From Cloacibacillus evryensis DSM 19522 (lineage in GTDB: Bacteria > Synergistota > Synergistia > Synergistales > Synergistaceae): a stretch of DNA of 64,000 bases. The notes under the pieces were generated by a model, which ran no database searches, was not told the origin of the DNA, and worked only from the letters and a program-made list of their open reading frames with translations. Within the stretch, counting starts at the first letter, position 1. Each line of letters starts with the position of its first letter. Location: NCBI RefSeq assembly GCF_000585335.1, contig NZ_KK073872.1:785317-849316 (forward strand), given 5' to 3'. Shown in pieces: positions 1-64,000 of the stretch. Position numbers and translations under genes: made by a program.

Positions 1-387
<387 letters not shown>

Positions 388-412
388 AAAAACGGATAAT
401 TTTTTATGAAAC

Positions 413-441
413 GAGCCTCCGCCATCGTCAGGCGGAGGCTC
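413..441. terminator. Inverted repeat between convergent livF and the M13 peptidase gene
   Basis: A perfect 11-bp stem (413-423 with 431-441) has a 7-nt loop and sits between two converging genes. The T-tracts are weak on both sides, so a bidirectional terminator is likely but not certain. Confidence 0.6.
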
Positions 442-490
442 ATTTGCAATATATGCCGCCGCAGGGCGAAATCAGCCGGCGCGGGCTATC

Positions 491-2524
491 CTACCAGAGG
501 GCGATCCTCTTCTCCGGCGCGAGGTACATGCCGTCCCCGGGCTTCACATCGAAGGCGGCGTAGAATTCCGGCATCTGCTGGACGTTTACATTCGTGCGCA
601 GATAAGAAAGCGGGTGGATGTCCATTTTTAGATAGTATTCCTCCGCCTCCTTGGTCTTGCGGCTACGCCACAGCCGGGCGTAGGCCTTGAAAAATTTCGC
701 GAAATCGAATCCCGGCACTTCGCGGCCGATCGCCGTCACGCAAGAGATGCCGCCGAGGTCGGCGATCGCCTCGCTGATCACCAGTTCGCCGTCGGCCTTC
801 ACGCCGGGCAGCACCTCGATCGTCGAGAAGTAGTCGCTGATTTTCTTTGCGCGTTCGTCAAAGGCTTCGCGGTCCGCCTCCGTCCACCAATTGACGAAGT
901 TGCCCTTCTCATCGTACTGCGAGCCGTTTGTGTCGAAGGCGTGCGTTATCTCGTGCCCGATCACCATGCCGATAGCTCCGAGCAATTCCTCCTCGCCTCC
1001 GGCGGGCGAATAGAAGACGCCGCCAAGAATGCCGGCGGGGATGTTGATCGAGTTGTCAGAGCCTGAATAGTAGGCGTTGACCGTTTGCGGCGTGACGTCC
1101 CACTTGCTCCTGTCCACCTTCGTGTTCACCAGCTTGATGTCGCGCAGGCGCTTGAAGTCGGCAATGGCGGCGACGGCTTCCACGAGATTGCCGCCCTCTT
1201 TCGTATCCTTAAAGTCCAACGCTGAAAAATCCTCCCACTTGTCAGGGTGGGAGACGCGCACCGTAAGATTGTCGAGCTTGATCACAGCCTTGTTTCGCGT
1301 GCTCTCCGTCAGCCAGCTCTCGCCGTGCAGCATGTTCCGGTAGTACCCGACCACCTTCGCAATAAACCCTTCTATCCGGGCCTTCGTCTTGGGGTCGGCG
1401 TATCTTTCTGCGTATAACCTGCCGAGCGGTTCTCCGAGATAGGCCGAAACCATTCCGTAGGCGTACTTTTCGTCGGGGACCGCGCCGCTGCTGCCCATTA
1501 TGGCGTTTCCGCGTTCCACGGACCAGCCGCGCGTCTCGCGGTCCAGCAGGTTTGCTGTTGAAAACAGCGTACTGATGATGAGGTAGCTCTTTATATCCTC
1601 AAGATTCTCCGGGCGGTAGAGGTCGTTCAGGGAAGCTAGCCATTTCGGCTGCATGAGGACGAACTCGCGGCTGCCGCCGGAGCCCAGCGAATCGACCGCC
1701 GCGGTGAGCGGGAACCTTGTCGAAGCCTTGGCGAGCTCTTCCTTCGTGCGCACGTTGTAGAGGGCGGCCTGCGCCGCGGGCGAATAGAGCTCCTTCCGCC
1801 CCATCGCCTGCGCGGCCAGCTTTTTTTCGACGCGGAAGAGGCCGTCGTTCATCGCCTCGGCGCGGGCCTTGTCGTAGCCGGCCTTTTGCAGCAGCTTGAC
1901 GATAAAAATATCGTTCGCCGCTTTGCGGCGTTTGGCCGAATCGCTGAGCTCCTTCGCGCGGTACTCGTCGGCATCCATCAGCAGCAGCCCCGTCGGGGCG
2001 ATCGCCACCGTATTATTAGTAGCGTCTTTGTTGTCGGGCGTTACGCAGATGTCGAAGAGTACGGAGCCGAAGTGGGGATCGCGGACGTCGGTCAGGTAGG
2101 AAGTCAGCCCGTCCAGGTCACGGATCGCCTCGATGCGTTTGATATACGGCAGCACCGGCTCCATCCCGAGGCGGCCGCGGCTCTTCCAGTCGCGCAGCAT
2201 GCCGTGGAACTTCTGCACCAGCGCCGCCTCGTGGCTTTTCAGAGAACGGTCCCTTAGCAGTTTCTTTCCCTGCGTCTCCACCTCGTCCTCTCTCTCTGAA
2301 AAGGAGCCGACGAGCATTTCTCCCTTTTGTATCTTAGCCGTTGAGAGCCATTCGTAGTTCACCGCGCGGTGAAAGTCGTCGCGGTATGAGGGCGCCTTAG
2401 CGCCGGCGGGGAAATCGGCGATGTCCGAATTGACCCATGCCGCCTCCGCGCTGCCGGCAACGCAAAAAAACGCGGCTGCAAACAGCAGTGCGCACTTAAA
2501 CGCGCCGGTCCATGATTTGATCAT
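491..2524 (-). CDS. M13 family zinc metallopeptidase (neprilysin/PepO-like), exported
   Basis: This is a 677-residue protein with a signal peptide (hydrophobic core about residues 11-24, Ala-rich cleavage region near 26-29). It carries the M13 zinc site: HEITH at 524-528, with the downstream Glu in EAIADLGG (about 585) as third ligand. The NAYYSGSDNSINIPAGIL stretch before it (about 483-500) matches the substrate-binding NAxY region of the family, and the length and C-terminal Trp are also typical. M13 enzymes cleave oligopeptides outside the cytoplasm, here probably feeding peptide fermentation. It is a single-gene unit, convergent with livF. The family is certain; the peptide specificity is not. 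Confidence 0.93.
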   Translation of the reverse strand: MIKSWTGAFKCALLFAAAFFCVAGSAEAAWVNSDIADFPAGAKAPSYRDDFHRAVNYEWLSTAKIQKGEMLVGSFSEREDEVETQGKKLLRDRSLKSHEAALVQKFHGMLRDWKSRGRLGMEPVLPYIKRIEAIRDLDGLTSYLTDVRDPHFGSVLFDICVTPDNKDATNNTVAIAPTGLLLMDADEYRAKELSDSAKRRKAANDIFIVKLLQKAGYDKARAEAMNDGLFRVEKKLAAQAMGRKELYSPAAQAALYNVRTKEELAKASTRFPLTAAVDSLGSGGSREFVLMQPKWLASLNDLYRPENLEDIKSYLIISTLFSTANLLDRETRGWSVERGNAIMGSSGAVPDEKYAYGMVSAYLGEPLGRLYAERYADPKTKARIEGFIAKVVGYYRNMLHGESWLTESTRNKAVIKLDNLTVRVSHPDKWEDFSALDFKDTKEGGNLVEAVAAIADFKRLRDIKLVNTKVDRSKWDVTPQTVNAYYSGSDNSINIPAGILGGVFYSPAGGEEELLGAIGMVIGHEITHAFDTNGSQYDEKGNFVNWWTEADREAFDERAKKISDYFSTIEVLPGVKADGELVISEAIADLGGISCVTAIGREVPGFDFAKFFKAYARLWRSRKTKEAEEYYLKMDIHPLSYLRTNVNVQQMPEFYAAFDVKPGDGMYLAPEKRIALW

Positions 2525-2649
2525 TTATCCTACCTCCATCGTGCCTACTCTCACCATCCGCGCCGCCGACAACAGGCGCGATTCACGGAGAGGCTGCCGA
2601 TATTGTAGCATAACTGCAAATACGGACCGGCGTGTCCTTCTATGGATAT

Positions 2650-2700
2650 AACCCATGCCTTTTCACGAAAGATAATGTCATTCCTCTGACGGCATGGGTT
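2650..2700. terminator. Inverted repeat after the hutH-like gene
   Basis: A 10-bp perfect stem (2650-2659 with 2691-2700) with a 31-nt loop sits between the end of the lyase gene and the start of the M13 gene. A T-rich run follows on the plus strand but only a weak one on the minus strand. It is a plausible end for the 10369-to-2757 operon. Confidence 0.45.
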
Positions 2701-2756
2701 ATTTTGTTTGGTATAGATATATTGCGTTGTTCTTTAAACTTTTTCTCCGGCTGTTT

Positions 2757-4277
2757 TTACAGGAATTTATCCCTGACCTCTTTAAGCAGGACGCCGCCGT
2801 CGATGAACTCGTAGGCCTTGCGGATGTCGGGCGAGAGCGGCCGGTCGCTTTCGTAGAGTTTGAGTTCTTTACGGAACTCGCTGAAGGCGATTTTCGTGCC
2901 TCTGCCCAGCTCAAGCTCCTGCCCGCGCTTGCGCAGCTCCACCGCCTGGCAGGCGTGCATCATCTCCATGCCGTAGATGTACTTCATGTTGTCGATCGCT
3001 TTTCTCAGCTTTTGTACGACGAGCGGCGTGTTGTTGGCGTGGTCCTCGATCGCGCCCGCCAGCGCCATGTAGTCCACGGAGCAGGGGTTGGAGAGCAGAC
3101 GGATCTCTGTGTCCATCATCGTGAAGGTCTTCTGGATGGTGCCGAAGCAGTGCGAGGCCCCGCCGTCATGGCTGAGGAAGCGCGGCAGTCCGGTAAGTTC
3201 GGGATTCGCGAGCTTGATCATGCGGTAGCAGGAGGCGCGCGATACGTGCGAGAGGACGATGGCCAGCAGTTCAAAGGCGGTGCTGAGCGAAGTCACCTCG
3301 AAGTTGGAGACGGAGATCATGCGCCTTTCCTCCGTGAGGACGCAGGGGTTGTCGTCGGTGCTGTTTATCTGTGTCAGCAGCGCCTCCTCCGCGTAGCGGA
3401 CCGCGTCGCGCAGCGTGCCGTTTATATGCGCCGCGCCGCGGTAGCAGAGCGGGTCCTGGAGCGGCCGCCGCGGGTCGGGCTGATAGATGTAGCTGCCCTC
3501 GAGGTATTTGCGGATGCGTTCCGCGCTGTACTGCTGTCCCCTGTATTTGCGGGCCGCCAGAGCCGATGGGTCAAGCGGCGAGGTGTTTCCGTTCAAGCCT
3601 TCGAGCGCGAGGGCGGATACTATCTCGCCCGTGTCCGCGAGGTCTTTCAGCTCTTTGAGCGCCAGCGCCGCCTGCCCCGCGGAGAAGGAGTTGCTGCATA
3701 CGATCGCCAGTCCGTCCTTCGGCCCGAGCTTTACCGGCTCGAGCCCCGCCAGTTTGTGGGCCTCAGCGGAAGAAATGCGGCGTCCCTTATAGTTGACGTC
3801 GCCCTCGCCGATCATCGCGAGCCCGATGTGTGAGAGCAGCGTGATGTCCGCTTCGCCGACGGAGCCCCTTTCGGGGATGACGGGATGGATGCCCGCGTTG
3901 AGAAATTCCGCGTAACGGCGCGCGATCGCGGGCTGTATCCCGGTGTTTCCCTGAAGCAGGCAATTCAGCCTGACGGCCATCACCGCGCGCACCTCGGCTT
4001 CTGAAGCCTCGGGCGCGATACCCAGAGAATGGGAATAGATGAGTTTGCGGTTGAAGTCGTCTATCTGGTCGGCCTCGATTTTGCGGTCTTTGTTCCAGCC
4101 GACGCCCCTGTTGAAGCCGTAGACCGGCGTTTCGTCGCGGGCAAGGTCATAGACGAGCGTTCTTGCCGCTTCGAGTTTTGCCTCGGCCTCGCGGCTTATC
4201 TCCGCCCGGGCCCCTTCGACCGCGATCGCCCAGACCTTTTCCACTGTCAGATCGTTGCCTGTGAGTATAATTTCCAT
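2757..4277 (-). CDS. Histidine/aromatic ammonia-lyase homologue lacking the MIO triad
   Basis: This 506-residue protein aligns along its whole length with histidine ammonia-lyase (HutH). HAL landmarks present are VYGFNRGVG with Tyr53, His83, the QDP...R segment and SVDxxxxxxxxEDH near the C-terminus. The segment that normally reads GSVGASGDLAPLxH is GSVGEADITLLSH here (138-150). The Ala-Ser-Gly that cyclises to the MIO electrophile is replaced and the loop is one residue shorter. The reading frame is clean, so this is not a sequencing shift. It is probably the last gene of the operon starting at 10369, with GGAGG upstream of the ATG. It should not be annotated as a standard histidine ammonia-lyase; it may be a lyase or isomerase with another chemistry, or may bind its substrate without deaminating it. 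Confidence 0.85.
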   Translation of the reverse strand: MEIILTGNDLTVEKVWAIAVEGARAEISREAEAKLEAARTLVYDLARDETPVYGFNRGVGWNKDRKIEADQIDDFNRKLIYSHSLGIAPEASEAEVRAVMAVRLNCLLQGNTGIQPAIARRYAEFLNAGIHPVIPERGSVGEADITLLSHIGLAMIGEGDVNYKGRRISSAEAHKLAGLEPVKLGPKDGLAIVCSNSFSAGQAALALKELKDLADTGEIVSALALEGLNGNTSPLDPSALAARKYRGQQYSAERIRKYLEGSYIYQPDPRRPLQDPLCYRGAAHINGTLRDAVRYAEEALLTQINSTDDNPCVLTEERRMISVSNFEVTSLSTAFELLAIVLSHVSRASCYRMIKLANPELTGLPRFLSHDGGASHCFGTIQKTFTMMDTEIRLLSNPCSVDYMALAGAIEDHANNTPLVVQKLRKAIDNMKYIYGMEMMHACQAVELRKRGQELELGRGTKIAFSEFRKELKLYESDRPLSPDIRKAYEFIDGGVLLKEVRDKFL

Positions 4278-4336
4278 TGTAATACGCCTCCGATTTTTAT
4301 TGTTTTGTTATTTCATTAATAGAGAAGATGTTGTGT

Positions 4337-5224
4337 CTATGAAGCCGTGCCGGGCGCTCCCGCGCGCCGCGAGATGATTTTTTCAAAGACGTCCGCGGCC
4401 GCGCCTCTGATCGCATGGCGCTTGTAGGGCTGCGAGGCGCGCCCCGGGATAGCCTCGTCCACCTCGCGCGCGAGGGCCGCGGCAAGCCGTGCTGATGCCG
4501 CCTCGTCGGGATAGTTTCCTGCTATCGCCGTCATCGCCTCTCTCGCAAAGATCGGGGCCTTTGCCAGCGCTCCGAGCGTGACGGTGGGAGAGGCTATCCG
4601 CCCGTCCGCGTCAAAATTCGCTGACATGGCGATGCTGAGCCTGGCGATCGTGACCTCCGTGCGCGAGCCCAGTTTGACGAAGGCGCTGGCACTGCCGGCG
4701 GGCGGCAGCGGCAGCAAAACGGAGACGATGACCTGGCCGCCGGAGGGCGGGAGCAGTCTGCCTTTTTCTATCATCGAGGCGAAGGGACGTTCCGTGATCT
4801 CTCCCGAGGCGTGGGCGACGCGCAGGCTCGCGCCGTAGAGCAGCAGCACGGGAAGCATATCTCCCGCCGGGGAGACGCTGCCGATGTTGCCGCCGATCGT
4901 GCCGCGGTTGCGTATCTGTTTTGAGCCGACGTGCGCCGCGGCGTCGGCAAGCGCGGGGAAGTACCGGCGCACCGCCTCCGCGGAAGCTATCTCGCCGAAG
5001 GGGACCGCCGCCCCTATCTCCAGCGCGTCTGCTTTTTTTAAGACGGCGCGCATCTCTTTAACGTCGAGCACATTCAGCAGCAAGTCGGGGCGCGCGCGGC
5101 CCTCTTTGATGGCGACGACGAGGTCCGTGCCCCCGGCAACGACCTTGCTTTTTTCAGTCATCCTGGGCAGCGCCGCCGTCAATTCCGCGAGGTTTGCGGG
5201 AGAGAGCATCTTCGCGGCCTTCAT
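4337..5224 (-). CDS. Molybdenum hydroxylase FAD subunit (XdhB/CoxM-like)
   Basis: This 295-residue protein is of the FAD-binding medium-subunit type. It has AGGTDL near residue 42 and IRNRGTIGGNIG, the second FAD pyrophosphate-binding element, near 110. The family passes electrons from the [2Fe-2S] subunit to NAD+ or another acceptor. The start is the ATG at 5224, because it overlaps the TGA of the [2Fe-2S] gene as ATGA. The open frame continues upstream, but that extension lies inside the neighbouring gene and is Arg/His-rich antisense-type nonsense. The three subunits are consecutive, so this is a complete heterotrimeric hydroxylase. The substrate is unknown; a heterocycle would be usual. 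Confidence 0.9.
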   Translation of the reverse strand: MKAAKMLSPANLAELTAALPRMTEKSKVVAGGTDLVVAIKEGRARPDLLLNVLDVKEMRAVLKKADALEIGAAVPFGEIASAEAVRRYFPALADAAAHVGSKQIRNRGTIGGNIGSVSPAGDMLPVLLLYGASLRVAHASGEITERPFASMIEKGRLLPPSGGQVIVSVLLPLPPAGSASAFVKLGSRTEVTIARLSIAMSANFDADGRIASPTVTLGALAKAPIFAREAMTAIAGNYPDEAASARLAAALAREVDEAIPGRASQPYKRHAIRGAAADVFEKIISRRAGAPGTAS

Positions 5225-5688
5225 CGCCGTGCCTCCGCTTCCGCCGCATCGAGGACCGCGTCGACGATGGCGCTGTAGTCGCCGCAGCGGCAGATGTTGC
5301 CCGCCAGCGCCAGCCGCACCTCCGCCTCCGTGGGGCGCGGGTTTTCCATGAGCAGCGCCGAGGCCGACATCAGCATGCCGGGCGTGCAGTAGCCGCACTG
5401 GACGGCACCGTGCTTTATAAACGCCTTTTGCAGCGGCGACGGCTCTCCGTTTTGAGCCAGTCCTTCGACCGTGAGAAGGCTTTTTTTGTTTATCTGCCCC
5501 GTGAGGACGAGACAGGCGTGGACCGCTTTTTTGTCGAGAATGACGGTGCAGGCTCCGCATTCGCCCTCGCCGCAGCCCTCCTTCGTCCCTGTCAGCCCCA
5601 TCTCGTCGCGCAGGAAATCGACGAGCCGTTTTGTGGGATCGACGTTCATCCTGTATTTTTTATGGTTGAGTTCAAAGCTGATCATCAT
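5221..5688 (-). CDS. Molybdenum hydroxylase [2Fe-2S] subunit (XdhC/CoxS-like)
   Basis: This 155-residue ferredoxin-type small subunit has the N-terminal plant-type cluster motif GCGEGECGACTV (about 38-49). The C-terminal helical cluster motif has CGYCTPGM and NICRCGDY. Length and motif order are those of CoxS/XdhC small subunits. It carries electrons from the Mo site to FAD. Its start overlaps the 3' end of the large-subunit gene by 17 nt, and its stop overlaps the next start, so the three subunits are probably translationally coupled. Confidence 0.93.
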   Translation of the reverse strand: MMISFELNHKKYRMNVDPTKRLVDFLRDEMGLTGTKEGCGEGECGACTVILDKKAVHACLVLTGQINKKSLLTVEGLAQNGEPSPLQKAFIKHGAVQCGYCTPGMLMSASALLMENPRPTEAEVRLALAGNICRCGDYSAIVDAVLDAAEAEARR

Positions 5689-7948
5689 CGGGAACCCCCT
5701 CCGTCGTTATCCATTTGACTATCCTCTCTGGCGTCAGCGGCAGCGCCGTTATCTCCTTGCCCAGCGCGTCGCTCACGGCGCTCGCGATGGCGGCGGTCCC
5801 CGCGATCGTGCAGACTTCGCCGATCGTCTTCGCGCCGAAGGGCCCCTCGTCGCCGCCCTCTTCGACGAGCACGACCCGTACCCGCGGCATGTCGGCGCTG
5901 TTGAGCGTGTGATAGCGGCTCAGCCGGTCGTTTTTTGGATTTCCCGCGGCGTCCACGGCGACGTCCTCGCAGAGAGCGTAGCCCGCGGCCATCTGGATGC
6001 CGCCGCGCACCTGGTTTTCCACCATCTGCCGGTTCAGCGCGAAGCCTACGTCGTTGACGGAGAGGAAGTCGGTCACCCTTACCATGCCGGTGAGGGTATC
6101 CACCTCCGCCTCCGCGAAGTTCGCGACGAAGGAGCCGGGGTTGGAGACGCCCTTCCATTCCACCGCGTCGTAGAGGGCGACGCCTTTTTCCATCAGCGCC
6201 CGGGAGGCGGCCTCGGCGTAACTCATCTTTACCTCCGGGTGTGACGCGGAGATGACGTATTCATCGCGCAGCTCAAGCTCCGTCTCCGGCAGCCCGAGCA
6301 GCGAGGCCGCGGCTTTCAGCAGCGAATCCTTCAGGGCGAGGGCGGCGCGCCGCGCGCACTCGCCGGCGATGAAGGTCGTGCGGCTGCCGTATGAGCCGAG
6401 GTCGAACTGCGTGTATTTCGTGTCGCCTTCTGTGACATATATCTTGTCGGGAGCGACGGACAATATCTCCGCGGCGATTATCTGCAGCGAGCGCACCGTG
6501 CCGCAGCCGACCTCGTGCACCGATGTCTGCAGACAGACGGAGCCGTCCTCGTTCATCTTTATCGTCATCACGGAGAGGTTGCTGGGGCGCGGATAAAAGC
6601 CGTTCTGATAGCCGCCGTAGGCGACGCCGATGCCTCGGCGCAGGCGCCCCTTCTCACGGGGGCGCTTCCGACGCTCGTCCCAGGAGAACTCTTTTGCTCC
6701 GATCGTCAGGCAGTCTTTTCCGCGGCAGTTGCCGAGGGAGAGGCCGTGCGCGATCTCACTGTCGCCGGGGTCGTAGGTGTTGCGCAGCCGCAGCTCGACG
6801 GGGTCGAGCCCCAGCCTGCGCGCGGCGGCGTTGAGGAATATCTCGAGCGGCGTGACCATCTCGGGAGCGCCCCAGCCGCGCATGCCGCCGCCGATCGGCG
6901 TGTTCGTATAGATCGCTCGTCCCTTGAAATGGAAGGAGGGAAACTTATAGCTCCTTGTCATTTTTGCCTTCATCGTATCCTCAAGGTTGACCGCGTTTCC
7001 CGCGTAAGCTCCGGCATTGGCGTCGTTGAGCACATGGCATTCCGTGATCCGCCCCTCTTTGGTGAAGCCCATTTCGATCGCCGTTTCCAGCGAGGGCCGG
7101 CAAGTGGTGGAGACGATGGCCTGCCGCCGGCTCAGATGCAGCCTCACCGGCCGTCCGCTCTGCAGCGCCGCGTAGGCGGCGTGAGGCTCGTATATAAACT
7201 CCTGTTTGCCGCCAAAGGAGCCTCCCATCGGCACCTTGACGACCCGCACCATATTGTAGGGGAGGCCGAAGAGGTCGCAGACGACGGTCCTGACGCCGTA
7301 AATACCCTGCGTCGGCGTCCATATCGTCAGCTCGCCGTTTCTATAGTCGGCCAGATAAGCGTGGGTTTCCATAGTTATATGGTTCATCTGCTGCGACGAG
7401 AGCGACGACCGGCAGCGGCCGCTCTCCGTCAGCCCCGCTTCCGTGCCGCCGCCGCAGGAGAAATCAACATTGCAGAGGATGTTGCCGCCGTCATGTACGG
7501 GGCAGGCGTCCGGAGCCGTGCTTTCGCTCATGGAGACCGCCGCCGGCAGGTCTTCGTAATCGATGACGAGCCGGCGCGCTCCCTCTTCCGCCGCCTCCCT
7601 GCTCTCGGCGAGGACGCCAGCGACGACGTCGCCGACATAGCGCGCGCGGTCCGTGTAGAGCAGCTTGTCCTCGGGCACGCCCTGCTGGAGCGGCGTCTTG
7701 CGGCAGTTGTTGTACCTCTTATGCGGAGAATTCTCGTAGGAGAATACCTCGACTACTCCCCGCAGCCGGCGCGCCGCGCGTGAATCGACGGCGCGTATCC
7801 TCGCGTGCGGGTGCGTGCTGCACGCCAGCTCCAGATAGAGCATCCCCGGCAGTCTGATGTCCGAGGCATATATCATCTCGCCGGTCGTCTTATAGACGGC
7901 GTCGTTGATAGGATATGATCTGCCCGCGTAGCTGTAATTTTCTTTCAA
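5672..7948 (-). CDS. Molybdenum hydroxylase large subunit (xanthine-dehydrogenase family)
   Basis: This is a protein of about 758 residues with the molybdopterin-binding architecture of XdhA/CoxL. It has an N-terminal a/b-hammerhead (YASDIRLPGMLY), GGSFGGKQE, GGGMRGWGAPE in the Mo-cofactor region, and GPFGAKTIGE near the C-terminus carrying the likely catalytic Glu. I place the start at TTG 7948 because CCCTCCC on the plus strand (GGGAGGG Shine-Dalgarno) ends about 7 nt upstream. A longer frame to 8065 would run back into the swivel-domain gene. The family hydroxylates N-heterocycles or aldehydes with water as oxygen source. Neighbouring aconitase X and lyase genes argue for a dedicated ring- or acid-degradation route rather than purine salvage. 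Confidence 0.9.
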   Translation of the reverse strand: MKENYSYAGRSYPINDAVYKTTGEMIYASDIRLPGMLYLELACSTHPHARIRAVDSRAARRLRGVVEVFSYENSPHKRYNNCRKTPLQQGVPEDKLLYTDRARYVGDVVAGVLAESREAAEEGARRLVIDYEDLPAAVSMSESTAPDACPVHDGGNILCNVDFSCGGGTEAGLTESGRCRSSLSSQQMNHITMETHAYLADYRNGELTIWTPTQGIYGVRTVVCDLFGLPYNMVRVVKVPMGGSFGGKQEFIYEPHAAYAALQSGRPVRLHLSRRQAIVSTTCRPSLETAIEMGFTKEGRITECHVLNDANAGAYAGNAVNLEDTMKAKMTRSYKFPSFHFKGRAIYTNTPIGGGMRGWGAPEMVTPLEIFLNAAARRLGLDPVELRLRNTYDPGDSEIAHGLSLGNCRGKDCLTIGAKEFSWDERRKRPREKGRLRRGIGVAYGGYQNGFYPRPSNLSVMTIKMNEDGSVCLQTSVHEVGCGTVRSLQIIAAEILSVAPDKIYVTEGDTKYTQFDLGSYGSRTTFIAGECARRAALALKDSLLKAAASLLGLPETELELRDEYVISASHPEVKMSYAEAASRALMEKGVALYDAVEWKGVSNPGSFVANFAEAEVDTLTGMVRVTDFLSVNDVGFALNRQMVENQVRGGIQMAAGYALCEDVAVDAAGNPKNDRLSRYHTLNSADMPRVRVVLVEEGGDEGPFGAKTIGEVCTIAGTAAIASAVSDALGKEITALPLTPERIVKWITTEGVPDDDQL

Positions 7949-7967
7949 GGAAATCCCTCCCGAAGAA

Positions 7968-8378
7968 TCAGTCTGAAAGAGCGACCGTTCCCTTATCCGC
8001 GTCGAGCCTGCATAAGACGCCGTCGGCGGCGTTTTCATAAAATTCTCCCGGCAGCCGGTCGACAAGCGGGATCTTCATCAGAATGGCGCAGGTGACGAGG
8101 ATCGTGTCTGCGTACTCGACGATCATTCCCCCCGGGCTCTTTCCGTTCAGCATCAGCTGATAAAGGCCGTCGAGCTGCACCGAGGAGCTGCCCTTGCCTC
8201 CGGGGAAGACGAGGATCTTACCCGAGACGTCGACGCCGTTGAGTGAGTGCCCGTCTTCAATGATCCGTCCCGTCTTCGGGTCGCACATGTAAAAGCAGAT
8301 GTCGTCGGCCGAAATTAAAAGCTCACCGCCGGCCGCTCCCGCGGCGATCCCGCGGCAGCCGTATTCTTTATCCGGCAT
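7968..8378 (-). CDS. Aconitase X swivel domain subunit (DUF126), copy 1
   Basis: This 136-residue protein matches the small swivelling domain of aconitase X. It has a hydrophobic beta-sandwich core and the loop GGKGSSSVQLDGLYQL (about 72-87), where the Ser in GKGSS is the family's catalytic-loop residue. The start is ATG 8378, with GGAGG about 9 nt upstream, overlapping the end of the catalytic-subunit gene by 11 nt. In the literature, bacterial two-subunit AcnX enzymes act as cis-3-hydroxy-L-proline dehydratases and archaeal ones as mevalonate-5-phosphate dehydratases. Which substrate applies here cannot be read from sequence. Confidence 0.88.
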   Translation of the reverse strand: MPDKEYGCRGIAAGAAGGELLISADDICFYMCDPKTGRIIEDGHSLNGVDVSGKILVFPGGKGSSSVQLDGLYQLMLNGKSPGGMIVEYADTILVTCAILMKIPLVDRLPGEFYENAADGVLCRLDADKGTVALSD

Positions 8379-9573
8379 TGCATTCAGCCTCCTTCCCGAG
8401 AGCCGCGTCAAGACAGCGCGCGAGCGGCATCACGGAAAAATTCAGTTCGCGCCGCGCCGTATAGTAGCAGCATTTAGGCGAATCGGTGAGCAGGCGCTTT
8501 CCCCTCAGAAATCCCCAGCAGGGCTGGTCGACGCAGGTATCGCCGATGACCGTCACGTTGCTCTCTTTCAGATCTTTTCCCATCGGCAGGCGCGAAATCT
8601 GCGCGGCCACAGCGGCGGAGGTGAGTATCCAGACCGGGATCCCTGCCTTTCTGCCGGCAAGGCGCCGGTGAACGAGGCATATCTGCGAAAGCGAGTAATG
8701 GGGGCAGCCAAGAATGACGCCCTCCGCGCCGGCGGCTGTGCCGAGAAGCTTTTCCTCCGCCTCGGCCAGCTCCCTATCCGTCACTGTCAGCTCGCGTATC
8801 GTCCCCGTGCCGCGACGGGCAAACTCCGCCTCGGGCGTCACGCCCTCCACGTGGAACAGCGGGACGCGCCCGGCGGTATTCAACTCCGCGCCCAGATTGA
8901 TCAATCCCTCCGTGCTCGCGCGGAAGACGCCCCTGAACAGCGGCACATCGCGGCCGATCTTCTTCGCAGCGGCCCAGCCGAGGAGGGAAAAATCAAATTC
9001 GTCCGCGATCTCCCGTTCGACGTTCACATATACGGAGGCCCTTCTGTTCTCTTCGAGCAGCAGCCCGTAACGCGGCGTGAGCCCGACGATCGCGGAACAG
9101 AGCGCGCTCTGCGCCGACTCCGGATTAGACCGCGCGCCGACGACGGAATTGACGAAGGCTGTCGCGCTCGATTCCGAAAAGGCGACGTTCTCGCCGAGCC
9201 GTGGCAGATTGCCGTCCAGATAGGGCGTGCAGGTAAAGTTCAGGATAAAGCCCATCTCTTTATAGGCGGCGCGGCAGCGCTCCGTCAGCTTGACGTCCCT
9301 GTCGGAGGCAAAGCCCCCGCCGCCGAAATAATCTATGTCGAAACCGGGATTGACCGTCGCGCAGATGCGGGCCCGGCTGCCGCCGGCGAGCATCTTCTCC
9401 GCGAACCACAGGTCGGCCTCCTGATTGCTCAGAGAGACATGGGCGCGCGCGACCGGCACGAATACGTCGGCCTCCATCGCTTCGCCGATGCCGGCGAGTA
9501 TCTCCATGGCAAGAGCCGCGCCCTCGCCCTCCGCCCCGCGCAATATGGAATTTTCACGTTCCGTGAGCCTCAC
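8368..9573 (-). CDS. Aconitase X catalytic subunit (DUF521), copy 1
   Basis: This 401-residue AcnX large domain has conserved GARSNPES (substrate-binding region), GCPHYS, GDTCVDQPCW and DSPKCCYY near the C-terminus. The repeated cysteines are candidate Fe-S ligands. The start is GTG 9573 behind a purine-rich GAGGGGGG. It overlaps its swivel subunit, so the two are coupled. It probably dehydrates a hydroxylated acid or hydroxyproline-like substrate. A second, clearly homologous copy lies at 28247-29464. Confidence 0.9.
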   Translation of the reverse strand: MRLTERENSILRGAEGEGAALAMEILAGIGEAMEADVFVPVARAHVSLSNQEADLWFAEKMLAGGSRARICATVNPGFDIDYFGGGGFASDRDVKLTERCRAAYKEMGFILNFTCTPYLDGNLPRLGENVAFSESSATAFVNSVVGARSNPESAQSALCSAIVGLTPRYGLLLEENRRASVYVNVEREIADEFDFSLLGWAAAKKIGRDVPLFRGVFRASTEGLINLGAELNTAGRVPLFHVEGVTPEAEFARRGTGTIRELTVTDRELAEAEEKLLGTAAGAEGVILGCPHYSLSQICLVHRRLAGRKAGIPVWILTSAAVAAQISRLPMGKDLKESNVTVIGDTCVDQPCWGFLRGKRLLTDSPKCCYYTARRELNFSVMPLARCLDAALGKEAECNAG

Positions 9574-9589
9574 CTTGCCCGCCCCCCTC

Positions 9590-10369
9590 TCAGCTGTGAC
9601 AGTTTTCCGTAAAACCGTCTATTGCCAGCGATTGCCCGCTGATTTTTTCACCGGACGGCGAGCAGAGGTAAACGCACATATCGGCGATGTCCTGCGCTTT
9701 GATAAAGGTGCGCAGAGCGGTTTGACCGAGATAACCCTCACGGACCTCCTGCGGCGTCAGTCCGAGCTTGGCCGCTTCGCGCGCGATCACGCCCTCGATG
9801 CGCGGCCCCTCGACGCAGCCGGGACAGATGGCGTTGACCCTGATCTTAAATTCTCCCAGCTCCAGCGCGACTGATTTCGTAAAACCGATCGTCGCCCATT
9901 TTGATGCCGCGTAGGGGGTCCGGTGCGGATAGGCGAAGAGGCTGGCGGTGGAACCCAGATTGATGATCGCGCCGCCCCCCGCCGCGATCAGAAGCGGCGC
10001 GGCGAGCTTCGTGCAGAAGAACTGGCTGTCGATATTTGTCTTCATCGTATGCGCCCACTCCTCCGGCGTCACCTCATCGACGCGGCCCGTCGGCCCCGCG
10101 ATCCCAGCGTTGTTTACAAGGAAATCAAGCCCGCCCATTCCGGCCTTTATATCGCCGAAGAGCTTCTCCACATCTTCATAGCTGGCGACGTCCGCCACGG
10201 AATATGTCAGTCCCGGCATCTCCTCGCGGCACCGCTCCAGTTTCTCCGCCGTGCGCCCGCAGATATGCACGCGCGCGCCGCTCCCGTAAAAGGCGGCCGC
10301 GATGGCCTTGCCTATCCCATCCGACCCCGCCGTGACGAGAACTCTTTTATCTTTTAAAAAGTGTGTCAA
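9590..10369 (-). CDS. SDR family NAD(P)-dependent oxidoreductase
   Basis: This 259-residue classical short-chain dehydrogenase has a cofactor loop TAGSDGIG (13-20), NNAG at 86-89, a Ser near 140-143 and YAASK with Tyr153 and Lys157 as catalytic pair. The Gly-rich loop starts TAG rather than TGG, a tolerated variant. It is the first gene of the minus-strand operon and diverges from an IclR regulator. It probably oxidises or reduces an alcohol intermediate next to the aconitase X step. Confidence 0.92.
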   Translation of the reverse strand: MTHFLKDKRVLVTAGSDGIGKAIAAAFYGSGARVHICGRTAEKLERCREEMPGLTYSVADVASYEDVEKLFGDIKAGMGGLDFLVNNAGIAGPTGRVDEVTPEEWAHTMKTNIDSQFFCTKLAAPLLIAAGGGAIINLGSTASLFAYPHRTPYAASKWATIGFTKSVALELGEFKIRVNAICPGCVEGPRIEGVIAREAAKLGLTPQEVREGYLGQTALRTFIKAQDIADMCVYLCSPSGEKISGQSLAIDGFTENCHS

Positions 10370-10618
10370 GTGAAAAACCTCCGATTATCAAAATTTGTAA
10401 TTCTGTTTGATGTTATGTTGTGATAAAAATGGGACACTTTGTCCTGATTTGCTTACAATGATGGTATCATTATTTTTTTTGCCTGTCAAGATTTTACGGG
10501 AGACAATTTAAAAGTGCGCGCGGGTACTTTTTAAGGAAAACCGGTAATATGGTATGATAATTTATCAAGGCTGAAAAATGGCCTTGCCAATATGTTCGGG
10601 ACGGTGAAAGGCATGGAG
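10370..10618. promoter_or_regulatory. Divergent promoter region with operator-like inverted repeats
   Basis: This A+T-rich spacer separates the SDR-AcnX-hydroxylase-lyase operon from the iclR gene. It contains GGACA-CTT-TGTCC (10432-10444), a perfect 5-bp inverted repeat with a 3-nt spacer. It also contains CAAGGC-N9-GCCTTG (10566-10586), which lies just upstream of the regulator start. IclR proteins usually bind such short palindromes in divergent promoters, so one or both may be operators. This is inferred from position and symmetry only. Confidence 0.4.
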
Positions 10619-11365
10619 ATGTCCGCAATAGACAAGGCGGTAACGCTGCTGGAGATACTGGCCGCGTCAAAGGAAGAAATGAGTATAAGGGAGTTGGAAA
10701 AGCAATCCAATATATCAAAATCGACGATCCACAGGGTGCTGCAAAATTTGCAGCAGCGCAGCTGGGTCGCTCAGAATACGGAGACCGAACGTTATAACAT
10801 TGGGCTGCGGTTTCTGTTTTTATATAACACCGATTCGTTCTACCGCCATTTTTTGGACGTGGCGAGGCCGTTGATGGACCGGCTGGTTTCCGCGACGGGG
10901 CAGACGGCGCTGATCTCCGTCCTGGATAAGCTCGAGGGGCACTGCATATTTACAAAAACGCCGCCGACGCTGCTGCAATACGCGGCCTACCCGGGAATGC
11001 GCTTTCCCATATATGCCGGAGCGACCGGAAAAATTTTGCTGGCCTTCGCGCCCGACGATATCAGGGAGAAGGTCATCAATGACAACAAGGTCCAGGTCGC
11101 GCCGAATACGATCATCGACGAACAGCGCCTGCGGGAAGAGGTCGCGAAGATACGCCGCGACGGCTACGCCTTCAGTACGAAGGAGCTCCAGAATCAGACG
11201 TCGGGAGTCAGCGTCCCCATCCTGACGGCTAACGGCGAGTTGATAGCGCAGTTCGGCATAGCGGGCCCGGCGGCTGATTTTGAAAACAAATTCGAATCGA
11301 TGCTGGAAGAGGTACAAAAGGCGGCTAAGGCATTCAGCGACGCTCTGAACGCGAGAACGGCCTAA
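10619..11365 (+). CDS. IclR family transcriptional regulator
   Basis: A protein of about 248 residues. An N-terminal winged helix (AIDKAVTLLEIL...SKSTIHRVLQNL, about 3-45) is followed by the IclR ligand-binding domain with YPGMRFPIYAGATGKILLA in the middle. I chose ATG 10619 because GAAAGG ends 7 nt upstream; ATGs at 10592 and 10613 are badly spaced from any Shine-Dalgarno. It faces the catabolic operon at 10369-2757 across a 249-nt spacer and is its likely local regulator, with a pathway metabolite as the probable ligand. Confidence 0.9.
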   Translation: MSAIDKAVTLLEILAASKEEMSIRELEKQSNISKSTIHRVLQNLQQRSWVAQNTETERYNIGLRFLFLYNTDSFYRHFLDVARPLMDRLVSATGQTALISVLDKLEGHCIFTKTPPTLLQYAAYPGMRFPIYAGATGKILLAFAPDDIREKVINDNKVQVAPNTIIDEQRLREEVAKIRRDGYAFSTKELQNQTSGVSVPILTANGELIAQFGIAGPAADFENKFESMLEEVQKAAKAFSDALNARTA

Positions 11366-11413
11366 GGGCCGCGCGGCGTTGCAATATATATATGTATGAA
11401 GGGAGAAATCACA

Positions 11414-12145
11414 ATGAAACATTCAGGCAAACTTATGGCGGCCCTTGCCGCGGCGGGGCTGATGGTACTTTTCGGAGCGGGGGCGGCGCTCTGTGCGGAA
11501 CAGACGCGCGACTCGATCTCCGTTACCGGGTACGCGTCGCAGGAGTCCGAGCCGGACATGGCGGTCGTTTCGCTCTCGCTGACGGAATACGGCAAAACTG
11601 CCGCGGATACGCGCGCGGCGCTTGCGTCAAGGATAGACAAACTCAATAAATACATCGCGTCGCTGCGCATCGCCGCGAAAGACGTCAAAACGTCCGGCTA
11701 CGAGCTTGCGCCGAATTACGAGATGGTACGCGAGAAACGCGTGCAGAAGGGCTATGCCGCCTCCGCCGTGTTCACGGTGACGGTGCGGAATATGGCGGGC
11801 CTTGGCGCTGTTATTGACGGCAGCGCCGAAAAATGTTCCGCTATGATAAACGACGTATCATTCGGCCTTCAGAACAGGGAAGAGATCGAGCGCGGCCTGC
11901 TCGCGGCCGCCGTTGAGGACGCAAAAGGGCGCGCCGCGGCCGTCGCCTCCGCTGGCGGGCGCAGGCTCGGCGCGCTGATCAGCGCGAGTATCGGCTCCGC
12001 CGGCGCGGCGCCGCAGCCGCGCATGATGAAGGGGTTTGCGGGCGACGCGATGAACGCTGCCGCGGCGCCCGCGACGCAGCTTTCCCCCGGCGTGATAAAA
12101 GTCGCCGTCTCGATGTCGCTCGTATTCGAGCTGGCGAACCGCTGA
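11414..12145 (+). CDS. SIMPL domain (DUF541) exported protein
   Basis: This 243-residue protein has a signal peptide (Lys-His start, Ala/Leu core to about residue 27, ALCAEQ cleavage region). It is followed by the SIMPL/DUF541 fold: ISVTGYASQESEPDMAVVSLSL near the N-terminus, the YELAPNYE segment in the middle and an Ala-rich C-terminal helix. The start is ATG 11414, with AGGGAG about 9 nt upstream; an earlier in-frame ATG overlaps that site. The family is periplasmic or surface-associated and of poorly defined function. No functional link to its neighbours is visible. Confidence 0.85.
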   Translation: MKHSGKLMAALAAAGLMVLFGAGAALCAEQTRDSISVTGYASQESEPDMAVVSLSLTEYGKTAADTRAALASRIDKLNKYIASLRIAAKDVKTSGYELAPNYEMVREKRVQKGYAASAVFTVTVRNMAGLGAVIDGSAEKCSAMINDVSFGLQNREEIERGLLAAAVEDAKGRAAAVASAGGRRLGALISASIGSAGAAPQPRMMKGFAGDAMNAAAAPATQLSPGVIKVAVSMSLVFELANR

Positions 12146-12635
12146 TAAGCGCGCTCCGCCATGCGCTTTCCGTATCCCGCCGCTAACGCCGCTCTCGACA
12201 GTCAGGCGGATGGCTATTCCTCACGGATTCAGCCGGATCCGCTGCCGGGTAGTGTCCGCTTAGCAGCGGTGTTCACAGCGGCCCGAAAACTTTAACGAAA
12301 AATTATCCAAACGACAAGTCGGCGCGGCGGGAATCAAATCTCCGCCGCGCCGATCGTTATACGTTTATATTATTTTTTCCTGCGAAGCGCGAGCGAGCCA
12401 ATGCCGGCGCTGGTTTTGACGATCACCGCTGGGGCGGTCACAGTGCCTTTGACGCCGTCCATGTCATATCGTCCGCCGTATACTCAAGTTTTACCGCCAG
12501 GCGGGGCAAATGTACAATTAGCTCCGCGGCAGATAATATCACACAGGAAAGGAGTATGTGATATTTTTTCTGTTTATTGACAATAAAAACGAAAATACAC
12601 AAGGCGGACATGCGGCGTATGCTTGATTGCAAAGG
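12146..12635. other. 490-nt spacer without a supported gene
   Basis: The spacer lies between the SIMPL gene and the convergent M20 gene. It holds a weak hairpin (12239-12245 with 12263-12269) and a strong GC-rich hairpin annotated separately. On the minus strand at about 12370-12475, one frame reads like a protein C-terminus (DMDGVKGTVTAPAVIVK...LALRRKK then stop). Its upstream continuation (LAVKLEYTADD) is in another frame. This could be a decayed gene end, but the stretch is too short to name. Confidence 0.4.
12321..12351. terminator. GC-rich hairpin after the SIMPL gene
   Basis: A perfect 10-bp stem, GGCGCGGCGG (12321-12330) with CCGCCGCGCC (12342-12351), has an 11-nt loop. No immediate T-run is present, although T-rich sequence begins about 20 nt downstream. 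Confidence 0.5.
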
Positions 12636-13811
12636 TTATTTTTTCGCCGCCTCAAACTCGGCCTTGATCTTCTTTCTCAGCTCTTCGTCCGTAAATACTT
12701 TGAGGCAGATGTCGGCGATGATGCGTGCTCCCCGGACCAGCGCTTCGTGCCCCTCTTCCGATGTCGTCGCCGCGGCGAATTCCCGCGTGTGGAGGTCGAG
12801 GTTCCGCGTCGTGATCGCGAACTCGGGCTGGATCGCGGGACAGCGGTAGGAGACGTTGCCGACGTCGGTGGAGCCGGTCGCCGGATGTCCGTTGGTGCAG
12901 ATGACGCCGTATTCGGCCATTGTCTCTTCGGCGAGTTTTTCCGCCGTGAGGTTCGGCAGCATCGGCGCGAAGCTGCCCTCAAAGTTTTCCCAACTGACCT
13001 CGGTGCGCGTCGCTGTCGCCGCGCCGCGCGCGCATTCCAGCACGGCGGCGGTCAGCTCCCTCTGGATGTCCTGTCTCGGCGCGCGCGCTTCCACGCGGCA
13101 GACGGCGCGGTCGGGGATGATGTTCACCGCGCCCTTGACCTCCGTGATATAGGCGGCGAGTCGGCAGTAGTCGTGCATGTGGATGCGCAGCATGTTCAGC
13201 GCGTCGATGAAGAGCAGCATCCCGCTCTGCGCGCTCCTGCCGCGCCACGGGGAGGCGGCGGAGTGCGAGGTCTGCCCCGTGAAGGCGAAGTCGAAGCCGT
13301 CGATGCCGAGCGAACGATAGTCGGCGAAGCTCTCGCCCGCGAAGGAGTGGAACATGACTGCGAAGTCGACGTCGTCAAAAACTCCCTCGCCGGCCATACG
13401 TATCTTCGCGCCGTCCGTCTCCTCCGCCGGCGTGCCGATGACGCGCAGTTCGCCGGCGACGTCTCCCATCGCCTCACCGACGGCCATACCAGCGTAGAGC
13501 GCCATCGTGCCGTGCAGGTTGTGGCCGCAGGCGTGACCGATCTCCGGCAGCGCGTCATACTCGACCATCACCGCGACGACGGGTTTATCCGCGCCGTTCT
13601 TCTTTTTCGCCATGAACGCGGTCGGCAGGCCAAGGTATGGGTACTCCACCTCGAAACCGGCGGCGCGGAGCTTTTCCGTCATCAGGCGGCTCGTTTCGTA
13701 CTCCGCTTCCGACAGTTCAGGGTGTGCCGCGAGGTAGTCGCTGAAGGCGGCCATCTCGCCGGCTCTCTCTGTTATATGACTCTGTGCCTTACCGAATATT
13801 TCTTTAGACAT
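12636..13811 (-). CDS. M20 family amidohydrolase (AbgB/aminoacylase type)
   Basis: A metal-dependent hydrolase of about 391 residues. It has GHACGHNLHG (first metal-ligand motif), PAEETDGAK (catalytic Glu region), a dimerisation-domain segment around FTGQTSHSA and ATGSTDVGNVS near the C-terminus. These features place it in the M20D p-aminobenzoyl-glutamate/amido-acid hydrolase group. Several in-frame ATGs precede 13811; I chose ATG 13811 (MSKEIF), about 10 nt after GAGAGAG. Its 5' end abuts the truncated ftcD fragment on the opposite strand. Substrates could be N-acyl or p-aminobenzoyl amino acids. Confidence 0.87.
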   Translation of the reverse strand: MSKEIFGKAQSHITERAGEMAAFSDYLAAHPELSEAEYETSRLMTEKLRAAGFEVEYPYLGLPTAFMAKKKNGADKPVVAVMVEYDALPEIGHACGHNLHGTMALYAGMAVGEAMGDVAGELRVIGTPAEETDGAKIRMAGEGVFDDVDFAVMFHSFAGESFADYRSLGIDGFDFAFTGQTSHSAASPWRGRSAQSGMLLFIDALNMLRIHMHDYCRLAAYITEVKGAVNIIPDRAVCRVEARAPRQDIQRELTAAVLECARGAATATRTEVSWENFEGSFAPMLPNLTAEKLAEETMAEYGVICTNGHPATGSTDVGNVSYRCPAIQPEFAITTRNLDLHTREFAAATTSEEGHEALVRGARIIADICLKVFTDEELRKKIKAEFEAAKK

Positions 13812-13873
13812 TATCATCATCTCTCTCATGGACATTTTTCTACATTTTATCACCAGAGAAACTTATATCCTAA

Positions 13874-14581
13874 AATATTCGGGGACGGCTGAAGGTCGAA
13901 GAGATCGACATGGCGGGGCACCACGGCAGCCACCCGCGCCAGGGCTCCGTCGACGTAGTCCCCTTCGTTCCCGTGCGCAGCGTGGAAAAAGACGAGGCTC
14001 TCAACATCGCCCGGCGCTATGGAAAATTCCTCGGCGGGCTCGGCGTCCCAGTCTATTACTACGAGGATGCCGCCACTAAACCGTCGCGCCAGAACCTTGT
14101 CGATATACGCAAGGGGCAATACGAGGCTCTGCCGGAAAAGATGCGGGATGAAGAGTGGCGTCAGGACGAAGGGCCGTTTGCCTTTATTCCAAAATCCGGG
14201 GTGACCGTCACCGGCGTCCGCTTCCCGCTTGTCGCGTATAACGTGAACCTGCGCACGGACGACCTCGAAATAGCCAAAGCGATCGCGAAGCGCATGCGGT
14301 TTTCGACCGGCGGCCTGCGCTTCTGCCGCGCGATAGGGCTTGCGTTGGAAGACAGAGGGCTGGTGCAGGTCTCGATGAACCTGACCAACTTTGAAAAGAC
14401 TCCCATCCCCGTAGTATATGACCTCGTCAAGTCGCTCGCCGACAGCTACGGCGTCGGAATCGCCGACGCGGAGTTTGTCGGGCCGCTGCCGTTGGCGGCG
14501 CTGGAAGAGGTCATACGCCATTCCCTGAGAGTCCGTCATTTCGATATGAACCAGATAATAGAGACACACCTGCTCGGTTGA
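13874..14581 (+). pseudogene. ftcD: Glutamate formimidoyltransferase, 5'-truncated
   Basis: From about 13889 the frame reads LKVEEIDMAGHHGSHPRQGSVDVVPF, which matches FtcD from the catalytic-His region (HHGSHPR) onward, and it continues to a normal C-terminus. Full-length formimidoyltransferase domains are about 300 residues; here only about 230 remain and the first 65-75 are missing. An in-frame TAA at 13871-13873 closes the frame upstream, and the preceding DNA shows no FtcD homology in any frame. The first ATG (13910) has no good Shine-Dalgarno. FtcD transfers the formimino group of formiminoglutamate to tetrahydrofolate in histidine degradation, and its usual neighbour fhs follows. I call it a remnant; a shortened product is possible but would lack part of the N-terminal domain. 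Confidence 0.8.
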
Positions 14582-14661
14582 GAAAATATAGGGGAATTTT
14601 GACTGATAATTGACGGGAAAGTGCTTAAATAGCGGCCGGACGGTTAAATATTTCTGCGAAA

Positions 14662-14678
14662 TAGTATAAAATATACTA
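14662..14678. promoter_or_regulatory. Palindrome upstream of fhs
   Basis: TAGTATA-AAA-TATACTA is a perfect 7-bp inverted repeat lying 75 nt before the fhs start in an A+T-rich stretch. It may be an operator or overlap the -10 region of the fhs promoter. Confidence 0.3.
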
Positions 14679-14753
14679 ATGTTGCCGCGGAACGGCGGTC
14701 TTAGTTTTATGCGGGCAAAACATGAATTTAAGAAAAAACAGGAGTGGTCAAAA

Positions 14754-16427
14754 ATGGCTTTTCTTAGCGACATTGAGATAGCGCAGCAGGCTAAAATGGA
14801 GCCCATCGCAGAAGTTGCGAAAAAGCTCGACATCGACGCGGACGATCTTGAGCTCTACGGCAAGTATAAGGCGAAGGTATCCTTTGACCTTTGGAATAAG
14901 GTCAAGGACAACAAGGACGGCAAGCTTATTCTTGTCACGGCTATAACCCCGACTCCTGCGGGGGAGGGCAAGACTACGACGTCGGTCGGACTTGCGCAGG
15001 CGCTTGCCAAACTCGGCAAAAAGGTCACTCTGGCGCTCCGCGAGCCCTCTCTCGGCCCGGTATTCGGAGTGAAGGGCGGAGCCGCCGGCGGCGGTTACAG
15101 CCAGGTCGTGCCGATGGAGGATATCAACATTCACTTCACGGGCGACTTCCACGCCATCACCTCGGCGAACAACCTTCTCTCCGCGATGGTAGACAACTCT
15201 GTCCAGCAGGGCAACCCGCTCAACATCGACCCGCGCAAGATCGTATTCAAGCGCGTTCTTGACATGAACGACCGCGCGCTTCGCAACGTCGTCATCGGCC
15301 TCGGCGGCAAGCCAGACGGCGTGCCGCGCCAGGACGGCTTCGACATCACAGTCGCCTCGGAGGTAATGGCCATCCTCTGCCTGTCGACCGGCATAGAAGA
15401 CCTGAAAGAGCGTCTCGGCAACATCATCGCGGCCTATACCTACGATGACAAACCCGTGACCGCCAAAGAACTGGAAGCCCAGGGCGCGATGGCGATGCTC
15501 CTCAAAGACGCCATCAAGCCGAACCTCGTGCAGACCCTTGAGCACGTCCCCGCCTTCATCCACGGCGGCCCCTTCGCGAACATCGCCCACGGCTGCAACA
15601 GCATCATGGCGACAAAATACGGCCTGAAACTCGCCGACTACTTCGTCACCGAGGCTGGCTTCGCCGCCGACCTCGGCGCGGAAAAATTCCTCGACATCAA
15701 ATGCCGTCTCGCGGGGCTCAAGCCGAACGCCGTCGTCATCGTGGCGACCATTCGCGCCCTCAAAATGCACGGAGGCGTGGCGAAAGAGGATCTCGGCAAA
15801 GTCAACATGGCGGCCCTTGAAGCGGGCATCCCGAACCTTGAGAAGCATGTCGAAAACATGCTCTCCTTCGGCCTGCCGGTAGTCGTTGCCCTTAACGCCT
15901 TCCCCACTGACACAGAGGAAGAACTCAAATTCATCCAGGAAAAATGCGCGAAGCTCGGCGTGCCCGTCGTGGAGTCCGACATCTGGGCGAAGGGCGGCGA
16001 GGGCGGCATCGAAATGGCCGAAGCGGTCATCAAAGCCTGCGATAAAGAAAACAGCTTCCACTACCTCTACGACGAAAAACTCTCGCCGAAAGAGAAGATC
16101 GAGACCATCGCGACGAAGATATACGGAGCCGACGGCGTAGTGTTCACAGACAAAGCCGAAAAAGACCTTAAGAAAATCCACGAACTCGGCAAAGACGGAC
16201 TGCTCATCTGCATGGCGAAGACGCAGGCTTCGATCTCCGACGACGCGAGCAAAAAAGGCCGTCCGACCGGATTCAAGCTTACGGTGCGCGAAGTGCGCCT
16301 CTCGGCCGGAGCGGGCTTCATCATTCCCATCACGGGAGCCATCATGACGATGCCCGGTCTGCCGAAACGCCCCGCCGCCTGCAGCATCGACGTCGACGCG
16401 CAGGGAAAGGTCACCGGACTGTTCTAA
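14754..16427 (+). CDS. fhs: Formate-tetrahydrofolate ligase
   Basis: This 557-residue protein, of standard length, has the N-terminal ATP site [15 protein letters not shown] (about 67-81) and [18 protein letters not shown] shortly after. Both are diagnostic of FTHFS. It makes 10-formyl-THF from formate, THF and ATP, or runs in reverse to recover ATP from formyl-THF during amino-acid fermentation. The start is ATG 14754, with AGGAG about 9 nt upstream; the frame is open further but without ribosome-site support. It follows the ftcD remnant, consistent with an ancestral histidine/one-carbon unit. A strong terminator follows. Confidence 0.97.
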
Positions 16428-16458
16428 GCGAATCAATAAAGCAAAAGATCTAAAATTA

Positions 16459-16490
16459 TCGGAGCCGCAGTATGAAGCGGCTCCGATTTT
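16459..16490 (+). terminator. Rho-independent terminator of fhs
   Basis: A 10-bp stem (16459-16468 with 16477-16486) and 8-nt loop are followed by TTTT. Confidence 0.85.
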
Positions 16491-16520
16491 ACATGGAGCG
16501 GGCAGCTTTTGTAAGGAATT

Positions 16521-17138
16521 CTATGCGGCAATCCCGCGCAGGAAGCTGTCTAAAACTGATTTTGAAAAATCTCGCATACGCTTATTCGAATGCTCTATCG
16601 CCCAATCGGTAAGGCAGCCGCGGCTGACTATCGTCAGGTCGTGTACAAGTTGTGCGACCGGGATGTCTTTCCTGATCGTTCCCTCGTCCTGTCCTTTCTC
16701 CATGAGCTCAGTCATAATCTTGTAATACTCGCGCCCCATGTCTGTCATGATTGTTGCGAACTCGGTATTGGAAAGCAAATAAGAATATATCACACTGATA
16801 TATTCCGTCCCGTAATTGATACAAGTTTCCTGTATGTATAAAAGCATTTCCTTGATGATCTCTGGCGCCGTGGCATTTGCAAAATGGGGATCATTTTTTA
16901 TGTTTATGTAATATTTTGCATATTGTTCGTCTAGTCTGTCATGCCATGCCGTCAAAAGTTCGTATTTATTTTTAAAATGATGGTAGAGCGCCCCCACGGA
17001 AATATTGGCGGCATCGGCGATCTCTTCGACCGTAACGTTATAAAATCCCCGCTCACGGAACATTGTATGCGCTATATCAAATATCCTGTTTTTTGTCTCT
17101 ATGGCTTGAAGCTTACGTTTATTGCTGCGAATATACAA
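16521..17138 (-). CDS. TetR/AcrR family transcriptional regulator
   Basis: This 205-residue protein has a typical TetR N-terminal helix-turn-helix: KNRIFDIAHTMFRERGFYNVTVEEIADAANISVGALYHHFKNK spans roughly residues 16-58. A divergent helical ligand domain follows. It is transcribed away from the SSS symporter and amidohydrolase genes and probably regulates them through the palindromes at 17336-17390. Base composition is more A+T-rich than in the neighbouring fhs and TRAP regions. Confidence 0.88.
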   Translation of the reverse strand: MYIRSNKRKLQAIETKNRIFDIAHTMFRERGFYNVTVEEIADAANISVGALYHHFKNKYELLTAWHDRLDEQYAKYYINIKNDPHFANATAPEIIKEMLLYIQETCINYGTEYISVIYSYLLSNTEFATIMTDMGREYYKIMTELMEKGQDEGTIRKDIPVAQLVHDLTIVSRGCLTDWAIEHSNKRMRDFSKSVLDSFLRGIAA

Positions 17139-17282
17139 CGGTATAACTCCCTTTATGAAGACACGAATTAGCTATGTTTTTTGCCTGTAGACTTCATACA
17201 GCAATACTATCATATTTTTATGATTAGAATTATATATATTTCTCGGAATATACTTGAAGAGGTGAAAATTTCAAAAAAAATA

Positions 17283-17311
17283 TTGACTTGTCTTTTATAT
17301 TAAGCTAGAAT
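17283..17311 (+). promoter_or_regulatory. Sigma-70-type promoter of the SSS symporter unit
   Basis: TTGACT at 17283-17288 and TAGAAT at 17306-17311 are separated by exactly 17 nt, upstream of the symporter and correctly oriented. This predicts a leader of about 120 nt. Confidence 0.55.
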
Positions 17312-17335
17312 CTTCGTTGGCATAATACGTTCACC

Positions 17336-17390
17336 GAATATATTCTATAATGTGTTCACAAAAGGAGGTATGGGGCAGAACGTATTCTGC
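17336..17390. promoter_or_regulatory. Candidate TetR operators downstream of the promoter
   Basis: Two symmetric elements lie between the predicted +1 and the symporter start. One is GAATATATTC (17336-17345, perfect palindrome); the other is GCAGAA-N4-TTCTGC (17375-17390). The second could alternatively form an RNA hairpin in the leader. Assignment to the divergent TetR gene is by position. Confidence 0.4.
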
Positions 17391-17437
17391 GGGATTCTTT
17401 CTATAATTATTTATAATATATCTGAGGAGGGTCTTTT

Positions 17438-18865
17438 ATGCACGAATTGCAGTATGTTCCAGCTATGTTGTGGGTTGTTATAGCTTATATGTTGGCAATG
17501 ATCGCTGTGGGAGGATATTTTTACAACAAAGCAAAAAAAGCGGGAAATGAATCAAAAGAAGATTTTCTGCTTGCGGGGCGCAGTCTTGGAAAGATAGTCA
17601 TTATAGGTACGATCTTTGCCACGTACCTCGGTGGCGGAACTGTGACCGGAGGCGGAAACTCGCTTGCGTATAATTTCGGTATATGGCCAGGAATCTGTTT
17701 TATGCTTCCTCCCATATTCAGCCTGTCAGTCCTCTATCTGTTGAGTGAAAAAATAAGAGAGAGCGGCTGTTATACAATAGCGGAGCTGCTAGAAAAAAAG
17801 TTTGGCAGTACGGCGCGTACTATAGCGGCAGCTATCATTGCAATATCATTCATATCCATAGTTTCTTTCCAATATCGTGGGCTTGGGTTTGTCTTGAATA
17901 CCACTACGGGGCTTCCGATTACGTCTTGTACGATAATATGCGCGGTTATCGTCATAATACTGGCATACTCAGGCGGTCTGAAAACAGTAGCTACGACGGA
18001 TGCCATGAGCGCTTTTTTGATGCTGATCGGCATTGGCGCCGCTGTTCCGATGCTTCTTTCCAAGGTCGGCGGAATTGAGTGGGTAAGAGCTACGGCCACG
18101 GCAGATCAGCTCAGTTTCCTGGGGGGCCAGTCGTTCTGGGGATGGCTCGGAGCCTATTTGCCGCTGACGTTCCTCACCATTGGAGACCAAAATTTTTATC
18201 AGAGGATAAATGCGGCAAAAGATCTGAAAACGGCACGTGCCGGCTTGATAGGCTGTCTTGCGGCGTCGCTTGTGGTAATGCCGCTGATCGCATGTATTTC
18301 GTTTATCGGACGGCTGTATTTCGGAAGCAATATCGCGGCAGGACAATCCCTGATCGCGACAGCGTCTTTGCTCCCAGTATTCTGGGGCGGCCTGTTGTTG
18401 TCTGCGGCATCGGCGTTCATAATCACAACCGCCGACTCCTTCCTTCTTTCCGCATCGTCAAACTTTACAGTTGATATATATACTAAGGTAATAAACCCGC
18501 ATGCATCGGAAAGGGAACAGATGTGGGCGACAAGGTTGTTTATAGCCGGAGCCGGCGTACTGGCGTATGTTATTCTTCAATTCTATCCCAGTATACTTGC
18601 CGTTCAGTATATGTCTTACACGATTTCCGGCTGCGCGATAACTCCCGCTGTCGTCAGCGTACTTGTGTGGCCAAAGGTTACCAAGTTCGGCGGCATCGCC
18701 TCGATGGTATGCGGTACTTTTGCGACAGTTATTTGGGAAGTACTCAAGTATCCCTACGGAGTACAGACAATCTATGTTGCGCTCCCCATATCGATAATAG
18801 TTCTTTTAGTCGGTTCTCTCTGTACGCAGCCTAAAACCGGCGCGTGTGCGGCCGATAATCTCTAG
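17438..18865 (+). CDS. Sodium:solute symporter (SSS family)
   Basis: This 475-residue membrane protein has about 12-13 hydrophobic segments. SSS features include FLLAGRSLGK near residue 43 and GGGTVTGGGNSLAYNFG in the first unwound helix region. It imports a small organic solute with Na+. A strong GAGGAGG lies before the ATG. It is followed after 76 nt by a metal-dependent amidohydrolase that may act on the imported compound. The substrate is not predictable; proline, pantothenate and other relatives share the fold. Confidence 0.9.
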   Translation: MHELQYVPAMLWVVIAYMLAMIAVGGYFYNKAKKAGNESKEDFLLAGRSLGKIVIIGTIFATYLGGGTVTGGGNSLAYNFGIWPGICFMLPPIFSLSVLYLLSEKIRESGCYTIAELLEKKFGSTARTIAAAIIAISFISIVSFQYRGLGFVLNTTTGLPITSCTIICAVIVIILAYSGGLKTVATTDAMSAFLMLIGIGAAVPMLLSKVGGIEWVRATATADQLSFLGGQSFWGWLGAYLPLTFLTIGDQNFYQRINAAKDLKTARAGLIGCLAASLVVMPLIACISFIGRLYFGSNIAAGQSLIATASLLPVFWGGLLLSAASAFIITTADSFLLSASSNFTVDIYTKVINPHASEREQMWATRLFIAGAGVLAYVILQFYPSILAVQYMSYTISGCAITPAVVSVLVWPKVTKFGGIASMVCGTFATVIWEVLKYPYGVQTIYVALPISIIVLLVGSLCTQPKTGACAADNL

Positions 18866-18941
18866 TAGATCTGCCTGCTTTTTAGCTTTTTAGAACAAGG
18901 CTGAAAAGCGGGCTTTATTGTGAAAAACAGGAGGCAGTGCT

Positions 18942-20210
18942 ATGGAACAGAAATACACCAAAATCAAATGTGGAAAATTATATGACGGGATCAAGCCATG
19001 TTTTCAGGAAAATATGGAGATCCTTATAGAGGGGAGAAAAATTAAAGCCGTAGGGCATTGCCTTGAATGCCCGGAAGGTACTGAAACCATTGATCTTTCC
19101 GCTCTGACGGTAACCCCAGGCATGATTGACGCACATATGCACACGCAATACTTTCATTGGAAGGATGTCTATCGCGACACGCTTTATAATTCTGACGGTT
19201 ACAGGACGCTGGCGGTGGCGACATGCGCTAAAAGATGCCTGTATTCCGGTTTTACAACGGTAAGGTCGCTTGGCTGGTGGAGCGAAGCATATGAGCTAGA
19301 TGTAAAAAGAGCTATAGAAGAGGGCTATGTGGAGGGCGCGCGCCTGGTGGTCTCTTCCCATTTCCTCTGCACGCCAGGAAGCCATGGCGATATGACGCAG
19401 GTGGTACGTACCAATCCGTATCTTTCCGACTATCTGATCAGCCAATACCCAACCTGTGGAAACGGCGCGGATTTTTTCACTGGCGCCGTACGCCGTGAGA
19501 AAAAAATGGGAGCTGATTTTTTGAAAATAATGGCCACCGGCGGTTTTGCCACTCCAAATGACGACCCGGACGACATTCAGTTGAATGACGAGGAGTTTAA
19601 GGCGATATTCGACACCGCTAAAGAGGTAAAGATATCCGCGACGGCGCATGCCTATGGGCCGCGTCTGATGAAAAAGCTTATCAATTATGGAATCACCGGC
19701 ATTGAACATGGTTCGTTGATGGATAAAGAAACAGCGTCAATGTTTGAGAATAGCGGCACATATCTTGTACCGACCTTTATGCCATACGAAGATGCCATCC
19801 ATCCCGATGAGGAGAGCCTTGCGCTGAAGAGCGAAGAATACCGGAGAAAGCTTCGTTTCTACCAGCGTCAGCTCCAGGAGGGGCGCGAAATTATTATCAA
19901 CAGTAAAATAAAGCTTGGCTATGGCACGGATATGGTCGCCGTTCACAATAATTACGAAAGCGGCTGGGAGTATTATGCCTGGCATACAAATGGCATGGAC
20001 CCTTTCCGTATACTCCGGGCAGCGACAAAAACGAACGCCGAGATATGCGAGATAGACGATAAGGTCGGTACGATCGAGCCTGGCAAACTTGCAGACATTG
20101 CGGGTTGGGGGCGCGACCTGATGAAGGACCCGCATGCTCTTCGCGATTGCTCTTTCGTAATGAAAGAGGGTGTGGCATATCCGGCCGTAAGCCGTATGAA
20201 CGAGGAATAA
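18942..20210 (+). CDS. Metal-dependent amidohydrolase (imidazolonepropionase/prolidase-like)
   Basis: This 422-residue protein belongs to the amidohydrolase superfamily (COG1228 type). It has DAHMH (first metal motif, about residue 64-68), the candidate carboxylated lysine in DFLKIMATGG (about 190), HAYG and GIEHGS (metal His residues), and GTDM carrying the final Asp. The length and single-domain form fit cytosolic dipeptidase/imidazolonepropionase relatives. It is probably co-transcribed with the upstream SSS symporter (AGGAGG before the ATG) and may hydrolyse the imported amide or cyclic amide. No exact substrate can be assigned. Confidence 0.88.
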   Translation: MEQKYTKIKCGKLYDGIKPCFQENMEILIEGRKIKAVGHCLECPEGTETIDLSALTVTPGMIDAHMHTQYFHWKDVYRDTLYNSDGYRTLAVATCAKRCLYSGFTTVRSLGWWSEAYELDVKRAIEEGYVEGARLVVSSHFLCTPGSHGDMTQVVRTNPYLSDYLISQYPTCGNGADFFTGAVRREKKMGADFLKIMATGGFATPNDDPDDIQLNDEEFKAIFDTAKEVKISATAHAYGPRLMKKLINYGITGIEHGSLMDKETASMFENSGTYLVPTFMPYEDAIHPDEESLALKSEEYRRKLRFYQRQLQEGREIIINSKIKLGYGTDMVAVHNNYESGWEYYAWHTNGMDPFRILRAATKTNAEICEIDDKVGTIEPGKLADIAGWGRDLMKDPHALRDCSFVMKEGVAYPAVSRMNEE

Positions 20211-20247
20211 CTCGGTAAGAATCGTAAAAGCGTATCGTATATAAAAA

Positions 20248-20296
20248 ATTCCGTCTTAGGGATGTTCGGCATACTGTGAACAACTTAAGACGGAAT
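20248..20296. terminator. Bidirectional terminator
   Basis: An 11-bp stem ATTCCGTCTTA (20248-20258) with TAAGACGGAAT (20286-20296) is flanked by an A-run on the left and TATTTTTT on the right. It separates the amidohydrolase from the convergent methyltransferase. Confidence 0.8.
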
Positions 20297-20342
20297 ATTT
20301 TTTGTCGTCTGTGAAATAATTTTTCCTAACGAAGGCGGACGA

Positions 20343-21095
20343 TCATTGGCCGTTTCTAAGGGAGAGTTTCTTTCTTGCCGCCGCGATGAGCATCATCGGG
20401 CGGCGCATTTCGTCTTTCATGCCCTCGATGCAGAGCATCCGTTCAGGCGGCTGCGGCTCGGCTACGCGCAGCAGTTCAAAGCCGTTCGTCAGCAGCCCGT
20501 CGATATAGGTGGTCAGCGTTTTGTGATATTTGACGACCTCTTCTCCGAGAAAGCGCGCGCGGCGCATACCTTCGTAAAAGTAGTTGTCGACGGGGAAGTG
20601 CAGGATATTGCCCGCGCCGTCGCGATACCAGTCCTGCGAACCCTCCGCAGTAAATATCGGATGTTCCGCTGAAAAGATGAAATACCCTTCGTCGCTGAGG
20701 AAACGGTTCACCTTTTTTGCGATCTCGTCGAATGACTCGACGTAATGCAGGGCCAGCGAGCTCAGGACGATGTCGAAGGAGCCCGCGGGGAAATCCATAT
20801 CCTCCAGTGCCATGCACATGTATGTTACCTCAGGACAGCGCGTCTTCTCCCTCGCCACGGAGAGCATCTTTTCGGAGATGTCTATCCCTGTGGCCGCGGC
20901 CGCGCCCTGTTCCATCGCGTAGATGCAATGCCAGCCGTAGCCGCAGCCAAGGTCGAGGAGTCGCTTTCCTTTGAAATCCGGCAGCAGCTTCTTCAGCGTC
21001 TCCCATTCGCCGGAGCCGGCCAGCCCCTCCTGGGAACGTTTCATTCCCGCGTATTTTTCAAAAAATACGCCGTCGTCGTATTTGTTTTCTTTCAA
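20343..21095 (-). CDS. Class I SAM-dependent methyltransferase
   Basis: This 250-residue Rossmann methyltransferase has motif I LLDLGCGYGWH (about 45-55), an acidic motif II in TGIDIS, and motif IV around FDIVLSSLALHYV. It belongs to the Methyltransf_11/25 group. The stop is 16 nt after a GNAT-gene-side junction, and it shares orientation with the GNAT gene downstream. The acceptor is unknown; a small molecule is more likely than nucleic acid given the lack of extra domains. Confidence 0.9.
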   Translation of the reverse strand: MKENKYDDGVFFEKYAGMKRSQEGLAGSGEWETLKKLLPDFKGKRLLDLGCGYGWHCIYAMEQGAAAATGIDISEKMLSVAREKTRCPEVTYMCMALEDMDFPAGSFDIVLSSLALHYVESFDEIAKKVNRFLSDEGYFIFSAEHPIFTAEGSQDWYRDGAGNILHFPVDNYFYEGMRRARFLGEEVVKYHKTLTTYIDGLLTNGFELLRVAEPQPPERMLCIEGMKDEMRRPMMLIAAARKKLSLRNGQ

Positions 21096-21111
21096 GAAAT
21101 TCTCAGCCTGC

Positions 21112-21555
21112 TTATTTCAGCTTCATATAGAGCAGCGGGAAGGGGTGCCCCTGCTCGTCGCGCTCAGTGCGCTTATATACCTTAAACCCCATGTGTTCGT
21201 AGAATCCGAATGCCGAGGTGTTCTGCTCGTTGACGCAGAGCCGGCTGACGGAGTATTTGTCGATCGCGTGACGCAGAAGCTTTTCGCCGAGGCCCCGCCC
21301 CCGCTCCTCCGGCAGGAGGAAGAGCATCTCCAGCCGGTCGCCGTCTATTCCCATGAATGCGACGGGCTCGGAGTTCTCATTCTCCGCCGTCAGCAGGGTC
21401 GGCACGGAGGCCAGCGCATCATCGACATCTTTTGAAATGTCCAGCATGTCGTCCTCGGTGAGAAACAGGTGCGTGGCGCGCACCGACTTTTCCCAGATAA
21501 AGGATACTCTCTGTATCGCAGCTTCGTCTCTTTTTGTTATTTCGGTGATTGTCAT
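21112..21555 (-). CDS. GNAT family N-acetyltransferase
   Basis: This 147-residue single GNAT domain has the acetyl-CoA pyrophosphate loop RGRGLGEKLL (about 91-100) and a C-terminal CVNEQNTSAFGFYEHMGFKVYKR strand-helix-strand typical of the fold. It lies 16 nt upstream of the methyltransferase on the same strand, so the two may form a small operon. The substrate amine is unknown. Confidence 0.9.
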   Translation of the reverse strand: MTITEITKRDEAAIQRVSFIWEKSVRATHLFLTEDDMLDISKDVDDALASVPTLLTAENENSEPVAFMGIDGDRLEMLFLLPEERGRGLGEKLLRHAIDKYSVSRLCVNEQNTSAFGFYEHMGFKVYKRTERDEQGHPFPLLYMKLK

Positions 21556-21682
21556 TTTGTCATTTCTCCTCTATTTAAGAGTTTGGACAGCATAGCACAT
21601 AATGCCGACATATGAAAGACGCGTTCTGCCCATTGGAGAACGCGTTTCTATCTCAAGCTCAAACCCGGTTAAAGAAAGAAAT

Positions 21683-22963
21683 TTACCTCAGCCATTGCAG
21701 CAGTCCCAGAGAGAAGATCGGGAAATAGGTGAACAGCAGCAGGCAGGCGACCATCGCGAGGAAGGAGGGGAGTATGGATTTTGAGATGTTTTCTATACTC
21801 TCTCCCGAGATCGCGGAGGCGACGAAGAGGTTTATCCCGTATGGCGGCGAGATGAAGCCGCAGGCGAGGTTGACGGTGATTATCAGCCCGAAGTGTATCG
21901 GGTCTATGCCGATCGTCTTTACCACCGGCAGCAGGATCGGCGTGAGGATGATCACCGCCGCGATGTTGTCCACGAAGCAGCCGATTATCAGCAGGAAGAT
22001 GTTGATGATCATCAGCAGCATGAACGGATTGTGCGAAAAGTTCGTCAGCCACTCCGCGACATGCATGGGTATCTGCGCCATCGTCAGGTAGCTCGCGAAG
22101 GCCATCGAAAGGCCGATCATGAATTCCGTCGCGCCGTTGATGAGCCCCGATACTCGCAGGCATTCATAGAGGGACTTGCCGTCCAGCTCCTTATAAACGA
22201 ATTTACCGATCAGTATCGAATAGACGACCGCGACGACCGCCGCCTCCGTCGGCGTGAAGATGCCGCCGTAGATGCCGCCCAAGATGATGACCGGCACCAT
22301 CAGCGCCCAGATAGCGTCGATGAAGGCCTTCCCGACGACGGACAGCTTCGGGCGCTCCGCGAGGCTGACGTAATGCCGCTTTTTCGCGGTGCCGTAGCAG
22401 ACGATCATCAACGCGAAGCCGATTATGAGCCCGGGGATTATTCCCGCGATGAACATGTCGCCGATCGAGCACTGCGCGACGACGCAGTAGATGACGAAGG
22501 GGATAGACGGTGGGATGATGACGCCGATCGTACCCGCCGCCGCGGTGATCGCCGCCGCGAAACCCGCGTCATATTTGCGTTCCTTCATCGAGGGGATCAT
22601 GAAAGAGCCGATCGCCGAGACCGTCGCCGGCCCCGAGCCGGAGATCGCCGCGAAGAACATGCAGGCGAGCACCGTCACCATCGCGAGGCCGCCGGTGATG
22701 AAGCCGACGAGGCTCTCCGCGAGGTTGACGAGGCGGCGCGAAATGCCGCCGTTGCACATCAGCGCCCCCGCGAGGATGAAGAAGGGGATCGCCAGCAGTG
22801 GGAAAGAATCTAGCCCCGTCACCGACTTTTGCGCGAGCATCAGCATCGGTATATCCGAGGTGAGCCACATCGCGAGCCCGGTCGCCAGCCCGAGGGTTAT
22901 TCCGATCGGAATGCTCAGCGCTATCGTTACAATGAGAATGGAGAAAACTATTACGGCTTCCAT
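21683..22963 (-). CDS. dctM: TRAP transporter large permease (DctM), orphan copy
   Basis: This 426-residue protein has about 12 transmembrane helices, with TRAP-M hallmarks GSGPATVSAIGSFMIP and GGIYGGIFTPTEAA. The start is ATG 22963, which has GAGGAGG 7 nt upstream and overlaps the DctQ stop as TGATG. The in-frame ATG at 22969 is only 1 nt from that site. The protein is very similar to the DctM at 24890-26170, roughly nine residues in ten, and identical in length, so this is a recent duplication. No substrate-binding protein gene belongs to this copy; it may share DctP at 26768-27751 or have lost its partner. Confidence 0.93.
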   Translation of the reverse strand: MEAVIVFSILIVTIALSIPIGITLGLATGLAMWLTSDIPMLMLAQKSVTGLDSFPLLAIPFFILAGALMCNGGISRRLVNLAESLVGFITGGLAMVTVLACMFFAAISGSGPATVSAIGSFMIPSMKERKYDAGFAAAITAAAGTIGVIIPPSIPFVIYCVVAQCSIGDMFIAGIIPGLIIGFALMIVCYGTAKKRHYVSLAERPKLSVVGKAFIDAIWALMVPVIILGGIYGGIFTPTEAAVVAVVYSILIGKFVYKELDGKSLYECLRVSGLINGATEFMIGLSMAFASYLTMAQIPMHVAEWLTNFSHNPFMLLMIINIFLLIIGCFVDNIAAVIILTPILLPVVKTIGIDPIHFGLIITVNLACGFISPPYGINLFVASAISGESIENISKSILPSFLAMVACLLLFTYFPIFSLGLLQWLR

Positions 22964-23469
22964 CAGCATACCTCCTCAATATTGTCGTTTTGCGGGCCGA
23001 GCGGCTCGCCTTTCCATAGTTTGTACATTTCTATGAGGAGTCTGACGCACATCAGCAGGCAGCCGATGGGGACCGAGGCGTAGGGCCAGGTCATCGGCAG
23101 CTCCATCGCCGCCGAACGCTGGCCGGTATCGGCGATGAAGATGACCAGTTCCGTGCCTATCCAGGCAAGGATGAAGCTGAAAACGAACCAGACGATCAGC
23201 ACGAAGTATTCGAAGTACCGGCGCGCGGCGCCCGGTATCATATTCGCGAACATTTCGACGCGAAAGTGGCTGCGCTCCTTCACCGCGTAGCTCGCGCCGA
23301 TCCACGACAGCCAGAGGAAGATGAAACGGGCCATCTCCTCGCTCCACGAGAGAGAGTTGGAGAACACATAGCGCATTACCACCTGCACAAAGACCAGCAG
23401 CGTCATTATCGCCATTGTCCAAACGCAGAAATACTCCTCAAAGTTGTCGAGGAATTTTTTTATCGTCAT
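22963..23469 (-). CDS. dctQ: TRAP transporter small permease (DctQ), orphan copy
   Basis: This 168-residue protein has four transmembrane helices, with the family stretch WSEEMARFIFLWLSWIGASYAVKERSHF in the middle. It pairs with DctM to form the membrane part of a Na+-driven acid transporter. The start is ATG 23469 with GGAGG upstream; an earlier GTG at 23481 directly abuts the ribosome site. It is closely similar to the DctQ at 26171-26683. No dctP precedes it, only a 408-nt A+T-rich spacer. Confidence 0.92.
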   Translation of the reverse strand: MTIKKFLDNFEEYFCVWTMAIMTLLVFVQVVMRYVFSNSLSWSEEMARFIFLWLSWIGASYAVKERSHFRVEMFANMIPGAARRYFEYFVLIVWFVFSFILAWIGTELVIFIADTGQRSAAMELPMTWPYASVPIGCLLMCVRLLIEMYKLWKGEPLGPQNDNIEEVC

Positions 23470-23877
23470 ACTGTATAGCACCTCCGCTTTCTTTCTGATA
23501 GGCCGTTATGATTTTTATCTACGAGGATATATTCAAATGGTATACAACATTAGTATGTACCACCTTTCGCTACGATACATAGAAAATAAAATATTCAGCC
23601 GGGACAAACGGCATGGACGGTGTTTCTTGTCTTTTCAAGAAACATAATATTATTAAGTAAAATAGTTGTCAATATGTATAAAATATGAAGATTTTAGGTA
23701 TTTATGAAAGAAAAACTGGAAAAACATCGTAAAACTTGAATAAGGTATTTTGGGTGAATGTTGTTGTTTATTAAAAAAGGCAAACAAAACAAATACGTCT
23801 TTTGCGGAGGATGCGGAAAGCCGTCGTTTAAAAATCTAGATACTATAAGTTATCAAAAATATCATATGTTGGGAGAA
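23470..23877. other. 408-nt A+T-rich spacer with a GTATAC box and hairpin
   Basis: No gene is supported here. It contains GGTATACAAC (GTATAC at 23540-23545), which resembles the TGTATACA boxes of the GntR-controlled region 7 kb away. It also contains a 9-bp hairpin TGTTTCTTG-N6-CAAGAAACA (23621-23644). It probably carries the promoter for the orphan TRAP QM pair and the end of the FNT transcript. Confidence 0.45.
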
Positions 23878-24690
23878 TCAGTCTTTTGTGAGTTCCCTCC
23901 TGTAAATGACAAAGTAGATCGCCCCCAGAAAGAATGCGGCGCCGATGATGTTGCCGAAGGTAACGGGGAGCAGGTTGCCGGCGACGGCGGACGCCGTAAG
24001 TTCCTGCGCGGCACTCGGAATCCCTTCCGCCGTCAGCCCGGATTTGATCATCATTCCGAGCGGCAGGAAGAACATATTCGCGACACAGTGTTCAAACCCC
24101 ATCGCGACAAAGGCCGCTATCGGCATCAAAAGCGCGATAAATTTACCGGACATGTCGAGCGCGCCGAAGGTCAGCCAGACGGCTAGCCCCACGAACCAGT
24201 TGCAGAGCACGCCGCGCACGATCATCTGAAAAAGCGGTATCTGTACCTTGGCGGCGGCGATGGAGAGCGCGTAGTCTGCGCAGCTCTTCGTCAGTACGCC
24301 GCTTTTGAATATCAGCAGCGCGAAGAAGAGAGCTCCCGCGAAGTTCGCGAGATATACGACGGCGAGGTTGCGCAGCATGCCGCCGCACGTTATCTTTCGC
24401 GACAGCAGCCCGATCGGCATCAGGCAGTTGCCGGTAAAGAGTTCCCCTCCGGCGGCCACCACCAGAAACAGTCCCAGAGAGAAGGCGACGCCGCCGAGGA
24501 ATTTCGAGATGCCGACGCCGGCAAACGCGGCGGCGTCCTGTGTCACGACGATCATAAAGTAGCCGCCCATAGCGATATAGGCTCCGGCAAGAAATCCCAA
24601 CAGCGCCATCGGAAGGAGCGGCAGGCCGGTCTTGGATATTGCGGCCGCGACCGCGCTTTTTGCTATTTCCTGTGGTGTTTTGTAGTTCAT
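23878..24690 (-). CDS. Formate/nitrite transporter (FNT) family channel
   Basis: This 270-residue protein has six transmembrane helices. The FNT signature GGELFTGNCLM lies near residue 83, and GFEHCVANMFF, with the pore His, lies in the second half. FNT proteins are pentameric channels for formate, nitrite or small weak acids. The start is ATG 24690 with GGAGGT 9 nt upstream. It lies between two copies of a TRAP permease pair on the same strand. Formate export would suit a fermenter that releases one-carbon units, and fhs is nearby, but this is inference. Confidence 0.92.
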   Translation of the reverse strand: MNYKTPQEIAKSAVAAAISKTGLPLLPMALLGFLAGAYIAMGGYFMIVVTQDAAAFAGVGISKFLGGVAFSLGLFLVVAAGGELFTGNCLMPIGLLSRKITCGGMLRNLAVVYLANFAGALFFALLIFKSGVLTKSCADYALSIAAAKVQIPLFQMIVRGVLCNWFVGLAVWLTFGALDMSGKFIALLMPIAAFVAMGFEHCVANMFFLPLGMMIKSGLTAEGIPSAAQELTASAVAGNLLPVTFGNIIGAAFFLGAIYFVIYRRELTKD

Positions 24691-24836
24691 ATCGACTGGA
24701 CCTCCGTATATCTTTAAACTGATCGTCGAAATTATATCCATATTTCATAAAACCATCATCAAACGCGGCTCGCCGTTTAATATAAACCGCTGTGAAAAAT
24801 TGATGATCCTGACGAGTTTTCTTGATCTGCCGCGGA

Positions 24837-24872
24837 GCGCGTCCGGAAATATATGGCAAACTCCGGACGCGC
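24837..24872. terminator. Hairpin after the second TRAP dctM
   Basis: A perfect 11-bp stem GCGCGTCCGGA (24837-24847) with TCCGGACGCGC (24862-24872) sits between dctM and the FNT gene. It has no T-run on the minus strand, so it may be partial readthrough or an mRNA-stabilising hairpin. Confidence 0.55.
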
Positions 24873-24889
24873 GGCGCTCGGCAATCCTC

Positions 24890-26170
24890 TTATTTCAGCA
24901 CATTCAGCAGCCCCATAGAGAAGATGGGGAAATAGGTAAAGAGCAGCAGGCATACGACCATGGCGAAGAAAGACGGCAGTATCGCCTTTGAGATATCCTC
25001 GATGCTCTCTCCCGAGATCGCGGAGGCGACGAAGAGGTTTATCCCGTATGGCGGCGAGATGAAGCCGCAGGCCAGGTTCACCGTGATTATCAGCCCGAAG
25101 TGTATCGGATCTATCCCGATCGCCTTCACCACCGGCAGCAGGATCGGCGTGAGGATGATCACCGCCGCGATGTTGTCCACGAAACAGCCGATTATCAGCA
25201 GAAAGACGTTTATCACCATCAGCAGGATGAAGGGGCTGTGCGCGAGGCTCGTCATCCATGAGGCGATATGCGCCGGTATCTGCGCCATCGCCAGATAGCT
25301 CGCGAAGGCCATCGAAAGGCCGATCATAAACTCCGTCGCCCCGTTGATGAGGCCCGTCGTGCGCAGACACTCATATAAAGTCTTGCCGTCGAGCTCCTTA
25401 TAGACGAACTTGCCGATGACCACCGAATAGACGACCGCGACGACCGCCGCCTCCGTCGGCGTGAAGATGCCGCCGTAGATGCCGCCCAGAATTATTACCG
25501 GCACCAGAAGGGCCCAGAAAGCCTCTCTGAAGGCCTTCCACACCGTGGCTAACTTCGGACGCTCCGTAACGCTCACATAATGGCGTTTCTTCGCCGTGCA
25601 GTAACAGACGAGCATCAACGCGACGCCGATCATAACGCCCGGCACTATGCCGGCGATAAACATATCGCCGATCGAACACTGCGCGACGATACAATAGATG
25701 ACGAAGGGGATCGAAGGCGGGATGATGACGCCGATCGTACCCGCCGCCGCGGTGATCGCCGCCGCGAAACCCGCGTCATACTTGCGCTCCTTCATCGAGG
25801 GGATCATAAAAGAGCCGATCGCCGAGACCGTCGCCGGCCCCGAGCCGGAGATCGCCGCGAAAAACATACAGGCGAGCACCGTCACCATCGCGAGGCCGCC
25901 CGTGATATAACCGACGAGGCTTTCCGCGAGATTGACGAGTCTGCGCGAAATACCGCCGTTGCACATCAGCGCTCCCGCGAGGATGAAAAATGGGATCGCC
26001 AGCAGCGGGAAAGAATCGAGCCCCGTCACCGACTTCTGCGCGAGCATCACCATGGGGATATCCGAAGTGAGCCACATAGCGATGCCGGTGGAAAGCCCGA
26101 GAGTGATGCCGATCGGGATACTGAGCCCGATCGTTACAATAAGCAGAGAGAAGAGAATAACGGCCTCCAT
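24890..26170 (-). CDS. dctM: TRAP transporter large permease (DctM)
   Basis: This 426-residue integral membrane protein shares the hallmarks of the orphan copy at 21683-22963 (GSGPATVSAIGSFMIP, GGIFTPTEAA). Here it completes a P-Q-M system with the adjacent DctQ and DctP. It conducts Na+-coupled uptake of an acid presented by DctP. The start ATG directly follows the DctQ stop, with GAGGAG upstream. Linkage with AcnX, its swivel subunit and a LarA-like protein suggests a hydroxy-acid or hydroxy-amino-acid substrate. Confidence 0.94.
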   Translation of the reverse strand: MEAVILFSLLIVTIGLSIPIGITLGLSTGIAMWLTSDIPMVMLAQKSVTGLDSFPLLAIPFFILAGALMCNGGISRRLVNLAESLVGYITGGLAMVTVLACMFFAAISGSGPATVSAIGSFMIPSMKERKYDAGFAAAITAAAGTIGVIIPPSIPFVIYCIVAQCSIGDMFIAGIVPGVMIGVALMLVCYCTAKKRHYVSVTERPKLATVWKAFREAFWALLVPVIILGGIYGGIFTPTEAAVVAVVYSVVIGKFVYKELDGKTLYECLRTTGLINGATEFMIGLSMAFASYLAMAQIPAHIASWMTSLAHSPFILLMVINVFLLIIGCFVDNIAAVIILTPILLPVVKAIGIDPIHFGLIITVNLACGFISPPYGINLFVASAISGESIEDISKAILPSFFAMVVCLLLFTYFPIFSMGLLNVLK

Positions 26171-26683
26171 CTATATCATCTCCTCCAATTCTTCCTGTCC
26201 CTTTTCCGAACCGACCGGTTCGCCCTTATAAATCTTATACATCTCAACGATCAGGCGGATACACATCAGTCCGCAGCCCACCGGCACCGAGGCGTAGGGC
26301 CATGTCATCGGGATATCCATCGCGGCGGACGCCTGCCCCGTATCATAAATAAAAATGACCAGCTCTGTGCCGAGCCATGTGAGAATGAAACTGAAAACGA
26401 ACCAGACGATCAGGACAAAATACTCAAAAAACCTGCGGCAGCTTCCTTTTATCATATTGGCGAACATCTCGACGCGGAAATGACTGCGCTCCTTTACTGC
26501 ATAACTGGCGCCGATCCAGGAAAGCCAGAGGAAAATAAAACGGGCTAACTCCTCGCTCCAAGAGAGCGAATTAGAGAAGACATACCTCATAACGACCTGG
26601 ATAAAGACGAGAATGGTCATAATGGCCATAGTCCAGACGCAGAAATACTCCTCGAAATTATCAAAAAACTTTTTGACGGTCAT
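26171..26683 (-). CDS. dctQ: TRAP transporter small permease (DctQ)
   Basis: This 170-residue protein has four transmembrane helices and is nearly the same as the copy at 22963-23469. I start it at ATG 26683, where the paralogue begins (MTVKKFFDN against MTIKKFLDN), with AGGAGG about 11 nt upstream. An upstream ATG at 26710 would add nine residues. It sits between DctP and DctM, separated from DctP by a strong hairpin. Confidence 0.93.
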   Translation of the reverse strand: MTVKKFFDNFEEYFCVWTMAIMTILVFIQVVMRYVFSNSLSWSEELARFIFLWLSWIGASYAVKERSHFRVEMFANMIKGSCRRFFEYFVLIVWFVFSFILTWLGTELVIFIYDTGQASAAMDIPMTWPYASVPVGCGLMCIRLIVEMYKIYKGEPVGSEKGQEELEEMI

Positions 26684-26713
26684 CCTAACAACAACCTCCT
26701 GTGGTGGCATAAA

Positions 26714-26739
26714 GCGCGTCCCTTTTGCAAGGGACGCGC
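26714..26739 (-). terminator. Intercistronic hairpin between dctP and dctQ
   Basis: A perfect 11-bp stem (26714-26724 with 26729-26739) with a 4-nt loop sits directly after dctP. Such hairpins commonly attenuate or stabilise mRNA so that the binding protein is made in excess over the permease. Confidence 0.7.
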
Positions 26740-26767
26740 GTATAATTGCTCAAGGTCTGAGAAAGAA

Positions 26768-27751
26768 TTACTTCTGGACCTTCCTTGCGATATCCATGAT
26801 CTCCTTGCCGAGATCCTTCTCGAACTGCGCGTAAACCTTTTTGGTCGCTTCGACGAAGGGCTTCTTCTGCTCCGGCGTCAGTTCGTTCGCCTTCAGTCCG
26901 GCCTTTGTGACCTTGGCCTTGAAAGCTGCCTCTTCTTTTTCAAGGCTGGCGCGCTGGGCCATGATGGCTTTGTGGGCGGCGTCGACGACTACCTTGCGGA
27001 GATCGGCGGGGAGCTTATCCATAAACTTCTTGTTGGCGATGAGTATCTCGTAGGAGAAGACATGTCCCGTCTCGGAGACGTATTTCTGCACCTCGTAGAA
27101 CTTGCCGTCGTCGATCATCGCGTAGGGGTTTTCCTGCGCGTCTACCGTGCCCTGCTGCAGTGCCGTGTAAAGCTCGCCCCAGCTCATCGGGGTGGGGTTG
27201 GCGCCGAGTTCTTTGAAGAAGGCGATGTGCATCGGGTTCTCCATCGTGCGGATCTTGAGTCCCTTGAGGTCAGCGGGGCTCTTGATGGGGCGCTTGCTGT
27301 TGGTCACGTGGCGGAAGCCGTTTTCCTGATAGCCGAGGACTTCAAAGCCCTTCTTCGCGAGGTATGAGTTGAGCTTCTGTCCGAGCTCGCCGTCTACCGC
27401 GTCAAAGGCCGCTTTTCTCGTGGTGAAGAGGTAGGGCAGGTCGAGGACCTGTATTCTCTTGTCAAATCCGGCGAGAGCCGATGTTGAGGGGATCGCCATC
27501 TGGATCGTGCCCATCTGCACGCCCTCGCAAAGCTCGCGGTCGCCGCCGAGCTGCGCGTTCGGGTAGAGCTCTACCTTGATCTTGCCTTTTGAACCGGTAT
27601 CCACATCCTTGGCGAATGCTTTCATCGCCTGCATCGTCGGGTGGGTGTCGGAGCCGATGTAGCCGACCTTGATCGTGTACTCTGGCGCCGCGAAAGCCGC
27701 GCTCGCCGCCGTGATAGCCATGAACATAACTGCTGCCAGAAGTTTCTTCAT
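26768..27751 (-). CDS. dctP: TRAP transporter substrate-binding protein (DctP)
   Basis: This 327-residue periplasmic protein has a signal peptide (MKKLL start, Ala-rich cleavage near residue 21). TRAP-P features include the DLKGLKIRTMENPMH region with the substrate-carboxylate-binding Arg, and the GELYTALQQGTVDAQENP helix. It captures an organic acid and hands it to DctQM. A strong GGGAGG precedes the ATG. It lies directly downstream of the AcnX swivel gene, so its ligand is probably the substrate of that enzyme set. Confidence 0.94.
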   Translation of the reverse strand: MKKLLAAVMFMAITAASAAFAAPEYTIKVGYIGSDTHPTMQAMKAFAKDVDTGSKGKIKVELYPNAQLGGDRELCEGVQMGTIQMAIPSTSALAGFDKRIQVLDLPYLFTTRKAAFDAVDGELGQKLNSYLAKKGFEVLGYQENGFRHVTNSKRPIKSPADLKGLKIRTMENPMHIAFFKELGANPTPMSWGELYTALQQGTVDAQENPYAMIDDGKFYEVQKYVSETGHVFSYEILIANKKFMDKLPADLRKVVVDAAHKAIMAQRASLEKEEAAFKAKVTKAGLKANELTPEQKKPFVEATKKVYAQFEKDLGKEIMDIARKVQK

Positions 27752-27812
27752 ATTACGTCCTCCCTGTTTTTTGTATTTGCCTGAATAATTTAAAAAGCTG
27801 CGCTCTATGAGA

Positions 27813-28247
27813 TCAGTCCGCTGCTTTTCCTCCCTTCCAAACGCGCACCTCCTGGGCGTCGGCGTCGACCTCTACATAATCGCCGTCTTCGATCGCCTCG
27901 AAGGGGTCCTTCTCAAGGCGGTCGACCATCGTCGAGCCGACCATGACGGCGGAGGATACGATGACGGGTTCGGGTACGTTTATTATTATAGCCGCAGGCA
28001 GGTTGTTTCTCACCCACAACTGATAGAAACCGTCCGCCTGGACCACGGAGCTGCCCTTGCCGGACTGTAGCACCAGCACTTTCCCGGCGATGCTTTTGCC
28101 CTCGATCGCGTGATTTCTCTCAATGACGACGCCGGTGGTCGGGTCGGTAAGGTAGAAGCACATCGCGTCCTTCGATACCACGGCCTCGCCCGCGCCGGAA
28201 CCGCGAACTATCGAGCGGCACTTGTATACCTTCATGTTGTCAGCCAT
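27813..28247 (-). CDS. Aconitase X swivel domain subunit (DUF126), copy 2
   Basis: This 144-residue small subunit has the loop QSGKGSSVVQADGFYQL, where the third residue after GKG differs from copy 1 (GKGSSS). The start ATG 28247 overlaps the catalytic-subunit stop as TAATG. An open frame extends upstream, but that portion lies inside the catalytic gene and is an Arg-rich shadow. It pairs with 28247-29464 to make a two-subunit AcnX dehydratase. Confidence 0.88.
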   Translation of the reverse strand: MADNMKVYKCRSIVRGSGAGEAVVSKDAMCFYLTDPTTGVVIERNHAIEGKSIAGKVLVLQSGKGSSVVQADGFYQLWVRNNLPAAIIINVPEPVIVSSAVMVGSTMVDRLEKDPFEAIEDGDYVEVDADAQEVRVWKGGKAAD

Positions 28248-29464
28248 TAGTCGAGCCTCCCTTTTACTGCCGCGTCTATGCACTGCGAAAGCCTGCGGAT
28301 GGCGAACGGCTGTCCGCGGCGTTCTCTGTAATAGGCGCACTTCGGCGAATCCGTAACTCCAAGAGCGCCTTCGAATGATTTCCAGCACGGCTCGTCGATG
28401 CAGGTGTCGCCGACCATGCGCACGCCGAGCAGTTCAAGGCGCTGGCGCAGGTGCGAACGTTCCGCGAGCTCGACGGCTCCCGATTCCGCGAGGATCCAGA
28501 AGGCCGTATCGTTGCAGATGTGTCTGCCGTCCAGCAGCTTTTCGACGTCGAGCAGCTGATTGTAGGTGTAGTGAGGGCAGCCGAGCATGACGAGGTTGAT
28601 CTTGCCGGTGGCGGGGGTGAGCATGTCTTCACGCTCTTTGAGATCTTTGTTGGTGAGCACGCATTCCGCCGCGGGGATTTTCCTGTTGCCGAAAGCCGCC
28701 TCGATCGTCGGGGCTTCGGGGGTTATCCCAACCATGTGGTACATCGCGACCGCGCCGCTTGTCGCGGCCTCCGCGCCGAAATAGAGGAAGTCTTCCTGTG
28801 TCGGCCTGATATCCTTCTTGAATCTGAGCACTGGGATGCGGTAGCCGGCGATCTTGCCCAGACAGTGTCCGAGAATGCCCCAGTCATAGCAGCTTTCAAG
28901 GTCGGCGTCCACGTCGACGAGGAAATCTCCGTACCTGTTCTCGTCAAGATGGTATCCGTAGTAAGGTGTCTTGCCGATGACGGCGGCGGCGAGGGCGCTC
29001 ACCGAAGACTCGCGGTTTGAGCGTGCGCCGAGGGCTCCGTTGACGTAAGGTGTGGCGCTGGACTCGGAGAAGGCCACATGTTCGCCGAAGAAGGGAACGT
29101 TGGAGCAGACTCCGGGCGCGCAGTGGTAGGTGAGCTTAGCGCCGATGCGGCGGTAAGCGTCGCCGGTGCGGTCTGCGAGGTCGAGCTCCTCCTTCGTCAC
29201 GTCAAAGAACTTCGTCAGATAGGCCGTGTCCCAATAGGGGTTTGTCGTCGGTGGCACAACGCAGGTGGCGCCGCCGTTTACCAGCAGCTCGCACCAGTAA
29301 GTGTCGCCCTCCTGTCCGCTCAACGCGACATGTGCGCGCTTGACGGGTATGAGCTTTTCCGCGTCGAAGGTGAGGCCGAGAGCGTAAAGCATCTCCATGG
29401 CCTTCTGCTTTCCGGCGCCTTCGGCTCCGTCAAGGATTCGTTTCTCTTCATCTGTTAAATACAT
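28247..29464 (-). CDS. Aconitase X catalytic subunit (DUF521), copy 2
   Basis: This 405-residue protein is homologous to copy 1. It has GARSNRES in the substrate region, GCPHYT, GDTCIDEPCW and DSPKCAYY with the same cysteine positions. It probably dehydrates a hydroxy acid or hydroxyproline-like compound imported by the linked TRAP system. The LarA-like gene is 16 nt upstream, so the two steps (epimerise, then dehydrate) may be consecutive. The difference in genomic partners between the two AcnX copies suggests different substrates. Confidence 0.9.
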   Translation of the reverse strand: MYLTDEEKRILDGAEGAGKQKAMEMLYALGLTFDAEKLIPVKRAHVALSGQEGDTYWCELLVNGGATCVVPPTTNPYWDTAYLTKFFDVTKEELDLADRTGDAYRRIGAKLTYHCAPGVCSNVPFFGEHVAFSESSATPYVNGALGARSNRESSVSALAAAVIGKTPYYGYHLDENRYGDFLVDVDADLESCYDWGILGHCLGKIAGYRIPVLRFKKDIRPTQEDFLYFGAEAATSGAVAMYHMVGITPEAPTIEAAFGNRKIPAAECVLTNKDLKEREDMLTPATGKINLVMLGCPHYTYNQLLDVEKLLDGRHICNDTAFWILAESGAVELAERSHLRQRLELLGVRMVGDTCIDEPCWKSFEGALGVTDSPKCAYYRERRGQPFAIRRLSQCIDAAVKGRLD

Positions 29465-29480
29465 TTCGTACCGCCTTTCT

Positions 29481-30776
29481 CTATGCTGTTTTTTTCGTTA
29501 ATATCGGTAGGGAGATGCCGCCCAGCGGGAGTATGCCGAGGGTCGCCCGCGGCCTCTTCGCAAGCGCCGCGTCGAGCGCCTCCTGCACGTTTGCCGCCGG
29601 AATATAGTCCATCTTCTCTATCTCTTCCCTTGAGAGGCCGTCGCTGATCATATAGACCTCGGCCCTGTCGAGCACGCGCCGGCTGCCCAGCGCGACTACG
29701 GCGGAGATGACGTCCGTTTCAAGGTCGTAAGGAGAGGCGCCCTTTATTGCCTCCACAAGAGCTTCCGTGGGCTGCGCGAGCCAATGGGCGTAAAGCGGGT
29801 GGTTGTGGACAAGTCCTTCGTAACAGGGCGCGGCTAGGATCACGGCGCCGCCCGGCTTCACCGCGAAATATGCGGAAGTCAGTCCTTTGATGCCCTGCCA
29901 GTAATCCATATCGGCGGGAGAGGAGCTGACGACCACGACGTCGGCAAGTTCGTCGAGCTCCACGCTGTACGATCTTTTCGCGAGCTCCACGCCCGCGCGG
30001 TGCGCCTTTAAATAATCGCCGCAGAAAAAGCCCGCGATCTCGCCGCTGAAATTTTTCACCACGTTGACGATAAAAGCCAGCTTTGCGATGCCGCCGACGG
30101 CGTCGATGCCCATGCGGCAGGGATTGCCCTCAAGCATCCCGAGCGGGATGTCAGGGCAGAGCCCGGCGCCCCGGTGCGTCGCCTGCGTCGTTACAAAATC
30201 GCAGATCCCGGGCTGGACGATCTTCGCTCCGCCGGAAAAACCGGCGTCGCTGTGCGGGATGATGTTGCCGACGCCGACGAGAAGGTCGGCCTCCAAGGCG
30301 CGGCGGTTGATGCGGACGGGAAGTTTGTAGCCGCCGGCTTCGATCTCGCCGAGGTCTGCCAGCTCGTCCGTGTTTGACGCCTCGTGCTGGTAGACGGTGA
30401 AATTATCGACGATATAGTCTCCGAGCTTCTCGCGCACCTCTTTGTCGGACATAAGCCTGTGCGTACCGGGGGCGGTCATGAAGCTTACGGCGCTGCGGGG
30501 AACGCCCGCGGCATCGAGATATTCCATGACGACGGGCAGTATCTTCGTTAACGGAGTGTCGCGCGTATTGTCCTCAACGAGAAAGAGAATATTCTTTTTG
30601 TCCTTCGCGAGCGCCGCGAGAGGTTCTGATGCGATCGGAGCGTCGAGCGACCTGAATAATTCCGCTCTGATATCTGTGACAGGAGGGACATCGGTCATCT
30701 CTCCCGAGAAGAGGACCCTGTTTGTGTAAGTATCGAAATCCAGAAAGCTATTTCCATATGGAATACTATATTTCAT
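29481..30776 (-). CDS. LarA-like (DUF2088) nickel-pincer-type racemase/epimerase
   Basis: This 431-residue protein has the residues of the lactate racemase LarA. His106 lies in GTHR, His175 and Lys185 in NIIPHSDAGFSGGAKIVQPG, and His201 in QATHRGAG. In LarA the Lys binds the Ni-pincer nucleotide and the His residues do the hydride chemistry. Many LarA paralogues epimerise other 2-hydroxy acids, so lactate is not assured. No larB, larC or larE homologue is visible in the window, so the cofactor must come from elsewhere. It is the first gene of the minus-strand AcnX-TRAP operon (GGGAGG before the ATG), opposite a GntR regulator. Confidence 0.88.
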   Translation of the reverse strand: MKYSIPYGNSFLDFDTYTNRVLFSGEMTDVPPVTDIRAELFRSLDAPIASEPLAALAKDKKNILFLVEDNTRDTPLTKILPVVMEYLDAAGVPRSAVSFMTAPGTHRLMSDKEVREKLGDYIVDNFTVYQHEASNTDELADLGEIEAGGYKLPVRINRRALEADLLVGVGNIIPHSDAGFSGGAKIVQPGICDFVTTQATHRGAGLCPDIPLGMLEGNPCRMGIDAVGGIAKLAFIVNVVKNFSGEIAGFFCGDYLKAHRAGVELAKRSYSVELDELADVVVVSSSPADMDYWQGIKGLTSAYFAVKPGGAVILAAPCYEGLVHNHPLYAHWLAQPTEALVEAIKGASPYDLETDVISAVVALGSRRVLDRAEVYMISDGLSREEIEKMDYIPAANVQEALDAALAKRPRATLGILPLGGISLPILTKKTA

Positions 30777-30831
30777 TGCCGATTCCTCCCAGCGATAAAA
30801 CTAAAATGCGGAATGCATTGAGTACGCTATC

Positions 30832-30839
30832 TGTATACA
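30832..30839. promoter_or_regulatory. TGTATACA operator-like box, larA-like side
   Basis: An 8-bp perfect palindrome lies 56 nt upstream of the larA-like start. The same octamer recurs at 31024-31031. Confidence 0.55.
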
Positions 30840-31022
30840 ATGAAAAAATACATACTATATCACTATCTGTTTAATTAAATAAAAACTTTTCAAAAGCCAC
30901 ACAACTATCTTGACGAAGATGATAATATCGCCGTAAATAAATGTCAACAAGAAAGTTGGAAGAAAAATTGCGATGTTTTTTACGCGAAGTTATGGACAAA
31001 AAGGCAAAATGTTGTATAGTTG

Positions 31023-31032
31023 CTGTATACAG
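31023..31032. promoter_or_regulatory. CTGTATACAG operator-like box, gntR side
   Basis: A 10-bp perfect palindrome lies about 90 nt before the gntR start. It matches the TGTATACA box on the other side of the intergenic region and suggests autoregulation. Confidence 0.55.
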
Positions 31033-31119
31033 TTGTTTTAAAAATAGAAAAAACTGATGGTTTGCGCGGCAGCTGCTTTAACGGCGATATCGCCGCGGGA
31101 CCTTTACCAAGCAGGGGGA

Positions 31120-31788
31120 ATGGAAGTGGCGTCTAAGAATGAAAAGGCCAGCTGGATAAAGGTTTACGATTGGATAAGGGAGGGGATCGACTCCTGTGCG
31201 CTCAAGATGGGCGAACCGCTTCCCGAGACCTTTCTCGCCAATGAGATCGGCGTGAGCCGCACCCCGGTCCGCGAGGCGCTGCGTGTTCTCGAACAGGACG
31301 GGTACATAAAGATAGTTCCCCTCAAGGGCGCGTTTGTCTCCGAGATATCCCTCGAAGACGTGCGTGAGATATATGACATCAGGAAGCTGCTCGAACCCTT
31401 TGCCGCGCTCTCCGCGGCCAACCGTATTCCCGACGGGGAGATAAAGGAGATGTCCGCCGAGTGGGAGCAGCTCGGCAAGCGGGTGAAGAACGGCGAACAT
31501 ATAGACTTTTCAAGCGTCGCCGACAGCGATATCAGACTCCATTTCACGATCGCTAAGTACGCGACGAACAGGCGCATCGGCGCGATACTGATGAGCTACC
31601 ATGTGCAGATAAAGCGCTTTCAGCGCCTTTCCGCGCAGTCGCTCGCCGATATCCAGAACTCCATCAACCAGCACATTATCATCATAGACTGTCTCAAACG
31701 CCGAGACCCTAAGGCCCTCCATAACTGCCTGTATGAACATGTCGTCAACAGCGAGGGGTACATAATGAAGGATTATTTCCTGCGCTGA
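31120..31788 (+). CDS. GntR family transcriptional regulator (FadR/FCD type)
   Basis: A protein of about 222 residues with an N-terminal winged helix (EPLPETFLANEIGVSRTPVREALRVLEQDGYI, roughly residues 27-58) and a C-terminal all-helical FCD-type ligand domain. The start is ATG 31120 or GTG 31126; GGGGG lies 1 nt before the first and 7 nt before the second, so GTG is also credible. It diverges from the larA-like-AcnX-TRAP operon and likely represses it until the imported acid appears. Confidence 0.9.
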   Translation: MEVASKNEKASWIKVYDWIREGIDSCALKMGEPLPETFLANEIGVSRTPVREALRVLEQDGYIKIVPLKGAFVSEISLEDVREIYDIRKLLEPFAALSAANRIPDGEIKEMSAEWEQLGKRVKNGEHIDFSSVADSDIRLHFTIAKYATNRRIGAILMSYHVQIKRFQRLSAQSLADIQNSINQHIIIIDCLKRRDPKALHNCLYEHVVNSEGYIMKDYFLR

Positions 31789-31801
31789 ACGCCCGCCCGC
31801 G

Positions 31802-31836
31802 CCGCGCGCCTTCGTCCCGCCGGGCGCGCGGTGTTT
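31802..31836 (+). terminator. Terminator of gntR
   Basis: A 9-bp GC stem (31802-31810 with 31823-31831) is followed by TGTTTT. Confidence 0.7.
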
Positions 31837-31976
31837 TCGCATCCTTATTTGCGCGGCTTGCCTGAAAGGCAAAAAAATTAAGCCGGATAAAAAAGCCCTT
31901 GTCTCATGAGGTCATGTAATATATTATGAAACGCTATAAATGGAATAATTTATTAAATGTTCAGGAGGCAAATAAG

Positions 31977-33167
31977 ATGACGACGAAGGTAAAATTTCCC
32001 AACAGCCGCATGGCTTCGATCAGTATGTCCGGCGGCATCCGCGAGATTCTTACGCGCGCCGACGAGCTGGAGCGCGGGGGCAGAAGCATCGTCCACATGG
32101 AGATAGGACGGCCGGATTTTGATTCGCCGAAATGCGCGAAGGACAGGGCGATCAGGGCGCTCAATGAGGGCAACGTCCACTACACCGACATGGCTGGGGC
32201 CTATGACCTTCGCTGTGCCGTCGCGGACAAATACCGCCGCGAGAACGGCATGGATTATGTCGAGGCCGACAAAAACGTCGTCATCACGAACGGCGCGATG
32301 GAGGCGCTCACGGCGACGTTCCTCACGCTCTTTGAGCCCGGCGACGAGGTGATCGTTCCCGCGCCCTACTTCTCGGCCTACGCGGACGAGATCGCCATTG
32401 CCAATGCGGTGCTTGTGCCCGTGCCGACGCGGATGGAAAACGGTTTCCGGCTCCAGGCGGAGGAGCTTAAAAAGGCCCTCTCGCCGAAGACCAAGGCCAT
32501 TCTGATCAATTCGCCGAACAACCCCAGCGGCGCGGTGCTTACAAGAAAAGACCTTGAAGCGATCGCGGTCTTCGCCATTGAGAACGATCTCTGGGTGATC
32601 TCCGACGAATGCTACGAGAAGTTTCTCTACGACGGCGAGCATGTGAGTATCGCGAGCTTCCCCGGCATGGAAGAGCGCACGGTGACCGTAGCCGCCGCCT
32701 CCAAGACCTGGTCGATGACCGGCTGGCGCATCGGCTGGGTGGTCGCTCCCGCGTCGATGCGTCCCTATGTCAATAAATGCCACCAAAACCTCACCACCTG
32801 CGCCAACTCCTTCGCTCAGGCGGGGGTCGTCGAGGCCTTTGCGAACGCAGACGGCGACGTGACCGCGATGGTATCGGAGTACAAGCGCCGCCGCGACATG
32901 GTCGTGAAGTGGCTGAACGACATCGAAGGTTTTGAGGCGATCACTCCCGCGGGGGCGTTCTACGCCTTTCCGCGCATTTCGCGGCTTGGCATGGACGGAT
33001 TTAAATTCTGTTCATGGCTGCTCGAGGAGGCCGGAGTATCGACCGTCCCCGGCGAAGTCTTCGGAATGCAGGGGCACATCCGCCTCGCCTACTGCCGCTC
33101 TTACGATTATATCGAAGAGGGGATGAAGAGGATCAAAGAGGCGGTGGAGGGCCGTCCCGGAAGGTAG
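31977..33167 (+). CDS. PLP-dependent aminotransferase, class I/II (AspC-like)
   Basis: This 396-residue fold-type I aminotransferase has NSPNNPSGAV (cofactor contact), ISDECYEKFLYDGE, the Schiff-base lysine in AASKTWSMTGWRIGW and a C-terminal Arg in HIRLAYC. The start is ATG 31977, with GGAGG 8 nt upstream; a longer frame to 31926 has none. It moves the amino group of an amino acid to a 2-oxo acid; Asp, Phe/Tyr or Ala are all possible for this subgroup. It follows gntR on the same strand after a terminator, so it is probably a separate unit. Confidence 0.93.
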   Translation: MTTKVKFPNSRMASISMSGGIREILTRADELERGGRSIVHMEIGRPDFDSPKCAKDRAIRALNEGNVHYTDMAGAYDLRCAVADKYRRENGMDYVEADKNVVITNGAMEALTATFLTLFEPGDEVIVPAPYFSAYADEIAIANAVLVPVPTRMENGFRLQAEELKKALSPKTKAILINSPNNPSGAVLTRKDLEAIAVFAIENDLWVISDECYEKFLYDGEHVSIASFPGMEERTVTVAAASKTWSMTGWRIGWVVAPASMRPYVNKCHQNLTTCANSFAQAGVVEAFANADGDVTAMVSEYKRRRDMVVKWLNDIEGFEAITPAGAFYAFPRISRLGMDGFKFCSWLLEEAGVSTVPGEVFGMQGHIRLAYCRSYDYIEEGMKRIKEAVEGRPGR

Positions 33168-33205
33168 TGTTTCCTTAAATAATTTTTGCTGATAGAGATT
33201 GAGAT

Positions 33206-33238
33206 AAATGCCGCGCATCTTTGAGGTGCGCGGCATTT
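33206..33238. terminator. Bidirectional terminator between aminotransferase and TSUP genes
   Basis: A perfect 12-bp stem (33206-33217 with 33227-33238) carries AAA on the left and TTT on the right arm. Confidence 0.85.
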
Positions 33239-33259
33239 TACGCGCCGCGGGACGTATTT

Positions 33260-34039
33260 TTAAGAGAGGATGTCCCACAGCAGCTTCAGCAGCAGCAGCG
33301 CCAGCACGGCGAGCATCATCGGGCGGATGAAACGCGCCCCTTTCGTCAGCGCGCAGTGGGCGCCGAGGTAGTTTCCGGCGATGCCGCAGACCGCGGCCGG
33401 GATCGCCACGCCGTACATTATCGTGCCGGCGAAGGCGAAGGTTATCAGTGAGGCGTAGTTTGAGGCCAGGTTAAGTATTTTTGCGTTTCCCGAGGCGGTC
33501 TTGAGATCGAACTTCATGAGAGACGAGAAGGCCATTATCGCGAAGGTCCCCGTTCCCGGCCCGAAGAGGCCGTCGTACCCCCCGATCAGCAGCCCGATCA
33601 TAAAGGCGATCGCTGCGGCTTTGTCGCGCCCCATTTGAGCGGAATCGTCACTGTCGCCGAGGTTTCTCTTGAGAAATATGACCACCGCCGCGCAAGGCAG
33701 TATGATGAGGAGCATCGTCTTGATCGTCTGGTCGCTTAGCATCAGCGCAGTCTTAGCGCCGACGGCTGATCCGATGAAGGAGCCGACCGCGGCGATCGCC
33801 GCCGCGCGCAGGTTGACGGCGCCGCCGCGCCAAAATTTGAACACCGCGAGAGTGGTGCCGCAGGAACTTGAAAACTTGTTGCAGCCCAGCGCCAGATGAG
33901 CCGGCATACCCGTGAATATATAGGCTGGCAGTGAAATGATCCCGCCGCCGCCAGCCGAGGCGTCGACGAATCCCGCGAGAAATACTAAAAAGCATACCAA
34001 TATCAGCGACATTGTTGAAATATCAAAACCAGCGGCCAT
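33260..34039 (-). CDS. TSUP (TauE/SafE) family membrane transporter
   Basis: This 259-residue protein has eight predicted transmembrane segments in two repeats. The repeat-1 motif region GFVDASAGGGGIISLPAYI lies near the N-terminus and the repeat-2 counterpart GGYDGLFGPGTGTF in the middle, both typical of TSUP proteins. The family exports sulfite or organosulfonates or takes up small anions. It is convergent with the aminotransferase, divergent from the GlcD-type oxidase, and transcribed alone. The substrate is unknown. Confidence 0.9.
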   Translation of the reverse strand: MAAGFDISTMSLILVCFLVFLAGFVDASAGGGGIISLPAYIFTGMPAHLALGCNKFSSSCGTTLAVFKFWRGGAVNLRAAAIAAVGSFIGSAVGAKTALMLSDQTIKTMLLIILPCAAVVIFLKRNLGDSDDSAQMGRDKAAAIAFMIGLLIGGYDGLFGPGTGTFAIMAFSSLMKFDLKTASGNAKILNLASNYASLITFAFAGTIMYGVAIPAAVCGIAGNYLGAHCALTKGARFIRPMMLAVLALLLLKLLWDILS

Positions 34040-34144
34040 AGAAAATCTCCTTATTATAAAGTCAAGTGCCGAGTATTATATTATAATATACTCTTATAAA
34101 TATACATGGTTTTTGAATATTATTCGCCGGAAGAGGGGCGTTTT

Positions 34145-35566
34145 ATGATGGAGTACGGCATTATAACTGACGAAATACTGGCGGCGCTGGCGGAGATAGC
34201 CGGACCCGCGCATGTGTGGACGGCGGAGGAAAAGCTGGAGGCCTGTTCGCGCGACGAGACTACGACGCTGCGCGCCGGCGAGCGTTACCTGCCGGATGCC
34301 GTCGTCGCGCCGGCTTCGGCTCAGGAAGTATCCGAAATATTGAAACTTGCCAACAGGCATGTGATACCGGTCACCCCGCGCGGCGGCGGCACAGGGCTGT
34401 CGGGCGGAGCGCTGCCCGTATGCGGAGGCATAGTCATCTCCGACGAGAGGCTGAACCGCATAATAGAAATAGACGCGGAAAACCTCGTGGCCGTCACCGA
34501 ACCGGGCGTCATCACCAGCGAGATAAACGCCGCGGCCGCCGAAAAGGGGCTCGCCTATACTGGATACCCGATGAGCGTGCTCTCCTGCCATATCGGCGGC
34601 AACATCGCGGAAAACGCGGGCGGCGGCAACGCCGTCAAGTATGGCGTCACGATGCGTTATGTGCTGGGACTGGAGGTAGTGCTGCCGACTGGAGAGATAT
34701 TGACGCTCGGAGGCAAGCTGATGAAGGACGTCTCCGGCTACAGCCTGAAGGAGCTCTTCGTCGGTTCGGAGGGCACTCTCGGCTACGTGACGAAGATAAT
34801 CCTCAGACTCCAGCCCCTCATGAAAAACCGCGCCGCGCTGCTCGCCCTTTTCTCCGATACGGAAACGGCGATAAAGGCCGTGCCGAAGATGATGGCGCAC
34901 GGCGGCATCGTCCCCTCTTCGATCGAATATATCGACGCCTATTGCTACCGTAAAGCATGCGGCTTCCTCAATGAGGAGCTGCCGATGTCCGGCGTCGAGG
35001 CGGTGCTGCTCGTCGAAGTCGACGGAAGCAATCAGGAGTCGCTTGACATGGATATCGAACGCGCCGGCGAGATACTCTCGGCGGAGGGCGCGGCGGAGAT
35101 CTATGTCGCGGATACGCGTTCCACACGCGAGCGCATCTGGTCCGTGCGCCGCAGCATCGACGAGGCGCTTCGCCTTACGGACCCGGTGCAGGCAGACGAG
35201 GACATCGTCGTGCCGATCTCCAGGATACCCGAAGTCGCCCGCGGCCTGCGCGAAATAGAGAAAAAATACGGCGTGCCGATCGCCAACTTCGGCCACGCCG
35301 GCGACGGCAACCTCCATCCGACGATTCTGAAGCCCGCGGAGATGACGCTCCCGGAGTGGGAGCGCGTCGAAACGGAGATAGAATGGGATATATTCCGCCT
35401 CACAGACTCGCTCGGAGGCGTCATCAGCGGCGAGCACGGCATCGGCAGCAAACGCAAACACTATTTTATGGAGCTCTGCCCGCCGCAGAACCTTGAACTC
35501 ATGAGAAAGATAAAGCTGGCGCTCGATCCAAACAACATAATGAATCCGGGCAAAATTTTCGACTGA
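34145..35566 (+). CDS. FAD-linked oxidase (GlcD/D-lactate dehydrogenase type)
   Basis: This 473-residue flavoprotein has a PCMH-type FAD domain, with RGGGTGLSGGALP near residue 80 and GGNIAENAGGG near 150. The C-terminal cap has NFGHAGDGNLHPTIL and SGEHGIGSKRKHYF, the latter holding metal and substrate His residues. It oxidises a D-2-hydroxy acid such as glycolate or D-lactate. The start is ATG 34145 after GAGGGG. It is divergent from the TSUP gene and just upstream of a YjiH-type membrane protein. With the LarA-like enzyme nearby it could connect racemisation to oxidation, though the operons differ. Confidence 0.93.
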   Translation: MMEYGIITDEILAALAEIAGPAHVWTAEEKLEACSRDETTTLRAGERYLPDAVVAPASAQEVSEILKLANRHVIPVTPRGGGTGLSGGALPVCGGIVISDERLNRIIEIDAENLVAVTEPGVITSEINAAAAEKGLAYTGYPMSVLSCHIGGNIAENAGGGNAVKYGVTMRYVLGLEVVLPTGEILTLGGKLMKDVSGYSLKELFVGSEGTLGYVTKIILRLQPLMKNRAALLALFSDTETAIKAVPKMMAHGGIVPSSIEYIDAYCYRKACGFLNEELPMSGVEAVLLVEVDGSNQESLDMDIERAGEILSAEGAAEIYVADTRSTRERIWSVRRSIDEALRLTDPVQADEDIVVPISRIPEVARGLREIEKKYGVPIANFGHAGDGNLHPTILKPAEMTLPEWERVETEIEWDIFRLTDSLGGVISGEHGIGSKRKHYFMELCPPQNLELMRKIKLALDPNNIMNPGKIFD

Positions 35567-35679
35567 AAGATCCGGTCGAAGCGGCGCGCCGAAAAAGGGG
35601 GGACGACAGCCTGCGGCAGGCCGCGTTATGATGTCTCGCATTTTAAGTCAAAAAACCACTATGAAAGGGAGTATTGAAA

Positions 35680-37032
35680 ATGGCGGCAAAACAGAAATAC
35701 ACATCCGCGCAAATCATGCATTTTTTGATCCCGTCGCTTATCGGTGCCATAGTCTTTCTTCTGCCCATTCCAATGAAGGGCAGCCTCAATACCATACTTG
35801 GCATCGCGATCGACTGGGGAAAGGCGATCCTGAAGCCGTGGCTGCCGGGCACCGCGATGGTGCTCGTCGTGCTGTCGGCCCTGGCCTCGCTGTGGGCGAC
35901 GCTCTGCAAACCTGAAAAGATCGCAAAGGATTCTTTCTGGGGCGAACTGTTGATCGTCAGGCCCTTTTGGCTCGCCTCGCGTCTCCTCGGCGCGGCGCTC
36001 TATATCGTGATTTTCTTCAAACTTGGTCCCGAGATAGTCTGGAACATGGATAACGGCGGCACTCCGGCGATCATCCTCGCCCCGGCGCTACTCATAATCT
36101 TCATCGTCCTTGCCGGCGTCGTGCCGCTGCTGACGGACTACGGCCTCATGGAATATGTCGGTACCTACGCGCGCCCGATCATGGGCCCGATGTTCAAACT
36201 CCCGGGCCGTTCCGCCGTCGACTGCCTCGCCTCCTGGGTCGGCAGCTGCTCTGTCGCCGTCGTCATCACGACCAAAGTCCACGACCAAGGTTACTACTCC
36301 GACAGGGAGGCCTCGATCATCACGACGGCCTTCTCCGTCATCAGCATCGCCTACATCTACGTCATGGCGGATTTCGTCGGCCTGCCGAACATGTATTTCC
36401 AGATAATGGCGGCGGTCTACGCGGTGACGTTCATCCTCGCGCTCATCATGCCGCGCGTCTGGCCGCTCTCCTCGATGCCGGACACCTTCTCCGGCAAGGC
36501 CGGCAAACAGCGCATCGGCGACGACATCCCTAAGGGATATTCGCTCGGCGACTGGGCGATCAAACTTGCGGTCGAGCGTTCGGCGAAGCAGACCACGGCG
36601 ATGACGATCGATTCCGGCGTGAAGACCTTCGTCTCGCTCGTCGTCAGTACGATGCCGCTTGTCGTCGCCTGGGGAACCGTCGTCCTCATCATCGCCAACA
36701 ACACGCCGGTATTCCAGATACTGTCCGCGCCCTTCGCCTGGTGCCTCCAGCTCATGAAGATACCCGAGGCCAAAGAGGTGGCCCCCGCGTTCCTGCTCGC
36801 CTACGCGGACCAGTTCCTTGCCGCCGTCGTCGGCTCCGGCCGCACAGCCGTCGCCGCGAAGTTTATGTGCGCCTGCATCTCCGGCACCGGCCTCATCTAC
36901 ATGACCGAAGTCGGAGTCCTCATCCTCCAGTCGTCGATACCGCTCGGCTTCTGGAAGCTGACGGGGATATACTTCATCAGGGCGGTGCTCAGCGTATTCC
37001 TGCTCGCGCCCTTCGCCTGGCTCTTCTGTTAG
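35680..37032 (+). CDS. YjiH family membrane protein (nucleoside-recognition/gate domain)
   Basis: This 450-residue integral membrane protein has about ten hydrophobic segments and two gate-like regions. The first surrounds LPGRSAVDCLASWVGSCSVAVV and the second lies near the C-terminus with VGSGRTAVAAKFMCACISG. Family members have no settled function and are thought to be transporters. The start is ATG 35680 with AAGGGAG upstream. It follows the GlcD-type oxidase by 113 nt and may share its transcript, possibly carrying the 2-hydroxy or 2-oxo acid. That role is inference. Confidence 0.88.
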   Translation: MAAKQKYTSAQIMHFLIPSLIGAIVFLLPIPMKGSLNTILGIAIDWGKAILKPWLPGTAMVLVVLSALASLWATLCKPEKIAKDSFWGELLIVRPFWLASRLLGAALYIVIFFKLGPEIVWNMDNGGTPAIILAPALLIIFIVLAGVVPLLTDYGLMEYVGTYARPIMGPMFKLPGRSAVDCLASWVGSCSVAVVITTKVHDQGYYSDREASIITTAFSVISIAYIYVMADFVGLPNMYFQIMAAVYAVTFILALIMPRVWPLSSMPDTFSGKAGKQRIGDDIPKGYSLGDWAIKLAVERSAKQTTAMTIDSGVKTFVSLVVSTMPLVVAWGTVVLIIANNTPVFQILSAPFAWCLQLMKIPEAKEVAPAFLLAYADQFLAAVVGSGRTAVAAKFMCACISGTGLIYMTEVGVLILQSSIPLGFWKLTGIYFIRAVLSVFLLAPFAWLFC

Positions 37033-37059
37033 CTGTGCGACGCTGATCATTCACGATAA

Positions 37060-37098
37060 AAAACGGGAGGCATCCCTCGTTGAGATGCCTCCCGTTTT
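37060..37098. terminator. Bidirectional terminator between yjiH-like and AGCS genes
   Basis: A perfect 15-bp stem (37060-37074 with 37084-37098), with AAAA/TTTT ends and a 9-nt loop, lies between convergent genes. Confidence 0.9.
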
Positions 37099-37115
37099 CT
37101 GTTGTCTGGAAAATT

Positions 37116-38480
37116 TTACTTTGCCGCCTTCAGCCGTCCGTCCTTCTCGTATTCGTTGAGCTGCTTTGAAACTATCGAGGCCAGGCCGAGCAGTGCGACG
37201 AGGTTCGGGAAGACCATTATTCCGTTGAAGAAGTCCGCAAGCTGCCAGGCGAGGTCGAGCTGGAGCACCGAGCCGAGCACCAGGAAGACTACGACGATGA
37301 GGCGGTAGGGGAGAAGTCCCTTCTCGCCGCAGAGGAAAATTATGTTCTGCTCGCCGTAGAAGTACCAGCCGATGACTGTCGAGAAGGCGAAGAAGAAGAG
37401 GCAGAGCGCCACAAACGGTACGCCGAGCTGGCCGAGGCCGATGCTGAAAGCCTTCTGCGTAAGCGCGATGCCGCTGGTATGTCCGTCGATCGCTCCCGTT
37501 ACGAAGATGACGAATGCCGTCATGTTAAGGACGCAGAAGGTGTCGATGAACACGCTGATGATGGCGGCGTAGCCCTGTTCGCAGGGATGCTTGACCTTTG
37601 CCACCGCGTGCGCGTGAGGCGTGGAGCCCATACCGGCTTCATTGGAGAAGAGGCCGCGTGCCACGCCGTAGCGTACCGCCTGTTTGATCGAGACGCCGAT
37701 GAGGCCGCCAGTCGCCGCCGCCGGGTTGAAGGCGCCCTTGAATATCATCCAGAAGGCGTGGGGGAGCTGCGTGAAGTTCATTATAAGGATGATCGCGCCG
37801 CCGATGAGGTACATCGCCGCCATTACGGGGACGAGCTTTTCTGTGATGGCGGCGATGCGTCCGATGCCGCCGAAGAATACGTAAGCGCCGAGCGCGGCGA
37901 GGAAGATGCCGACGTATAGCTTATTCCAGCCGAAGGCGACGTTGCAGGCGTCCGCTATCGAGTTCGTCTGCACCGCGTTGCCGATGAATCCGAGCGCGAT
38001 GATGAGGGAGACGGAGAAGAATACCGCGAGGGGTTTGCAATGCAGCCCGTTCATTATATAAAAGGCCGGGCCTCCCACCACTCTGCCGTCTGGTTCCTTA
38101 TGCTTGAAGACCTGCGCGAGCGTCGCCTCGGCGAAGATCGTCGCCATTCCGAGGAAGGCCGCGACCCACATCCAGAAGATGGCCCCGGGGCCGCCCATCG
38201 CGATGGCGGTCGCCGCGCCCGCGAGGTTTCCCGTTCCCACCTGTCCCGCGATCGCCGTGGTGAGGGCCTGGAACGAACTCATGCCGTCCTTGCCCGCCCG
38301 CTTCCCAAAGAGGTTGATGCCTCCGAAGACCGCCTTGAATGCCTCGGGGAACTTTCTGATCTGGACGAACTTGAGCCGGATCGTGAAGTAAAGTCCCGTA
38401 CCGCAGAGAAGCGGGATAAGACACCATAAGCCCCAGATAAAGCTGTTAATATCGGTTACCAGTTGAGTGAGCTGCTCCAT
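37116..38480 (-). CDS. Alanine or glycine:cation symporter (AGCS family)
   Basis: This 454-residue protein has about 11 transmembrane helices. The AGCS core is GQVGTGNLAGAATAIAMGGPGAIFWMW (about 95-121), with RGLFSNEAGMGSTPHAHA later. Both motifs are diagnostic of Na+/alanine or glycine symporters. The start has AGGAGG at good spacing. It is a single-gene unit, convergent with the YjiH gene. Alanine or glycine import fits an amino-acid fermenter. Confidence 0.93.
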   Translation of the reverse strand: MEQLTQLVTDINSFIWGLWCLIPLLCGTGLYFTIRLKFVQIRKFPEAFKAVFGGINLFGKRAGKDGMSSFQALTTAIAGQVGTGNLAGAATAIAMGGPGAIFWMWVAAFLGMATIFAEATLAQVFKHKEPDGRVVGGPAFYIMNGLHCKPLAVFFSVSLIIALGFIGNAVQTNSIADACNVAFGWNKLYVGIFLAALGAYVFFGGIGRIAAITEKLVPVMAAMYLIGGAIILIMNFTQLPHAFWMIFKGAFNPAAATGGLIGVSIKQAVRYGVARGLFSNEAGMGSTPHAHAVAKVKHPCEQGYAAIISVFIDTFCVLNMTAFVIFVTGAIDGHTSGIALTQKAFSIGLGQLGVPFVALCLFFFAFSTVIGWYFYGEQNIIFLCGEKGLLPYRLIVVVFLVLGSVLQLDLAWQLADFFNGIMVFPNLVALLGLASIVSKQLNEYEKDGRLKAAK

Positions 38481-38676
38481 AATAATGAGTTCCTCCTATG
38501 TTTTTACCGCCGTTGTTAAAGCTAATGACGGCACGATTGTGAATACATTCTCTATTATTGTCATTAACCCGCTGCGTTTAATAGTAAAATCAATGAGAAG
38601 AGAGCAAGCATAAAACTCTTGACGTAACAGAGGCATTAAAAATAAGATAAATCCGATAATTGTTGATAAAATAAAA

Positions 38677-38697
38677 CGGCCTGAAAAATTCAGGCCG
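38677..38697 (-). terminator. Terminator of the tandem GNAT operon
   Basis: An 8-bp stem (38677-38684 with 38690-38697), extended by one A:T pair, is followed on the minus strand by TTTTATTTTA. Confidence 0.8.
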
Positions 38698-38738
38698 CGT
38701 TTCGTGTCAGTGTCAGACGCCGCGTAAGATAGGGTCCG

Positions 38739-39239
38739 CTATTTTGCGTTGCGGCAGTGCGCCATGAGATAGGCGTCGACGAAATGTCCCTCGTGGCTGC
38801 GCATCCAGTCCTTCGCGATCCCCTCGACCTTGAATCCCGCCGACTTGCAGAGCTTCAGCGCGTTGACGTTGTCCGTCGGTATCTCGACTTCGACGCGCTC
38901 CATCATCAGTTCGTCGTCGGCAAAATCGAGCGCCGAGGCCATCAGCGCCTTTCCAAGCCCCTGCCCCTGCCATTTCGGGTCGACGATGATCCTTAAAGTG
39001 GCCATCCGCCTCAGGAATATCTGATGATTGACCTGCAGCAGCACCACGGCGCATATCTCCTGCGGCTCCGTCTCCGTCTCGAGCACGAACATGTGATCGA
39101 ACTGCGTGAGCCCCGCTATCAGCTGTCCCACATCCTCAAATTTCCCGGTGGAGAAGTTGAACAGCCGTCCCTCCGCCACCTTAGCATTTATTTTATCGAT
39201 GCCCTCGGCATCCCTGTGAGTTACGGGCCTTATCCTCAT
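38739..39239 (-). CDS. GNAT family N-acetyltransferase, tandem copy 1
   Basis: This 166-residue single GNAT domain has the acetyl-CoA loop QGQGLGKALM near residue 104 and the NVNALKLCKSAGFKVEGI element. Its ATG overlaps the stop of the next GNAT gene as ATGA. Both proteins share length and layout (ILxxLxxRAxxEL-type helix, LYKxxGF), so they are a tandem pair. The target amine is unknown. Confidence 0.9.
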   Translation of the reverse strand: MRIRPVTHRDAEGIDKINAKVAEGRLFNFSTGKFEDVGQLIAGLTQFDHMFVLETETEPQEICAVVLLQVNHQIFLRRMATLRIIVDPKWQGQGLGKALMASALDFADDELMMERVEVEIPTDNVNALKLCKSAGFKVEGIAKDWMRSHEGHFVDAYLMAHCRNAK

Positions 39240-39736
39240 ATCTCCGCCCCCTCTCCGCGAAGCCTTCCCATCAGGTATTCGCTGACGAACGCCCCCTTCA
39301 CGACGGCGGCGTGTTTTTTCGTCGCCTCCACCATGAAGCCGAGGTCTTTGTAGAGCTTTATCGCCCTTTCATTCTCCGTCAGTACGAGCAGTTCCAGGCG
39401 GTGGAGCATCAGTTCGTTGTCCGCGCGGTCTACCAGGTGTTTCAAAAGACGGTGTCCTATCCCCATTTGCTGAAAGTCTGTGTCTACCATCACGGCGATG
39501 AAGGCGCTGTGCGAACGGCAGGGCTCCCTGTTCGCCATCATTACGGAGAAGCCGACGACCTCGCCGTTTTCTACCGCTACGTAGCCTCTGTCCCTTCCGG
39601 TGAGTGAGTTTAAAAAATCTACAGTGGTATTGATCCTCTCGCTGGAAAGGGCCAATACGCCCTCACACACGCCGTTCTGCCTTCTGATGGAGGCGATCGC
39701 CTCCGCGTCCTCAAGCATTACAGGTCTTATTTCCAA
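39236..39736 (-). CDS. GNAT family N-acetyltransferase, tandem copy 2
   Basis: This 166-residue GNAT domain has QMGIGHRLLKHL as the acetyl-CoA loop and NERAIKLYKDLGFMVEATKK near the C-terminus. I place the start at TTG 39736: GGGAGG lies 9 nt upstream, and the resulting N-terminus (MEIRPVM) and length match the neighbouring copy (MRIRPVT, 166 residues). The ATG at 39757 would put the ribosome site inside the gene. It is first of the two-gene operon. Confidence 0.87.
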   Translation of the reverse strand: MEIRPVMLEDAEAIASIRRQNGVCEGVLALSSERINTTVDFLNSLTGRDRGYVAVENGEVVGFSVMMANREPCRSHSAFIAVMVDTDFQQMGIGHRLLKHLVDRADNELMLHRLELLVLTENERAIKLYKDLGFMVEATKKHAAVVKGAFVSEYLMGRLRGEGAEI

Positions 39737-39872
39737 AACGCCGGACCTCCCGAACATTTGTGATGGCTTCTATTGTACTCTAATCACACCTCAATCGCAA
39801 AAAGAAAAAAGCGGGTAAAATTTTTTCATGCCGCTGTGATATCATCTTTGAGAAGGAGTGTGACGGTAAAAA

Positions 39873-41552
39873 ATGAAATATAAAAGCACACGGCAGCTGG
39901 AAAACATGAACTTCAAGGAGGCGCGCGCCCTCTATAAATCGATGGGATGTTCCGACGCCGACCTCAAGGGGCCGGTCATCGGCATAGCCAACTCCTGGAA
40001 CGAACTGGTGACAGGCCATTTCAACCTGCGGCAGGTCGCGGAATTCGTCAAGAAGGGCATATACCGCGCGGGGGGCGCGGCGGTCGAGTTTGGGATGATC
40101 GGGGCCTGCGACGGGCTCGCGAGCGGCCACGGCGGCATGAAATACATACTGCCGTCGCGCGAACTGATCGCTAGCGACCTTGAGAGCATGGCGAGGGCTC
40201 ACAACCTCGACGGTCTCGTGATGCTCGGCTCGTGCGACAAGATAGTCCCCGGGATGCTGATGGGCGCGGCGCGCCTCGACATTCCAGCGATCATGGCCGT
40301 CGGCGGGCCGATGCTCGGCGGCGTCGAGTTCGACGGACGGAAGAGCGACTCGACCTCGCTCTCCGAGGCGGTCGGCATGTTTGAAGCGGGGACGATAGGG
40401 GAAGACGAGCTGAACAGGCTGGAGGAGACGTCATGCCCGAGCTGCGGATCGTGCTCCTTCTACGGCACCGCCAACTCGATGGGGGCCCTCGCGGAGGCGA
40501 TGGGGATGTCGCTTCCGGGGTCGGCGCTCATTCCCGCCGTCTACGCGGAGCGCCTCAGAAGTTCCGAAGAGGCGGGGCGCCGGATCGTCGAGCTTGTGAA
40601 TAAAAATATCACCGCGCGCAGCGTGATAACGGAGGCCTCTCTGGAGAACGCCGCGGTCGTGATGCTGGCCACCGGAGCGTCGACGAACTGCGTGATGCAC
40701 CTCTGCGCGATCGCCTACGAGGCCGGGCTCGACCCGAAGAAAATATTTGCGGCGATCGACGCGCTCAGCGAAAGGGTCCCTCTCGTTGCGAAGGTGAATC
40801 CAGCCGCGCAGTACGATATGGAGGCCTTCTACCGGGCCGGCGGCGTCCGGCAGGTCATGCGCGAGGTGAGGAGCCTGCTTCACCTTGACGCCGTTACCGT
40901 GAACGGCCGCGCGCTGGGGGAGAACATAGACGATTTCCGGAATCCCTACGGCGCCGACCTGAACGTGATAAGAAGCGTGGATGAGCCCTTCAGCCGGGAA
41001 AAGGGATTGTGCCTGCTGCGCGGGAACCTCGCGCCCGAAGGCGCGGTGGCAAAGCCGGCGGCGATGGACCCGTCGATGTTTTGCTTCACGGGGCCGGCGC
41101 GCGTCTTTGATTCGGAAGAGGAGGCGAACCGCGCGATCCTCGCGAAAGAGATAGCGCCGGGCAGCGTCGTTGTGGTGCGCTATGAGGGGCCGAAGGGAGG
41201 CCCGGGGATGCGCGAGATGTTCCACGCGATGAAATTCCTCTACGGCATGGGGCTTGCGAAAAAGGTCGCGCTGATAACCGACGGGAGATTCTCGGGGACC
41301 AACAACGGCTGCTACGTCGGGCACATCTCTCCCGAAGCCGCCGAAGGCGGCCCGCTCGCGGCCCTGCGCGACGGCGACATGATCACCATAGATATAAATA
41401 AAAAAGAGGTGTCGGCCGACCTGTCCGGAGAGGAGATCGCCTCTCGCCTTAAAGACTGGCGCGCGCCCGTTCCCGACGCGCCGGACGGCTGGCTGAAGAT
41501 ATACGCCAAACTGGCGGCCTCGGCCACAGACGGAGCGATGATGAAAATATAA
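39873..41552 (+). CDS. ilvD: IlvD/Edd family dehydratase (dihydroxy-acid dehydratase-like)
   Basis: This 559-residue protein, of typical length, has GSCDKIVPGMLM with Cys121, CPSCGSC with candidate cluster cysteines 188-194, and the Mg/substrate region GTANSMGALAEAMGMSLPG. In the first cluster-ligand region it reads NSWNELVTGHFNL, with Gly48 where plant and proteobacterial enzymes have Cys in TPCN. The dehydratase removes water from dihydroxy-isovalerate in Val/Ile synthesis, or from a sugar acid in paralogues. No other ilv genes adjoin it, which weakens the biosynthetic reading. It is a stand-alone gene divergent from the GNAT pair. Confidence 0.85.
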   Translation: MKYKSTRQLENMNFKEARALYKSMGCSDADLKGPVIGIANSWNELVTGHFNLRQVAEFVKKGIYRAGGAAVEFGMIGACDGLASGHGGMKYILPSRELIASDLESMARAHNLDGLVMLGSCDKIVPGMLMGAARLDIPAIMAVGGPMLGGVEFDGRKSDSTSLSEAVGMFEAGTIGEDELNRLEETSCPSCGSCSFYGTANSMGALAEAMGMSLPGSALIPAVYAERLRSSEEAGRRIVELVNKNITARSVITEASLENAAVVMLATGASTNCVMHLCAIAYEAGLDPKKIFAAIDALSERVPLVAKVNPAAQYDMEAFYRAGGVRQVMREVRSLLHLDAVTVNGRALGENIDDFRNPYGADLNVIRSVDEPFSREKGLCLLRGNLAPEGAVAKPAAMDPSMFCFTGPARVFDSEEEANRAILAKEIAPGSVVVVRYEGPKGGPGMREMFHAMKFLYGMGLAKKVALITDGRFSGTNNGCYVGHISPEAAEGGPLAALRDGDMITIDINKKEVSADLSGEEIASRLKDWRAPVPDAPDGWLKIYAKLAASATDGAMMKI

Positions 41553-41692
41553 GGTCAAAACTACAAAAATTGGATCAAAATTGTCTCAATACGTATTTTA
41601 ATCTTGACTTTAATGATAACTGGGTTATGATATTAATAATGATTTTGATTTAGAAAAGCAGATTTCATAAAGACAGAAAGGTGCGATTCAAA

Positions 41693-42184
41693 ATGGTTAT
41701 CGATGCGAAAATGGAAAAGGCGTTAAACGGGCAGATACGTGCGGAGCTGGAGTCCGCCTATCTTTATCTCTCAATGGCCTCCTGGCTTGACGCCAACGAT
41801 CTTCCGGGCTGCGCCCACTGGATGAAGAAGCAGGCGGCCGAAGAGCAGGAACACGCGATGAAGATATACGGGTATGTCGTCTCCCGCGGCGGCCGCGTCG
41901 TTCTCGAGGCCATCGCCGCCCCGCGCAGCGAGTGGAAGAACGCGACGGAGATATTCCAGCAGACCCTTGAGCACGAACAGAAGGTGACGGCCCTCATCTA
42001 CGGACTCGTCGAACTGGCGATGGAGATGAAGGATTACGCGACACGCGGGCTGCTCTCCTGGTTCGTCGAAGAACAGGTCGAGGAAGAGGAGCACGCGATG
42101 GAGATCCTCGCGAAGTTCAGGAAGCTCGGCGAGATCCCCATTTCGCTGGCGATGATTGACAAGGAACTCGGCGAAAGAGCATAG
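41693..42184 (+). CDS. ftnA: Ferritin (non-heme, FtnA type)
   Basis: This 163-residue four-helix bundle has ferroxidase ligands Glu in RAELESAYLYLSMASW, EEQEHAMK with Glu and His in helix B, and FVEEQVEEEEHAMEIL in helix C/D. It stores iron as a mineral in a 24-mer. The start is ATG 41693 with AAAGGTG about 9 nt upstream. It is a single gene with its own terminator. Iron storage suits the many Fe-S enzymes in the region. Confidence 0.95.
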   Translation: MVIDAKMEKALNGQIRAELESAYLYLSMASWLDANDLPGCAHWMKKQAAEEQEHAMKIYGYVVSRGGRVVLEAIAAPRSEWKNATEIFQQTLEHEQKVTALIYGLVELAMEMKDYATRGLLSWFVEEQVEEEEHAMEILAKFRKLGEIPISLAMIDKELGERA

Positions 42185-42198
42185 TATCTTTGAGATAT

Positions 42199-42232
42199 GA
42201 ATGTGCCGGGCTTTAAACGGTCCGGCACATTC
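42199..42232 (+). terminator. Terminator of ferritin
   Basis: A perfect 11-bp stem (42199-42209 with 42222-42232) has a 12-nt loop. No long T-run follows. Confidence 0.7.
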
Positions 42233-42275
42233 GATATAAGGGTGTCGCCAAAAATATGACAGGGAGGTAAATAGG

Positions 42276-42800
42276 ATGGGCAATATAGATATGAAGGCGC
42301 TTTTTTCACTGACCTACGGGATGTATATCGTCAGCACGGATCTTGAGGGCAGGCTCAACGGGCAGATCGCCAATACCGTGATGCAGATCACCTCGGAGCC
42401 GGTCTGCGTCGCCACCTGTCTCAACAAGGCCAACCTTACGACGGATATGGTCGCGAAGAGCGGACGCTTTTCCGTCGCGATCCTCGAACAGGATGTGCCG
42501 ATGACCTTTATCGGCCAGTTCGGCTTCAAGTCCGGCCGCGATATCGACAAGTTTGAAAACGTCAAGTACAGCCTCGCCGGAGCCGGGACCCCGCTCATCG
42601 AAGAGTGGAGCGTCGCGGCCTTTGACGCGAAAGTCGTGAGGACGATAGAGATGCCGAGCCACATGCTGTTCATCGGGGAGGTCGAGGAGTCGGTCTATTT
42701 CAAAGAGGCCCCGCTGCTCACCTACAGCGACTACCACAAGATCAAAAAGGGTAAATCGCCGAAGACCGCGCCGACCTTTGGCTTCAACACCCTCAAATAG
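42276..42800 (+). CDS. Flavin reductase-like FMN-binding protein (flavoredoxin type)
   Basis: This 174-residue split-barrel flavoprotein has TYGMYIVSTDLEG at the N-terminus, the NKANLTTDMVAKSGRFSVAIL core and a HMLFIGEVEES strand. It matches the flavin reductase-like domain of small FMN-binding electron carriers. GGGAGG precedes the ATG. The 3' end overlaps the possible start of the next gene. It probably reduces or carries FMN in anaerobic electron transfer. Confidence 0.9.
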   Translation: MGNIDMKALFSLTYGMYIVSTDLEGRLNGQIANTVMQITSEPVCVATCLNKANLTTDMVAKSGRFSVAILEQDVPMTFIGQFGFKSGRDIDKFENVKYSLAGAGTPLIEEWSVAAFDAKVVRTIEMPSHMLFIGEVEESVYFKEAPLLTYSDYHKIKKGKSPKTAPTFGFNTLK

Positions 42801-43620
42801 CGCATTGAAACCGCTTGAGGAGACGCCGGCAAGGATCGCGAGCCGGGAGATTTTTGAAAAGATATACGACGATTACAACAAGCGGATCTATGTGTCACCC
42901 GACCCGCTTCAGTTTTTATACGATTATGAAGATACCGCCGATAGGGAGGTAGTCGGGCTCATAGCCTCGGGGCTCGCCTACGGCAAGGTGGCTCAGATAT
43001 TGAAGAGCGTCAGAAAGGTGCTTGACGCGCTCGGACCTCACCCCGCCGAATACCTTAAAAACAGCTGCCGGCGCGATCACGAAGAGAAGCTCTGCGGTTT
43101 TGTCCATCGCTTCACCGACTGCGGCGAGATGTGCGGCTTCCTTGCGGCGACCGGCGAGGTGCTGCGGCGCTGCGGCAGCCTTGAAGAGCTCTTCGTAACC
43201 GGATATAAGGGGGATATGGGGGCGGCGATGGAAAACTTTGCCGACACCTTCAACCGCTGCGCGGGGCGCGAGAACATGTTCCTGCTGCCGCGTCCCTCCA
43301 AGGGCAGCGCCTGCAAGCGCATGGCGCTCTTCCTGCGCTGGATGGTGCGCCGCGACGACGTCGACCCCGGCGGCTGGCGCGGCATATCGCCGGCGGAGCT
43401 GCTGATCCCGCTCGACACCCACATGTTCAATATCACGACGACGCTCGGGCTCTGCCGTTCAAGGAGCGCGAACGGCAGGGCCGCGGCGGAGATCACAGAG
43501 AACTTCCGGGAGATATGCCCCGGCGACCCCGTGAAATACGATTTCGCGCTGACGAGATACGGCATCCGCGAGGAGATGACGGTGGAAGAGCTGTTCGCGA
43601 AGTGGCATCTCGACCGCTGA
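42778..43620 (+). CDS. TIGR02757 family protein
   Basis: A protein of about 280 residues matching the TIGR02757 family of unknown function. Characteristic stretches are YVSPDPLQFLYDYEDTADREVVGLIASGLAYGKV near the N-terminus, the KGSACKRMALFLRWMVRRDDVDPGGW core and LIPLDTHMFNI with a conserved Asp/His. The start is uncertain: TTG 42778 overlaps the flavin reductase gene by 23 nt, and TTG 42805 would avoid this. Neither has a Shine-Dalgarno. The conserved WMVR and DTH motifs resemble helix-hairpin-helix glycosylase-like folds, but no activity is assigned. Confidence 0.85.
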   Translation: MASTPSNSALKPLEETPARIASREIFEKIYDDYNKRIYVSPDPLQFLYDYEDTADREVVGLIASGLAYGKVAQILKSVRKVLDALGPHPAEYLKNSCRRDHEEKLCGFVHRFTDCGEMCGFLAATGEVLRRCGSLEELFVTGYKGDMGAAMENFADTFNRCAGRENMFLLPRPSKGSACKRMALFLRWMVRRDDVDPGGWRGISPAELLIPLDTHMFNITTTLGLCRSRSANGRAAAEITENFREICPGDPVKYDFALTRYGIREEMTVEELFAKWHLDR

Positions 43621-43713
43621 TGGAAAATACGGAAAATGGCGCCCCAGACAAAAGAGCCGCGGAAAGATACAGCGGCCCTCTTGCCTGAAAAATACCGCCT
43701 CCGTAGTTCTTCA

Positions 43714-43811
43714 GGTTCTCTCGCCATTCATTCGCGTTCTCTTGGATTCTCTCGTTTTTCGGATATAGTTATGTATATTTGCGAGATAAAACGAATGAAA
43801 GCGAGAGAATC
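43714..43811. repeat. Imperfect inverted and direct repeats before the AlbA-type pseudogene
   Basis: The motif TTCTCTCGC...TTCATTCG occurs at 43714-43738 and again, inverted, at 43788-43811. A third partial copy, GATTCTCTCG, lies at 43745-43754, giving a perfect 10-bp inverted pair with 43802-43811. This may be an operator array or a structured leader for the adjacent regulator-type gene. Confidence 0.5.
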
Positions 43812-43834
43812 AGAGCGAAAGAGAGGGCGGCGTG

Positions 43835-44851
43835 ATGATCCCATTTGAAGATTTAGATGTCGAGTTTAAAGAGTGTTACGTTCCGGATATAAAAAAGAGG
43901 TATTGGCTTTTGTAAATACAGACGGCGGAGTATTGTCTGTCGGAATCAGCAGGGACGGCAAGGTCGTCGGCGCGGAGGACCCCGACGATGCAATGCTGCG
44001 TATATCTTCCGCGCTGAGAGATTCCATCAGGCCGGACGTGATGCCCTTCGTTCAGCTCAGGGCGGCCGAACGGGAGGGAACGGCTGTCATTGAGATTGCG
44101 GTTCAAACAGGTACGGCGAGGCCTTATTATTTACAGGATAAAGGACTGAGGCCATCCGGTGTATACGTTCGCCGGGGCAGCGCCTCTATACCCCTGAGCG
44201 ACGAAGGTATTCGGGAGATGATCATACAGAACAGCGGAAAATCCTATGAGGACTGCCGCAGCATGGAACAGGATCTTACCTTTCGCGCCTTTGAGAGTGA
44301 GATGGCGGAAAGATCGGTCGAACTGGGAGATTCCCAGATGCGGCCCCTCCATCTCATAGGGGAGGACGGACTTTACACGAACCTGGCGAGGCTGCTCTCC
44401 GACCAGTGCGGCCATACGATCAAAACAGCTATTTTCCAGGGTACGGATAAGGCTGTCTTTCGCAGCAGGCAGGAGTTTTCCGGGTCGCTTCTCAAACAGC
44501 TGCGCGACGTCTATCAGCTGGTAGATATAAACAATAAAACAAAGGCGACCTTTTCCGGCCTGAACCGCACGGACTTCGCAGTCGCGGAACCCCAATCTTG
44601 CCGCGGTATTTTATCGTATGAGGCTGATCGAGAGCTATGGGACCGGCATTGGGAAAATCATCCGCCTCTATAGCGGCGAGGGGAAAGAGCCCCAGTTTGA
44701 GACGGCCAAAGGAGCATTCCGCGTCACACTTCCAAACCGCAACGAAGATGGGCCGAAGGCACGGTTTGCGGAACCGATAGATACGCTGCCTGAGAATGCC
44801 GTCGGCGCCGGCTTGAAGGAAGCGGCAAAAACAGCGTATACATGCCGGTGA
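43835..44851 (+). pseudogene. AlbA_2/Schlafen-type ATP-binding regulator, frameshifted and internally deleted
   Basis: The frame begins MIPFEDLDVEFKE...DIKK at ATG 43835 and hits a stop about 27 codons in. The homologous sequence continues in the -1 frame from KKEVLAFVNTDGG through the AlbA_2 domain (GVYVRRGSASIPLSDE) and middle region to NKTKATFSGLNRTDF (about 44580). The next homologous segment, RNPNLAAVFYRMRLIESYGTG, is in another frame. The HRDY-containing GHKL-like part, about 55 residues, is missing, and the C-terminal winged helix is also short. The early shift sits on A-AAA-AAG, a known slippery heptamer. Two independent lesions make a dead gene the best reading. Confidence 0.8.
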
Positions 44852-44956
44852 AGTAACGATCTGCCTATGGCCGCGTTTTGATTTCGGCGCGGCGATTTAC
44901 CGCGACGCCCGGTGATGCTATAATCATCCCAAATAGGAAAAAGGAGGCTGCGGCTG

Positions 44957-45628
44957 ATGATAAATTCTGTACTTCCCTACTGGGACCAAAATATCGACCT
45001 CGACATCGCGCCGTGGGTTCCTTACGGAAAAGATTACTCGCCAGTGACGGTGAACAGGCTCTATGATCCGCTCCTTGGCAGCCTTGCGGGGCTTGCGCTT
45101 GAGATGAAGAGCGAGTTCCTCTATCTGCGCAGTTTTCAGAGCGGAAATATTGGCACGATGGCGCGCCAGAATATGATCGATCCCGGACGCAACGGAGGGA
45201 TAGAGCTTGGCTTCACTATGGTCTTCTCCTACTCCGAGATGCTTGAGCATTCGGTCCTGCCGTTGCTGCGCCAATATCCGGGGCTGATGGCGGGGCTCAC
45301 TCTATGCGATATATGGAGCGAGAACGTCCTTGTGGATGAATGCAAGGTGCTGCTGCTCGTCAACGAAGACCCGTTCTTTAACGAGGGGGCTTTCATGGAA
45401 TCGCTCTATAAGTCGTTTCAGGTATTTGCGGGACGCGAAAACTCAAATCTTTCGTTCTTTGCCGAGAAGTTCGGCTATCGGCGTTTTTCCATAAGCTATG
45501 AAACGGACAATCTCACGCAGATGCGGATAACGCAGGCTCTGTTCGACATGGAGCTGGACGCGACGAAGGACGTCCTCGGCCCCGTGCCGGAGCTGAAGAT
45601 CCCGCCGCTGCCGTCGATCGGGCAGTGA
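44957..45628 (+). CDS. Hypothetical protein, 223 residues
   Basis: I do not recognise this family. The frame is supported by AAGGAGG 9 nt before ATG 44957, normal codon use and a terminator just after the stop. The protein is soluble, with no signal peptide or membrane span. It is acidic, has one Cys (about 117, in TLCDIWSENVLVDECK, with a second at about 125) and a Pro-rich tail (VPELKIPPLPSIGQ). Aromatic residues cluster in the first 30 positions (PYWDQNI...APWVPYGKDY). It stands alone between the AlbA-type pseudogene and the convergent methyltransferase. Confidence 0.75.
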   Translation: MINSVLPYWDQNIDLDIAPWVPYGKDYSPVTVNRLYDPLLGSLAGLALEMKSEFLYLRSFQSGNIGTMARQNMIDPGRNGGIELGFTMVFSYSEMLEHSVLPLLRQYPGLMAGLTLCDIWSENVLVDECKVLLLVNEDPFFNEGAFMESLYKSFQVFAGRENSNLSFFAEKFGYRRFSISYETDNLTQMRITQALFDMELDATKDVLGPVPELKIPPLPSIGQ

Positions 45629-45664
45629 GGGCCGGGAAGGAAAGAAAATAGGGGAATAAACAAG

Positions 45665-45700
45665 AGGCAGGGCCGCGCGTAAAAGCGCCCCCTGCCTTTT
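45665..45700 (+). terminator. Terminator between the orphan gene and arsM
   Basis: An 8-bp stem AGGCAGGG (45665-45672) with CCCTGCCT (45690-45697), plus an inner GCGC pair, is followed by TTT. Confidence 0.75.
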
Positions 45701-45701
45701 G

Positions 45702-46472
45702 CTATGGTTTCACCGCGGTTATGAGGGCGCTTGCCGACACTCCCTCGATATCTCTCATGTCGTCTGCCGTGAGGTCCATGACGCTGCTCTTTACCACTTC
45801 GATGTTTATCTCGTGCGGTTTGGTTATCGTCACGCTGACTTGCGTAAATCCCGCTTTCTTGAGTTTTTCCGCGTACTCTTCCGCCGGAAGAGCGCCGGCT
45901 ACTCACCCTGACCAGGCGGCGGGGCTCTTTTTCAGCTTTTCAGGCACCCTTTTCATCAGCACGACATCCGAGACGCAGAAGCGTCCGCGGCTTGAGAGTA
46001 CGCGGAATGCCTCGCCAAAGACCCTGTCTTTGTCCGGAGAGAGGTTGATGACGCAGTTCGAGATCAGCACGTCGACGCCGCCGTCGTGCAGCGGTATATC
46101 TTCGATGTAGCCGCGCAGCAGGGTTATGTTCCGGAATCCGAGCCGGTCGATGTTCTTTCTCGCCTTGTCGAGCATCGCCTTCGTCATGTCGAGGCCGTAG
46201 ACGTGCCCCTCCGTACCGACGCGTTTGGCCGCCAGCAGCAGGTCCAGCCCCGCGCCGCTTCCAAGATCGAGCACGCGCTCGCCCGGCTTGAGCAGGGCCG
46301 CCTCGATGGGGTTTCCGCAGCCGAATGTCTGTACCGGCAGGTCCCGCAGCGTCTCTTCGTCATAGTTGTCTTTTGTCATATCGCTGATCGAAAGCGTCTC
46401 TTCGCCGCCGCGCGATACCGCCTCCGTATATGCCTGTTTGATCGATTCCCGTATATCCGGCAATTCGCACAC
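45702..46472 (-). CDS. arsM: ArsM-type arsenite methyltransferase with in-frame UGA (likely selenocysteine)
   Basis: The frame runs from GTG 46472 to TAG 45702-45704, 256 codons, interrupted only by TGA at codon 190 (45903-45905). Before it are SAM motif I LDLGSGAGLD, Cys52 in FGCGNP and Cys140 in SNCVINLSPDK. After it the homology continues unbroken (VAGALPAEEYAEKLKKAGF) to a normal end. Known ArsM enzymes bind As(III) with three cysteines; in the Cyanidioschyzon enzyme these are 72, 174 and 224. The 174-to-224 gap of 50 equals the 140-to-190 gap here, so the UGA replaces the third Cys. A tight hairpin follows at SECIS distance. A nonsense mutation is the alternative, but the clean downstream frame argues against decay. 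Confidence 0.8.
45871..45895 (-). promoter_or_regulatory. Candidate bacterial SECIS element
   Basis: Directly downstream of the UGA, CTCTTCC-GGC-GGAAGAG forms a perfect 7-bp stem with a G-first loop. The loop begins 18 nt after the UGA. A GCG/CGC lower stem with a 2-nt bulge extends it. Size, distance and loop G agree with the loose bacterial SECIS pattern. Function needs SelB, which is not in the window. Confidence 0.6.
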
Positions 46473-46499
46473 CGTTCCTTCAATATATTCTGATACTTT

Positions 46500-46556
46500 A
46501 TCGTATTGACAGATGTCGATACGATTATATTATAGCAATATATTCAAGAAAATCAA
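46500..46556 (-). promoter_or_regulatory. Promoter and operator of the arsM-like gene
   Basis: On the minus strand, TTGATT (46551-46556) and TATAAT (46529-46534) are spaced by 16 nt. ATCGTAT-N12-ATACGAT (46500-46506 with 46519-46525) covers the expected +1 region. This indicates a regulated promoter, perhaps bound by an ArsR-type repressor, though no arsR is nearby. Confidence 0.55.
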
Positions 46557-46561
46557 TATGT

Positions 46562-47545
46562 CTATCTGTTTTCCGCAAGGACTTTGAGGAGCTTTGCCTC
46601 GTCGATGTTTCCGCCAGAAACGACGATGCCGGTCCTGCGTCCCCCGACGGGGGCCTTTCCGGCCAGCAGCGCCGCGATGCCCACGGCGCCGGCCCCCTCG
46701 ATCACCTGGTGCTGTTCGCGGTGCATGAAGGCTATGGCCGCGGCGAGTTCTTTTTCGGTGACTTCCAGTATCCCTTTTACGCGCAGCTTCGCGAGCGAGA
46801 GGAGGCTCTGCGGAATGCCGCCGGCAAGTCCGTCCGCGAGCGTTTCGCCGTATTCGACCTCTTTTACGCTCCCGCCCTCCCAGGAGACGACCCAGGGGTT
46901 CGAGGTATCCGTCTGCACGCCCCATATCTCAACGTTCGGATTCAGCGCCTTCGCGGCGATGGCCACGCCGTTCATCAGGCCGCCGCCGCCGGCCGGAACC
47001 AGCAGCAGCTCGATCTCCGGTTCGTCCATAAACATCTCAAAGCCAGCCGTTCCCTGCCCCGCGATGACCGTCGCGTCCTCGAACGACGAGACGTAGGTTA
47101 TGCCGAGAGACTCGGCGTATTCGTGCGCCGCCCTTTCCGTGAAATCATAATCGCCGTCGGCGACCACGAGCTCTGTGAAGTCCCCGCCGCGCCGGCGGAT
47201 CGCCTCTTTTTTCGTCTCCGGGCAGGTGTCGGGGACGAAGATCCAGGTCTTTATCCCCAGTTCACGGGCGGCCATCGCCACGCCCTGTCCATGATTGCCG
47301 CTCGAGCAGGTCACCACGCCGAGCGCCCTCTCCTCAGGAGAGAGGGAATTCATCTTGTAAAGCGCGCCGCGCAGCTTGAACGAGCCGCAGAGCTGCTGAT
47401 TTTCGAGCTTCAAATAGACAGGCGCGCCGGCCCTTTCGCTCAGCGCGTACGAATATTCCGTCGGCGTGCGGCGCACGCGGCTTTTGAGAAATTTATAGGC
47501 CTTTACTACGTCGGTTATGCCGGGGTTTATCGGGAGCTTGTCCAT
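46562..47545 (-). CDS. tdcB: Threonine/serine dehydratase (PLP-dependent, TdcB type)
   Basis: This 327-residue fold-type II enzyme has the Schiff-base lysine in QLCGSFKLRGA (about 52-62), CSSGNHGQGVA for phosphate binding, and GGGGLMNG as the PLP-phosphate Gly loop. It has no C-terminal ACT domain, so it is the catabolic rather than the feedback-inhibited form. It deaminates threonine to 2-oxobutyrate, or serine to pyruvate. AAGGAGG precedes the ATG. It diverges from the racemase gene at 47669. Confidence 0.93.
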   Translation of the reverse strand: MDKLPINPGITDVVKAYKFLKSRVRRTPTEYSYALSERAGAPVYLKLENQQLCGSFKLRGALYKMNSLSPEERALGVVTCSSGNHGQGVAMAARELGIKTWIFVPDTCPETKKEAIRRRGGDFTELVVADGDYDFTERAAHEYAESLGITYVSSFEDATVIAGQGTAGFEMFMDEPEIELLLVPAGGGGLMNGVAIAAKALNPNVEIWGVQTDTSNPWVVSWEGGSVKEVEYGETLADGLAGGIPQSLLSLAKLRVKGILEVTEKELAAAIAFMHREQHQVIEGAGAVGIAALLAGKAPVGGRRTGIVVSGGNIDEAKLLKVLAENR

Positions 47546-47668
47546 CGTGATGCCTCCTTGGATGAATTGATATATAATGATGCAATATTAACACAGAGTG
47601 GATAGTTTTAGCTAAAGATGTATAATCAGCCGCTATAGCGGGTAATTTCCCGCCGGGAGGTATGATCG

Positions 47669-48757
47669 ATGCCGTTGGAACAGAAAAAGACAAAGTACCC
47701 GCTTTTGAGGGTGAAGCTGGACAATATTAGAAAAAACGCGGGCTCTCTCGTCGCGGAGTGCGCGCGGCACGGCGTGAACCTCTGGGGGGTCTCGAAGGGC
47801 ATATCGGCCTTTCCCGAGGTCGCGCGCGCCTTTGCGTCCGGCGGGATAAAGATAATCGCGGACAGCCGCCTAGACAACATCCGCAGGATGCGCGAAGCCG
47901 GGGTGGCGCTTGAATACGCGCTGATCCGCATACCGATGCGTTCAGAGCTGGAGGAGCTCGCGGAGCTATGCGACTACACGCTCATTTCCGACATAGGGAC
48001 GCTTGAGGCCCTTGCGGAGATTTGTGAGAAAAGCGGCCGTGAGGTGAAATGCGTCGTGATGTTCGACATGGGAGACCTGCGCGAGGGTTTTTGGTTCAAA
48101 GAGGCGGAGCGTACCGCGGCCGGGCTGGCTAAGTTTACCGGAAAAATGAAGATCGCCGGCGTCGGCGCCAACTTTGCCTGCGCGAGCGGCGTACTGCCAT
48201 CCGCCCGGAACCTGACGGAGCTTGCCGCCTGCGGCGCGGCGGTGGAAGCCGCGCTCGGACGCCCGCTCGCGATATATTCCGGCGGAGGCACCGGTTCTTT
48301 TGTCATGATGAGGCGCGGCAGCCTCCCGGGAGCCTTCAACAACCTCAGGCTCGGCGAGGCGCTGCTGCTTGGCCGCGACACCTCCTTCGGCATGCTGCTC
48401 GACGGGCTGTCGCAGGATACGATGCGTATAGAGGCGGAGCTGGTCGAAGTCCGCACGAAGCCGACGCTTCCGGTCGGCGAGATCGGGCATGACGCCTTCG
48501 GCAGCGTGCCCGTATTTGAGGACAGGGGCGACCGCCGCCGCGGCATCCTCGCGTTGGGAAAGCAGGATGTGAACATCTCCGGGCTTGAGCCGCTGGACGA
48601 TGGAGTGCGTATCATCACGGCCTCCAGCGATCACCTGCTTGTCGATATAGAGGAGCGCCCCGATCTCAAAGTGGGCGACGTCCTGTCTTTCCGGCCCGAC
48701 TACACGGCGATGCTCTCGTCCTCGACATCGCCCTACGTGACTAAAGTTTTCGAATAA
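47669..48757 (+). CDS. Alanine/ornithine racemase family PLP enzyme (Orr-like)
   Basis: This 362-residue alanine-racemase-type TIM barrel has PLP lysine in GVSKGISAFPEVA (about 42-54), the MFDMGDLREGFW strand and IYSGGGTGSFVMM for the phosphate. The C-terminal segment PVGEIGHDAFGSVPVFEDRG followed by ALGKQDVNISGL and TASSDHLLVD is typical of the ornithine racemase group from amino-acid-fermenting clostridia. It likely interconverts L- and D-ornithine in ornithine fermentation, though another amino acid is possible. GGGAGG precedes ATG 47669. No oraS/oraE genes are seen nearby. Confidence 0.88.
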   Translation: MPLEQKKTKYPLLRVKLDNIRKNAGSLVAECARHGVNLWGVSKGISAFPEVARAFASGGIKIIADSRLDNIRRMREAGVALEYALIRIPMRSELEELAELCDYTLISDIGTLEALAEICEKSGREVKCVVMFDMGDLREGFWFKEAERTAAGLAKFTGKMKIAGVGANFACASGVLPSARNLTELAACGAAVEAALGRPLAIYSGGGTGSFVMMRRGSLPGAFNNLRLGEALLLGRDTSFGMLLDGLSQDTMRIEAELVEVRTKPTLPVGEIGHDAFGSVPVFEDRGDRRRGILALGKQDVNISGLEPLDDGVRIITASSDHLLVDIEERPDLKVGDVLSFRPDYTAMLSSSTSPYVTKVFE

Positions 48758-48762
48758 AGGAA

Positions 48763-48938
48763 CCGCTGATTATATGCACCATCCGCGTCACAGGCAGCCC
48801 CCGACCGTGGCTCCAACGTATGCGAATACGCCTACGCCCCGCTCAGGGACTGCCTGTTTAGCGGCTGGCACATCTGATGGACAAACCAGCCGATTCGCAC
48901 GAAATCAAAGATTTCGGCTCTCTGGCCGTAATCAGCGG
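48763..48938. repeat. 176-bp non-coding element with terminal inverted repeats
   Basis: CCGCTGATTA at 48763-48772 is exactly inverted at 48929-48938. Inside are more symmetric parts, including GAAATC-AAA-GATTTC near 48900 and a CAGGCAG/CTGCCTG pair. The only open frame inside (48774-48989) has no ribosome site and unnatural composition. It looks like a MITE or other palindromic interspersed element, or a structured RNA. I see no second copy in this window. Confidence 0.55.
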
Positions 48939-48954
48939 ACGATACGCCAGGTTT

Positions 48955-49090
48955 TATATAACAAAGTGAATGAATCAGTGTTTTTCTAAAGAAAAATTCT
49001 ATAAATAGGCAACCGCGGGTCTTTTGTTATATATCGTGGTGTTAAAGAGCCTGGTTTGGTGTAAAATTAGACGGTCAAATCAGGCTCTTT
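48955..49090 (+). promoter_or_regulatory. Structured leader with intrinsic terminator before the NSS symporter
   Basis: An outer pairing of TATATAACAAA (from 48955) with TTTGTTATATA (to 49033) encloses a small TTTTC/GAAAA hairpin. It is followed by a terminator: 49044-49058 pairs with 49076-49090, then TTTTTT, ending about 36 nt before the symporter start. It may be the racemase terminator, or a cis-acting attenuator of the symporter. Confidence 0.45.
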
Positions 49091-49131
49091 TTTAACTATT
49101 ATCTGCCATCACTACTGAAGGAGAGATATTT

Positions 49132-50541
49132 ATGTCCACAGGAAGCAAGAGAGACGGTTTCAGTTCCACGCTGGCGGCCCTGATGGTCGCCCTCGGCTCC
49201 GCCGTCGGCCTCGGCAACATCTGGAAGTTCCCGTACATGACCGGTACCGGCGGAGGCGGGGCCTTTCTCGTGATCTACCTTTTCTTCGTATTCTGCGTCG
49301 CGGTCCCGATCATGATCAGCGAATTCGTCATCGGCCGCCGTTCCCGCATGAACGCGGTGGGGGCTTTCCGCAAACTCACGGGAAATCCGCGCACGCCCTG
49401 GTCCGGCATCGGCTTCCTCGGCGCGGTCTCCTCTTACCTTATCATGTTCTTCTACAGTTGCGTCGCCGGCTGGGTCTACTGTTACACGTTTAAGGCGGCC
49501 ACCGGAGTCTTTGCGGATATCACCAAAGAGGGCGCCGGCGCGATGTTCGCCTCGACGATCGGCGTCGGCGGCGCAGACGCCTCGTTTTTCTCCTCGACGG
49601 TGCTCGCGCCGATATTCTGGCAGATACTCGTCCTCGTCGTGGTTGGGACGATAATTTCTCTCGGCGTCGCGCGCGGCATAGAGCGGGCCATTAAATTTAT
49701 GATGCCCGCCCTCTTTGTCCTGCTGATAATCTGCGTCGTTCGCGCCCTTACCTTGCCCGGAGCGGGAGACGGTCTCCGCTTCCTCTTCCATGTGGACTTC
49801 AAACAGGTCACCCCGGGAGTGATCCTCGCGGCGATGGGGCTGGCCTTCTTCAAACTTTCTCTCGGCATGGGCACGATGATCACCTACGGCTCATATTTTA
49901 CCGATGACGCCGACCTTTCCGTCGCCCCGCTCAAGATCGCGATCGCCGACATCTGCATCTCGATGCTTGCGGGGCTCGCGATCTTTCCGACTGTCTTCTC
50001 CTTCGGCGTCGAGCCGGGGGCTGGACCGGGGCTGCTCTTCATCACCATCCCGCTCGTCTTCTCGCAGATGCCCTTCGGACAGGTGCTGCTCTTCGCCTTC
50101 TTCCTGCTGACGGCATTCGCGGCGAACGGCGCGATGCTCTCGCTCGTCGAAGTGCCGACTATCTGGATGTCCGAAGAGTTCAATATCTCGCGTAAAAAAT
50201 CCGCGCTCATCAACTGTGTCATCATCGGCGCGGTAGGCATACTTGCCGCCGGTTCCGCCGACGGTTCGGGGTACTTTGGCGGCATCACCATCTTTGGCAG
50301 AGGCTTCTTCGACCTGTTCGACTACCTGTCCTCGAACGTCACGATGCCGGTGGGCGGCCTATGCATCGCGGTGTTCACCGGCTATGTGATGAAGCGCGGC
50401 GACCTCTTCGACGAGCTGAGCAACCACGGCATGCTCCGCAACGAGTGCAGGGCTGGCTTCATCCGCGTGCTGCTGCGCTACGTGACGCCGGTGCTCGTCA
50501 TGGTCATCTTCCTTAACGCGCTGGGGATAATAAAGATTTAG
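49132..50541 (+). CDS. Sodium-dependent amino-acid transporter (NSS/SNF family)
   Basis: This 469-residue protein has about 12 transmembrane helices. The NSS signature ALGSAVGLGNIWKFPYMTGTGGGGAF (about 20-45) forms the Na1/Na2 and substrate site in helix 1, and helix 6 has GMGTMITYGSYF. It is a LeuT-fold symporter for neutral or aromatic amino acids. GAAGGAGAG precedes the ATG. It sits 40 nt after a strong intrinsic terminator, so its leader may be regulated. The substrate is unassigned. Confidence 0.94.
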   Translation: MSTGSKRDGFSSTLAALMVALGSAVGLGNIWKFPYMTGTGGGGAFLVIYLFFVFCVAVPIMISEFVIGRRSRMNAVGAFRKLTGNPRTPWSGIGFLGAVSSYLIMFFYSCVAGWVYCYTFKAATGVFADITKEGAGAMFASTIGVGGADASFFSSTVLAPIFWQILVLVVVGTIISLGVARGIERAIKFMMPALFVLLIICVVRALTLPGAGDGLRFLFHVDFKQVTPGVILAAMGLAFFKLSLGMGTMITYGSYFTDDADLSVAPLKIAIADICISMLAGLAIFPTVFSFGVEPGAGPGLLFITIPLVFSQMPFGQVLLFAFFLLTAFAANGAMLSLVEVPTIWMSEEFNISRKKSALINCVIIGAVGILAAGSADGSGYFGGITIFGRGFFDLFDYLSSNVTMPVGGLCIAVFTGYVMKRGDLFDELSNHGMLRNECRAGFIRVLLRYVTPVLVMVIFLNALGIIKI

Positions 50542-50576
50542 GCTGTCGCTGTTTGTATGCGCAGCCCAGGCTGCCG

Positions 50577-51614
50577 CTATTTCTGAGGTTCCCGGGGTTT
50601 TGCCGGGGCCTCTTTTTTGTCTTCCGCCGCCGGCGCGTCAGGGGGAACGGCTCCCGCCCCGTCGTCTTTCTTCCGGGCGATACTGGCCTCCACCTCGAGC
50701 CCGTCCGTCATTATTCCGGCAAATTTCGTGCGCACCCATTTTACGAAGGGAAGGTTGCGCCACCTCAGGTCGAGATCCTCGACGGCGTTGAAGGCGTCGA
50801 TCTTCTCCCTGATGTCGGAACCGCTGATCTTCTGGTGGTGCTTGAGGCTTTTTAGAACGAGACAGAGCTCTTCCACCTCATCTTCCGAGAGCAGAGAGAA
50901 GCGGCGTATCTGCCGCTCGACGGCGATCAGGTGCGGATTGCTCTGTTTTGGGCCGGAGCTGTTCATGATGCGCCCCGCGAGGATACTCGTAAAGGAGCTG
51001 ATACAGGCGACTCCGATGACCATGAGAAAGACGGAGACGACGCGTCCAGCCTCGGTGTGCGGCACGATGTCGCCGTAGCCTGTGGTGCTGACGGTCACGA
51101 AGGAGAACCAGATCGCGTCTCCGTAGCTGATCCGCTCAAAGTTGGAGAAGAGCAGCGCCGCGACGACGATAGAGACCATCGTGACGCCGCCCGCGTAGTG
51201 GAGCAGGTTCGTCTTGAAGAAACGGCTCTGCGTCGTGTAGGCGCGCCCGAGGTAGGCGAGGAATTTTATGAAGAATATCAGCTGTATGAGCAGCGACGAG
51301 GTGTCGTCCCAGTTCAGCAGTTCAAAGGCGTAGTTGATCATTATGAAGGGGAATACGGGGATGATCGCGACGAATTCGGAGATGTGCGCGGCGATGAAAT
51401 CCCTGAGGCTTTTGGCGAAGCAGAGGCGCACGCAGAAATCAACGGCGAAGACGGCCCAAATGATATGATCGACGACGAAGATAAAAAAGGGCTGTTTTTC
51501 GGGATGAAAATAAAACGCGCCCAGCGCCACGAGCGTGAAGAGGGAAAACAGCGCCAATACCGGCAGCATCACCTCATAGATGAAGAGAAACTGCTTTTTC
51601 CTTTGCGGTTTCAA
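50577..51614 (-). CDS. Voltage-gated-type potassium channel (six-TM)
   Basis: This 345-residue protein has the Kv-like layout: hydrophobic segments in the first 150 residues, then the selectivity filter TTGYGD at 177-182 and a final helix (VSVFLMVIGVACISSFTSILAGRIM). The cytosolic C-terminus is helical (SEDEVEELCLVLKSLKHH) and ends in a charged, Ala/Pro-rich tail with KKEAPAKPREPQK. The S4-like region carries few Arg, so voltage sensing is doubtful. The start is TTG 51614 behind GAGGGGG. It is convergent with the NSS gene. Confidence 0.88.
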   Translation of the reverse strand: MKPQRKKQFLFIYEVMLPVLALFSLFTLVALGAFYFHPEKQPFFIFVVDHIIWAVFAVDFCVRLCFAKSLRDFIAAHISEFVAIIPVFPFIMINYAFELLNWDDTSSLLIQLIFFIKFLAYLGRAYTTQSRFFKTNLLHYAGGVTMVSIVVAALLFSNFERISYGDAIWFSFVTVSTTGYGDIVPHTEAGRVVSVFLMVIGVACISSFTSILAGRIMNSSGPKQSNPHLIAVERQIRRFSLLSEDEVEELCLVLKSLKHHQKISGSDIREKIDAFNAVEDLDLRWRNLPFVKWVRTKFAGIMTDGLEVEASIARKKDDGAGAVPPDAPAAEDKKEAPAKPREPQK

Positions 51615-51652
51615 TTTTTCTGCCCCCTCTCCGGCCCTATTATAAAAAAGAA

Positions 51653-51692
51653 GCCGCGGTCCTCCATCCGCAAAAGCGTCGGGTTCCGCGGC
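51653..51692 (-). terminator. Terminator of the FAD-dependent protein gene
   Basis: A 7-bp stem GCCGCGG (51653-51659) with CCGCGGC (51686-51692) is followed on the minus strand by TTCTTTTTTAT. Confidence 0.7.
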
Positions 51693-51702
51693 GCGAATCC
51701 AT

Positions 51703-53091
51703 CTATTTGCCGAGGATGCTCCTCGCGGCCCAGAGGCCGCTCGCCGAGGCCTGGATGACGCCGCGCGTCACGCCCGCGCCGTCGCCGGCGGCGTACAGCC
51801 CTTTGATAGAGCTCTGAAGCCCCCTGTCGAGAGCCACCTTGAGGCTGTAGAATTTGACCTCCACGCCGTAGAGCAATGTGTGGGTGCCGTTGATGCCGGG
51901 GATGATGTTGTCGAGCGCCGAGAGCATCTCCATGATGCCGACGAGGTGGCGGTAGGGGAGCACGCAGGCGAGGTCGCCCGGTTCGGCGCTTGCCAGGGTC
52001 GGCGTGACGAGGCCGCGCGCGATGCGGTCGTGCGTCGAGCGTCTTCCTTTGCGGAGGTCTCCGAGCCGCTGTACGAGGATGCCGCCGCCGAGCATGTTCG
52101 CGAGCCGCGCGATGTGGCTGCCGTAGCCGATGGGGTCTTTGAAGGGCTTGGTGAATTTTGTCGAGACGAGGATCGCGAAGTTCGTGTTGCCCGTCTTTTT
52201 GTCGTTCTCGCGGTTCGAGTGGCCGTTGACGGTGAGGATGTCGTGGTGGCTCTGGAATTCCGTCGTCACCTCGCCGTGCGGGCACATGCAGAAGGTGCGC
52301 ACGCGGTCGTCGAAGGTCGGCGTGTCGAGGATCGCCTTTATTTCGTAGAATTGGTCGGTGATGTCCTCCGCCCAGGCGGCGGGGATCTCCACGCGCACGC
52401 CGATGTCCACCGGCAGCGACTCTATCTCCAGCCCGAGCGCGTGGACGGTGCGCTCCATCCAGGCCGCGCCTTCGCGTCCGGGCGCCAGCAGCACGTTGTC
52501 CGCGAATATCTCTTCGCCGCTTTCGAGCGCCACGCCCGCGGCGGAGCCGTCCTGCTTGAGCAGCACGCGGTCGACGGGCGTGCCCGTCATTACGTCGCAG
52601 TTGCCCTTCATCGTTTCGTACATCGCGCCGAGAATGTATTTCGAGCGGTCCGTCCCCATGTGGCGGATCGTCGCGGGGATTATGTCAAGTCCGGCCTGCA
52701 GGGCGCGCGTGATCACCTTCTTTGCCAGGTCGCCGCTTGGCTCGAAGAGGGTCTTGCTCGCGCCGTGGCGCAGATATATCTCGTCGGCCTCGGAGATGAG
52801 GGAGAGCAGCTTTTCACGGCCGCAGTATTCCTCGAGGTTCCCGCCGAACTCCGGGGTGAGCGTGAGCTTTCCGTCGCTGAAGGCCCCGGCTCCTCCCCAG
52901 CCGCAGACGACGTTGCAGGGGCGGCATTGCACGCACTCGGGGCTGCCGAGCTTCATCGGGCATTTCCTGTTTTCGATCGAACGCCCCTTCTCGATGACGA
53001 TGACCTTTTTACCTTTATCCGTCAGCTCCATCGCGGCAAAAAGGCCTGCGGGGCCGGCGCCCACTATTATCGCGTCGTAACGTTTTGTCAT
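51703..53091 (-). CDS. FAD-dependent dehydrogenase (COG2509-like)
   Basis: This 462-residue flavoprotein has the Rossmann ADP-binding motif AIIVGAGPAGLFAAMEL (about 7-23) and the cysteine-rich stretch CPMKLGSPECVQCRPCNVVCG (four to five Cys, about 45-65). A further GWGGAGAFSDGKL segment is typical of this family, and the C-terminal GAGVTRG holds the second FAD contact. The start is ATG 53091 with GGAGG upstream. The product is an uncharacterised oxidoreductase that might use the cysteines for a cluster or redox disulfide. It is transcribed alone, divergent from the aminopeptidase gene. Confidence 0.88.
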   Translation of the reverse strand: MTKRYDAIIVGAGPAGLFAAMELTDKGKKVIVIEKGRSIENRKCPMKLGSPECVQCRPCNVVCGWGGAGAFSDGKLTLTPEFGGNLEEYCGREKLLSLISEADEIYLRHGASKTLFEPSGDLAKKVITRALQAGLDIIPATIRHMGTDRSKYILGAMYETMKGNCDVMTGTPVDRVLLKQDGSAAGVALESGEEIFADNVLLAPGREGAAWMERTVHALGLEIESLPVDIGVRVEIPAAWAEDITDQFYEIKAILDTPTFDDRVRTFCMCPHGEVTTEFQSHHDILTVNGHSNRENDKKTGNTNFAILVSTKFTKPFKDPIGYGSHIARLANMLGGGILVQRLGDLRKGRRSTHDRIARGLVTPTLASAEPGDLACVLPYRHLVGIMEMLSALDNIIPGINGTHTLLYGVEVKFYSLKVALDRGLQSSIKGLYAAGDGAGVTRGVIQASASGLWAARSILGK

Positions 53092-53362
53092 GTTAAATTC
53101 CTCCGTAAAAGCAGAACATTTCAAATACTTTTGGACAATTTTAGCATTATACTTGAAACTGACCGCCGGTGGAATGAGTAAAAGGCGTTAACGGGGAGAA
53201 ACTATGGTACCATTTATATTTTTTATGGCCCGAGTTTATACAGAAATTGAAAAATTTGTGCAAATGCCGCTGTTCTATGTAAAAAAATATGCAATAATAT
53301 TTCATTAGTGATATGATAAATACGAACGTACTAAAAAGCGGTTGATTCAGGAGGAAATATAA

Positions 53363-54826
53363 ATGGTAGTTAAGAAACAGGACGAAGATTTCAACGCCGA
53401 GTCGCTTCAGGCGATCGGCATTATTTTGCAGCAGGGCGATCCCGAATCGCTTTCACTTGATCCGCTTCGCGGCGAAATGCGCGATTTCTGCCGCCGGATA
53501 GTCGTCGGCGAGAAATTTAAGGCGGAGTCCGGCTCCTTGCTCGTCATCCCGCTCGCGGATAAAAACGTCCGCTGCGTCGTCCTCGCTGGGACCGGTTCGG
53601 AGAGCGAGAGCACGACGGACGCGGTGCGCGAGGCGGCCTTTCGCGTAACGCGCGCGGCGGCCTCGAAGGGACTCTCGTCTCTTTCTCTGACGATGGCGCG
53701 CCCGCAGGACGAGAGACGCGCGCGCGCGGCGGCCGAGGGCGCGGTGCTCGCGGGTTATCGTTTCAGCAAATACATTGAAAAAGATGAAAAGGACAGATTC
53801 GCGGCTCCTGAGACGGTCGTGATCGTCGACGGAAACGAAAAGGGGATAGCCGAAGGCGGGATAATGGCGGAGGCCCAGTGCTGGACGCGTGACATCGCGA
53901 ACGAGCCCGGCAACGTGATAAACCCGGTCGCGCTCGCGGCGAAGGCCGCGGCGCTCGCCGACGAGCTCGGCCTTTCCTGCGAGATATGGGACGAGGACCG
54001 CATCCAGCGGGAAAATATGGGCGCTTACTACGCGGTGGCGCGCGGTTCGGCGAACCCGCCGCGTTTCATACACCTCGCATACGAACCGAAGGCCGCGGCG
54101 AAGGGGCACATCGTACTCGTCGGCAAAGGCCTTACCTTCGACAGCGGCGGCCTCGATATAAAACCGGCCGATTTTATGACGACGATGAAGGGCGACAAAA
54201 GCGGCGCCTGCGCGGTGCTCGGCGCGCTGCGCGCGGCGGCGAAGCTCGAGCTGCCCTGGAAGGTCAGCGTCATTATCGCGGCGGCGGAAAACATGCCGGG
54301 CGGCGCGGCCTACAGGCCAGATGACATCCTGCGCGCGCGCAGCGGCAAGACGATAGAGATAAACAACACCGACGCCGAGGGGAGGCTTACGCTCGCCGAC
54401 GCGCTCGCCTACGCCTCCGAGCTCAAACCGGATATGATCGTGGATATCGCCACGCTCACCGGAGCCTGCGCCGTGGCGTTGGGTACGACGACCGCCGGCC
54501 TCTTCACGAACAACGACGATCTGGGCGAAAAGATCCTCAAGGCGGGGGAAATGAGCGGCGAACGCTTCTGGAAGCTGCCGATGAACGACCCGAACCTCCG
54601 CAAGCAGATCAAGTCGCCCTGCGCAGACCTCGTCAACAGCGGCGGCCGCTACGGCGGCGCGATCACGGCGGCGATGTTCCTTGAGGCTTTTGTCGGCAAG
54701 GATATTCCCTGGGCGCATCTGGACATCGCGGCGGCGGATTTTGTGAAGACTCCTTACAGTTACTACGTAAAAGGCGCCTCTGGCTTCGGAGCGCGCACGC
54801 TCGCGGAGCTTGTCAGAGAGCTGTAA
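53363..54826 (+). CDS. pepA: Leucyl aminopeptidase (M17)
   Basis: This 487-residue M17 enzyme has the two-zinc site: VGKGLTFDSGGLDIKP with Lys255 and Asp260, Asp278 in MKGDKSGA, and NTDAEGRL (335-342) with Asp and Glu ligands. The active-site Arg lies in that last motif. It removes N-terminal residues from peptides in the cytoplasm as a hexamer, consistent with peptide fermentation. AGGAGG precedes the ATG. It probably shares a transcript with the amidohydrolase 32 nt downstream. Confidence 0.96.
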   Translation: MVVKKQDEDFNAESLQAIGIILQQGDPESLSLDPLRGEMRDFCRRIVVGEKFKAESGSLLVIPLADKNVRCVVLAGTGSESESTTDAVREAAFRVTRAAASKGLSSLSLTMARPQDERRARAAAEGAVLAGYRFSKYIEKDEKDRFAAPETVVIVDGNEKGIAEGGIMAEAQCWTRDIANEPGNVINPVALAAKAAALADELGLSCEIWDEDRIQRENMGAYYAVARGSANPPRFIHLAYEPKAAAKGHIVLVGKGLTFDSGGLDIKPADFMTTMKGDKSGACAVLGALRAAAKLELPWKVSVIIAAAENMPGGAAYRPDDILRARSGKTIEINNTDAEGRLTLADALAYASELKPDMIVDIATLTGACAVALGTTTAGLFTNNDDLGEKILKAGEMSGERFWKLPMNDPNLRKQIKSPCADLVNSGGRYGGAITAAMFLEAFVGKDIPWAHLDIAAADFVKTPYSYYVKGASGFGARTLAELVREL

Positions 54827-54858
54827 TCAATCGAGAAGGCAGAGGAATTTTTCAGAAA

Positions 54859-56484
54859 ATGGCAGAGAGCATCAGAACAGACTCCATAGCGTTGATAAAC
54901 AGCGTGATATACCCGATGGCCTATCCCGGGCGCGCGCAGGCGATCTTCGCGCGTGGCGGCGTCATCGAGACGCTGGGGACCGATAAAGAGATACTTGCGA
55001 AATGCGACACCAGAACGGTGGTCCTTGATATGAAGGGACGCTATATCCTTCCGGGCTTCACTGACACGCACAATCACCTCCTCGCGGCGGGGCGCAGCAT
55101 CGAGACCCTCGACCTCGGCGACGCGCGCTCGATAGACGAGATGATCGGCAAGGGACGCCACTTCCTCGCCGAGAACGACATTTCACCCGACGGCTGGTTC
55201 TTTGCGCGCGGCTGGGATCAAAACCACATGGCGGAGAACCGTTTCCCGAACAGGTTCGACCTGGACCTGATATCGACGGATATCCCTCTCTTTTTCGAGC
55301 GTTCCTGCGGCCATATCGCCGCCCTCAACAGCAGGGCGCTTGAGATATTGAAGATCGGCCCCGGCTTCCGCATTTCGGGAGGCGTCATCAACACGGACGA
55401 AAAGGGCGAGCCGAACGGAGTCGTCAGCGAGGCCGCCGTCAACTGGGTGCGCATGAACATCCCCGAACATTCGACGGAGACGCTGCGGCACTGGTACGGC
55501 CTTGCCACGGAAAAGATGATACGCTGCGGCATTACCTCCGTGCAGACCGACGACCTTGAAATGGTGGGGCGCGCGCAGGGGGTCTTCGATCTCTACGAGT
55601 CGATGGAGGCCGACGAAAAAATGCCGCTGCGCGTCGCGCAGCAGTGGCACCTGCGTGACGAGGAGGAGCTGGCGGCCTTCATCGAAAACGGAAATAACAA
55701 GAGGAGCGGCCGCTATTTTCATTCCGGCCCGCTTAAAATACATGTCGACGGCACCCTCGGGGCGCGCACCGCGGCGCTGCGCGAGGAATATTCCGACGAT
55801 CCCGGCAACCGCGGCGTCTACGCGCACTCGCAGGGAGAACTCAACAGGCTCGTACAGCGGGCGCAGGAGGCGGGGATGCAGGTCGCCTTTTACGCGATCG
55901 GCGACGGCGCGATCGAACGCTGCCTCAACGCGGTGGAGACCGCGAAGAGCGCCGCGAACAACGGCATCGCTCACCGGATAGTACACTGTCAGGTCGGCGG
56001 CGCGGACCTCTATTCGCGTATGGCCTCGCTTGGAGTGATGGCCGATATCCAGCCCGCATTCGTCACCTCCGACTGGCCGATCGTCATTTCGCGCCTGGAT
56101 ACGGAGCGCGCGCGCTGGAGCTACGCCTGGAAATCCCTGATAAACTCCGGCATCCCCGTGGGAGCCGGCTCAGACGCGCCGACCGAGCCGCTCAACCCCT
56201 TTGTCGGCATCCGCGCCGCGATCCTGCGGCAGGACCTCAACAACGAGCCTGAGCACGGCTGGATGCCCTCGCAGTGTCTAGACCGCGTGGAGGCGTTTTC
56301 CATGTACACCAGCGGCGGCGCTAAGATCTGCGGCGAGCTTTCATGGCGCGGCACCCTCGAACCCGGCAAGGCGGCCGACATGGTGGCCTTCATGGAGGAT
56401 CCCTTCATCGTCTCGGAAAACGAACTGCTTGACATCACGACGGGACTGACCGTCGTCGACGGAAAGATAAGATACATAAAATAG
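54859..56484 (+). CDS. Amidohydrolase family protein (YtcJ-like)
   Basis: This 541-residue amidohydrolase-superfamily protein has GFTDTHNHLLAAG (first metal HxH, about 72-84), ARGWDQN in the YtcJ-specific insertion, HVDGTLGARTA with a metal-site Asp region, AHRIVHCQ and GAGSDAPTEPLNPF (last Asp). YtcJ relatives hydrolyse N-acyl or cyclic amides, and specificity is poorly known. The nearest ribosome site (AGAGGAA) is weak and distant, and translation may be coupled to pepA. recD2 follows after 9 nt. Confidence 0.88.
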   Translation: MAESIRTDSIALINSVIYPMAYPGRAQAIFARGGVIETLGTDKEILAKCDTRTVVLDMKGRYILPGFTDTHNHLLAAGRSIETLDLGDARSIDEMIGKGRHFLAENDISPDGWFFARGWDQNHMAENRFPNRFDLDLISTDIPLFFERSCGHIAALNSRALEILKIGPGFRISGGVINTDEKGEPNGVVSEAAVNWVRMNIPEHSTETLRHWYGLATEKMIRCGITSVQTDDLEMVGRAQGVFDLYESMEADEKMPLRVAQQWHLRDEEELAAFIENGNNKRSGRYFHSGPLKIHVDGTLGARTAALREEYSDDPGNRGVYAHSQGELNRLVQRAQEAGMQVAFYAIGDGAIERCLNAVETAKSAANNGIAHRIVHCQVGGADLYSRMASLGVMADIQPAFVTSDWPIVISRLDTERARWSYAWKSLINSGIPVGAGSDAPTEPLNPFVGIRAAILRQDLNNEPEHGWMPSQCLDRVEAFSMYTSGGAKICGELSWRGTLEPGKAADMVAFMEDPFIVSENELLDITTGLTVVDGKIRYIK

Positions 56485-56493
56485 GAGCGGCGG

Positions 56494-58854
56494 TTGGCGG
56501 ATAAAGAAGATAACCAGATCGTCTCGCCGGTCCTGATGATCGAGCTCAAAGGACAGGTCGAGCGCATAACCTACCACAACGCGGAGAACGGTTACACCGT
56601 TCTCCGCCTGAGCGTGCGCGACCATGCCGAGCTCATCACCGCGGTCGGCCTCATGGCGGAACCGGCTCAGGGCGAGATGCTCACCCTCTCCGGGCGTTGG
56701 GAGGAGAACGCGAAGTACGGCATGCAGTTCCACATCTACAAGTGTGAATCGACCCTGCCGGCGACGGTGACGGGGATAGAGAAATTTCTCGGCTCCGGCC
56801 TCATTCGCGGCATCGGCCCCGCGATGGCTAAGAAGATAGTCGATAAGTTCGGCGAAGAGACGATCCGCGTCCTCGACGACGAACCGGCGCGCCTCGCGGA
56901 GATAAAGGGCATCAGCGAAAACAAGGCGGAGGCCATCGCGGAATCATGGCGCGAACAGCGTGAGATACGCGAGGTGATGGTATTCCTCCAGAGTTACGGC
57001 GTCGGTACTGGCTACGCGATGCGGATATTCCGCCAGTATGGTTCCGGCACGGTGGCTGTGCTCAAAGATAACCCCTACCGGATGGCGATCGACATCCCCG
57101 GCATCGGTTTCACGATCGCCGACCGGATCGCGCAGAAGCTCGGCATCTCCGCCGACTCGCCGATGCGCGTGCGGGCCGGCGTCCAGCACGTCCTGAACCA
57201 GCTGATCGCCGAGGGACATGTCTATGCTCCCTCGGAGCTGCTTGCCGCCCATTCGGCACAGACCCTGCAAGTCACCCTCGACATGGCGCGCGAGGGGATA
57301 GAGCAGGCTCGGCTCGCGGGGGAGATCATCGTCGAGAGGTTTGCCGACCGCGAGGGCAAAGAGCAGGAGGCCGTCTACCTTCCCGCCTTCCACTATGCCG
57401 AGGTGAGCTCCGCGAGGAACCTGCGGCTCCTGATAAACGAACCCTACAACAGCCAGTGCGTCGATTGTGACAGGACGCTGCCCTGGCTCGAGCGCGAGAT
57501 GGGCATTACGCTCGCCCAGGCGCAGCGCGAGGCGATCATCACCGCCGTAAACTCCAAAGTGATGGTGATAACGGGCGGTCCCGGCACGGGAAAGACGACG
57601 ATCATCCGCGCCGTGCTCCGTATGCGCGAGGAGGGCGGCTTTCGCGTCATGCTCGCCGCGCCGACGGGACGCGCCGCGAAGCGCATGACCGAGGCCACGG
57701 GGCACGAAGCGAAGACGATCCACCGCCTGCTCGAATACGTCGGAAGCCCGGGAACGGGCGGCTCCTTCATGCGCAGCGAGACCAACGCCCTCGAATGCGA
57801 CCTTCTCATCGTCGACGAGGCATCGATGATAGACCAGATACTCTTCCACCATCTGCTCAAAGCGGTGCCGCGCGGCGCTTCGCTGATATTCGTCGGCGAC
57901 GCCAACCAGCTGCCCTCCGTCTCTCCCGGCAACGTCCTCAAAGACCTGATAGAGTCCGGCGTCTGTCCCGTGGTCATGCTGCGGGAAATATTCCGTCAGG
58001 GACGCGAGAGCCGCATAATCGTCAACGCCCACCGCGTCAACGACGGCGAAATGCCGATACTGCCGGAAGACCAGAGCCTGGAACTGTCGGATTTCTATTT
58101 CATCGAACCGCGCGTCGATCGCGAGGGTCTAGGCGAGGACGAATATAAAAAACTTTTTGAGAATAAAGTGCTTCAGACGATAAAAAAACTTGTCGCCGAA
58201 AACATCCCGAACCGCTTCAACTTTGACCCCGTGAGCGACATCCAGGTGCTTGCGCCGATGCACAACGGCAACGTCGGCACCAAGCGGCTCAACCTTGAGC
58301 TGCAGAAGATACTCAACACCGGCAAGGGCGCCTCCGTACAGCGGCTCGAACGTGTCTTCAAAGAGGGCGACAAAGTTATGCAGATAAAGAACAACTACGA
58401 CAAAGACGTCTACAACGGCGATATCGGCACGATAACCAAGGTCGACGGCGACGAGTCGCGCGTCACCGTAAAGATGGACACCGGGTCCGTCAGCTATGAG
58501 TTCGCCGAACTGGAGGAGCTTGTCCACGCCTATGCGGTTTCCATCCACAAGTCGCAGGGTTCCGAATATCCCGCCGTCGTCATCCCGCTGCTGACGCAGC
58601 ACTACGTGATGCTCCAGCGAAACCTGCTCTACACGGCGATCACGCGCGGCAAAAGGCTGGTCGTCATCGTCGGCGCGAAAAAAGCGCTGCGAATAGCCGT
58701 GGAAAACGACCGCACGCGCACAAGATACACCAGGCTCGCGCAGCGCCTCAGCGGCCCGGAACCGCCTTCCGAGATACCGGGAGAGCTGTCGCCCGACGAG
58801 GACGAACTCGAACGGATGTTTGAGGAGCGGCAGAAAAAAGAGACTTTACGATAA
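56494..58854 (+). CDS. recD2: SF1B ATP-dependent DNA helicase RecD2
   Basis: This 786-residue protein has an N-terminal OB-like domain (GQVERITYHNAENGYTVLRL) and helix-hairpin-helix repeats (GLIRGIGPAMAKKIVDKFG and two more to about 230). The SF1 helicase core follows, with Walker A GGPGTGKTT (361-369), VDEASMID (motif II), VGDANQLPSVSPG (motif III) and a C-terminal UvrD-like segment with HKSQGSEYPAVVI (motif V/VI). The order and length are those of RecD2, a 5'-3' helicase outside RecBCD. The start is TTG 56494 with AGGAG at 6-7 nt. Its operon with pepA and the amidohydrolase is probably incidental. Confidence 0.95.
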   Translation: MADKEDNQIVSPVLMIELKGQVERITYHNAENGYTVLRLSVRDHAELITAVGLMAEPAQGEMLTLSGRWEENAKYGMQFHIYKCESTLPATVTGIEKFLGSGLIRGIGPAMAKKIVDKFGEETIRVLDDEPARLAEIKGISENKAEAIAESWREQREIREVMVFLQSYGVGTGYAMRIFRQYGSGTVAVLKDNPYRMAIDIPGIGFTIADRIAQKLGISADSPMRVRAGVQHVLNQLIAEGHVYAPSELLAAHSAQTLQVTLDMAREGIEQARLAGEIIVERFADREGKEQEAVYLPAFHYAEVSSARNLRLLINEPYNSQCVDCDRTLPWLEREMGITLAQAQREAIITAVNSKVMVITGGPGTGKTTIIRAVLRMREEGGFRVMLAAPTGRAAKRMTEATGHEAKTIHRLLEYVGSPGTGGSFMRSETNALECDLLIVDEASMIDQILFHHLLKAVPRGASLIFVGDANQLPSVSPGNVLKDLIESGVCPVVMLREIFRQGRESRIIVNAHRVNDGEMPILPEDQSLELSDFYFIEPRVDREGLGEDEYKKLFENKVLQTIKKLVAENIPNRFNFDPVSDIQVLAPMHNGNVGTKRLNLELQKILNTGKGASVQRLERVFKEGDKVMQIKNNYDKDVYNGDIGTITKVDGDESRVTVKMDTGSVSYEFAELEELVHAYAVSIHKSQGSEYPAVVIPLLTQHYVMLQRNLLYTAITRGKRLVVIVGAKKALRIAVENDRTRTRYTRLAQRLSGPEPPSEIPGELSPDEDELERMFEERQKKETLR

Positions 58855-58856
58855 AA

Positions 58857-58890
58857 AAATTCCGCCCGGTTTTTATATGGGGCGGAATTT
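58857..58890. terminator. Bidirectional terminator between recD2 and iclR
   Basis: A perfect 11-bp stem (58857-58867 with 58880-58890) has an A-run on the left and TTTCTTTG on the right, between convergent genes. Confidence 0.85.
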
Positions 58891-58922
58891 CTTTGATTAA
58901 AGCGGTTTCTGTACGGTATAGA

Positions 58923-59687
58923 TCATAATTTTATGGAAAGTATCCTGATATGGTCGGTGATGCGCCGCGCTGCCTGCGTCAACTGGCAGACGATATCCGA
59001 AACGCCCTTTTCCTCAATGCGCGCGATCGGTCCGGCGACGGAGAGGCCATAGAGGAACGCGCCGCCGGCGTCCATCACGGGTACGGCGATGGCGCTGACG
59101 CCGTCGTCGAATTCTGCGGAGGTGAAGGAGTACCGCTGCGCCTTGATCTTGCGCAGTGATTCTTCAAATTGCTGGCGTGAGACCGGGATGTCATCCTGAT
59201 TGTCCTGATATACCGCGTCGATAAATTTTTCTGATTGGAAGGCCAGCAGTATTTTTCCCGTTGCTCCGCGGTGGAGGGGGACGGTGCTTCCCGGCTTTGA
59301 GCTGGTTACCAGCGCGTTATTGGAGACACATTTTTCAATACACAGGCCGACGCCGCTGGAGACGGCGCTCAAGACGACGTCCTCGTTGATCGTCTGCGCG
59401 ATCGTTTCCATTTCGTGGAGGATGGCGTCGCGCTCGTTGTTGTTTTGTAGGGCGGAGGCCGCGACCTTCAGCGGGCCAAAACCAATGTGGTAAAGGTTGG
59501 TCTGCTTGTTTTGGACAAGCCAGCCGCACTTCTCCAGAGTCTTGACGATATTGAACGTTGTGGATTTGTGCAGGTCCAGCCGTTTGCTGATATCGGTGAT
59601 CCCCATACTGAGGCCCTCTTCGGCCATAATTTCCAGAATGTTGATCGCGCGCATTATTGAATTTATGTATTGCAAGTCTTCTTTCAT
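58923..59687 (-). CDS. IclR family transcriptional regulator, second copy
   Basis: This 254-residue protein has an N-terminal winged helix (MRAINILEIMAEEGLSMGITDISKRLDLHKSTTFNIVKTLEKCGW, about 8-52) and an IclR ligand domain with SKPGSTVPLHRGATGKILLA. The start is ATG 59687 with GAGG 6 nt upstream; alternatives to 59717 lack this. It diverges from the small-protein, SSS symporter and M20 genes and is their likely regulator. It is not especially close to the IclR at 10619. Confidence 0.9.
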   Translation of the reverse strand: MKEDLQYINSIMRAINILEIMAEEGLSMGITDISKRLDLHKSTTFNIVKTLEKCGWLVQNKQTNLYHIGFGPLKVAASALQNNNERDAILHEMETIAQTINEDVVLSAVSSGVGLCIEKCVSNNALVTSSKPGSTVPLHRGATGKILLAFQSEKFIDAVYQDNQDDIPVSRQQFEESLRKIKAQRYSFTSAEFDDGVSAIAVPVMDAGGAFLYGLSVAGPIARIEEKGVSDIVCQLTQAARRITDHIRILSIKL

Positions 59688-59913
59688 TATGTACCTCATT
59701 TTTTTAAGCTTGGGCAAAGTATACCCACAATCACGTCAATAGGCAATAGAATATGGCGGCTCACCCGGTGAAGAAAATTGAAGCAAGCTATTGACATCCA
59801 ATGCGTGCATCAATATAATAACAAATATCAGAACATCGTTCATATATTATGAACATAAAAATCAAAAGCATCCCGGCAACAGGCCGGATGTTATAAAAGA
59901 GGAGGTAAGTACA

Positions 59914-60078
59914 TTGTCTTATATTCCCAGAAATTTGCAGGTCATGTGGCTGCTGTTCACGCTCTTCTGCTGTATCCCCGCTATCCTCGCCTACTGCGGC
60001 AAGACCATCTGTGAACGGAACCAAAAGCGGCGTATTGCGAAAAAGCTGGCGCAAAGAGGCATCCGCATCGATGGGTAA
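59914..60078 (+). CDS. Small single-span membrane protein next to an SSS symporter
   Basis: This 54-residue protein starts at TTG 59914, which has GAGGAGG 8 nt upstream. The open frame to 59791 has no ribosome site. It contains one hydrophobic span (about residues 9-28, VMWLLFTLFCCIPAILAYCG), then a strongly basic tail (ERNQKRRIAKKLAQRGIR). By position it resembles small accessory membrane proteins that travel with SSS symporters, such as YhdT (DUF997) with PanF. I cannot assign it to that family by sequence. It lies 48 nt before the symporter. Confidence 0.72.
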   Translation: MSYIPRNLQVMWLLFTLFCCIPAILAYCGKTICERNQKRRIAKKLAQRGIRIDG

Positions 60079-60126
60079 CGGTGTGCGGCTGAAAATCATA
60101 GTTGATGAAAGATGGAGGAGAAAGTA

Positions 60127-61611
60127 ATGTTTGCATATGCTGCAATTATTGGCTCATTTTTACTGCTCATGATCGTGTTGGGGCTTTATGTTTCCAGAAG
60201 GGTCGACAGCGCCGACGACTGGGCCGTCGCCGGACGCAGCCTCGGCGTAGTCGTAAGCACAGGTACCTATTTTGCCACGATCGTGAGTTCTGTCTCTGTT
60301 ATCGGCTACACCGGCTACTATTATGAGCTTGGCTGGGGAGGTTTCTTCAACTGGACCGGAGCCGTCATCAGCTCGAGCCTTTTGGCGCTCTGGTTCGCCG
60401 GCCGCATCCGGCGCTACGGAAAGGTGACGCTGGCGGACTATTTTGAGGAACGCTTCGGCCGGACCAACGGCCTTATCTGCGCCGTCATCGTAATGGGCTC
60501 GGCATTTGTTCTGCTCTGCGCCCAGCTTGTCGGTATGGGGGCCATGCTCAACACACTCTTTGGATTCAACCCCGTCATCTCCGTCCTGGTGCTCAGCGTA
60601 GTGTTCATTATCTTCACCGTCGTCGGCGGCATGATCGCCGTCGCCTATACCGACACGCTGGCCAGCTTCATCATAATCATCGGGCTCTACATTATGATGT
60701 TTATCATGCTCGGCAAGGTCGGCGGCTTCGGCGCGCTGCACGCGACGCTGGCCGAGACCAATCCCAAATTCCTGGACCCTTTTTCCGGCGGCGATATGAA
60801 ATGGCCGCTGATCATCTCGTGGGGGATCGTCAACGGCGTCGGCAACATCGGCGCGGCCCAGTATGTGACGCGCTTTTATTCCAGCAAGGATGAAAACACC
60901 GCGCGCACCTGCCAGGGAATCACGCCGGTCATCATGCTGCTGGCCTTCATTCCGCTGATGCTCATCGCGCTCAGCGCGAGTATTTTAATCCCCGGAATCA
61001 AAAGCGCGAACGTAGTGATGCCCACCATCCTCCTGACCCAAATGCCGGTATTCGCAGGAGGAGTGGTCGCATCGGCTCTGCTGATGGCCTCCATCTCCAC
61101 CGCCGACTCGGTGCTGCTGCTGGCGGGTACCACGGCGTCAAGGGATATATATCAAAAGTATATCAACAAAAACGCCGGCTCCGATGAACTGCTCAAGATA
61201 TCGCGCTGGGCAACTCTGGGCATCGGCGTGGCGGCGATGGGAGCCTCTCTCTTCATGAGCGCTTCGGTGCTGTGGATCCAGACCAATATGCAGAACGTCA
61301 TCTGCTCGACGCTGGCGCTGCCCGTTATCGCCGGCTTCGTCTGCAAACGCGTCAACTCTACCGGCACGCTGGTAGGAATGATCGGCGGCGGCCTTACGGC
61401 GATGGTCTGGTTTGCGATCAAACAGCCGTTCGGCGTGATGCCCTCGGTTCCGGGACTCGCGGTCTGCGCCGTTCTGATGTTTGCGGTCAGCTATGCCACG
61501 AAGGCTCCGAGCGCCGAAACGGTTGAAACGTTCTTCGGCGAAGGCCAGTTTGACGAGGAAGATGAAAAAGAGATCAAGCGGATACTGGATTGCCGTTCTA
61601 TAAACGGTTAA
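60127..61611 (+). CDS. Sodium:solute symporter (SSS family), second copy
   Basis: This 494-residue membrane protein has about 13 helices, with RSLGVVVSTGTYFATIVSSVSVIGYTG (helix 1 Na+/substrate region) and SISTADSVLLLAGTTASRDI near helix 8, which carries the Na2-site Ser/Thr. The start is ATG 60127, with GGAGGAG 6 nt upstream. It follows the 54-residue protein and precedes an M20 amidohydrolase, so it probably imports an N-carbamoyl, ureido or similar amino-acid derivative. The acidic C-terminal tail (GQFDEEDEKEIKRI) is cytosolic. Confidence 0.92.
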   Translation: MFAYAAIIGSFLLLMIVLGLYVSRRVDSADDWAVAGRSLGVVVSTGTYFATIVSSVSVIGYTGYYYELGWGGFFNWTGAVISSSLLALWFAGRIRRYGKVTLADYFEERFGRTNGLICAVIVMGSAFVLLCAQLVGMGAMLNTLFGFNPVISVLVLSVVFIIFTVVGGMIAVAYTDTLASFIIIIGLYIMMFIMLGKVGGFGALHATLAETNPKFLDPFSGGDMKWPLIISWGIVNGVGNIGAAQYVTRFYSSKDENTARTCQGITPVIMLLAFIPLMLIALSASILIPGIKSANVVMPTILLTQMPVFAGGVVASALLMASISTADSVLLLAGTTASRDIYQKYINKNAGSDELLKISRWATLGIGVAAMGASLFMSASVLWIQTNMQNVICSTLALPVIAGFVCKRVNSTGTLVGMIGGGLTAMVWFAIKQPFGVMPSVPGLAVCAVLMFAVSYATKAPSAETVETFFGEGQFDEEDEKEIKRILDCRSING

Positions 61612-61666
61612 GCGTCACGACTGGAAAGTATATCGATTCATCAGCAACCGGGAGGAAATAATTATC

Positions 61667-62884
61667 ATGCAGATCAACATTGAGCGTCTCATGCGCACTT
61701 TCAATCAGGTGGGAAATATCGGCGGCGGGGAAAACGGCGTTACGCGCCTGCCGAACAGCCCCGCTTATAAGGAGGCCGCCGTGGTTTTGGCCGGACTGAT
61801 GGAGGAGGCCGGAATGACGGCACACATCGACTCGGTCGGAAACGTCATCGGCTGCCTGCCCGGAAAGGACGCTTCTCTTAAACATATCGCGATGGGGTCG
61901 CACCTTGACACAGTCGCGGACGCGGGGCTCTATGACGGCAATCTCGGCATCCACGCGGCGCTGGAGTGTGTGAACGCGATGCGCGACGCGGGGTATAGGC
62001 CAAATCGTTCGATCGAGGTGATCGGGTTCAACTTTGAGGAGGGCAGCGAACTGGGCGGGACCTTCGGCAGCCGCGCGATGATGGGCTGCGGCGACGCCCT
62101 TCTGCCGGAGGTGAAACGCTATTTTGATAAATTCGGTCTGGACGAGCGGAAAGTTTCCGACGCGAAGATAGACGCCGGCCGGCTCTTCGCCTTTTTCGAG
62201 CTGCACCCCGAGCAGGGGAGCCGGCTTGAAAAGCAGGGGCTGCCGATAGGGGTCGTAGACAGCATCATCGGCATCGAAAGGTATGTTGTCACCGTCAACG
62301 GCGAATATAACGCGGCGGGAACGACGCCGATGTCCATGAGGAAGGATTCTCTCTTCGCCGCGGCGCGCCTGATCTGCGAGATTGAGAGGCTTTCCGGAGA
62401 GCTGACGGACCCTTTCGTGGCCACCGTCGGCCGTATCGAGGCTTTTCCGGGGCTGCTCAACGTGATCCCCGGCAAAACGGAGCTCTATCTTGAGATACGC
62501 GACATCAGGGCGGAAAATATGCGCGGCTTCATGGATCGGCTCAATGACTTTATCGCGGCGGAAAAAGACTTTAAAATCACGGTGGAACAGATCATCGATA
62601 AACCGCCTCTCGCCCTTGACGCCGGGCTCGTCTCCATGCTGGAGGATCTTTGCCGCGAGCGCGGCATATCCTCCGTCACCCTGCCGAGCTTCGCGGGGCA
62701 CGACGCAAAGGTGATGGCCGCCTACGTCCCCGCAGTGATGATCTTCGTCCCCAGCGCCGGAGGCATAAGCCACAACAAGCTGGAATACACCGACCCCGCC
62801 GACATCAAGACCGGCACGGAATTGCTGCTCGAGGCGGTGCTTAAGCTCGACGCGGCCCCGGAAAGCGGAGCGTGCGCGTTATGA
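61667..62884 (+). CDS. M20 family Zn-dependent hydrolase (allantoate/N-carbamoyl-amino-acid hydrolase type)
   Basis: This 405-residue M20 hydrolase has MGSHLDTVADAGLYDGNLG (first metal His/Asp), FEEGSELGGTFGSR (catalytic Glu and second metal), ELHPEQGSRLE and SFAGHDAKVMA (last metal His). It is the AllC/HyuC/AmaB subgroup, which cleaves ureido or amidine bonds of allantoate or N-carbamoyl amino acids. A good GGAGG site precedes it. Its stop overlaps the next start as ATGA, so it is coupled to the epimerase. Confidence 0.92.
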   Translation: MQINIERLMRTFNQVGNIGGGENGVTRLPNSPAYKEAAVVLAGLMEEAGMTAHIDSVGNVIGCLPGKDASLKHIAMGSHLDTVADAGLYDGNLGIHAALECVNAMRDAGYRPNRSIEVIGFNFEEGSELGGTFGSRAMMGCGDALLPEVKRYFDKFGLDERKVSDAKIDAGRLFAFFELHPEQGSRLEKQGLPIGVVDSIIGIERYVVTVNGEYNAAGTTPMSMRKDSLFAAARLICEIERLSGELTDPFVATVGRIEAFPGLLNVIPGKTELYLEIRDIRAENMRGFMDRLNDFIAAEKDFKITVEQIIDKPPLALDAGLVSMLEDLCRERGISSVTLPSFAGHDAKVMAAYVPAVMIFVPSAGGISHNKLEYTDPADIKTGTELLLEAVLKLDAAPESGACAL

Positions 62885-63885
62885 AGGTCCTTGTGACAGG
62901 AAGCGGCGGATTCATCGGCTACAATATGTGCCTCGACCTGCTCAGGAGGGGACACAGCGTAGTGGCCGCCTACCGCAGCAGCATGCCCGACGACCTCGCC
63001 CGGGCGGCGCGGGAGTATGGCGGACGGCTGGAACCGGTCAAGGGCGACCTGCTGGACCCCGCCACATATGAGCGGCTGGCTCCGCTCGGGATCGAGGGCG
63101 TCGTCCACTCGGCCGTGATCACCTGCCCGAACATTTCCGAGCGGGACGCCTATGTCTATATGGTGCGCAATAACATCGACAGTACGGTCAACCTAGTTGA
63201 ATTTTGTATGAAGCATGAGATCATGAATTTCGTGTATGTCAGCTCATCCGGCGTTTACGGGTCGCTTTACGGAGCGGGCGCGACCGTTTCGGAGGAGGCC
63301 CCTCTAGACCTCTACAGCACCTATACCGTCACCAAACGCAGCTGTGAACTGATCGTGGCGCGCTTCGGCGCGATAACCGGCGCGCGCGCCGTTTCAGCGA
63401 GGATATCTTCTCCCTACGGGGATTTCGAGCGTGTTACCAACTCCCGCGCGAACATGAGCCCGCCCTACATGATGGTCCACGCGGCGCTGGATAAGCGCAG
63501 GCTCGTCATTCACGGCCCCGACCTCGGGCGTGACTGGACCTACGTCGACGACATCATAAACGGCATATATCTGCTGCTGACCGTGCCGCGCGAACAGCTC
63601 CGCCATACCGAATATAACGTCTCCTGCGGCGAGCCGGGTACAAACAGAGACATCGCCCAGGCCGTGCTGGCCGCGGAACCCGATTTTTCATATATTTTCT
63701 GCAAGGATACGGAAGAGGCGGATATGGTGCTCTTCCCGCCGATAACGCGCGGCGCTATGGATATCGGCAGGCTAAAAGCCGATACCGGTTTTCAGCCCCG
63801 CTTTTCCCTGAAAGAGGGCATCGCGAAATACTGCGCGCATCAGAAGAGGCAGAACGAACGTGCGGGGGACGGCGCAAATGGCTAG
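62881..63885 (+). CDS. NAD-dependent epimerase/dehydratase family protein
   Basis: This 334-residue extended SDR has the NAD motif TGSGGFIG (6-13), the S-Y-K triad Ser in YVSSSGVYG and YTVTK, and C-terminal KADTGFQPRFSLKEGI. Such proteins modify sugar nucleotides or reduce small carbonyls. The start is ATG 62881, overlapping the M20 stop; a GTG at 62872 also exists. Membership in an M20-SSS operon is unusual for sugar-nucleotide work and suggests a catabolic carbonyl or dehydratase step. Confidence 0.9.
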   Translation: MKVLVTGSGGFIGYNMCLDLLRRGHSVVAAYRSSMPDDLARAAREYGGRLEPVKGDLLDPATYERLAPLGIEGVVHSAVITCPNISERDAYVYMVRNNIDSTVNLVEFCMKHEIMNFVYVSSSGVYGSLYGAGATVSEEAPLDLYSTYTVTKRSCELIVARFGAITGARAVSARISSPYGDFERVTNSRANMSPPYMMVHAALDKRRLVIHGPDLGRDWTYVDDIINGIYLLLTVPREQLRHTEYNVSCGEPGTNRDIAQAVLAAEPDFSYIFCKDTEEADMVLFPPITRGAMDIGRLKADTGFQPRFSLKEGIAKYCAHQKRQNERAGDGANG

Positions 63886-64000
63886 CCGCGTGCTTTCCGT
63901 CAAAACTAAATATATGGAATTTGAGAGCCATGTCGGAGAAATTTTCGACTTCGCCGGCATGGAGCTTTCCGGCAAACGGGTGCTTATCAAGCCGAATATC
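63878..64000 (+). CDS. DUF362 domain protein (5' part)
   Basis: Only the first 41 codons are visible: MASRVLSVKTKYMEFESHVGEIF then LSGKRVLIKPNI. GKxVLIKPN is the N-terminal hallmark of DUF362 proteins, which often carry an Fe-S (ferredoxin-like) domain further on. It overlaps the epimerase stop by 8 nt, so it belongs to the same operon. The rest lies beyond the window. Confidence 0.72.
   Translation, partial: MASRVLSVKTKYMEFESHVGEIFDFAGMELSGKRVLIKPNI

Follow-up and report, generated by a model that had tools for sequence, protein, structure and literature searches.

The arsM locus and its genomic neighborhood

The analyzed stretch of DNA (hereafter the window) comprises 64,000 nt of Cloacibacillus evryensis DSM 19522 (NZ_KK073872.1, 785,317-849,316), whose genome is a single contig of 3,488,464 bases; coordinates below refer to the window unless given for the genome. 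The gene of interest, arsM, occupies 45702..46472 on the minus strand, from a GTG start at 46472 to a TAG stop at 45704-45702. The only in-frame stop inside this frame is a TGA at codon 190 (45903..45905, minus strand), and the frame is open on either side of it, in agreement with a preliminary description of this DNA. By the standard code the product ends at 189 residues; with the TGA read as selenocysteine (Sec) it would be a 256-residue protein with one U at position 190. This protein scores 276.9 bits against the NCBIfam arsenite methyltransferase family NF008823 (curated cut-off 263), and its best sequence match among solved structures is the arsenite methyltransferase 5evj (9.2e-36), with further matches to the arsenic methyltransferases 4kw7, 4fr0 and 5eg5.

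The gene immediately upstream of arsM, likewise on the minus strand, encodes a PALP-family enzyme (threonine dehydratase-like; 46562-47545), and the end of apparently the same gene, as judged by eye, precedes arsM in L023, L024 and L025. A 12-2-12 inverted repeat, perfect but for one mismatch, lies upstream of arsM (46500..46525). It is a possible repressor operator, and no second site in the genome comes within 3 mismatches of it. A possible promoter (TTGATT-16-TATAAT, picked by eye; 46529..46556, minus strand) is located just upstream of the repeat, so that the repeat would overlie the transcription start, a putative layout resembling an ArsR-type operator. The core of the repeat, TTGACATCTGTCAA, is kept at the same place in a genome of the same genus (L022), in which a stricter repeat scan made no call. 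The convergent neighbor of arsM (44957-45628, plus strand) has no Pfam match at E 0.001. A Schlafen AlbA_2-domain gene at 43873-44851 (plus strand) looks frameshifted, its likely continuation (RNPNLAAVFYRMRLIESYGTGIGKIIRLY...) being in another frame from about 44564.

Predicted arsenic-ligand positions and Cys/TGA alternation

ArsM enzymes hold As(III) by three Cys thiolates and methylate it with S-adenosylmethionine, disulfides being formed and reduced in each cycle. All three ligand positions of CmArsM (Cys72, Cys174 and Cys224) are matched in our alignment by Cys52, Cys140 and the TGA at codon 190. The predicted first ligand, Cys52 (FGCGNP; codon at 46317..46319, minus strand), is what we take to be the equivalent of Cys72, and the predicted second ligand, Cys140 (SNCVINLSPDK; codon at 46053..46055, minus strand), corresponds to Cys174; both are invariant in the 30 aligned Synergistota proteins (30/30). 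The distance of 50 codons from Cys140 to the TGA, pointed out in the preliminary description, agrees with the second-to-third ligand spacing of Cys-type ArsM, and by this alignment the third arsenic ligand, residue 190, would be Sec. A fourth conserved Cys of CmArsM, Cys44 (PMC5552862), has no evident counterpart in the alignment with the window protein, the N-terminal region of which is short.

Across 188 Synergistota genomes, arsM and nine close relatives have one internal TGA each, and the next best matches have none. At the column of residue 190 the 30 aligned proteins of the phylum show U in 10 and Cys in 20, which is the alternation at the exact site that the preliminary description had proposed to look for. 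In a wider genome set the same position is Cys in 79 of 80 relatives and TGA in one, from Synergistaceae; this lone record is probably from the same genome as one of the ten rather than an eleventh case. The ten TGA genes span two families of the order, and a tree built from the 30 proteins groups all ten U forms in a single clade (support 100/99), so that one change on the tree suffices to account for them. To judge from these sequences, the pattern would look like one Cys-to-Sec exchange followed by inheritance, a 30-protein sample being short of proof of a single origin.

Divergent ArsM-like methyltransferases with a TGA at the third-ligand position also occur in other Synergistota genomes (L140, L141, L142 and L143). 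Three of them (L140, L141 and L143) lack the equivalent of Cys140 (SNG in place of SNC), and L142 retains SNC. The TGA is thus kept in some proteins in which an arsenic ligand has been lost.

Selection downstream of the TGA

The coding sequence remains under purifying selection 3' of the TGA. Between arsM and its closest relative, the NG86 estimates are dN 0.124 and dS 0.669 before the TGA, and dN 0.054 and dS 0.918 after it. Downstream dN is also below dS in the other pairs with usable dS; dS is saturated or undefined for several of the distant pairs, which leaves the weight with the close ones. Homology past the TGA is intact, as had been claimed, and a search of the relatives for random stops and decay found neither.

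A conserved SECIS-like hairpin

A bacterial SECIS-like hairpin is located at 45875..45893 (minus strand). It has the form GCUCUUCC-GGC-GGAAGAGU, with a stem of 8 bp (seven Watson-Crick pairs and an outermost G-U) and a loop starting with GG, 17 nt from the UGA. The preliminary description had reported a 7-bp hairpin with a G-first loop, 18 nt after the UGA; its pairs and loop stand, and its spacing is corrected to 17 nt, the loop itself starting at nucleotide 18. The published bSECIS model asks for a loop of 3-9 nt, a stem of 4-16 bp, a G in the first two loop positions, a UGA-to-loop distance of 16-37 nt and an MFE of at most -7.5 kcal/mol. In a model-constrained scan, the check suggested at the outset, the arsM hairpin conforms on every count (3 nt, 8 bp, GG, 17 nt and -9.8 kcal/mol).

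The 17-nt spacing and a loop of GGC, GUC or GUU are common to all ten TGA genes, across which the letters of the hairpin are almost unchanged, unlike in the Cys genes. The energy limit of -7.5 is reached in 8 of the 10; the remaining two, L025 and L027, have a contiguous stem of 6 bp and -5.2 kcal/mol, above that limit. Among the 20 Cys genes the same scan gave no hairpin fitting the loop and spacing rules in 12; a rule-fitting hairpin was present in eight, and only one of these (L047, spacing 25 nt) passed -7.5.

The constraint is visible at the codon level as well. Over codons +3 to +11 after the TGA, codon identity at identical residues is 0.81 in the TGA genes (vs 0.51 elsewhere) and 0.49 in the Cys genes (vs 0.49 elsewhere), and the top codon-identity stretch of the entire TGA alignment begins at codon +4. 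With 1000 synonymous recodings of each gene, between 0 and 3.3% reached the observed stability; for arsM, none of the 1000 gave a model-conforming hairpin as stable. Since, in addition, nine relatives share both the TGA column and the hairpin, we consider the hairpin to be beyond chance.

When an 81-nt neighborhood of the hairpin is folded freely, its stability is not unusual (z -1.04). For this reason we turned to the model-constrained scan, with synonymous recodings as its null, and the case draws its strength from comparison between genes. Covariation analysis of the ten TGA genes found 0 pairs changed on both sides and gives no support, because the stem is nearly invariant. A search of the 64-kb window against Rfam gave nothing at the gathering threshold.

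Selenocysteine machinery and arsenic genes in the genome

The genome encodes the machinery for selenocysteine. Homologs of selA (566.9 bits), selB (386.1 bits) and selD (316.9 bits) each score over the respective family cut-off, with selA adjoining selB, and a tRNA-Sec is found at 76.2 bits, over the gathering score, and called by ARAGORN as tRNA-SeC with anticodon TCA. All four genes that the preliminary description had named for checking (selA, selB, selC and selD) are thus present, and the absence of selB or selC, which would have spoken against a selenoprotein, is not the case. The selD gene (genome position G000:C1:1728349-1729275; L052) carries one in-frame TGA itself, so SelD is probably also a selenoprotein. 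Synergistetes are described in the literature as rich in selenoproteins. Genes for Acr3 and an ArsP-type permease, located elsewhere in the genome and unlinked to arsM, are consistent with arsenic handling.

Interpretation and alternative explanations

The data directly support an intact frame, membership in the arsenite methyltransferase family, the identity of the site, its conservation, a SECIS-like constraint and the presence of the Sec machinery. From these we infer the incorporation of Sec, the activity on arsenic and the role of selenium. The gene very probably encodes a functional selenoprotein arsenite methyltransferase (ArsM) with UGA 190 decoded as Sec, and the original suggestion of a selenoprotein form of ArsM is supported, the comparative evidence and the Sec machinery both being in its favor. 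In the proposed mechanism, SelB and tRNA-Sec would decode the UGA at codon 190 as selenocysteine, guided by the hairpin that closely follows it. As(III) would be held by Cys52, Cys140 and Sec190 of the complete 256-residue enzyme and would receive methyl groups from S-adenosylmethionine, and the selenolate may serve both as an arsenic ligand and as a fast-cycling partner of the Cys residues upon re-reduction of the enzyme.

A selenoprotein that acts on something other than arsenite, either a different metalloid or a redox partner, is conceivable in principle. Among the neighboring genes of the window none directly beside arsM was seen to be an arsenic gene, which leaves homology as the basis for an arsenic substrate, and the TGA-bearing ArsM-like genes of other Synergistota that have no Cys140 equivalent indicate that Sec at this position is not always tied to three-ligand arsenic binding. 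On the other hand, the window protein retains both other ligand Cys residues and scores above the arsenite methyltransferase cut-off, and we regard a different substrate as improbable. Even harder to uphold is a true stop at the TGA, leaving a pseudogene or a shortened 189-residue protein: the standard code does stop at codon 190, and decay does occur in the region, judging by the apparently frameshifted gene at 43873-44851, but the same TGA recurs in ten genes of two families within one clade, followed by a sequence under purifying selection and a conserved SECIS-like hairpin, and a protein cut short there would lose its third ligand, a position held by Cys in each of the 20 relatives without a TGA that were compared within the phylum. 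The pseudogene reading was rejected on this conservation. Readthrough with another amino acid (e.g. Trp) would satisfy all that is strictly implied, namely readthrough, but is just as implausible given tRNA-Sec, selB and selA in the genome, a hairpin that fits the bSECIS model and an alternative residue in relatives that is always Cys.

A more far-reaching version of the selenoprotein ArsM reading would see in these genes a lineage-specific Synergistota Sec-ArsM with Sec for the third ligand, the fourth Cys lost, a distinct methylation cycle by way of a Cys-Sec bridge and perhaps its own single-copy operator; we put this forward as a speculative, rather unlikely extension.

Comparison with known systems

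The window protein and the selenoprotein arsenite methyltransferases of NF008823/PRK11873 (with WP_011987699.1 as the family's reference selenoprotein) are alike in family and in having one Sec, and the window motif UVAG matches UxxG; there is no difference in kind. Table 1 of PMC13188914 places arsenite methyltransferase (NF008823, UxxG) among the prokaryotic selenoproteins verified by experiment, with reference to Fomenko et al. 2007, and selenoprotein arsenite methyltransferases are also listed in ocean metagenomes (PMC2398784). A survey (PMC5029168) found 41 genes of this type, distributed over 39 organisms, and for C. porcorum the text of PMC12013277 gives a total of 18 known selenoprotein genes but no names. 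As selenoprotein ArsM was already known, a point unmentioned in the preliminary description, the novelty is lower, and the gene adds a member rather than a class. The TGA clade in Synergistota, the single change on the tree in our sample and the conserved SECIS are treated more fully here than in the literature covered.

The ArsM fusion selenoproteins NF041536 (DUF2284), NF041537 (AhpD) and NF047649 (UXPK-star) have the methyltransferase domain and Sec in common with the window protein, which differs from them in having no fused domain and one Sec; its scores are far below their cut-offs (150 vs 575, 158 vs 510 and 170 vs 460 bits, respectively). To Cys-type ArsM (CmArsM; 4fr0, 4kw7, 5evj) it is related over residues 40-231, including the 50-residue spacing of the second and third ligands, and it differs in being shorter, in the missing equivalent of Cys44 and in Sec replacing Cys at the third ligand. 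Overall, this makes a clean comparative case of Sec taking the place of Cys at a metal-ligand residue, in which the phylum itself supplies matched Cys relatives and the SECIS of the TGA genes is visible as synonymous constraint; such Sec/Cys pairs would let one ask what an arsenic methyltransferase gains from Sec in an anaerobic phylum.
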